A DNA stretch of 32,711 bases, taken from positions 1 through 32,711 of the forward strand of contig CAMNJY010000009.1 of NCBI GenBank assembly GCA_946541745.1, written 5' to 3'. The notes under the pieces are model-generated. The model was not told the DNA's origin. It was given only the letters and a program-made list of their open reading frames with translations, and did no database searches. Source of the stretch: an uncultured Prevotellaceae bacterium. GTDB lineage: Bacteria > Bacteroidota > Bacteroidia > Bacteroidales > Bacteroidaceae. Both the position numbers and the translations under genes were made by a program. Positions 1-32,711 of the stretch are shown piece by piece (the first letter of the stretch is position 1; each line of letters begins with the position of its first letter).

Positions 1-2
1 CC

Positions 3-233
3 GACGAGCCGGGCATCTACTTCATACCCCACCTCATAGACCTCTGGCGCAAGGAAGGCCACTGCGCCGAGTTCCTCAACTTCGACCTTCTGGAGCAGTA
101 CAAGGACTTCGGCGGCATCCGCATCGAGGACGACCTGCTCATCACCGACGACGGCTGCCGCTTCCTGGGCCAGAAACGCATACCTTATCACCCCCAGGAA
201 CTCGAAGCCTTCATGGCCCAAGGCAACAATTAA
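3..233 (+). CDS. M24 family metallopeptidase (Xaa-Pro aminopeptidase-like), C-terminal fragment truncated by window edge
   Basis: Frame 3 reads DEPGIYFIPHLIDLW...GGIRIEDDLLITDDGCRFLG...MAQGNN*; EPGIY and IRIEDD motifs are typical of aminopeptidase P family C-termini. Confidence 0.88.
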   Translation, partial: DEPGIYFIPHLIDLWRKEGHCAEFLNFDLLEQYKDFGGIRIEDDLLITDDGCRFLGQKRIPYHPQELEAFMAQGNN

Positions 234-240
234 CCCTCGA

Positions 241-272
241 ATATCGACATATCGAAATAACGACATAACGAA
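241..272. repeat. Four-unit 8-bp tandem array (ATATCGAC/ATATCGAA/ATAACGAC/ATAACGAA)
   Basis: Direct reading of the intergenic sequence between the stop at 233 and start at 288. Confidence 0.9.
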
Positions 273-287
273 AACCAAACAACTACA

Positions 288-1493
288 ATGAAAAAAATCG
301 CAATCCTCGCACTGACGGTCATGGTAGCCATCAGTGCCGGCGCAGCCAAGAAGAAGGCATCCGCCAAAGACAAGAACAAGCCTGTGTTCACCACCATCAA
401 GGAGAATCCCATCACCTCTATCAAGGACCAGAACCGCTCAGGCACCTGCTGGGACTACTCTACGCTCTCGTTCTTCGAGGCCGAGATTCTGAAAGCTACC
501 GGCAAGACATACGACCTCTGCGAGTCGTTCGTGGCCAACAAAACCTACATGGAGCGGGCCATCCAGGTGGTGCGCTACCACGGCGACTGCCAGTTCTCAC
601 AGGGCGGCTCGGCCGAGGACGTGCTGCAGACGCTGAAGACCCACGGCATCTGCCCCGAGGACGCCATGCCGTTCCCCGGCTCGCTCTACGGCGACTCGCT
701 GAATAACTTCAACGAGTTTTTCTCGCTGACGGAGCCTTACGTGGCCGCCGTGGCCAAGAGCGACGCCAAGAAGATTTCGCCGCAGTGGAAGGTGGGCTTC
801 CAGGGTATCCTCGACGCCTACTTAGGCAAGTGCCCAGAGAAGTTTACCTACGAGGGTAAGGAGTACACGCCGAAGTCGTTTGTCAAGTCGTTAGGCATCA
901 ACCTCGACGACTATGTCAGCATCACCAGCTACACCCACCACCCCTTCTACACGGCCTTCGCCGTCGAGGTGCAGGACAACTGGCGGTTCCCGCTCAGCTA
1001 CAACCTGCCGATGGACGAGATGATGCAGGTCATCGACAACGCCGTCAATGAGGGCTACACCATCGCCTGGGGAGGCGACGTGTCAGAGCCGGGATTCACC
1101 CGTCAGGGACTGGCCTACGCCGTTGACACCAAAAAGACCGAGAGCCTGGCCGGCAGCGACATGGCACGCTGGCTGAAGCTGACAGCCGAGAAGAAGCGCA
1201 ACATCATCGACTCGCTGGGATGCACAGTGCCAGAGGTGGTGGCTACGCAGGAAATGCGCCAGGAGCGCTTCGACAACTGGGAACTGACCGACGACCACGG
1301 CATGCTCATCTACGGCACCGCCAAGGACCAGAACGGAAAGGAGTACTACATGGTGAAGAACTCATGGGGCGAGACCGGCGAATACAAGGGCATCTGGTAC
1401 ATGACCAAGACGTTCATCGCCGCCAACACCATGGACTTCCTCGTCAACAAGAAGGCTATCCCCGCCAACATCCGCAAGAAGCTCGGCATCTGA
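288..1493 (+). CDS. C1 family papain-like peptidase (aminopeptidase C / bleomycin hydrolase type), exported
   Basis: Signal peptide MKKIAILALTVMVAISAGA; active-site motifs QNRSGTCWDYSTLSFFE, DHGMLIYGTA, VKNSWGE. Confidence 0.9.
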   Translation: MKKIAILALTVMVAISAGAAKKKASAKDKNKPVFTTIKENPITSIKDQNRSGTCWDYSTLSFFEAEILKATGKTYDLCESFVANKTYMERAIQVVRYHGDCQFSQGGSAEDVLQTLKTHGICPEDAMPFPGSLYGDSLNNFNEFFSLTEPYVAAVAKSDAKKISPQWKVGFQGILDAYLGKCPEKFTYEGKEYTPKSFVKSLGINLDDYVSITSYTHHPFYTAFAVEVQDNWRFPLSYNLPMDEMMQVIDNAVNEGYTIAWGGDVSEPGFTRQGLAYAVDTKKTESLAGSDMARWLKLTAEKKRNIIDSLGCTVPEVVATQEMRQERFDNWELTDDHGMLIYGTAKDQNGKEYYMVKNSWGETGEYKGIWYMTKTFIAANTMDFLVNKKAIPANIRKKLGI

Positions 1494-1525
1494 GAGATGA
1501 GAAATGAGAAGTGAGAAATGAGAGA
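1491..1525 (+). repeat. Five-unit 7-bp tandem array TGAGAGA/TGAGAAA/TGAGAAG/TGAGAAA/TGAGAGA spanning a stop/start junction
   Basis: Direct reading; includes the TGA stop of the upstream CDS and the ATG at 1518. Confidence 0.92.
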
Positions 1526-2876
1526 TATGATTACCAATAGCCGAAAGGCAGCCCTCCTCGCCCTAAGTTGGCTATGCTGCGGCGTCGCCGCAGCCCAGCC
1601 CGCAGCCCAGCCCGCAGCCCCGAGCGCCAGGGAAGAGCTGCAACAGAACATCTACCTCTCGGGCAGTAACTACCTGGACTACGACCGCCAGCTCTCCACG
1701 GCGCCGCTGACGCCGGCCCCCAAGGGCTACGAGCCGTTCTACATGAGCCACTACGGCCGCCACGGCTCACGATGGCTCATTGCCGAAGGAGACTACACCA
1801 GCCCCATGAACACCCTGCGCGAAGCCCGCGACGCCGGCAAACTGACGGCTGAGGGCGAGGCCGTGCTCAGAAAGCTTGAGGCGTTTCACCCCACCACCAT
1901 CCGCCGACTGGGCGAACTGACCACCGTCGGCGAGCGCCAGCACCACGGCATCGGCCGTCGCATGGCCAGGAACTTCCCCGAAATATTCAAGGCCAGAAAC
2001 GTACAGATTGACGCCCGCTCCACGGTCGTCATACGCTGTATACTGTCGATGGAGGCCGAGTGCGAGGAGCTGGCTGCCGCCAACCCCACGGCACGCCTGC
2101 ACAACGACGTCAGCGAGTCGCTGCAGTACTACCTCAATCAGGACTGGAGCGACCGCCTGCGACGTGCCAGCCGACAGGGCCGGGGCCTGCGCAGCAGCTA
2201 TGAGCGCCGGCTCTCACAGCCCGAACGGCTCATGAAGGTACTCTTCAACGACCAGAGGTGGGTCTACGACAACGTGCGCGCCAGCCAGCTCATGCGTCAG
2301 CTCTTCGAGGTGGCATCCAACATGCAGAGCCACGACACTGATATCGAGCTCTACAGCCTCTTCAACGAGGAGGAGGTCTACAACCAGTGGCAGATGCGCA
2401 ACATAGGCTGGTACCTGGACTACGGTGCCGCCCCGCAGACGGGCACCATCATGCCCTTCAGCCAGCTCAACCTGCTGCGCAACATCATCGAGACAGCCGA
2501 CACCATCGTCCCCGCTCCATCATCGCCCCTCGCTCCGCGCGCCTCGACCCCCCAGGCCACCCTCCGCTTCGGCCACGAGGTGTGCGTCATGCCGCTGGCC
2601 TGCCTCCTCGAACTGGGACAGTGCGGCGCACAGGTGGAAAACCTCGACACGCTCGACCGTGTGTGGCGCAACTACCGCATATTCCCCATGGCCTGCAACG
2701 TGCAGCTCGTCTTCTATCGCCCCAAGAAGGGCAGCGGCGACATACTGGTCAAGGCCCTGCTCAACGAGCGCGAGGTGACACTACCCACGCAGCCCGTCAG
2801 CGGACCCTACTACCGCTGGGAAGACCTGCGCCAGTACTATCTCGACAAGATGCAAAGGTTTGAAGACAACAGATAA
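1518..2876 (+). CDS. Histidine acid phosphatase family protein (phytase/MINPP-like), exported; start may be ATG 1527
   Basis: YEPFYMSHYGRHGSRWL (RHGxR motif), C-terminal GHEVCVMPL, N-terminal hydrophobic signal. Confidence 0.85.
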   Translation: MRDMITNSRKAALLALSWLCCGVAAAQPAAQPAAPSAREELQQNIYLSGSNYLDYDRQLSTAPLTPAPKGYEPFYMSHYGRHGSRWLIAEGDYTSPMNTLREARDAGKLTAEGEAVLRKLEAFHPTTIRRLGELTTVGERQHHGIGRRMARNFPEIFKARNVQIDARSTVVIRCILSMEAECEELAAANPTARLHNDVSESLQYYLNQDWSDRLRRASRQGRGLRSSYERRLSQPERLMKVLFNDQRWVYDNVRASQLMRQLFEVASNMQSHDTDIELYSLFNEEEVYNQWQMRNIGWYLDYGAAPQTGTIMPFSQLNLLRNIIETADTIVPAPSSPLAPRASTPQATLRFGHEVCVMPLACLLELGQCGAQVENLDTLDRVWRNYRIFPMACNVQLVFYRPKKGSGDILVKALLNEREVTLPTQPVSGPYYRWEDLRQYYLDKMQRFEDNR

Positions 2877-2886
2877 CCGTACAGCT

Positions 2887-3708
2887 ATGGGCATTATCAT
2901 TGGTATAGACGTGGGCATTTCAACCACGAAAATCGTTGGACTGAAGGACGGGCACGTCACCGCCCCGACACGCATCACGGCCACCGACCCCATCACGTCG
3001 CTCTATGGGGCTTTTGGCAAATACCTGCACGACAACGACATAGCCTTGCAAGACGTGGAGCAGGTCATGCTGACGGGCGTAGGCTCGGCCTACATCAAGG
3101 GGACGGTCTACGGACTGCAGACCAAAAAGGTGGAAGAATTTGTGGCCGACGGCCTGGGAGCACGCTATGAGTCGAAGCTCGACCATACCATCGTCGTCTC
3201 CATGGGCACGGGTACGAGCTTCGTCATCTGCAACGGCGACGAGATGCGACATATAGGCGGCATAGGCGTGGGAGGCGGCACACTGGCCGGACTGGCCCGG
3301 CTGTTGCTCAACACCAGCGACATCAAGGCCGTGTCGGCCATGGCCATGCAGGGCAACATCAAGAACGTCAACCTGCTCATTGGCGACATCTCGGCAGAGC
3401 CGCTGCCGGGGCTGCCTATGGAGGCCACGGCCAGCATACTGGCCAAGGCACAGAGCGACGCCGCCAAAGAGGACATTGCCGCTGGCATCATCTCGATGGT
3501 GCTACAGACCATAGGTTCGGCGGCATGGCTGGCGAGCCGCGGCAGCGACATTCGCGACTTCGTACTCATAGGCAACCTGACACTGCTGCCGCAGTGCAAG
3601 GACGTGTTTCCACCTCTGGAGAAGCTCTACAACATACGCTTCCACATACCCAAATACTCGCAATACTGCACAGCCATAGGGGCAGCGCTGAGTTTCGACA
3701 GACAATGA
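2887..3708 (+). CDS. coaW: Type II pantothenate kinase
   Basis: MGIIIGIDVGISTTKIVGL, MGTGTSFV, GIGVGGGTLAGLARLL; the upstream start at 2860 overlaps the phosphatase and is less likely. Confidence 0.85.
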   Translation: MGIIIGIDVGISTTKIVGLKDGHVTAPTRITATDPITSLYGAFGKYLHDNDIALQDVEQVMLTGVGSAYIKGTVYGLQTKKVEEFVADGLGARYESKLDHTIVVSMGTGTSFVICNGDEMRHIGGIGVGGGTLAGLARLLLNTSDIKAVSAMAMQGNIKNVNLLIGDISAEPLPGLPMEATASILAKAQSDAAKEDIAAGIISMVLQTIGSAAWLASRGSDIRDFVLIGNLTLLPQCKDVFPPLEKLYNIRFHIPKYSQYCTAIGAALSFDRQ

Positions 3709-3712
3709 CTTG

Positions 3713-3747
3713 ACGGGGGAAAATCACCTATAGGGATTTTCCCCCGT
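3713..3747. terminator. 35-bp near-perfect palindrome, possible terminator or other dyad element
   Basis: ACGGGGGAAAATC-A-CCTATAGG-GATTTTCCCCCGT: 17-nt arms with one unpaired A; no strong T-tract. Confidence 0.6.
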
Positions 3748-3852
3748 GAGTTTAGGGAAAATCCTTTGCTGTAGTCAACGAAAAGTAGTTACTTTGCAGC
3801 AGAAAAAGCAAACAACCACATGTTGAACAGCATAAAATAAATACTTACGACT

Positions 3853-4857
3853 ATGAGAAAAATGATTTTTGCACTGGTAATGATGCTGACCGCCGTGACT
3901 TCGGCACGTGCGATGAGCTACGAGCAGGCTCGCAACGAGGCACTGTTCCTGACCGACAAGATGGCCTACGAGCTGAACCTCACCGACGCGCAGTATGAGG
4001 CCGCTTACGAAATCAACCTCGACTACCTCATGGGGGTCACCAGCCAGGCCGACGTCTTCGGCACCTACTGGGAGCGCCGCAACATGGACCTGAGCTACAT
4101 ACTCTACTCCTGGCAGTGGGACATGTTCCGCGCAGCCACCTATTTCTACCGCCCGCTCTACTGGGACCGCGGCTACTGGCACTTCGGCATCTACGCCCGC
4201 TATCCCCACCGCGACTACTTCTACTTCGGGCGGCCGCACTTCTACGCCACCTACAGGGGTGCCCACAGCTGGCACTTCAACGGGGGGCGAAGCTACTACC
4301 ACGGACGCGACCACCACTTCCGCCCCAGCGTGCCTTCCGGCCGACAGCATTTCGGCATGCGCAACAGCTTCGACCGCGGCGACTACCGAGGCTCACGCAA
4401 CGGCAGCTCTACCCGCATCACGGGCCACCAGGGCCGTGGCAGCAGCGGCAGGGGCTACAGCATTGGCTCCGACAACAACCGGCGCTTCGGCTCCGACAAC
4501 AACCGGCGCTTCGGCTCCGACAACAACCGGCGCCTTGGCACCGACAGGGGCAGCGTGAATAGCGGTATCAACAACCGCAACAGCACCTCGGCACAGCCCA
4601 ACCGCAGCATGGGCAACAGCACCATGGAACGCGGCAACAACGGTAGCCGTCACTTCGGCGGCAGCCGCTCAACCGGCAGCATGGGCACACGCTCGGTCGG
4701 CAGTATGGGCACACGCTCGACCGGCAGCATAGGGACACGTTCGGTCGGCAGCATGGGCACACGCTCAGCCGTCGGTCCAAGCACAGGCAGCCGCACCTCT
4801 GGAGGCAGCAACCGCTCCTCCAACAGCCACGGACACTTCGGCGGTTCGCGCAACTAA
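3853..4857 (+). CDS. Secreted low-complexity protein: N-terminal LTxxQ-like segment, Tyr/His/Trp-rich middle, Ser/Gly/Arg/Asn repeat tail
   Basis: Signal peptide MRKMIFALVMMLTAVTSARA; LNLTDAQYEAAYEINLDYL; 8-aa repeats SDNNRRFG and GSMGTRSV. Confidence 0.8.
   Translation: MRKMIFALVMMLTAVTSARAMSYEQARNEALFLTDKMAYELNLTDAQYEAAYEINLDYLMGVTSQADVFGTYWERRNMDLSYILYSWQWDMFRAATYFYRPLYWDRGYWHFGIYARYPHRDYFYFGRPHFYATYRGAHSWHFNGGRSYYHGRDHHFRPSVPSGRQHFGMRNSFDRGDYRGSRNGSSTRITGHQGRGSSGRGYSIGSDNNRRFGSDNNRRFGSDNNRRLGTDRGSVNSGINNRNSTSAQPNRSMGNSTMERGNNGSRHFGGSRSTGSMGTRSVGSMGTRSTGSIGTRSVGSMGTRSAVGPSTGSRTSGGSNRSSNSHGHFGGSRN
4465..4536 (+). repeat. 24-bp tandem repeat, 3 copies (GGCTCCGACAACAACCGGCGCTTC)
   Basis: Direct reading; first two copies identical, third diverges at the 3' end. 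Confidence 0.95.
4675..4770 (+). repeat. 24-bp tandem repeat, 4 copies (GGCAGCATGGGCACACGCTCGGTC and variants)
   Basis: Direct reading; encodes GSMGTRSV/GSMGTRST/GSIGTRSV/GSMGTRSA. Confidence 0.95.
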
Positions 4858-5363
4858 AGCTCCAACTGGCGCACGTCGCAGTTAGCCATGCGCTCCACCT
4901 CGCTCATCTGCTTGCCGTAGTACACAGCCTGTATCGCCTTGTTGACGATACCGTGTCCTACGGCAAGCACTGTTTTCCCCTCATACCGCGTCCTGACATA
5001 GTCAAGAAACCGGCGGGCGCGCGCCAGCAGGGCCTCCAGCGTCTCTATATCGTCGGGCCACACCTCACCCTTCAGGCTGGGTATGAACCGCCCGGTGAAA
5101 CTGCCCCAGTCGCGCTCCCTGAGCAGTGGGGTGGTAACGACGGACAGCCCCCGGGGGGCGGCCAATATGGCGGCGGTATCGACGGCACGGCGCAGGTCGC
5201 TCGACACGATAGCGTCGATAGCCACACCGTCCAGACGCCCGCTCAGCGCACGGGCCTGGCCTATGCCTACGTCATTGAGCTCGCCCTGCGTCTGCCCCTG
5301 CATCAACTGCCGGGCATTGTCGACCGTCTCACCGTGGCGCACTAAATATAAAATAGTCTTCAT
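4854..5363 (-). CDS. Histidine phosphatase family protein (phosphoglycerate mutase-like)
   Basis: MKTILYLVRHGETVDNARQLMQGQ; SSDLRRAVDTA; VGHGIVNKA. Confidence 0.9.
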   Translation of the reverse strand: MKTILYLVRHGETVDNARQLMQGQTQGELNDVGIGQARALSGRLDGVAIDAIVSSDLRRAVDTAAILAAPRGLSVVTTPLLRERDWGSFTGRFIPSLKGEVWPDDIETLEALLARARRFLDYVRTRYEGKTVLAVGHGIVNKAIQAVYYGKQMSEVERMANCDVRQLEL

Positions 5364-5367
5364 AAGT

Positions 5368-5429
5368 GCAAAGTTACAAAATAATTCATAAATATTAATT
5401 CATAATTCATAATTATTTTGTAACTTTGC
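5368..5429. promoter_or_regulatory. Mirror-symmetric divergent promoter region: 19-bp perfect inverted repeat carrying TAACTTTG on both strands
   Basis: GCAAAGTTACAAAATAATT (5368-5386) and AATTATTTTGTAACTTTGC (5411-5429); matches Bacteroidetes -7 consensus TAnnTTTG for both flanking genes. Confidence 0.75.
5383..5417. repeat. Five 7-bp-register units AATTCAT/AAATATT/AATTCAT/AATTCAT/AATTATT
   Basis: Direct reading. Confidence 0.8.
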
Positions 5430-5451
5430 CCCATAAAACCAGAAAAAACGT

Positions 5452-6069
5452 ATGAGAATATTACAAAGTGCTGTGTTCAGGGCCGTCTGTGCCATCGTCA
5501 TCGGCGTGCTGCTCATCAAGTTTCCCGACAACACCGTTAAGGGCATCACCATAGCCATCGGCGTGCTCTTCCTGCTGTCGGGCATCATTTCGTGCGTCAC
5601 CTATTACATGTCTAAGCGCAACGTCAGCGAGTACAAGATTTACGACAACGACGGCAACCTGGTGGCCGGCGAGCAGCCCACCTTCCCCATTGTCGGACTG
5701 GGTAGCACCATCCTGGGACTCATACTGGCCCTCTCGCCCACGGCCTTCGTCTCGGCACTGATGTACATCATCGGGGCTATCCTCATCCTCGGAGCCATCA
5801 ACCAGTTTATGAGCCTCATCAACGGCCGTCGATACGGCCGGATAGGCTTCAGCTATTGGATCATGCCGTCGGTAATACTGCTTACAGGCCTCTATGTCAT
5901 GGTCAAGCCCATGGCCCCGCTGGCGACGGCCATGCTGATTCTGGGCTGGTGTACCCTGCTCTACGGCATAGTGGAACTCATCAACGCCCTCAAGTTCTAC
6001 CGCGACAAGAAGCAGTGGCTACAATCGCACGACCAGCCACAGCTCGACACGTTCGAGGAGGTCAACTGA
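5452..6069 (+). CDS. DUF308/HdeD-family membrane protein
   Basis: Multiple predicted TM helices with repeated hydrophobic ~20-aa segments (IAIGVLFLLSGIISCVTYY, ALMYIIGAILILGAINQFMSL, TAMLILGWCTLLYGIVELINALKFY). Confidence 0.8.
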   Translation: MRILQSAVFRAVCAIVIGVLLIKFPDNTVKGITIAIGVLFLLSGIISCVTYYMSKRNVSEYKIYDNDGNLVAGEQPTFPIVGLGSTILGLILALSPTAFVSALMYIIGAILILGAINQFMSLINGRRYGRIGFSYWIMPSVILLTGLYVMVKPMAPLATAMLILGWCTLLYGIVELINALKFYRDKKQWLQSHDQPQLDTFEEVN

Positions 6070-6156
6070 CCAAAAGGGCTCGATAATTCTGTTAATTTAA
6101 TTAATTTTCCGCTGCCAAAACATACATTTTTCACTGAAAATATTTTTTCATTTCTG

Positions 6157-6243
6157 CCTACACACCTACACTTGCTCTGTAAGCGTTTGATTATAAAGGA
6201 GATTACAATTTTTTGCATACACTTTCCCTACATTCCCCTACAC
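6157..6243. repeat. Irregular cluster of CCTACAC-like heptamers
   Basis: CCTACAC at 6157, 6165 and 6237; CATACAC at 6216; CCTACAT at 6227. Confidence 0.7.
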
Positions 6244-6274
6244 TAATTAGGAAAAACAGATGAGTTTTTCAGTG

Positions 6275-6360
6275 AAAAGGGACTCCCTTTTGCGCAAAAG
6301 GGAGTCCCTTTCGGGCAAAAGGGAGTCCCTTTCGTCACAAACGAGGCTCGTTTAGTGTGA
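6275..6360. repeat. 21-bp-phased array of four odd-centred palindromes
   Basis: AAAAGGGA-C-TCCCTTTT, AAAAGGGA-G-TCCCTTT, AAAAGGGA-G-TCCCTTT, AAACGAG-G-CTCGTTT with centres 6283/6304/6325/6346; units 1+2 form a perfect 36-bp palindrome 6276-6311. Confidence 0.93.
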
Positions 6361-6625
6361 AAGCTTCTGAAAAGTCAAGTTTTAAATGTTGAATTAGCAC
6401 GACCGACCTGCGTATTTGGTCAATAATTGAATATGCTGCATTTAATAATCATCTTTTAGCTCGTTTCTTTCACACGTTTTTCACTACTATTGTCATCGTT
6501 TTTACGGATTTGTTTACAAAACAGCTCACTTCTAACTACACGAGGCTAAAGGCCGATAACTCACTCTAACTCAGAAAGTTGAGCGAATGAGAAACTTGAA
6601 TAAACTGCGAGACAGCATGACGCAG

Positions 6626-7240
6626 TTAAACGCCTGTGACGATGCCCTGGATATAGGTCTTCAGGATATGGATGCCGGTCTTGTTGTCGCCGCCCCAGGG
6701 TATGATGAGGTCGGCAAACTTCTTGGTGGGCTCTATGAACTGCTCGTGCATGGGCTTGAGCACCTTCTCGTAGCGGTCGAGCACCATGTCGACGGTGCGG
6801 CCACGCTCCACGACGTCGCGGCGGATGTTGCGGATGAGGCGCACGTCGTCGTCGGTATCGACAAAAATCTTCAGGTCCATCATGTCGCGCAGCTTCTTGT
6901 AGTGCAGGGCCATGATGCCCTCGATGATGATGACGGGCTTAGGGTCAACGTGGACGGTCTCCTTCTGACGGTTGCTCTCTATATAGGAATAGGTGGGCTG
7001 CTCGACGGCCTCGCCGTTCTTCAGCATCTTAATATGCTCGGTGAGCAACTTCCAGTCGAAGGCGTCGGGATGGTCGAAGTTGATGGCGGCGCGCTCCTCG
7101 GGCGTCATGCCGGTGGTGTCGTTATAGTACGAGTCGAGGGGGATGACGGCGGCACAGTGGGGCGGCAGTGCCTTGGAGATACGCTTGACGACGGTGGTCT
7201 TGCCCGAACCGGTGCCCCCGGCTATTCCGATGATGGTCAT
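6626..7240 (-). CDS. udk: Uridine kinase
   Basis: MTIIGIAGGTGSGKTTVVKRI P-loop; PLDSYYND; NFDHPDAFDW; VIIIEGIMALHYKKLRDMMDLKIFVDTDDDVRLIRNIRRDV. Confidence 0.93.
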   Translation of the reverse strand: MTIIGIAGGTGSGKTTVVKRISKALPPHCAAVIPLDSYYNDTTGMTPEERAAINFDHPDAFDWKLLTEHIKMLKNGEAVEQPTYSYIESNRQKETVHVDPKPVIIIEGIMALHYKKLRDMMDLKIFVDTDDDVRLIRNIRRDVVERGRTVDMVLDRYEKVLKPMHEQFIEPTKKFADLIIPWGGDNKTGIHILKTYIQGIVTGV

Positions 7241-7279
7241 GGTTATAATGCTTTAAAAATGTGGCTACTTGGTAATTAT

Positions 7280-7367
7280 GGTGCGAAGATAACTATAATT
7301 TGGTAGAAAACAAAGAAAAAAACAAAAATTATTTCACTATTTGGAAAAAATGACGTAACTTCGCACC
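7280..7367. promoter_or_regulatory. Divergent promoter pair with inverted-repeat -7/initiation segments
   Basis: GGTGCGAAGAT (minus-strand TATCTTCGCACC) and TAACTTCGCACC; 9-bp perfect inverted repeat 7280-7288 / 7359-7367. Confidence 0.65.
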
Positions 7368-7391
7368 GATTTTTGTACATACAGCCCAGAT

Positions 7392-8423
7392 ATGAAGAAT
7401 TTTCTACTTGCATTTACCGTTATTGCAAGCATGGTTTCCAGCACAACCAAGGCACAGACAGCCCCAACGCTTGATGCCAAACTACTGAACCACATGGACC
7501 TCAGCCTGACGGCAGGCACCACGGGCTTAGGCTTTGACCTGAGCATGCCTGTGGGCGACTACGTCAAGGTGCGCACGGGATTCGGCGCCATGCTGAGGTT
7601 CGACCTGCCCACGACGTTCAGTATACAGGTGGGCGACGACCCGGCCACGAGCACCTCTAAGTTCAACAGGCTGTCAACCAGGCTGTCGTCCATCACCGGC
7701 AAGCCTGTCAACTCGAAGGTGGAGGTCATCAGGCAGATGACCTTCTGGAACTGGAACGTGCTGGTAGACATCTACCCCTTCAAGCAGAACAAGCACTGGC
7801 ACATGACCGGCGGTTTCTACTGGGGACCCTCAAAGGTGGCCGAGGCCTACAATGCCACCGAGGCCATGCCCACGCTGATGGCCGTGAACATCTACAACCG
7901 CTACTACGACAAGCTGCACGGGCTGACGCCGATGGAACTGATGGACATTCAGCTCGTAGACCTGGGCGAAGACTTCCGGGAGTTCAGCAACGACCCCGTG
8001 CTGCTCATGACACTGCAAGAGAAATTCGACCGTAACGGCCGGATGGGTGTCAACATGGGTTCGTACAAGCACGACATCGTTGACGAAGCGGGCAACGTGA
8101 TTCACAAAATGGGCGAGAACTACCTGCTGGAGCCTGACGACAACAGCATGGTGAAGGCGACAATGGAGGTGAACAGCTTCAAGCCCTACGTGGGTATCGG
8201 CTATGACGGGCGGCTGGTGAAGAACAACGACCGCTACCACATTGGCTTCGACTGCGGCGTGATGTTCTGGGGCGGAACGCCTCACCTGAAGACACACGAC
8301 GGTACGGACCTGATACACGACGTGTACAACATTCCGGGGAAAATAGGTACGGACGTAAGGACCATCAAGCAGGTCAAGGTGTTCCCCGTGCTGAACCTCA
8401 GACTGACGCGCAGGCTGTTCTGA
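7392..8423 (+). CDS. Exported beta-rich (outer-membrane beta-barrel-like) hypothetical protein
   Basis: Signal peptide ending STTKAQ; alternating strands, repeated aromatic residues; ends FPVLNLRLTRRLF. Confidence 0.7.
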   Translation: MKNFLLAFTVIASMVSSTTKAQTAPTLDAKLLNHMDLSLTAGTTGLGFDLSMPVGDYVKVRTGFGAMLRFDLPTTFSIQVGDDPATSTSKFNRLSTRLSSITGKPVNSKVEVIRQMTFWNWNVLVDIYPFKQNKHWHMTGGFYWGPSKVAEAYNATEAMPTLMAVNIYNRYYDKLHGLTPMELMDIQLVDLGEDFREFSNDPVLLMTLQEKFDRNGRMGVNMGSYKHDIVDEAGNVIHKMGENYLLEPDDNSMVKATMEVNSFKPYVGIGYDGRLVKNNDRYHIGFDCGVMFWGGTPHLKTHDGTDLIHDVYNIPGKIGTDVRTIKQVKVFPVLNLRLTRRLF

Positions 8424-8446
8424 GTGTTTGGGGATAACGAGGCGAC

Positions 8447-8498
8447 AAAGAAATGGACGGAAATTACCATTATTATGATAATTTCCGTCCATTTCTTT
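8447..8498. terminator. Bidirectional terminator hairpin, 20-bp perfect stem, 12-nt loop
   Basis: AAAGAAATGGACGGAAATTA-ccattattatga-TAATTTCCGTCCATTTCTTT between convergent genes. Confidence 0.88.
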
Positions 8499-8522
8499 AC
8501 TGTCCGGTCTGACTCATGCAGG

Positions 8523-10130
8523 CTACTTAACAATGACCTTGCGGCCATTGACAACATAGACACCCTTGGGAAGTCCGCTGAGCGACGACACACGAGAGAG
8601 TATCTTCCGGCCACAGAGGTCGTAGACGTCGGAAACGCCGGCCTCAGCACTCACGCCACTGACGGCATTGACCATCGTCACGGTCAGCTTGCCACTGACA
8701 TAGTTGAAGCTGTAGTTCTGGGCCTTGCCGCCGCTGACAGTGATGTCGTAGACGCCGGCAGGACTATCGGCAGAGGCCGTCGTGACAGCTGAAGGCTGCA
8801 TGATGAGCACAGACTCGGTCTCGCCGTTCTTGAAGCCGTCGTAGGTGAGTATGAAGGGAGGATTCTCGGCTCCCTGCTCACGCTCGGCATCGGCCACGGT
8901 GACTGTCAGCGTGGCGGGCGTAATGGTGAGCACACCATTAACGAGCTTGGTAAGTCCATTGCTCACACTGCCCTTGGACACGGTGATGGGATAACTTCCG
9001 ACAGGGGATATAGCCGTAGCGGTGCAGGCCAGCGAGGGCTGACCCTGCAGGGCGGCACCCTTGGTATCAAACGCGAACGTAGGATTAGCCTCGCCGTAAG
9101 CACGGCTATAGCTCCTGGCCGTGACCGTGACCTCCTCTGCCAGCAGTTTGTCATACTGTGCCTGGGTCACTACTTTCATCTCGTCAGGAGCACCGACGCT
9201 GACGGTGATATAAGAACTGTTGGCAGCAACATACTTTAAGCCCGACTGTTTGACGAAAGCCAGTGAGCCATCGGCAGCCCGGCCCAAAACGCGCATGGTG
9301 GTGGCACTGTAGTTCAACACATTGGTATGCTTACCGGCATCTGGGTTGCAGAAATAGACACCCTTGAGCATGTTGTCAGACGGGGCCGCAGCTGTAGAGG
9401 CTGACAGGTTCAGCTTGTTGTTGGCAGCCTTTGTGGACGAGCATTTCACGATAATGGGAGTAGAGGCGGGAATAGTGCCCGTCAGCTCCTTGATGACAAC
9501 CAGGCCACGGTTGTTGTCGACCTTGGTCACGTAGTAGGCATTCATGCCTGACGACAGGAACGAGAAGGCAAACGAAGCATAGAACGACTTGTAGAAAGCG
9601 TCGGACGTAGTGACATCGGGCGTGATGCCGAAATAGCACTCATCAGCATTCTTGACGGGCTTAATGTACCAATAGCGCGACTCGGCCGAGTTGGTGACCA
9701 CAGTACCGTAGATTTTCTCCTCGGGGTCCATCATCCAGCTCGGGATGGCATCGCTCAGATACTTGGTCAGTCCGTGAGACGAAGCATAGGCGGCATAGGT
9801 GCCGTTCTTGAGGTCCAGCAGGCGGAGCTGATAGCCTACTATCACATTGGTGCTCGCCCCCTGTGCCTGCAGGTCGTAACCGTTGGACAAGTTGCGCAGA
9901 TAGATGATGGAACCGGGGTCGGAAACCACGCGGCTGAAGTCCATCACCGTGCGCAGAGCACCAAGATCGGCATCGGTGGTTTCCAGGTTTACGCTACCCC
10001 TGTTGTCGATGATAGAAATATAACGCTCGGTCTTCTGGTTTTGCACGCGGTAGAATCCATCGGCAGGCAACTGGGCGCTGGCGGTCAATGTACTTAGTAC
10101 AGCAAACAGCAATAGGTTTAATGTCTTCAT
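8523..10130 (-). CDS. Secreted protein with MBG-type repeat domains and T9SS type A-like C-terminal sorting signal
   Basis: Signal peptide MKTLNLLLFAVLSTLTASAQ; two MBG-like repeats (VTARSYSRAYGEANPTFAF..., LTVTVADAEREQGAENPPFILTYDGF...); C-term VYDLCGRKILSRV...LPKGVYVVNGRKVIVK. Confidence 0.82.
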   Translation of the reverse strand: MKTLNLLLFAVLSTLTASAQLPADGFYRVQNQKTERYISIIDNRGSVNLETTDADLGALRTVMDFSRVVSDPGSIIYLRNLSNGYDLQAQGASTNVIVGYQLRLLDLKNGTYAAYASSHGLTKYLSDAIPSWMMDPEEKIYGTVVTNSAESRYWYIKPVKNADECYFGITPDVTTSDAFYKSFYASFAFSFLSSGMNAYYVTKVDNNRGLVVIKELTGTIPASTPIIVKCSSTKAANNKLNLSASTAAAPSDNMLKGVYFCNPDAGKHTNVLNYSATTMRVLGRAADGSLAFVKQSGLKYVAANSSYITVSVGAPDEMKVVTQAQYDKLLAEEVTVTARSYSRAYGEANPTFAFDTKGAALQGQPSLACTATAISPVGSYPITVSKGSVSNGLTKLVNGVLTITPATLTVTVADAEREQGAENPPFILTYDGFKNGETESVLIMQPSAVTTASADSPAGVYDITVSGGKAQNYSFNYVSGKLTVTMVNAVSGVSAEAGVSDVYDLCGRKILSRVSSLSGLPKGVYVVNGRKVIVK

Positions 10131-10135
10131 AACAG

Positions 10136-10190
10136 AAAAAAAAACTGACCTTACACTATGCTATCGTTATCAACATAGATGTAAGGTCAG
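10136..10190 (-). terminator. Intrinsic terminator (minus strand) ending 5 nt upstream of the ATG of the 10130 CDS
   Basis: Minus strand CTGACCTTACA..CTATG...CATAG.TGTAAGGTCAG followed by T9. Confidence 0.85.
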
Positions 10191-10221
10191 CAATAATTTA
10201 ATCAGGTATCAATTCTCTGTA

Positions 10222-11379
10222 TTATTCAGCGATACAAATGGACACACGGTTCTTGTCGTTCTCTGAGAACGGCTGAACACGGGCACCCTTGGAATCGTAA
10301 GTGATACGGTCGGCAGAGATGTGGTAAGTCTCCTTCAGGGCCTTCACAACTGCATCGGCACGCTGAGCGCCCAGACGGTCGTTGATACGGTCATTGCCAG
10401 TACCGGCATCAGCATAGCCAGTGATGACAACCTTTGACTTGGGATACTTGTTCATGTAGTCCACGATGTCCTTCACCTTCTGCTCCTCACTGGCGCGGAT
10501 GTTGAACTTGTTGATAGTGAAGAAGATGTCGCGACGGATGGGCTCAATCTTAGGCTCCTCAACCTTGGCGGGCACCTCAACGACCTTCTCTACAACCTTC
10601 TCCACATAGCGAATCTCGGGTTCGGGAGCAGGGATGAAGTTGGTGGTGTAGGTCTTGCCCAGGTTCACCTTGATGCCGGCCAAAGCGTTGAAGTACCAGT
10701 CGGCATTGCCAGCCTTCTTGGAGTTGTAGCGGTCGCTGAGCACGTTGGCGTTGACCTCGATACCAGCCGACACGCGGTCGCTCAGGCGGAAATCGCCCTG
10801 CAGACCGGCACGTCCGGCAACGCGCACCTTAGTGCCGTCCCAAACATACTGCATGTTCTGGCTGCGGTCTGCATCGGGAACGGCAGCCGTCTGGTAGCAG
10901 TGAGCCAGATACGCATTCTTCACCTTTGAGGCATCGTCGTTGGAGAAACCGATATTGGCACCCACACCGACAAAGGCACTCAGGGTAAACAGGCGGTTGG
11001 GGTTGAAACCAGCCAGCATGTTCGACAGGTTGAAGGTCAGGTCAAGCGAAGGAGCCACGTACTTCCACTTCCACGTCTCGTAGAAATTGTTTGCACCGAA
11101 ATCCTTGTTGCTGATACCAGCCTTGCTCTGCCAGGCATTCACAGACAGACGGGCACCGATGGCTTTTGAAAAGTTGTAGCCCAGTGCAGCCTGTACATTG
11201 TAAGAAATCAGGTCCTTGAAATCAACCTCGCCCAGGGTGTACTGTGCACCTACCGGCTGCACCTGAATATACCAGTGCGGGTTGAAAACATATTCTGTCG
11301 TCCCCTTCTGCTCCTGGGCAGATGCTGAAAGCACGCCCAAGAACATCAGAGCAGACAATATTGTTTTCTTCATATTCAT
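10222..11379 (-). CDS. OmpA family outer-membrane protein (N-terminal beta-barrel, C-terminal peptidoglycan-binding domain)
   Basis: Signal peptide; FTINKFNIRASEEQKVKDIVDYMNKYPKSKVVITGYADAGTGNDRINDRLGAQRADAV; first ATG at 11379, alternative MKK two codons in. Confidence 0.9.
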   Translation of the reverse strand: MNMKKTILSALMFLGVLSASAQEQKGTTEYVFNPHWYIQVQPVGAQYTLGEVDFKDLISYNVQAALGYNFSKAIGARLSVNAWQSKAGISNKDFGANNFYETWKWKYVAPSLDLTFNLSNMLAGFNPNRLFTLSAFVGVGANIGFSNDDASKVKNAYLAHCYQTAAVPDADRSQNMQYVWDGTKVRVAGRAGLQGDFRLSDRVSAGIEVNANVLSDRYNSKKAGNADWYFNALAGIKVNLGKTYTTNFIPAPEPEIRYVEKVVEKVVEVPAKVEEPKIEPIRRDIFFTINKFNIRASEEQKVKDIVDYMNKYPKSKVVITGYADAGTGNDRINDRLGAQRADAVVKALKETYHISADRITYDSKGARVQPFSENDKNRVSICIAE

Positions 11380-11398
11380 TTTAATACTCCGTTTTTAA

Positions 11399-14188
11399 TT
11401 AGAATTCAACATAGAACTTCTTAATCATCACTACGCCGTGATAGTCAACAGCGGTGTAGGTGAGCTCGTAAATCTTACCAGCCTCGCCCTTGATGGTGCA
11501 GTTGTCAAGACCGTCAACGACCTTGAACATGTTCACGCCACCATTGGCAGCCTTAGCCAGCGACTGAGCCTCGCCAAGGGCAAGCTCCTGCTTGGTAGCA
11601 GCGTCATAGACGTTGGTCACGGCCACAAACTTCTTGTAGACAGGTGCGAAGTACTGCAGCGTGTAGGTGGTAGGAATCAGGGTGTACTCACCGGCAGCAG
11701 CCTTGGTGGGCTTGTCAACACTGTTGCTCAGCAGGGCGAACTTGCCGTTCTGCTCACCGAACATGGTGATGAAGAGCGTACGGTGAGCATTGTTCATCAC
11801 GCGGAGAATGTGGTTCTCAATGCGGGTCAGATACTTGTCGATAGCGGTATATACGCTGGCCTTGGTTTCAGCAATGTAGGTCTCGTAATTATAGGTTGCC
11901 TTCACCTCATTGAACAGCTCAGCCAGAACCTTGTTTGCTGATTCATTGTTAGCATTGATGTCGGCCACCAGCTCATTGATGACATCAGCCATGTCGGCAT
12001 TACCTTCAACAGGAATCATAACCAACTCAGAGTTTGAACCGTCATTAACCATGTAGACCTGAGCCAGAATCTTGCCATTCGAAACCTGGATGTTATCGAA
12101 CTGGAATTCATACTTAGCAAAGTCGGGACGGGCAACCTCCACCTCACGAATGACGCGGGCAACCACCGAACGCATCCTGTCGAAGCCGTCGACCTTAGAC
12201 CACTTGCTACCATTCAGGAATGCGAACGACAGAGGCTTCACAGCAACCGTTGCAAGATTGTAGTTAGAAAGGACGTTATGGACCTTATTGTCTGAGTCTG
12301 TCCACGAAGCCTTCAGGCCGTAGGCAGGAACCTCATTCTTGATAGCTCCGAACACCATAGCAGCCGACTCAGCAACCGAGATACGAGTACGAGCGTCCTG
12401 AGGACCATCCTTAATAACATTCTTAACAGCATCGCCAATAGTCTTAAAGTCAATCACGAACTTGGCTTTGTCGACATCCTCAGCACGCAGAGTAGCCTTA
12501 GCAGAATAGAAACCATTCTCATAGCCGCGAGTGAAACCATTCTCATAGCCGCGAGTACCACCATTGCGGTAGATACCAAGCATGAGCTCCTTGGTAGAGT
12601 ACTTCAGCGGGTCAAGAATGAAGGGAGAGACATTCGAGGCACTGGTCTCAAGAGCCAACTGCTGACCGTTGAAATTAACGTTAGAGGGATTGACGGTGAC
12701 ATAAACCGTACCGGCGTTGCCGTCGACCATGCCATTCACCTCGGTTACGAACACCTCGTCACCCTTGGTGAAATATCCCTTTACATTATTAAGGTTGCTG
12801 ATACCCATCACTTCCAGGTTGCGCGGAGTCCAAGTATCAACGTCAGAAGCTTCCAGATAGAACTTACCGTCACGAGCAGGGAACTCAATACCCTTATCTG
12901 CGGTTCCGTAATAGGTAGCAATAACGTTCTGATCTATTCCGAACGGAGTCTTGAAATAGCCTAATACGGGATTCTCTGTAGCCTGAGTGATGATGCCCGT
13001 AATGAGGTTGGCCTGGTCCTTCTTGACCTTAGTAATCTCAGCGTCTAATTCATCCACTTTGTCGGCTACCTTCTGAATGTCTTCGTTCACCTCAGCCATT
13101 TCTTTCTGGAACTCCTCAGTGGTAACATATTTCATCAGCTCTTCTGCCAAGGCTTCGTTGGTGACATAGTTTGCAAGCTTTTCATTGATCGCGGCAATGT
13201 CTTCAGCGTTCTTGGAGATGTTCTTTGCATTCGTATCAATGTTCGCTGCATTCTCACCTGCCTTTGCCATTGCCTGCTCTGCCAAGGTGTTAGCAGCATC
13301 AGCAGCAGCCTTAGCTTCCTCGAAGAGTCTCTGGATGTCATCCTTCTTCATGTAGTTGTCTTCCAGGTTCTTAACGCGGTTGATAAGGTCAGCGTTCTTC
13401 AGCTCGTTCAGGTCGGTGAGAATCTGCTCTATCTTCTCAACATTCTCTTTATTCTTTTCTATCCAAAGAGCGTTCTCGGTAGCCTTAGCCAGCGCGTCAG
13501 CTGCATCGGTGCTGGCCTTGGTCAGCTTCTCTTCCCAGCCTTCAATTTTCTCCACGCGCTGTGTCAGTGCAGCAAGTTCCTCCTTGGTAGCAGCATTAGA
13601 AGCCAATTTCATGGCTTCCTGTGCCAAAGAGTTAACAGTAATGATGGTGTTATTCATCTCACTGATATACTCAGCAAGGTTTTTACCACTGGTGACATTA
13701 TTCAGATTGCCTAACACAGCATTGAGCGAGTCGATGCGGGCATTAGCCTGATCAGTAGCCTGCTCAAGGATCTCTATGCTCACCAGATTGTTGGTTATCT
13801 CGTTTACGTATGTCTGCAACTGATCCTGGGTCAGATAAGCGGCGTCTGCTTCTCCCTTGGTGATAAAGTTGGCAATCATGTCGGGAGTCACATAGTCACC
13901 TGCCCTCTGATAGCCAGCCAATTTAGCATCCAAATCGGCCTGCTTCACATAAGCAGCCAAATCTGCTGACTTCACAAAGTCTGACAAATCACACTGACAG
14001 GACTTGATGGCTGCTACTTTTGCCTTCAAGTCGTCAATCTGGTCTTGCAGAGTCTTACGCAGGTTTGCGGTCTCTCCTCTCAGTTCAACACTGAGGTCCT
14101 CATTGTAGTCCTTACAGGACGTTAACGTGCCCACAGACGGTACAACCAGTGCCGCCATGAGAACTGCATTTACAATTTTTTTCTTCAT
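11399..14188 (-). CDS. Large lipoprotein with long coiled-coil N-terminal region and beta-rich C-terminal region
   Basis: MKKKIVNAVLMAALVVPSVGTLTSC lipobox then KDYNED; heptad-rich region about residues 30-400; ORF track start 14197 (MVL) is 3 codons upstream. Confidence 0.85.
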   Translation of the reverse strand: MKKKIVNAVLMAALVVPSVGTLTSCKDYNEDLSVELRGETANLRKTLQDQIDDLKAKVAAIKSCQCDLSDFVKSADLAAYVKQADLDAKLAGYQRAGDYVTPDMIANFITKGEADAAYLTQDQLQTYVNEITNNLVSIEILEQATDQANARIDSLNAVLGNLNNVTSGKNLAEYISEMNNTIITVNSLAQEAMKLASNAATKEELAALTQRVEKIEGWEEKLTKASTDAADALAKATENALWIEKNKENVEKIEQILTDLNELKNADLINRVKNLEDNYMKKDDIQRLFEEAKAAADAANTLAEQAMAKAGENAANIDTNAKNISKNAEDIAAINEKLANYVTNEALAEELMKYVTTEEFQKEMAEVNEDIQKVADKVDELDAEITKVKKDQANLITGIITQATENPVLGYFKTPFGIDQNVIATYYGTADKGIEFPARDGKFYLEASDVDTWTPRNLEVMGISNLNNVKGYFTKGDEVFVTEVNGMVDGNAGTVYVTVNPSNVNFNGQQLALETSASNVSPFILDPLKYSTKELMLGIYRNGGTRGYENGFTRGYENGFYSAKATLRAEDVDKAKFVIDFKTIGDAVKNVIKDGPQDARTRISVAESAAMVFGAIKNEVPAYGLKASWTDSDNKVHNVLSNYNLATVAVKPLSFAFLNGSKWSKVDGFDRMRSVVARVIREVEVARPDFAKYEFQFDNIQVSNGKILAQVYMVNDGSNSELVMIPVEGNADMADVINELVADINANNESANKVLAELFNEVKATYNYETYIAETKASVYTAIDKYLTRIENHILRVMNNAHRTLFITMFGEQNGKFALLSNSVDKPTKAAAGEYTLIPTTYTLQYFAPVYKKFVAVTNVYDAATKQELALGEAQSLAKAANGGVNMFKVVDGLDNCTIKGEAGKIYELTYTAVDYHGVVMIKKFYVEF
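12511..12558 (-). repeat. 24-bp tandem duplication encoding TRGYENGF x2
   Basis: aaccattctcatagccgcgagt repeated at 12511 and 12535. Confidence 0.93.
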
Positions 14189-14297
14189 TAGAACCAAAAA
14201 TTAATATAATTAAACATGTTTATTCTCTATTTATATAGTATGTACGCATACATTAGTTTAAAGTCTATCGAAGTTCTGACAATCAGATATTTCTGTG

Positions 14298-14305
14298 CAA
14301 AATTA
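14298..14305 (-). promoter_or_regulatory. Candidate -7 element TAATTTTG for the coiled-coil lipoprotein/OmpA unit
   Basis: Plus-strand CAAAATTA; predicted leader about 100 nt. Confidence 0.45.
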
Positions 14306-14419
14306 AGAATTTTTTCAGAACCGACAAAGAAAAAAAGTTGTTTTTTTACTGACAAAGGCGTTTTTTTTGCTTTTCGCTCTTTTTTCAGTGCAAAAGTTTG
14401 CGTAATTGGAAAAAACATC

Positions 14420-14427
14420 GTACCTTT
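14420..14427 (+). promoter_or_regulatory. Candidate -7 element TACCTTTG for rpmE2
   Basis: TTTGCGTAATTGGAAAAAACATCGTACCTTTGCAG matches the Bacteroidetes TTTG-N19-21-TAnnTTTG pattern. Confidence 0.65.
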
Positions 14428-14465
14428 GCAGCCCGTAAAATCATATTATAACAAACGACAAAGAA

Positions 14466-14720
14466 ATGAAGAAAGGAATTCATCCAGAAAACTATCGCCC
14501 CGTCGTGTTCCGTGACATGTCCAACGGCGATATGTTCCTTACGAAGTCTACTGCTAAGACCAATGACACCGTAGAATTCGAAGGTGAAACTTACCCAGTG
14601 GTAAAAGTTGAAATCTCAAGCACCTCTCACCCGTTCTATACTGGTAAGAGTAAGCTGGTTGACACGGCCGGTCGTGTTGATAAGTTCATGAGCCGCTACG
14701 GTAAGGCTGCGAAGAAATAA
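14466..14720 (+). CDS. rpmE2: 50S ribosomal protein L31, type B
   Basis: [30 protein letters not shown]...[29 protein letters not shown]; lacks the CxxC zinc motif. Confidence 0.96.
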
Positions 14721-14748
14721 GATATTTCAATCACTGAGACGATACAGG

Positions 14749-14794
14749 AAGTGCGTCCAAGGTAGTTGCATATACCTTGGGCGCACTTCTTTTT
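14749..14794 (+). terminator. Rho-independent terminator after rpmE2
   Basis: AAGTGCGTCCAAGGTA-gttgcata-TACCTTGGGCGCACTT + CTTTTT. Confidence 0.9.
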
Positions 14795-14905
14795 ACGGTA
14801 AAAATCATAAATTTCCGTAAAACGTTTGGCCGTCACACCGAAAATTCATAAATTTGTAGCAGAATTATGGCATTGATTCATCAACAACTATAACAAAAAC
14901 GAAAA

Positions 14906-15457
14906 ATGAAAACAGTTTATGATTTTACTGTCAAGGACAGGAAAGGTAAGGACGTATCGCTCAAGGAGTATGCTAACGAGGTGCTGCTGATTGTCAACAC
15001 GGCTACGAAGTGCGGATTCACACCTCAGTACGAAGAGCTGGAGAACCTCTACAAGAAGTACCACTCCCAGGGTTTCGAGATTCTCGATTTCCCCTGCAAC
15101 CAGTTCGGTCAGCAGGCCCCCGGCACCGATGAGAGCATCCACGAGTTCTGCAAGCTGAACTACGGTACGGACTTCCCCCGTTTCAAAAAGATTAAGGTGA
15201 ACGGCGAGGATGCCGACCCGCTCTATAAGTTTCTGCAGGAGCAGAAGGGCTTTGCCGGCTGGGATCCCGACCATCAGCTGAGCGCCCTGCTCGACGACAT
15301 GCTGTCGAAAGCTGACCCCGACTACAAGCAGAAGCCTGACATCAAATGGAACTTCACCAAATTCCTCGTCAACAAGAAGGGCCAGGTCGTAGCCCGCTAT
15401 GAGCCTACAGAGAAGATCGGGAACATTGAGAAGCAGATAGAAGAACTGCTGAAGTAA
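14906..15457 (+). CDS. Glutathione peroxidase (Cys-type)
   Basis: LLIVNTATKCGFTPQYEELENLY, LDFPCNQFGQQAPG, KWNFTKFLVNKKGQVVARYEP. Confidence 0.93.
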   Translation: MKTVYDFTVKDRKGKDVSLKEYANEVLLIVNTATKCGFTPQYEELENLYKKYHSQGFEILDFPCNQFGQQAPGTDESIHEFCKLNYGTDFPRFKKIKVNGEDADPLYKFLQEQKGFAGWDPDHQLSALLDDMLSKADPDYKQKPDIKWNFTKFLVNKKGQVVARYEPTEKIGNIEKQIEELLK

Positions 15458-15463
15458 CAGGCT

Positions 15464-16396
15464 ATGCAACATACAAAATGCTTAATTATTGGCAGCGGGC
15501 CCGCAGGGTACACCGCTGCTATTTATGCTTCGCGGGCTAATCTCAATCCCATTGAGTATTGCGGCATGCAGCCCGGCGGACAACTGACACAGACCACCGA
15601 GGTAGAGAATTTCCCGGGTTACCCGCAGGGTGTGGACGGCAACCAGATGATGATGGACTTGCGCGAACAGGCCGAACGCTTCGGTACCGACATCCGCGAT
15701 GGAGAAATAGTAAAGGTAGACTTCTCGAAGGCTCCCTATCGCTGTACCGCCGAGGACGGCACGGAGATAGAGGCTGACACCGTCATCATAGCCACCGGGG
15801 CCTCAGCCAAGTATTTGGGACTGGACGACGAGCGGAAATACAACGGCCAGGGTGTCTCGGCCTGTGCCACGTGCGACGGTTTCTTCTACCGCAAGAAGAC
15901 GGTGGCTGTAGTCGGCGGCGGCGACACTGCCTGCGAGGATGCGCTCTACCTGGCCGGACTGGCCAAAAAGGTTTACATGATAGTGCGCAAGCCATTCCTG
16001 CGGGCCTCACAGGTGATGCAGCAACGGGTTCGCGACCATGAAAACATTGAAATCCTGTTTGAGCACAACACCCTCGGACTGTACGGTGAAAACGGTGTGG
16101 AGGGTGCTCACCTGGTGAAACGCCGTGGCGAGCCTGACGAGGAATTAGTAGACATTGAGATAGACGGCTTCTTCCTCGCCATCGGTCACAAGCCCAACAC
16201 TGACATCTTCAAGGAGTGGTTAGACACCGACGAGGTGGGCTACCTGAAGAAGATTGACGGAACGCCAAAGACCAAGTTGCCCGGCATCTTCGTGGCTGGC
16301 GACTGCGCCGACCCCGTCTACCGTCAGGCCATCAGTGCTGCCGGCAGCGGCTGTCAGGCCGCCATTGAGGCCGAGCGCTTCCTTTTGGCAAGATAG
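15464..16396 (+). CDS. trxB: Thioredoxin-disulfide reductase
   Basis: CLIIGSGPAGYTAAIYASRANL, ACATCDGFFYRKKTVAVVGGGDTACEDALYLA, GIFVAGDCADPVYRQAISAAGSG. Confidence 0.95.
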   Translation: MQHTKCLIIGSGPAGYTAAIYASRANLNPIEYCGMQPGGQLTQTTEVENFPGYPQGVDGNQMMMDLREQAERFGTDIRDGEIVKVDFSKAPYRCTAEDGTEIEADTVIIATGASAKYLGLDDERKYNGQGVSACATCDGFFYRKKTVAVVGGGDTACEDALYLAGLAKKVYMIVRKPFLRASQVMQQRVRDHENIEILFEHNTLGLYGENGVEGAHLVKRRGEPDEELVDIEIDGFFLAIGHKPNTDIFKEWLDTDEVGYLKKIDGTPKTKLPGIFVAGDCADPVYRQAISAAGSGCQAAIEAERFLLAR

Positions 16397-16420
16397 TATC
16401 TTTGAAAGTCAAAGCTATCA

Positions 16421-16450
16421 AAAAAGCCTCGCTTCCCAGCGAGGCTTTTT
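16421..16450. terminator. Bidirectional Rho-independent terminator
   Basis: AAAAAGCCTCGCT-TCCC-AGCGAGGCTTTTT. Confidence 0.95.
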
Positions 16451-16538
16451 CATACTTTAAAAACTAAATTAATCAACCATAAACCTTAACCATTAAAAAT
16501 CTTTCGTGATGCAAAGATACGACATCTTCGCGAAAGCG

Positions 16539-16595
16539 AGGTCGAATGAGGGTTATTTGAGGTTGAAAATACGTGAAATAACGATATTTCGACCT
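16539..16595. promoter_or_regulatory. Nested dyad-symmetry element upstream of the HTCS-like gene
   Basis: AGGTCGAA (16539-16546) / TTCGACCT (16588-16595) enclosing GTTATTT (16552-16558) / AAATAAC (16576-16582). Confidence 0.5.
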
Positions 16596-16676
16596 AAAAT
16601 CACGCTTTTTCCACCTATTTTGTCACCCTTTCACACTTTTTCAACGCAAAAATGATGTTTTTTAAAACAAAATAGC

Positions 16677-16684
16677 TACCTTCG
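16677..16684 (+). promoter_or_regulatory. Candidate -7 element TACCTTCG for the HTCS-like gene
   Basis: aaaatagcTACCTTCGcag about 24 nt upstream of the ATG at 16709. Confidence 0.5.
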
Positions 16685-16708
16685 CAGTCTCAAAGCACAA
16701 TCAAAAGC

Positions 16709-18454
16709 ATGAACCTGCAAACGCTCATCATCATTATCATCATTGCTGCCATTGGACTGTTCTTCCTGGGGCGTGAACTGTTTCAGCGCGGTGTCCGCAT
16801 GAGAAACCGTCTGCAGATGAGTGCCATCTACACCAACATTACTCACGAACTGCTCACCCCGCTCACCGTCATCTCAGCCTCCGTCGACAGGCTGCGCGAA
16901 CAGGAGCCTGCCCACAGTCAGGACTACGACCTCATGCAGCTCAACATTGAACGCATGGTGAGGTTGCTTCAGCAGATTCTGGAAACCAGCAAGTCGCAGT
17001 CGGGCGAGCTGAAACTGCTCGTCGCCCAAGGCGATGTCATGCAATACATACAGCAGACGGCCCTCTGCATAGAGCCTCTCATGGCCAAAAACGGTCTGGA
17101 CTTCACCATACAATGTACGCCGCAGAGCATGATGGGCTGGATAGACACCGACAAGCTGGACAAAATCATCTACAACCTGCTGTCAAACGCTGCCAAGTAC
17201 ACGCCAAGCGGGGCCGGCAAAGTGAGGTTGCAGGTCAATACCAATGCCAGATACGACCATATTATTATTAAGGTACGTGACAACGGCATCGGCATCCCGC
17301 ATGAGAAGATGAAAAAACTGTTTCACCGTTTCTATGACGGTGACTACCGCCGCCAGCAGACCATCGGTACCGGGCTGGGGCTGGCCCTGACGCGCGAACT
17401 GGTCTATCTGCATGGCGGCGACATAGAGTGTGAGAGCACGGAGGGAGTCGGCACCACCTTCACCGTCACCCTGCCTATCAGCAAAGATGCTTTCTCGGCA
17501 TCGCAGATTGACGAGCAGAGCAAGGTGGACATCAACACGGCACGCAGTGCTATTCTCGACATCGCCCGCCGCATGAGCGACAGCGAGCCAGAAGAGTCCA
17601 CTACCCTTGTTGAGGACGATGCCTATAAGCTGCTGATTGTTGAAGACAACATAGAGCTGCTGATGCTGATGCAGCAGTTGCTCGGTCCCAAATACCGCGT
17701 CAAGACCGCCACCAACGGCAAGGAGGCCATAGAGGTGATAGAGCAAGAGGAGCTGGACATCATCATCTCGGACGTCATGATGCCCGTGATGGACGGTCTG
17801 GAACTTACTCGTCACGTCAAGGCCGATCCCAATTACCAGCATCTGCCCATCATTCTGCTGACAGCCAAGACCCAGGACGAGGACCGTAACGAGGCACTGC
17901 AGATAGGAGCCGACAGCTATGTAACCAAACCTTTCAAGCTGAGCGACCTGGAACTGCGCATCAACAACATCGTAGAAAACCGCAACCGCGTAAAGGAGGA
18001 ATTCCTAAACCACATGACAGAGGAGCTGACGGCACGCGCCGTCGACCCACAGTCTCAACCCGAAATCCCGCCCGTCACGGCTCCGGCAGAGCAGGCAGCA
18101 CCCTCCGGACCCACCGCTGACGAGTTGTTCCTCAAGCGGGCTGTAGACTGTATCTACGCCCATATAGACGACAGCGACTACGACCGCGACACCTTTGCCT
18201 CCGACATGGGGGCCAGTGCTTCCACGCTCTACAACAAGCTGCGAGCCCTGACAGGACTCAGCGTCAGCAGTTTCATCCGCGACATCCGTATGAAGGAAGC
18301 CATGCGCATAGCGCAGCGCCAGCCAGACATACGCATCAGCGACCTGGCCTACAAGGTGGGATTCAAAGACCCCAAATACTTCAGTACCTGCTTCAAGAAG
18401 GAGTTTGGCATGCAACCGACTGAGTATATCGAGCACTTATCCAAAGACCCATGA
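16709..18454 (+). CDS. Hybrid two-component regulator: one TM, histidine kinase, receiver, AraC-type DNA-binding domain; no periplasmic sensor
   Basis: MNLQTLIIIIIIAAIGLFFLG; H-box TNITHELLTPLTVI; DNGIGIPHEKM, GTGLGLAL; receiver LLIVEDN...ISDVMMPVMDGLEL...LLTAK; AraC ISDLAYKVGFKDPKYFSTCFKKEFGMQPTEYI. Confidence 0.93.
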   Translation: MNLQTLIIIIIIAAIGLFFLGRELFQRGVRMRNRLQMSAIYTNITHELLTPLTVISASVDRLREQEPAHSQDYDLMQLNIERMVRLLQQILETSKSQSGELKLLVAQGDVMQYIQQTALCIEPLMAKNGLDFTIQCTPQSMMGWIDTDKLDKIIYNLLSNAAKYTPSGAGKVRLQVNTNARYDHIIIKVRDNGIGIPHEKMKKLFHRFYDGDYRRQQTIGTGLGLALTRELVYLHGGDIECESTEGVGTTFTVTLPISKDAFSASQIDEQSKVDINTARSAILDIARRMSDSEPEESTTLVEDDAYKLLIVEDNIELLMLMQQLLGPKYRVKTATNGKEAIEVIEQEELDIIISDVMMPVMDGLELTRHVKADPNYQHLPIILLTAKTQDEDRNEALQIGADSYVTKPFKLSDLELRINNIVENRNRVKEEFLNHMTEELTARAVDPQSQPEIPPVTAPAEQAAPSGPTADELFLKRAVDCIYAHIDDSDYDRDTFASDMGASASTLYNKLRALTGLSVSSFIRDIRMKEAMRIAQRQPDIRISDLAYKVGFKDPKYFSTCFKKEFGMQPTEYIEHLSKDP

Positions 18455-19838
18455 AGGTCAGAAGCCCATTCAGCATCAGTAGCTCGTAACCAAACTTATA
18501 GTTCAGAAGACTGTTACCCACCATTTCAAGGGCGTAGCACGCCAAGGGTGATGCCACGCAGATATACGGCACCCAGGAGTCGCGCGGCTGACGACGGGTG
18601 AACAGGCCGAAGGCGAACAGCCCCAGCAGCGGACCATAGGTATAGCTTACCATGATGTAGATGGCATCAATGAGCGACGTACTGTTAATGTAGCGGAACA
18701 CCAGGATGAAGACCACGAAGAGCAGGCACATCACTACATGGGTCAACCGCCGGAGCCGCTCATCGCCTGGCCGGCGGCAGATGTCAATACAGAAGCTGGT
18801 TGTCATCGATGTCAGAGCCGAGTCAGCGGTAGAGAATGAAGCCGCCATAATACCGAGTACGAAGAGACACTGAACGCTGAACATTGAACGATGAACGGTG
18901 GCCGCGCTTTGTACGAAGGCGGGGAGCAGGTCGTCGCCCGCCACTCCTGCCATCTCAGGCACCATTGTCAACAGCACGCCAAGCGACAGAAACAGCAGGT
19001 TTACCGGCACGAAGGCCACCCCGTAAGAGCACATGTCTTTCTGTGCCTCACGCAACGTCTTGCACGTCAGGTTCTTCTGCATCATATCCTGGTCGAGTCC
19101 CGTCATGACGATGACGATGAACACCCCGCTGAGGAACTGCTTCCAGAAATTGCGTGGCGAGGCCCAGTCATCCATCACGAAGACACGGCTCAGCGGACTG
19201 TCTGCCACAGCCTGTACGGCTCCTCCCAGTGTCATTCCCTGTGATTCCACCACCTTATATATTATAAAAAGCAGCGAACCCAGCAGGCAGGCGGTCTGCA
19301 GCGAGTCAGTGGCCACCAGCGTCTTGATGCCCCCGCGATAGGTGTAGAGCCAGATAAGCAGCACCAGTCCGGCGACACTCATCCAAAAGGGAATGCCCAG
19401 TGCGTCGAACACGAAGCGCTGCATGATGATACACACCACATAAAATTTCACCGCCGCCCCCGTCATCTTCGACACCAGAAAGAACCAAGCCCCCGACAGG
19501 TATGACCTGCGGCCAAGGCGCTGGCCCAGGTAGGTGTAGATGCTGGTCAGTCCCAGACGGTAGTATAACGGCAACAGCACCACTGCCACCACCACATAGC
19601 CCACAACAAAACCCAGGCAGACTTGCAGATAGGTCATCTGCGTGGCCGTCACCATGCCCGGCACGGAAACAAAGGTCACGCCCGAGATGGAAGCCCCCAC
19701 CATGCCGAAGGCCACCATCGGCCACGGCGATCGTCGTCCAGCCCTATAGAAAGCCTCATTGTCGGCTCGCCGCGCCGTCCACCGGCTGATGGCAAAGAGC
19801 AAGGCGAAATAGCAAAGCAAAACAGTCAGTATCATCAT
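18393..19838 (-). CDS. Sodium:solute symporter family (SSS) transporter
   Basis: About 12 hydrophobic segments; GMVGASISGVTFVSVPGMVTATQMTYLQVCLGFVVGY; FSTADSALTSMTTSF. Confidence 0.9.
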   Translation of the reverse strand: MMILTVLLCYFALLFAISRWTARRADNEAFYRAGRRSPWPMVAFGMVGASISGVTFVSVPGMVTATQMTYLQVCLGFVVGYVVVAVVLLPLYYRLGLTSIYTYLGQRLGRRSYLSGAWFFLVSKMTGAAVKFYVVCIIMQRFVFDALGIPFWMSVAGLVLLIWLYTYRGGIKTLVATDSLQTACLLGSLLFIIYKVVESQGMTLGGAVQAVADSPLSRVFVMDDWASPRNFWKQFLSGVFIVIVMTGLDQDMMQKNLTCKTLREAQKDMCSYGVAFVPVNLLFLSLGVLLTMVPEMAGVAGDDLLPAFVQSAATVHRSMFSVQCLFVLGIMAASFSTADSALTSMTTSFCIDICRRPGDERLRRLTHVVMCLLFVVFILVFRYINSTSLIDAIYIMVSYTYGPLLGLFAFGLFTRRQPRDSWVPYICVASPLACYALEMVGNSLLNYKFGYELLMLNGLLTFMGLWISARYTQSVACQTPS

Positions 19839-19932
19839 AAAGCGGCTGCAAAATTACTGCTTTTTCTGGAAAGGAGCAAAGAAAACGCGACAAATAAAAC
19901 CTAATTAATTTGGATATGTGCAGACTTTATAG

Positions 19933-19940
19933 TACCTTTG
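19933..19940 (+). promoter_or_regulatory. Candidate -7 element TACCTTTG for the 19966 lipoprotein
   Basis: actttatagTACCTTTGcggcc. Confidence 0.6.
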
Positions 19941-19965
19941 CGGCCACTATACAACGATAACGACA

Positions 19966-20730
19966 ATGAAGCAGAAAGTTTTTTGGTTAGCGGCAGTCGC
20001 AGCCCTCACCATGACGATAGCGGCATGTGGCAGCAAGGAGAGTAAGCAGACTGAGGACAACGAGGCCATCAGCACAAAGCAGAACTTACTGGGCGACTCC
20101 ACGGTCTACGGCCTGGCCTGCGACGGGTGCAACGACACCATTCTGGTGTTCCTGCCTCGCTATGGTGGCGACCCTGACACGTTCAACATCTTAGGGGCAT
20201 CGAAAGCGCAGAAGGTTTTCGGACGGCCTAAAATTGGTGACAAGATGGCCGTGGTGGTAAACCATAACAACCCGAAGGTTGCCGACATGGTGATTGACTT
20301 GGAGGAGCTGAAGGGCGAGTGGTGCTACGTGGTGAAACCCCAGTTGCGCCGCCGGGCTGGCTTGAGCCAGGAAGCCCAGCAACGTTTTCTGAAAGAGGCC
20401 CCCGACTCGCTGATAAGCGAGCTGATGCAGCCGAGGGAATACGGGGTAGAAATAAAGAGCGAGAACACCGCCCGTCCCATCGGCTTTGTCCACGCCATGA
20501 CGTCGGACGAAGAAAGTCCGGTGGTCTACCCACAGTTGAAGCGCTACCGCGAGTGGCACATCTTCAACGGGCTGTTAGTGTTGAGTGAGACCAAGCGTGA
20601 CACTACCGGTGTACAGACCGTCATCAACAGTGACACGGCCCAGTTTGTGCTGCTGCGCCGCGACACCTTGGTACTACGCTTCGAAGACGGGGAACAAGGC
20701 TATTACAGAAAGCGGAAAAGCGAAGAATAG
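19966..20730 (+). CDS. Hypothetical lipoprotein
   Basis: MKQKVFWLAAVAALTMTIAACGSKE lipobox; otherwise unrecognised. Confidence 0.75.
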   Translation: MKQKVFWLAAVAALTMTIAACGSKESKQTEDNEAISTKQNLLGDSTVYGLACDGCNDTILVFLPRYGGDPDTFNILGASKAQKVFGRPKIGDKMAVVVNHNNPKVADMVIDLEELKGEWCYVVKPQLRRRAGLSQEAQQRFLKEAPDSLISELMQPREYGVEIKSENTARPIGFVHAMTSDEESPVVYPQLKRYREWHIFNGLLVLSETKRDTTGVQTVINSDTAQFVLLRRDTLVLRFEDGEQGYYRKRKSEE

Positions 20731-20736
20731 CGCTAC

Positions 20737-21198
20737 TTAGACTATCTCATGGCTGAGCATGCGTTGCTCAGCCATTTTTTCGTATTTCGTGCCGGGCTTC
20801 CCGTAGTTGGCATAGGGATAGATACTGATGCCGCCCCGAGGTGTAAACAGTCCGATGACTTCGATATACTTAGGCTGCATCAGCTTCACCAGATCCTTCA
20901 TGATGATGTTGACGCAGTCTTCGTGGAAGTCGCCATTGTTGCGGAATGAGAAGAGGTAAAGCTTCAGACTCTTCGACTCCACCATCCTTTGGGCGGGTAT
21001 ATACATGATTTTTATCTCAGCAAAGTCGGGCTGTCCGGTAATAGGGCAAAGCGACGTGAACTCCGGACAGTTGAACTGCACCCAGTAGTCGTTGTCCTGA
21101 TGTTTGTTCTCAAACGTCTCCAGCACTTCGGGAGCATAGTGAGACAAGTATTGCGTCTCCCGCCCCAGTGCTTTCAGGTTTTCTAATTTGCGGTCCAT
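20737..21198 (-). CDS. queF: NADPH-dependent 7-cyano-7-deazaguanine reductase
   Basis: [58 protein letters not shown]. Confidence 0.95.
20749..20780 (+). terminator. Intrinsic terminator for the 19966 lipoprotein gene, embedded in the 3' coding end of queF
   Basis: ATGGCTGAGCA-tgcgt-TGCTCAGCCAT + TTTTT. Confidence 0.87.
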
Positions 21199-21213
21199 AC
21201 GTTATATCATTTA

Positions 21214-21654
21214 TTATTCCTCGTCGAAGTCGTCATCGTCAAACTCAAAGCCATCCCACTCGCCGTAGCCCTCCAGCGACGGCCCCACAAAGGCATCCAT
21301 GGCGCGACGGTCCTTCTTGGTGGGTCGCCCGGTGCCGCGCTGGCGGTTGACAAACCCGCTGATGCGGGTCATCTCTAACAGCTCGTACTGGTCGGGGGTA
21401 GTGATGTTCTCATAAATCTCAGGCAGCAATTTGGCACCGACGCGCTGTTCAATGGTTTTCAGTATGCGGAAAGAATAGGTCACTGGCGGTTTGCGCACAC
21501 TGACCTTGTCGCCCACTTTGACCATGCGCGAGGGCTTGACGTTGACATCGTTCACCATAACCCGCCCGTTCTTGCAAGCATCTGCAGCTATCGTGCGGGT
21601 CTTGAAGATGCGCGCTGCCCACAGCCATTTGTCTATTCGTGCTTCGTCAGTCAT
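21214..21654 (-). CDS. hslR: S4-domain RNA-binding protein (Hsp15 family)
   Basis: ARIDKWLWAARIFKTRTIAADACKNGRVMVNDVNVKPSRMVKVGDKVSV; acidic C-terminal tail. Confidence 0.9.
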   Translation of the reverse strand: MTDEARIDKWLWAARIFKTRTIAADACKNGRVMVNDVNVKPSRMVKVGDKVSVRKPPVTYSFRILKTIEQRVGAKLLPEIYENITTPDQYELLEMTRISGFVNRQRGTGRPTKKDRRAMDAFVGPSLEGYGEWDGFEFDDDDFDEE

Positions 21655-22243
21655 TTTCCGGAAGTGTTGCTGTTCTTTTTCCTAACCTGTTATACTGGTT
21701 CATGGTGATGTCGATGCCGGCCAGCACGAAGCTGCGGATGATGTCTACCGCCAGGTCTATGGAGGGCTGCAGGGCCTTCAACTGCTCGTCACTGTATTTA
21801 CCCAGCACCCAGTCTATCTGCCCACCCTGCGGATAGTCGTTGCCGATGCCCATGCGCAGCCGTGGATAGTCCTGTCCTATGAGCTGCTGGATATGGCCCA
21901 GGCCGTTGTGACCACCGCCGGAGCCGCTGGCCTTCAGGCGGAACTGTCCCAAGGGCAGGGCCACGTCGTCGCTGACGACCATGAGCCGGTGCTGGTCGAT
22001 GTTTTCCTTGTTCAGCCAGTAGCGCACAGCATTGCCGCTGAGGTTCATAAACGTGGTGGGCTTCAGCAGCACCACCTTGCGTCCCTTCAGCGATGTCTCG
22101 GCCACATAGCCGTAACGGCGGTCGCTGAAAACAGCGTTGGACGCCTTTGCAAAGGCGTCCAACACCATGAAACCTGTATTATGGCGGGTCATCGCGTACT
22201 CATCGCCCGGATTTCCCAGTCCAACAATCAAAAATTTGTCCAT
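21647..22243 (-). CDS. pth: Peptidyl (aminoacyl)-tRNA hydrolase
   Basis: FLIVGLGNPGDEYAMTRHNTGFMVLD, LLKPTTFMNLSGNAV, SGGGHNGLGHIQQ. Confidence 0.95.
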   Translation of the reverse strand: MDKFLIVGLGNPGDEYAMTRHNTGFMVLDAFAKASNAVFSDRRYGYVAETSLKGRKVVLLKPTTFMNLSGNAVRYWLNKENIDQHRLMVVSDDVALPLGQFRLKASGSGGGHNGLGHIQQLIGQDYPRLRMGIGNDYPQGGQIDWVLGKYSDEQLKALQPSIDLAVDIIRSFVLAGIDITMNQYNRLGKRTATLPEND

Positions 22244-22252
22244 ACCTTCTTA

Positions 22253-22846
22253 TTACTCGGCAGCAGCGGCAGCAGCACGCGAAGCACGGGTAGCCTTGAC
22301 AGAGCAGACGACAACCTCGGGCGAGGTGGCAATCTTCAGACCGTCAAACTGGAGGGCACCTACCTTGATAGCCTTACCCAACTGCAGGTTGGTGACATCA
22401 ATGTCGAGCACCTCGGGAATCTGCTTGTAGGGAGCGGTGACATCAATCTTGCGGATGCTGAGGTTCAGCTTACCACCGTCGCGCACACCCTGTGCCAGGC
22501 CGTTCAGCTTGACAGGAATACCGATGGTAATATCCTTGGTATCGTTCACCTCAAAGAAGTCGGCATGCAGCAGGGCATCCGTCGTGGGGTGGAACTGCAG
22601 CTCCTTGATGATAGCCTTGTGAGCCTCGCCGTCGATGGTCAGGTTGACCACATAGACATGAGGCGTGTAGATAGCCTTGCGCAGCTCAGAAAACGAAGCC
22701 TGGAAGGCCATGGCCTGAGGCAGGCCGTTCTCACCCTTTTTCTCACCATACAGATTGCAGGGCACCATGCCCTCCTTACGCAGAAGCTTTGAGGCTTTCT
22801 TGCCCGTTGCGGTACGCTTCTGACCGCTTACGCTGATTTCTCTCAT
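22253..22846 (-). CDS. rplY: 50S ribosomal protein L25/general stress protein Ctc
   Basis: MREISVSGQKRTATGKKASKLLRKEGMVPCNLYG; HADFFEVNDTKDITIGIPVKL; IPEVLDIDVTNLQLGKAIKVGAL. Confidence 0.94.
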   Translation of the reverse strand: MREISVSGQKRTATGKKASKLLRKEGMVPCNLYGEKKGENGLPQAMAFQASFSELRKAIYTPHVYVVNLTIDGEAHKAIIKELQFHPTTDALLHADFFEVNDTKDITIGIPVKLNGLAQGVRDGGKLNLSIRKIDVTAPYKQIPEVLDIDVTNLQLGKAIKVGALQFDGLKIATSPEVVVCSVKATRASRAAAAAAE

Positions 22847-22931
22847 AACAGTGTTGTTGTGTTACTCTAAATTAATAATTAATGTTGTTAATTCACCATC
22901 ACACGGTGCGCCTTTCCTCGAAAAGCGGGTG

Positions 22932-22939
22932 CAAAGGTA
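22932..22939 (-). promoter_or_regulatory. Candidate -7 element TACCTTTG for the rplY-pth-hslR-queF cluster
   Basis: Plus-strand CAAAGGTA; leader about 80 nt. Confidence 0.55.
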
Positions 22940-23066
22940 CAAAGAATAATTGAAAAATGATAATTACTAATTGAAAATTTACAAAAAAAGGCGGTTTTTC
23001 TTGCATGTTCAAGGAAATTTGATTATTTTTGCAGTCGAAAAGAGCATAAACTATAACGTAAGCCCC

Positions 23067-24014
23067 ATGATCAATCGTGAAATCATACGCATCAAGATTG
23101 TACAGTTAACCTACGCGTACTATCAAAACGGCAACAAAAACATCGACTCAGCGGAGAAGGAATTGTTTTTCAGCCTGTCAAAGGCATACGATTTGTACAA
23201 CTACCTGCTGGCACTGATGGTGGCGGTGGCCAACGAAGCCAAACGCCGGCTTGAGATAGCCGAGGGCAAGGCCCGGCGTGAGGGAACGCCGCAGCCTTCC
23301 ACCCGTTTTGCCTACAACCGGTTCACGCTCCAGCTGTCAGAGAACCGTCAGCTCAGCGACTTCATCGGCACCCAGAAGCATACCTGGGCCGACGAGCCGG
23401 AGTTTGTGGGCAAGCTGTATGAACAGATAGAGCAGAGCCAGATATTCAAGGACTATATGGCCGACCCCGTTGACAACTACGCCACCGACCGCGAGCTGTG
23501 GCGCAAGCTGTACCGCACACTGATCCAGGACAACGACGAGCTGGACCAGCTCTTAGAGGAGCTGAGCCTTTACTGGAACGACGACAAAGAGATAGTAGAC
23601 ACGTTTGTACTGAAGACTATCAAGCGCTTCGACGAGCAGAACGGTGCCAAGCAGGAGTTGCTGCCTGAATACGACAGCGAGGAAGACCGCGACTACGCCC
23701 GCAAGCTTTTCAGGGCCAGCATCCTGAACGCCGACGAGTACCAGCACTACATGAGCGAGGCTTCGCGCAACTGGGACTTCTCCCGGCTGGCCTACATGGA
23801 TGTCGTCATCATGCAGATAGCCATTGCCGAGATGATGACCTTCCCCTCTATCCCCGTCAGTGTCAGCATCAACGAGTTCGTCGACATTGCCAAGCTCTAC
23901 TCCACCCCCAAGAGCGGCGGCTACATCAACGGCATGCTCGACACCATCGCCCGCCACCTTATTAAGACGGGACGACTGATGAAGCACATCGAGGACAGGC
24001 CGCAAAAGTCTTAG
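23067..24014 (+). CDS. nusB: Transcription antitermination factor NusB (long Bacteroidetes form)
   Basis: C-terminal DFSRLAYMDVVIMQIAIAEMMTFPSIPVSVSINEFVDIAKLYSTPKSGGYINGMLDTIARHL; start at MINREIIRIKIVQLTYAYYQN because ORF start 22971 lies upstream of the likely promoter TATTTTTG near 23024. Confidence 0.92.
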   Translation: MINREIIRIKIVQLTYAYYQNGNKNIDSAEKELFFSLSKAYDLYNYLLALMVAVANEAKRRLEIAEGKARREGTPQPSTRFAYNRFTLQLSENRQLSDFIGTQKHTWADEPEFVGKLYEQIEQSQIFKDYMADPVDNYATDRELWRKLYRTLIQDNDELDQLLEELSLYWNDDKEIVDTFVLKTIKRFDEQNGAKQELLPEYDSEEDRDYARKLFRASILNADEYQHYMSEASRNWDFSRLAYMDVVIMQIAIAEMMTFPSIPVSVSINEFVDIAKLYSTPKSGGYINGMLDTIARHLIKTGRLMKHIEDRPQKS

Positions 24015-24042
24015 ACAGTATTAAGCAGCAAGCATATAAACA

Positions 24043-24071
24043 GTAAATCGTAAATCGTTAAATAGTAAATA
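24043..24071 (+). repeat. Short 7/8-bp tandem units GTAAATC/GTAAATC/GTTAAATA/GTAAATA just upstream of yajC
   Basis: Direct reading. Confidence 0.8.
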
Positions 24072-24074
24072 ACA

Positions 24075-24398
24075 ATGGTAAACATCATTTTGGCTGCTCA
24101 GTCAGCCCAAGGAGGCAGCGGCATGTCGATGATTATTATGATGGTACTTATCTTTGCCATCATGTGGTTCTTCATGATTCGCCCGCAGCAGAAAAAACAG
24201 AAAGAGATACAGAATTTCCAGAACTCGCTTCAGGAGGGCACACAGGTTATCACCGGCGGCGGTATTTACGGCACCGTGAAGAGCATCGACCTGGCTAAGA
24301 AGACGGTCGAGGTAAAGATAGCCCGCGACGTGGTTATCACCGTTGACCTCAGCTACGTGTTCAAGGACACGGCCAACACGCCCCTGCAGCAGAGATAA
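24075..24398 (+). CDS. yajC: Preprotein translocase subunit YajC
   Basis: MIIMMVLIFAIMWFFMIRPQQKKQKEIQNFQNSLQEGTQVITGGGIYGTV. Confidence 0.95.
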   Translation: MVNIILAAQSAQGGSGMSMIIMMVLIFAIMWFFMIRPQQKKQKEIQNFQNSLQEGTQVITGGGIYGTVKSIDLAKKTVEVKIARDVVITVDLSYVFKDTANTPLQQR

Positions 24399-24401
24399 TC
24401 C

Positions 24402-25388
24402 ATGATGCAGCTGCACAGGTTATACATCACCGTCAGGAACTTCCTGTTTAGCAGGGCTAACAGGGAGTTTCTGATTTTCTTATTCTTCCTGGCTTTGTCG
24501 GGCATCTTCTGGCTGCTGATGACCCTGAACGAAACCTACGAGAAGGAGGTGATAGTACCTGTACACATCACCGAAATACCCAGCGACGTCATGCTGACCA
24601 GCGACGAGGTGGACACCGTCCGCGTAACCATCCGTGACCGGGGCATCCTGCTACTGTCCTACATCTACGGCGAGGAGCTGAAGCATGTCAACGCCCCCTT
24701 CAAGACCTATGACCAAGGCAGCGGGGCTGGTGCCATCAGCACTGCCGAACTGACGAAGATGATTCAGCAGCGGTTGTCGGCTTCCAGCAAGATTATCAGC
24801 ATCAAGCCCGACAGGCTGAAGTTGTTCTACAACACGGGGGCCTTCAAGAAAGTGCCTGTCAGGTGGCGCGGACGCATTATTCCTGAACACCTTTATTTCC
24901 TCAGCCACGTCAGCTATACCCCCGACAGCGTCACCGTCTACGCCTCTGAGGAAAAACTCGACAGCATTCGCATGGCCTATACCGAGCCGCTGAACTACGT
25001 GGGATTTCGCGACACGCTATCAGTAGACTGCCGTCTGCGCAAGATTGAGGGGGTCAAGATGGTGCCCGACCACGTCAAGACCACCTTCTACACCGACGTG
25101 CTCACCGAGGAGAGCATGGAGGGCATACCTATTCAGGGCATCAACATGCCTAAAAACAAGGTGCTGCGCACATTCCCCGCCAAGGTGACGGTGCGCTTCG
25201 TGACCGGTGTCAATGTCTACCGCACACTGACCCCCAACGACTTCATCGTCACCGCCGACTACAACCAACTGAAGAACAGCCCCTCAGAGAAGTGCAGCCT
25301 GCAGCTGCTGCAAGTGCCGCAGGGCATCACCCGTGCCGCGCTGGTCACTAAGGAGGTGGACTATCTGATAGAGGAGAAGACAAAATGA
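24402..25388 (+). CDS. YbbR-like domain protein
   Basis: Single N-terminal TM, beta-rich repeats, synteny between yajC and coaE. Confidence 0.82.
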   Translation: MMQLHRLYITVRNFLFSRANREFLIFLFFLALSGIFWLLMTLNETYEKEVIVPVHITEIPSDVMLTSDEVDTVRVTIRDRGILLLSYIYGEELKHVNAPFKTYDQGSGAGAISTAELTKMIQQRLSASSKIISIKPDRLKLFYNTGAFKKVPVRWRGRIIPEHLYFLSHVSYTPDSVTVYASEEKLDSIRMAYTEPLNYVGFRDTLSVDCRLRKIEGVKMVPDHVKTTFYTDVLTEESMEGIPIQGINMPKNKVLRTFPAKVTVRFVTGVNVYRTLTPNDFIVTADYNQLKNSPSEKCSLQLLQVPQGITRAALVTKEVDYLIEEKTK

Positions 25389-25975
25389 AGATAGGACTGG
25401 CAGGCGGCATCGGCAGTGGCAAGAGCTACGTGGCCGCGCGGCTCAAGCTGCGCGGCATCACTGTTTACGACTGCGACTCTGCCGCCAAGCGCCTCATGCG
25501 CACTTCGGCAGAGCTGCGCCGCCAGCTGACAGCCGTGGTAGGCCCCGAGGCCTATATACCCCGTGAGTCTCATGAGTCCCTTGAGTCCTTCGACCTCAAC
25601 AAGGCCGCCCTCACCCGTTTCCTATTAGCCTCTGAAGCCAACGCCCAGGCTATCAATGCCATTGTCCACCCCGCCGTCTTCGCCGACTTCGAGCAGAGCG
25701 GCTGCGACTGGATGGAGAGCGGCATCATGTATGAGTCAGGGGCCAACCGCTATGTTGACCGCGTCATTGTGGTCACCGCGCCCGAAGCACTGCGCATTCA
25801 GCGCATCATGCAGCGCGACGGCATCAGCCGCGAGAAAGCCCTGGACTGGATTCACCGCCAATGGCCGCAAGACGAGGTTCGCCGACGCGCCGACTTCGAA
25901 ATTGTCAACGACGGACAGGCCGACATCGATTATCAATTAAACACCATATTAGAATTATGCAACAAACCATTTTAG
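25385..25975 (+). CDS. coaE: Dephospho-CoA kinase
   Basis: MKIGLAGGIGSGKSYVAARLKLRGITVYDCDSAAKRLM; NAIVHPAVFADF. Confidence 0.94.
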   Translation: MKIGLAGGIGSGKSYVAARLKLRGITVYDCDSAAKRLMRTSAELRRQLTAVVGPEAYIPRESHESLESFDLNKAALTRFLLASEANAQAINAIVHPAVFADFEQSGCDWMESGIMYESGANRYVDRVIVVTAPEALRIQRIMQRDGISREKALDWIHRQWPQDEVRRRADFEIVNDGQADIDYQLNTILELCNKPF

Positions 25976-26388
25976 CTATTTCCGGCAAGCCCGGACTCTA
26001 CAAACTCGTTACCCGTGGCAAGAACAACCTCATTGTCGAGGCTCTCGACGCCACCCACCGCCGTCAGCCGGCCTTCGGCTCCGACCGCATTACGTCGCTC
26101 AACGACATCGCCATGTACACCGATACCGACGACGTGCCACTGCCCACCATCCTTGAGAGCATGAAAAAGCTGGAGGACGGCCAGAAGGCCAGCATTGACT
26201 ACAAGAAGGCATCGGCCGACGAATTGCACGAATATTTCACCAAGGTGCTGCCCAACTGGGACCGCGACCGCGTGAAGAACTCGCACATCCAGAAGCTCAT
26301 CCAGTGGTACAATATCCTCATCGAGGCGGGCATTACCGACTTCGAGGATGAAACGAAGGAAGAAGCCGAAACAAAAGAGGAAGCATAA
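25957..26388 (+). CDS. DUF5606-like conserved protein
   Basis: MQQTILAISGKPGLYKLVTRGKNNLIVEALDATHRRQPAFGSDRITSLNDIAMYTD; start ATG 25957 overlaps coaE. Confidence 0.82.
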   Translation: MQQTILAISGKPGLYKLVTRGKNNLIVEALDATHRRQPAFGSDRITSLNDIAMYTDTDDVPLPTILESMKKLEDGQKASIDYKKASADELHEYFTKVLPNWDRDRVKNSHIQKLIQWYNILIEAGITDFEDETKEEAETKEEA

Positions 26389-26391
26389 CAA

Positions 26392-26429
26392 AAAAAGCGG
26401 GGGTGTCAAAAGTGACACCCCCGCTTTTT
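26392..26429. terminator. Bidirectional terminator, 17-bp perfect stem, AAAG loop
   Basis: AAAAAGCGGGGGTGTCA-AAAG-TGACACCCCCGCTTTTT. Confidence 0.96.
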
Positions 26430-26430
26430 G

Positions 26431-29400
26431 TTATCCGCGTCGCCCGCCGCCAAAGCCGCCACCGAAACCGCCGGGACGGCCGCCGCCGAAGCCGCCACGC
26501 CCACCGCCAAAGCCGCCACGCCCGCCGCCGAAACCGCCGTTGGGACCGCCACCGCCACGCCGCATGTTCTGGCGCATCTCGCGCGTGCCGAACAGGTTCA
26601 TCCTGTAGGTAGCGCGCAGCATGACGTAGCTGTTGATGCTGTTGTAGCTGTTGTCGCTACGCATCATGGCGTTGATGGTACGCGAGAAGTTCGACTGTTG
26701 ACGCAGTATGTCGTAGAACTCCAGTCGCACGCTGAGGGGTTTGCCCGTAAGGAACGACTGCGAAATCTGGGCGTTCCATATCAGCTCGTCAGTATTGGCC
26801 GAAGCGTCGCTGAATCCGCGGCGACTCGACATATTGAGGCTCGTGGTGAACTGCATGCCCCAGGGTGCCGACATGGTGGTGTTGAAACCGTAGTTGAAGT
26901 TCCACGTCGAGAGCTTCGAGTTCTCCTGCAGGGCGTTGTACGAGTAGTTGTACTGCACCCTTCCGTTCAGTTCCAGTTCAAACCAGTCGTTGCGGTAGCT
27001 GGCACCGAGCCGCTCTGCCAGTGTGGTCGACTTGGTGGTCATCTTCGACACGTCACCGTTGCGATAGAGGTCAATGTAGCCCACGTTGTTGGCGTAGTTG
27101 GCATCGGTCGTGGTGTTCAGGTTGAATCGTCCCAAGGTGTCGAGGGCTGTGTTGAAGGTGATGTTGGCCCCGATGTTCCAGTTGCCGTTGATATTCTCTG
27201 GCCGTGAGGTGCGTCCGCCGGTCTTGGGGTCGTACTTCACCATCTGCGCCACGGAGTTGCTGGTGGTCGAGAAGTTGATATTGGCAAAGATAAACTGCTG
27301 TCGGCGCTCGAAGAAATCGTTGTAGCGGGCGCTGAGACGCTGTGTGAACGAGGGCTTCAGCGAGGCGTTACCACTGCGAATGTTCAGGGGGTCAGAGTCG
27401 TCGGTGATGGGCAGCAGGTCGCTCATCGAGGGCTGGCCGGTATTGCCGCGATACTCAAAGCGCATGTTGCCACGGTCAGAGAGCTTCCATCTGAAATTGG
27501 CCGTCGGGCTCCAGTTCACCACGTTGCGCTTCGTGATGGTGTCGAGTCCCAGGTAGCGATAAGTGAACTCCGAGGTCTGCGGAATGATCTGTATGCCGAT
27601 GTTGAAATTGTAGGCCGGACGAATGACGCGCAGCATCACCTCGGCCGTGTGGATGTAGTTCTTGTACTGCGAGAAGCGGCTCTTGTTCTGGTCATAGAAC
27701 AGACCGTCGGTATAGCTGCGCCCGCCCAGGGCCTCTGTCAGGTCGTCCCACTGGCGGTAGTCGGGCCATACGTTGTCCATGCCGAAGCGGATGGCGGGGT
27801 TCTGCTCGTTCCAGAAGTTATAGGCCGACTGGTCGCTCTTGGTGTAGCGGTACTGGAAATTATAGCTGAACTGTAGGAACATGGCCCTGAAGATAGGCTC
27901 GCTATAGGTCAAGCGCACATTATAGTCATAGTTTTTCGACGGGGTGTCGTAGTAGTAGTTGCGGTAGTAGCTGGAGTCGCCGGTGGCCAGCTGGTAAAGG
28001 TTCACCAGGCTGCGCGAGAAGTTCTCCGACTGTCCGTCGCTGTAGTTCAAGCCGGCCTGCAGGGTGATGTTGCGGCCCCGTCCGCCTATCTTGCGGTTCA
28101 CCTGCAGCGTGGCGCCGTAGCGCTTGGAGTTGCTGTAGGTCAGTCCGCCGTTCTGGCGCTGGTTCACCACCAGTGTGTCGCTGATGCTGAGCATGCGGCT
28201 CACTATCTCGGTGATGACGTCGGTCGACGTGGTGTAGTTGTAGGGGTCGTCGCTGAAGGTGGCCGACGTACTGCGCGACAGTCCGTCGTTGGTGCCATAG
28301 CTCCATGTGGGTCGCAGGCTGATGTTCCACAGCGTGTCGGGCGTCCATTCGAAGCGCATCTGGGCATTCCAGGAGTTGGAACGCGAGTAGTTCTGGTTGA
28401 CCGACTCCGAGAACGACCCTGTGGTCGATACGAAGTTCTCGGTCGACGTGCGGCTCCAGGCATCGCCGTCGCCGTGGTTCCAGCTGATGCTGCCGTCGAG
28501 CACCAGGCGGTTGGTCTTCTCGTAGTTGAAGTTCACCATCGCCATCTTCGAGGCCTGCAGACCGTTGCGCCCGCCGCCGCCGAAACGGCCACCGCCGCCA
28601 CCGCCGCCGAAGCCCATGTCGTTGGTGTTGTTGGCGTTGAGCATGCTCATCACGCGCATCTCGTCTTTCATCACGGCTCCGAAGGCACGTCCGCTGTAGC
28701 GGCTCTTGGTGCCCACGCCGGCGTCCACGTTGGCAAACATACCACGGTTCATGCCACGCTTCAGTCCGAAGTCGAGCACCATCTGCTCGTTGCCGTCGTC
28801 GATGCCGGTCACACGGCTCAGGTCGCTCTTCTCGTCGTAGGTCTTGATGCGGTCCACGATGCTCGTCGGCAGGTTCTTGATGGCCGTCTTGGTGTCGCCG
28901 GTCATAAACTCCTTGCCGTCCACCTTGATTTTCTGCACGGTCTTACCGTTGATCTTGATGGTACCGTCGTCGCTGACCTCAGCGCCGGGCAGCTTCTTGA
29001 TCAGCTCTTCCACCACGGAGCCCTCCGGGGTGCGATACGCGCCCGCGTTATATATTAAAGTGTCGTCCTTAGTAGTCACCTTGGCTATGTTCTTCACCAC
29101 CTCGACGTCTTTCAGCATCTTCGAGTCGGGTTCAATGGTGATGGTGCCCATGGCCAAGGGCTTGCCTCCGCTCACGGCCACGCGCTTCATGTAGGTCTTG
29201 AAACCCACGTAGGTTATACGCACAATGTAGTTGGCGTCTTGTGGAGCCGTCAGTTTGAACTGTCCGCTCATGTCGGTCACGGCATTGGTCACCAGTGTCG
29301 AGTCGGTCTTCAGCAGAGCGACGGTGGCCTGGATGACGGCCTCCTTGGAGTCTTGTTCAATCACTGTTCCGCTAATGGTGCGCTGTGCCAGCGCTGCGGT

Positions 29401-29445
29401 CGATGTCGTCAGTGCGACGAGCATGAATAGTATAATTCGTTTCAT
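26431..29445 (-). CDS. TonB-dependent receptor-like outer-membrane beta-barrel protein with N-terminal carboxypeptidase-regulatory-like domain and Gly/Arg-rich C-terminal tail
   Basis: RTISGTVIEQDSKEAVIQATVALL; plug-like VEELIKKLPGAEVSDDGTIKINGKTVQKIKVDGKEFM; C-term GGFGGGRGGFGGGRGGFGGGRPGGFGGGFGGGRRG. Confidence 0.9.
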   Translation of the reverse strand: MKRIILFMLVALTTSTAALAQRTISGTVIEQDSKEAVIQATVALLKTDSTLVTNAVTDMSGQFKLTAPQDANYIVRITYVGFKTYMKRVAVSGGKPLAMGTITIEPDSKMLKDVEVVKNIAKVTTKDDTLIYNAGAYRTPEGSVVEELIKKLPGAEVSDDGTIKINGKTVQKIKVDGKEFMTGDTKTAIKNLPTSIVDRIKTYDEKSDLSRVTGIDDGNEQMVLDFGLKRGMNRGMFANVDAGVGTKSRYSGRAFGAVMKDEMRVMSMLNANNTNDMGFGGGGGGGRFGGGGRNGLQASKMAMVNFNYEKTNRLVLDGSISWNHGDGDAWSRTSTENFVSTTGSFSESVNQNYSRSNSWNAQMRFEWTPDTLWNISLRPTWSYGTNDGLSRSTSATFSDDPYNYTTSTDVITEIVSRMLSISDTLVVNQRQNGGLTYSNSKRYGATLQVNRKIGGRGRNITLQAGLNYSDGQSENFSRSLVNLYQLATGDSSYYRNYYYDTPSKNYDYNVRLTYSEPIFRAMFLQFSYNFQYRYTKSDQSAYNFWNEQNPAIRFGMDNVWPDYRQWDDLTEALGGRSYTDGLFYDQNKSRFSQYKNYIHTAEVMLRVIRPAYNFNIGIQIIPQTSEFTYRYLGLDTITKRNVVNWSPTANFRWKLSDRGNMRFEYRGNTGQPSMSDLLPITDDSDPLNIRSGNASLKPSFTQRLSARYNDFFERRQQFIFANINFSTTSNSVAQMVKYDPKTGGRTSRPENINGNWNIGANITFNTALDTLGRFNLNTTTDANYANNVGYIDLYRNGDVSKMTTKSTTLAERLGASYRNDWFELELNGRVQYNYSYNALQENSKLSTWNFNYGFNTTMSAPWGMQFTTSLNMSSRRGFSDASANTDELIWNAQISQSFLTGKPLSVRLEFYDILRQQSNFSRTINAMMRSDNSYNSINSYVMLRATYRMNLFGTREMRQNMRRGGGGPNGGFGGGRGGFGGGRGGFGGGRPGGFGGGFGGGRRG
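26445..26565 (-). repeat. GC-rich coding repeat, about 21-bp units encoding FGGGRGG
   Basis: aagccgccacgcccaccgcca / aagccgccacgcccgccgccg tandem copies. Confidence 0.85.
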
Positions 29446-29526
29446 ATAAAGTGTGACATTTACAACATTCTGACGTTTCTTCGAAAGAAAAGTTTAATTT
29501 CTGACACGTTTTTCAATTATTTTTTT

Positions 29527-29534
29527 TAATTTTG
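29527..29534 (+). promoter_or_regulatory. Candidate -7 element TAATTTTG for aroB, implying a very short leader
   Basis: ttttttTAATTTTGccgcccgaATGG. Confidence 0.5.
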
Positions 29535-29542
29535 CCGCCCGA

Positions 29543-30610
29543 ATGGACAAACAGAAGATTATCATATCAACTAAATTGGAGCAATCCGTGGCCACGGCCG
29601 TCAGTGAATGTGAGCGCGACCGCATCTTTATCCTGGTCGACGATACGACCCGTCAGCTGTGCCTGCCGCTGATAGCCGGTTACGACTGTCTGCGCGAGGC
29701 TGAGGTTATCGCCATCGGGGCCACCGACCAGCACAAGGACCTCCACTCGCTCACCCACGTATGGACCGAACTGCAACGGGGCGGTGCCACCCGCCATTCG
29801 CTCATGGTCAACCTCGGCGGCGGCATGGTGACCGACCTGGGCGGCTTTGCGGCCTCCACCTTCAAGCGGGGGCTGAACTATATCAACATCCCCACCACGC
29901 TCCTGGCCATGGTCGACGCCTCCGTGGGCGGCAAGACGGGCATCAACTTCGGCGGCCTGAAAAACGAGGTCGGCGTGTTCAGTACTGCCCGCAGCGTCAT
30001 TCTCGACACCACCTTCCTGCGCACCCTCGACCACGAGAACATCCTCTCCGGCTATGCCGAGATGCTGAAGCACGGACTGATAGCCACCACCGACGTGTGG
30101 GCCGAGTTGCTCAACTTCGACCTCGGCGTCATCGACTATCATCACCTCAGCCGCCTGTTAGAGGACTCGGTCAAGGTGAAAGAGCGCATCGTTGAGGCTG
30201 ACCCCAACGAGCACGGCCTCCGCAAAGCCCTGAACCTGGGTCACACCGTGGGTCATGCCTTCGAGGCTCTGGCACTAAAGTCCACGAGTCCCGCAAGCCG
30301 CCCCCTGCTCCATGGCTATGCCGTGGCTTACGGCCTCATCTGCGAACTTTACCTGAGCACCGTCAAGGCCGGTTTCCCCGTCGCCAAGATGCGCCAGACT
30401 GTGCGCTTCATCAACGAGCACTACGGCAAGATGCCCATCACCTGCAACGACTACCCCACCCTTCTGGAACTGATGACGCACGACAAGAAGAACACCGCCG
30501 GCCAGATTAACTTCACGCTGCTTGGCGACGTGGGCGACATCCGCATCAACCAGACCGCCAGTAAGGACGAAATACTTGAAGCTCTCGATTTCTATCGGGA
30601 GGAAAACTAA
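29543..30610 (+). CDS. aroB: 3-dehydroquinate synthase
   Basis: NLGGGMVTDLGGFAASTFKRGLNYINIPTTLLAMVDASVGGKTGINFGGLKNEVGVF; LNLGHTVGHAFEAL. Confidence 0.96.
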   Translation: MDKQKIIISTKLEQSVATAVSECERDRIFILVDDTTRQLCLPLIAGYDCLREAEVIAIGATDQHKDLHSLTHVWTELQRGGATRHSLMVNLGGGMVTDLGGFAASTFKRGLNYINIPTTLLAMVDASVGGKTGINFGGLKNEVGVFSTARSVILDTTFLRTLDHENILSGYAEMLKHGLIATTDVWAELLNFDLGVIDYHHLSRLLEDSVKVKERIVEADPNEHGLRKALNLGHTVGHAFEALALKSTSPASRPLLHGYAVAYGLICELYLSTVKAGFPVAKMRQTVRFINEHYGKMPITCNDYPTLLELMTHDKKNTAGQINFTLLGDVGDIRINQTASKDEILEALDFYREEN

Positions 30611-30656
30611 ATAACCAATTTCTAAACCTAACTTTAAAATAATTGTCTACTGACCG

Positions 30657-30686
30657 TGGGGCCTGGCTCGTGAGAGCAGGGCCCCA
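30657..30686. terminator. Terminator-like hairpin between convergent aroB and menE
   Basis: TGGGGCC-tg-GCTC-gtga-GAGC-ag-GGCCCCA with a 2x2 internal loop. Confidence 0.75.
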
Positions 30687-30689
30687 TCT

Positions 30690-31718
30690 TTATAGCAGAC
30701 GCTCCGCCTCCTTGCGTGCAGGTTTGCCGGTAGCGGTCAGGGGTATGCGGGCGGTGTGGACATAGGCGCGGGGGAGCCAGTATCTGGGCAGCACCTGCCG
30801 GCAGACATCCTGGGCGGCCGTCGGGTCGCCCTCGGTCAGCAGGACGACCACCTCGCCAAACTTCTCGTCACGCCGTTTGCTAATCATAAAAGGCTCGGGC
30901 AGGTGCGGACGCAGTATCCGCTCCACCTCCTCGGCCTGAATCTTCAGTCCGCCGGAACAGATGACGTTGTCCTTGCGGCCAACGATGCGGAAGCGACCGT
31001 CGGGAGCCAGTTCTGCTATGTCGTTGGTTACCAGCGGCCCTTCATGAACCGCCGGTGCGTCGATGATGAGACAGCTGTCGGCACCGAGCTTCAGGCCGAC
31101 GCCCGCCATTGGTGTGTACCAGTTGGTGGCCGCCGGGCCGCTGAGTCGTCTGAGGGCAATGTGCGACAGCGTCTCCGTCATGCCATAGGTGCTCCACACA
31201 GCATTGGGAAAGGTCTGCAGCTCAGCGGCCAGACGGTCGTCAATGGCTCCGCCACCGATAATCAGGTGGCGGATCTCCATCAGCCGCTGCCGCTCGTCAG
31301 CTACCTGCAGCGAGTTCCACACCTGCAGCGGCACCATCGCCGCGAAGTCGATAGTCGCCGCCCCTCCTCCGCCGTCCCCCTGCTGCGGGATGGGCACCCC
31401 GAGCGGATGGCCGCCGGGAGGCACATTGATGAGTCGCAGCCCGCGTACCAACGAGCGCACCACCATCATCTTGCCGGCAATAAAGTCGAGCGGCATGCAG
31501 AGCAGGGCGGTATCGCCCTCATGCAGCCCCAGGAAGTCGCAGGTGAGTCTGGCCGAAGCCTCCATGCGACGCTTCTCTACCCACATCGGCTTGGGCTTGC
31601 CCGTCGACCCGCTGGTATGCACCAGCACCGTGTCCGAGGCGTTATTCCACTCCTCAAGAAATTCTTCTACAGTCACTTTGCTATTCGCTTCAGACCATTC
31701 GCCACAGTTCGTCGCCAC
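30690..31718 (-). CDS. menE: o-Succinylbenzoate-CoA ligase (AMP-binding, short Bacteroidetes form); true start could be GTG 31676
   Basis: VLVHTSGSTGKPKPMWVEKRRM; YGMTETLSHIALR; GRFRIVGRKDNVICSGGLKIQAEEVE; adjacent to menC. Confidence 0.88.
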   Translation of the reverse strand: MATNCGEWSEANSKVTVEEFLEEWNNASDTVLVHTSGSTGKPKPMWVEKRRMEASARLTCDFLGLHEGDTALLCMPLDFIAGKMMVVRSLVRGLRLINVPPGGHPLGVPIPQQGDGGGGAATIDFAAMVPLQVWNSLQVADERQRLMEIRHLIIGGGAIDDRLAAELQTFPNAVWSTYGMTETLSHIALRRLSGPAATNWYTPMAGVGLKLGADSCLIIDAPAVHEGPLVTNDIAELAPDGRFRIVGRKDNVICSGGLKIQAEEVERILRPHLPEPFMISKRRDEKFGEVVVLLTEGDPTAAQDVCRQVLPRYWLPRAYVHTARIPLTATGKPARKEAERLL

Positions 31719-32703
31719 GTATCTCCAACGGCATGGCTATGTTGTCGGTGAACAGCTGCCCCGTGCCGAGGCCCTGGGGCATGGAGATATGGTCGCCATA
31801 GACCGAGCTGCAGAACTGTGCTACGGCGTTCAGGCCGACGTTGCTCTCCAGGGCCGAGGTGATCCACGAACCCGCATCATGCTGCCGGGCTGCCTCTATC
31901 CACTCGCGACAGCCGGCCATGCCTCCGTGCAGCGACGGTTTCAGCACGATGTAGGACGGTTTGATAACGTTCAGCAGGTGCGACTTCATCTCACGGTCGT
32001 TCACGCCTATCAGTTCCTCGTCCAGCGCGATGGGGATGGGCGACTCGCGACACAGCTCAGCCATGAACGCCCACTGTCCGGCCTTGATGGGCTGCTCTAT
32101 GCTCTGAGCATACTGCGACAGCAGCTCCAGCTTGTACAGTGTGGCGTCGTCATAGGTAAAGCCACCGTTGGCGTCGAGCCTTATCTCCACCTCGTGCCAC
32201 GAGAAGCGGTCGCGGATGCGACGCACCAGGTCCAGCTCCTGGTCGAAGTCGATGGCTCCTATCTTCAGCTTCACGCAACGGAACCCCTGCTCCAGCTTCT
32301 GCTCCATGCGCTGCAGCATCTCGTCGTAACGGCCCATCCACACCAGCCCGTTGATGGGTATGCCCTCCTCGCCGCGGCTGAAGGCGGTATCAAACAGGCG
32401 GTCGCCATTACGGAGACTGAGCATCGCCGTTTCCAAACCGAAGAGCATGGACGGGTAGTCGCGCATCGGCTCGTAGGGTATCTGCCCAGACTGCTCTACA
32501 AGGTCACAGAACTGGCGGAGCACGCCGGCATAGTCCGTCAGCACATCACAGCTCAGGTCGGGCAGCGGCGCGCACTCGCCCACCCCGACGGCCTCGCCGT
32601 CGGTCATCGTCACTATCCATATTTTCCGCTCGGTGTACACCCCACGGCTGGTGCCCGCCGGTTGTTTGAAATGGAGCACCCGCTCCTGTATCGTTACTTT
32701 CAT
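31690..32703 (-). CDS. menC: o-Succinylbenzoate synthase (enolase superfamily)
   Basis: VGVGECAPLPDLS; FRCVKLKIGAIDFDQELDLVRRIR; EIRLDANGGF; ALDEELIG; IVLKPSLHGG. Confidence 0.9.
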   Translation of the reverse strand: MKVTIQERVLHFKQPAGTSRGVYTERKIWIVTMTDGEAVGVGECAPLPDLSCDVLTDYAGVLRQFCDLVEQSGQIPYEPMRDYPSMLFGLETAMLSLRNGDRLFDTAFSRGEEGIPINGLVWMGRYDEMLQRMEQKLEQGFRCVKLKIGAIDFDQELDLVRRIRDRFSWHEVEIRLDANGGFTYDDATLYKLELLSQYAQSIEQPIKAGQWAFMAELCRESPIPIALDEELIGVNDREMKSHLLNVIKPSYIVLKPSLHGGMAGCREWIEAARQHDAGSWITSALESNVGLNAVAQFCSSVYGDHISMPQGLGTGQLFTDNIAMPLEIRGDELWRMV

Positions 32704-32711
32704 ATTTATTT

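Follow-up and report, generated by a model that had tools for sequence, protein, structure and literature searches.

The window, the whole stretch of 32,711 nucleotides analysed here from a contig of an uncultured Prevotellaceae bacterium, carries a tandem array of palindromes in the gap between two convergent genes, one coding for a DUF308 protein and the other (udk) for uridine kinase. The features of this gap and its borders are:

5452 to 6069, forward strand: DUF308 gene (PF03729), the left convergent neighbour
6128 to 6530, forward strand: truncated copy of a non-coding MITE-like element of about 480 bp with the array; the right terminal inverted repeat (TIR) is absent here
6145 to 6253, forward strand: left TIR with iterated CCTACA motifs, 86% identical to the TIR of the copy in L020
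6275 to 6291, centre 6283, unstranded: unit 1, AAAAGGGA-C-TCCCTTTT, that is AAAAGGGACTCCCTTTT
6276 to 6311, unstranded: perfect 36-bp palindrome of units 1 and 2 joined via TTTTGCGCAAAA (from the sequence and the RNA fold)
6297 to 6311, centre 6304, unstranded: unit 2, AAAGGGA-G-TCCCTTT, that is AAAGGGAGTCCCTTT
6318 to 6332, centre 6325, unstranded: unit 3, AAAGGGA-G-TCCCTTT, likewise AAAGGGAGTCCCTTT
6331 to 6361, unstranded: extended arms of unit 4 (TTCGTCACA...TGTGAA), from the RNA fold, with the same flanks in other copies of the MITE-like element
6339 to 6353, centre 6346, unstranded: unit 4, the B unit, AAACGAG-G-CTCGTTT, that is AAACGAGGCTCGTTT, a recurrent second palindrome
6528 to 6604, unstranded: another dispersed repeat at the place expected for the right TIR
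6626 to 7240, reverse strand: udk (PF00485; orthologues), the right convergent neighbour

The sequence-only reading of this DNA had described four perfect odd-centred palindromes in exact 21-bp phase, and they are present as described, with every centre-to-centre step in the window array measuring 21 bp. Its further observations, namely that units 1 and 2 form a single perfect 36-bp palindrome and that unit 4 possesses an outer flank, are also borne out, the outer arms of the latter pairing in the RNA fold prediction. A chance origin in shuffled intergenic DNA was considered as well: shuffling almost never gives such palindromes, the gap holding four perfect odd palindromes whose arms measure 7 or more, against a mean of 0.054 and a maximum of two in 2000 dinucleotide shuffles of the intergenic region, none of which contained a palindrome pair spaced by 21 bp. 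Folded as RNA, the 36-bp palindrome reaches −25.2 kcal/mol (z −6.3), whereas a single unit folds weakly (−5.5 kcal/mol, z −0.9).

At this locus, the array is carried by a MITE-like element with inverted repeats of about 110 bp, the two ends of one copy being 81-84% identical. Six copies have both TIRs and two (the window copy and that in L051) have one, and all copies read carry the array together with the B unit. The carrier is short, non-coding, multicopy and bounded by terminal inverted repeats, as is typical of MITEs; no clear target-site duplication was seen in the sequences of the copies, and no parent element was found in plasmids or phages. Among 150 genomes, relatives of the TIRs were found only in G492, where they likewise bound short elements (L278, ~1500-1840; L282, ~1220-1610; L284, ~1230-1610), the centre being a different tandem palindrome, approximately GTTACAAAGGCCTTTGTAAC, with a 22-bp pitch. 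The truncated right end in the window is abutted by the other dispersed repeat, which is unrelated and about 75 bp long and has further copies at L062 19140-19208, L053 1496-1581, L070 161-233 and L019 5693-5606.

The gap between DUF308 and udk spans 556 bp here. In the 16 relatives in which DUF308 adjoins udk it measures 8-135 bp (15 cases) or 283 bp (one case), and none of these orthologous gaps contains the array. Given the short, array-free gaps of the relatives, the element is most simply understood as an insertion. A different palindrome cluster (AAAACATCGTTTTACGCGGCGTAAAACGATGTTTT) lies 3' of udk in another species (L121 of G774).

Beyond this locus, the array belongs to a multicopy, non-coding and modular family. 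The source assembly is a 2.5 Mb, 62% complete draft, 1.61 Mb of which was read for the array and module counts. With up to two mismatches, AAAGGGANTCCCTTT has 156 copies in the genome against three for the reversed control pattern, and the core forms 92 tandem pairs. The repeat is dispersed at about 50 or more places, mostly close behind genes, and the 1.61 Mb read contains 45 arrays (100 units), with one to four units per array. Their vocabulary comprises a main unit (GGGASTCCC), the B unit (CGAGSCTCG) and a cap, the A cap (TCCAGGNCCTGGA), each flanked by A and T tracts, with the main units linked by YGNNCR. In the same 1.61 Mb, neighbouring units are 21 bp apart in 50 of 55 instances and 42 bp apart in two, the rest being 19, 22 and 22 bp. 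The B unit (AAACGAGSCTCGTTT, identical to unit 4) occurs 18 times; in the 16 cases where a main unit is nearby, the distance to it is always exactly 21 bp. Of the 22 copies of the A cap (AAATCCAGGNCCTGGATTT), 19 have a unit in their vicinity, at a distance of 21 or 42 bp in 17 cases and of 63 bp in one. A 21-bp phase is, then, common to three unrelated palindromes within this one genome.

Two further observations concern the setting of these arrays. First, many of them are no more than about 350 bp away from the end of a contig, both in the source genome (C18, C25, C36, C47, C50 and C61) and in G585 (C32, C42, C75, C90 and C114); hence, it is probable that short-read assemblies break at them and that the arrays are under-counted. 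Second, the arrays with the A cap at L019 9532, L022 16182, L046 197 and L053 14253 have a common longer flank (approximately TGTGATTAAAGTTTCG...CTATGCTATGTGTGCTATAG) and constitute a further dispersed element bearing arrays.

This modularity changes the understanding of unit 4, which had been taken for a variant of units 1-3 with both arms altered in compensation. As the B unit recurs across the genome in fixed phase, unit 4 is one instance of a module in repeated use rather than a compensated mutant. The accompanying claim that left and right arms change together fails too: the arms of the 100 main units show 46 changed positions, all one-sided and none compensated, which is decay rather than compensation. 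In G585, G492 and G706, moreover, the self-complementarity of the cores does not exceed that of shuffled arms, and on this comparison, along with the absence of any two-sided change among the 46, within-unit compensatory evolution was rejected. The centre bases of adjacent units in the source genome are complementary in 23 of 50 pairs, as expected by chance.

The arrays are found near the 3' ends of genes with a bias towards convergent pairs: 12 of the 25 classifiable arrays occupy convergent gaps, whereas gaps free of arrays are convergent in 41 of 339 cases (p=3.3e-5), in a count that rests on heuristic gene calls and in which the window array, though truly in a convergent gap, was scored as codirectional. 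Since the arrays lengthen their own gaps, this test of gene context is only partly controlled; restricting the comparison to gaps of 150 bp or more leaves the bias in place (p=9e-4). Five of the 25 lie at divergent intergenic sites. A terminator-like hairpin is present at 15 of 24 array-bearing convergent 3' ends (at two of the 24 once the array is masked) and at 22 of 130 array-free ends. On both strands, paired units offer a GC hairpin with a T-run behind it, as in a bidirectional terminator, while single units do so weakly; the A-cap region folds no better than its own shuffles (z −1.2). A search against Rfam gave sub-threshold matches only, with nothing at the gathering score, and a known structured RNA from that collection was rejected.

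Because the arrays supply terminator-like hairpins at convergent 3' ends, we infer, with about even confidence, that they act as bidirectional 3'-end hairpins or terminators, as part of a lineage-specific, REP/BIME-like family of interspersed palindromes spread in part by a MITE. In such a scenario, a transposase acting in trans would have moved the MITE-like element, whose insertion would have brought the array into the DUF308-udk gap. Transcription entering from either side would then yield hairpins, with the A-tract, GC stem and T-tract available on both strands, and these might serve as a bidirectional intrinsic terminator or as a 3'-end protector between the convergent genes. The 21-bp pitch would stem mainly from the way in which a recently expanded repeat grew, by duplication in tandem and replacement of its cores, with a possible contribution from a helical-phase constraint. 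The earlier suggestion of selection for structure survives in part: a phase maintained across three palindromes and across species, and the strong hairpin predicted for the array, speak for it, and the lack of within-unit compensation speaks against it. The same lack of covariation within units counts against a conserved terminator hairpin, which would be expected to covary.

The comparison with other species illuminates what is constant in these arrays. The sequence-only reading had mentioned similar motifs in other Prevotella intergenic regions; the exact motif is not general in the genus, with tandem copies of the core absent from all 399 other genomes of the family and single copies at control level across the genus except in G706. 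The tandem unit was also absent from GTDB contigs, a search in which the source genome was possibly not included. What other species of the genus do have are arrays of one frame, (AAA-N9-TTT-N6)n, each with its own core. Three successive frames of this kind match 59 times in the source genome, 34 times in G585, 22 in G706, 18 in G492 and fewer times elsewhere, whereas the reversed control has zero matches in these genomes; many AT-rich matches of the generic frame that resemble ordinary promoter DNA were set aside. The cores are combinations of GGC/CCC-GGT/ACC-GCC/GGG in G585, CGACGGCCG and its kin in G492, GGCAGTCCC in G706, CGGTSACCG in G576, and the non-palindromic CGCCTTAGA in G534 and GCGGCTCAC in G635; G585 additionally has a cap resembling the A cap (of the AATTCCCAGGCCTGGGAATT type). 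As the arrays of G585 and G492 and most of those of G706 were retrieved with a 21-bp pattern, the pitch of the relatives is partly ascertained, with the 21-bp pitch of G706 also present in contigs picked by a single unit. Beyond isolated matches, the genes neighbouring the arrays are not shared between species. A separate AT-rich stretch of 57 bp, with A/T tracts at steps of about 10 bp (AAAAGTARTG...TATGGCTRTTT), is similar across several species (G430:C9:76450, G556:C11:513486, G479:C115:12988 and G417:C84:10596) and probably represents orthologous upstream DNA that is curved.

The only compensation that did appear is between adjacent units linked through TTTTGCGCAAAA, in a single species, G585. 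There, neighbours joined by TGCGCA, a self-complementary linker that also joins units 1 and 2 of the window, are reverse complements of each other at 9, 9, 8, 9 and 9 of 9 positions across several different cores, while random pairs reach eight complementary positions in 9% of cases. This complementarity across units fits either a selected two-unit hairpin or correction by template switching.

The latter possibility connects to an alternative that we regard as unlikely, namely that the arrays are selfish or neutral minisatellites whose tandem palindromes expand through slippage during replication and through template switching, travel with MITE-like elements and persist harmlessly behind genes. 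It would account for the one-sided decay of the arms, the restriction of arrays to species with no sharing of loci, the presence of an array in every MITE copy and the perfect complementarity across TGCGCA in G585, which is the expected product of template-switch correction. It does not readily explain why the convergent bias remains in gaps of at least 150 bp, or why one frame turns up in several species around different cores, with a similar A cap in G585.

A function at the level of DNA is a rather improbable second alternative. Here, a DNA-binding protein acting as a dimer or by wrapping would bind the arrays, recognising A/T tracts at a spacing of two helical turns; candidates are gyrase, a nucleoid protein and a factor of the ParB/Noc kind. 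The BIMEs of E. coli bind IHF and gyrase, and positive supercoils gather at convergent gene ends, the very sites that these arrays favour. Such a reading draws on the constancy across species of the 21-bp pitch and the AAA/TTT frame, as opposed to hairpin pairing, and on the single phase held by three unrelated palindromes. However, the cores differ wholly between species and partly within one, so that no one sequence-specific protein can read them all; further, the phase in most of the relatives' arrays is partly a product of the 21-bp search pattern, and the non-21 steps (19, 22 and 22) alongside 46 substitutions resemble an ordinary rate of indels.

A more radical reading, which we consider improbable, is that geometry alone is conserved, with a 9-bp core set between A/T tracts that return at every second helical turn, and that each species rewrites the core in concert across its whole genome. 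If true, it would define a fast-evolving class of chromosomal sites in the genus, such as would be expected from a co-evolving, species-specific binding protein or mobilising enzyme.

Finally, it is very improbable that the arrays are REP elements of a RAYT/TnpA_REP system, possibly of the Bacteroidetes subclass 2.6, whose REP-like structures are reported to be atypical, lacking GT[AG]G and being more weakly structured (PMC6006769): an array in G706 (L081 6165-6285) does lie beside a Y1-transposase/RAYT-like gene (L081 6296-6952, reverse strand; PF01797, 30.3 bits), with 10 bp between the array and the 3' end of the gene, but the HUH motif of the encoded protein is degenerate (DYFQ), Y1_Tnp (PF01797) is unmatched in the 62%-complete source genome, G492 and G534, the gene is not close to the listed arrays in G585 and G576, and the gene-rich genomes G507, G578, G426, G489, G378, G486 and G429 are free of arrays. 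Apart from that one adjacency, no link to a RAYT/REPtron system was found.

In the open-access literature searched, we found no account of repeats of this kind for the genus. Their fixed pitch and species-private cores offer a natural experiment for separating hairpin function, DNA-shape function and selfish spread, and the arrays could be used both for strain typing and as markers of breakpoints in short-read assemblies.

Among known systems, the arrays are an unusual counterpart of the REP/BIME repeats, to which they are closest in behaviour, while their carrier is closest to BrickBuilt. Like the REP, BIME and REPIN elements of Enterobacteria and Pseudomonas, they are high-copy, short intergenic palindromes in modular clusters, form species-specific families and prefer gene 3' ends and convergent gaps. 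In contrast to them, the arrays have a rigid 21-bp pitch, a constant A/T frame and an exchangeable core. The GTAG- or CGTC-tagged REP super-families bear an unpaired tag at the hairpin foot (PMC3733652), whereas here no such tag is fixed, the linkers being YGNNCR and CGTC being confined to the MITE copies, where it precedes the B unit. Neither was a RAYT flanked by the repeat found, PF01797 having no match in the source genome in its 62%-complete state or in G492 and G534; with foot motif and RAYT both wanting, we do not file the array as a REP.

BrickBuilt of Porphyromonas gingivalis is a MITE with an array of 23-nt direct repeats (PMC4596501), similarly intergenic in all its copies, with TIRs enclosing the short-repeat array and with repeat and flanks partly truncated. 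It differs in having up to 22.8 repeat units, IS5-like TIRs of about 12 nt and no reported palindromic unit (PMC4596501), as against two to three palindromic 21-bp units plus a B unit and TIRs of about 110 bp here, where most arrays lie outside the MITE. The 23-nt repeat and the IS5-type TIR (GAGACCTTTGCA) of BrickBuilt are replaced in our element by a pitch of 21 and another TIR. The intergenic BOX elements of Streptococcus pneumoniae, in which end modules enclose internal modules of varying number, share the modular build, though their sequence is unrelated and they are not known to have a pitch of two helical turns. Bidirectional intrinsic terminators, too, present an A-tract, GC stem and T-tract on both strands at convergent 3' ends; unlike them, the arrays are tandem at a fixed pitch, form a dispersed family and show no compensation within units.
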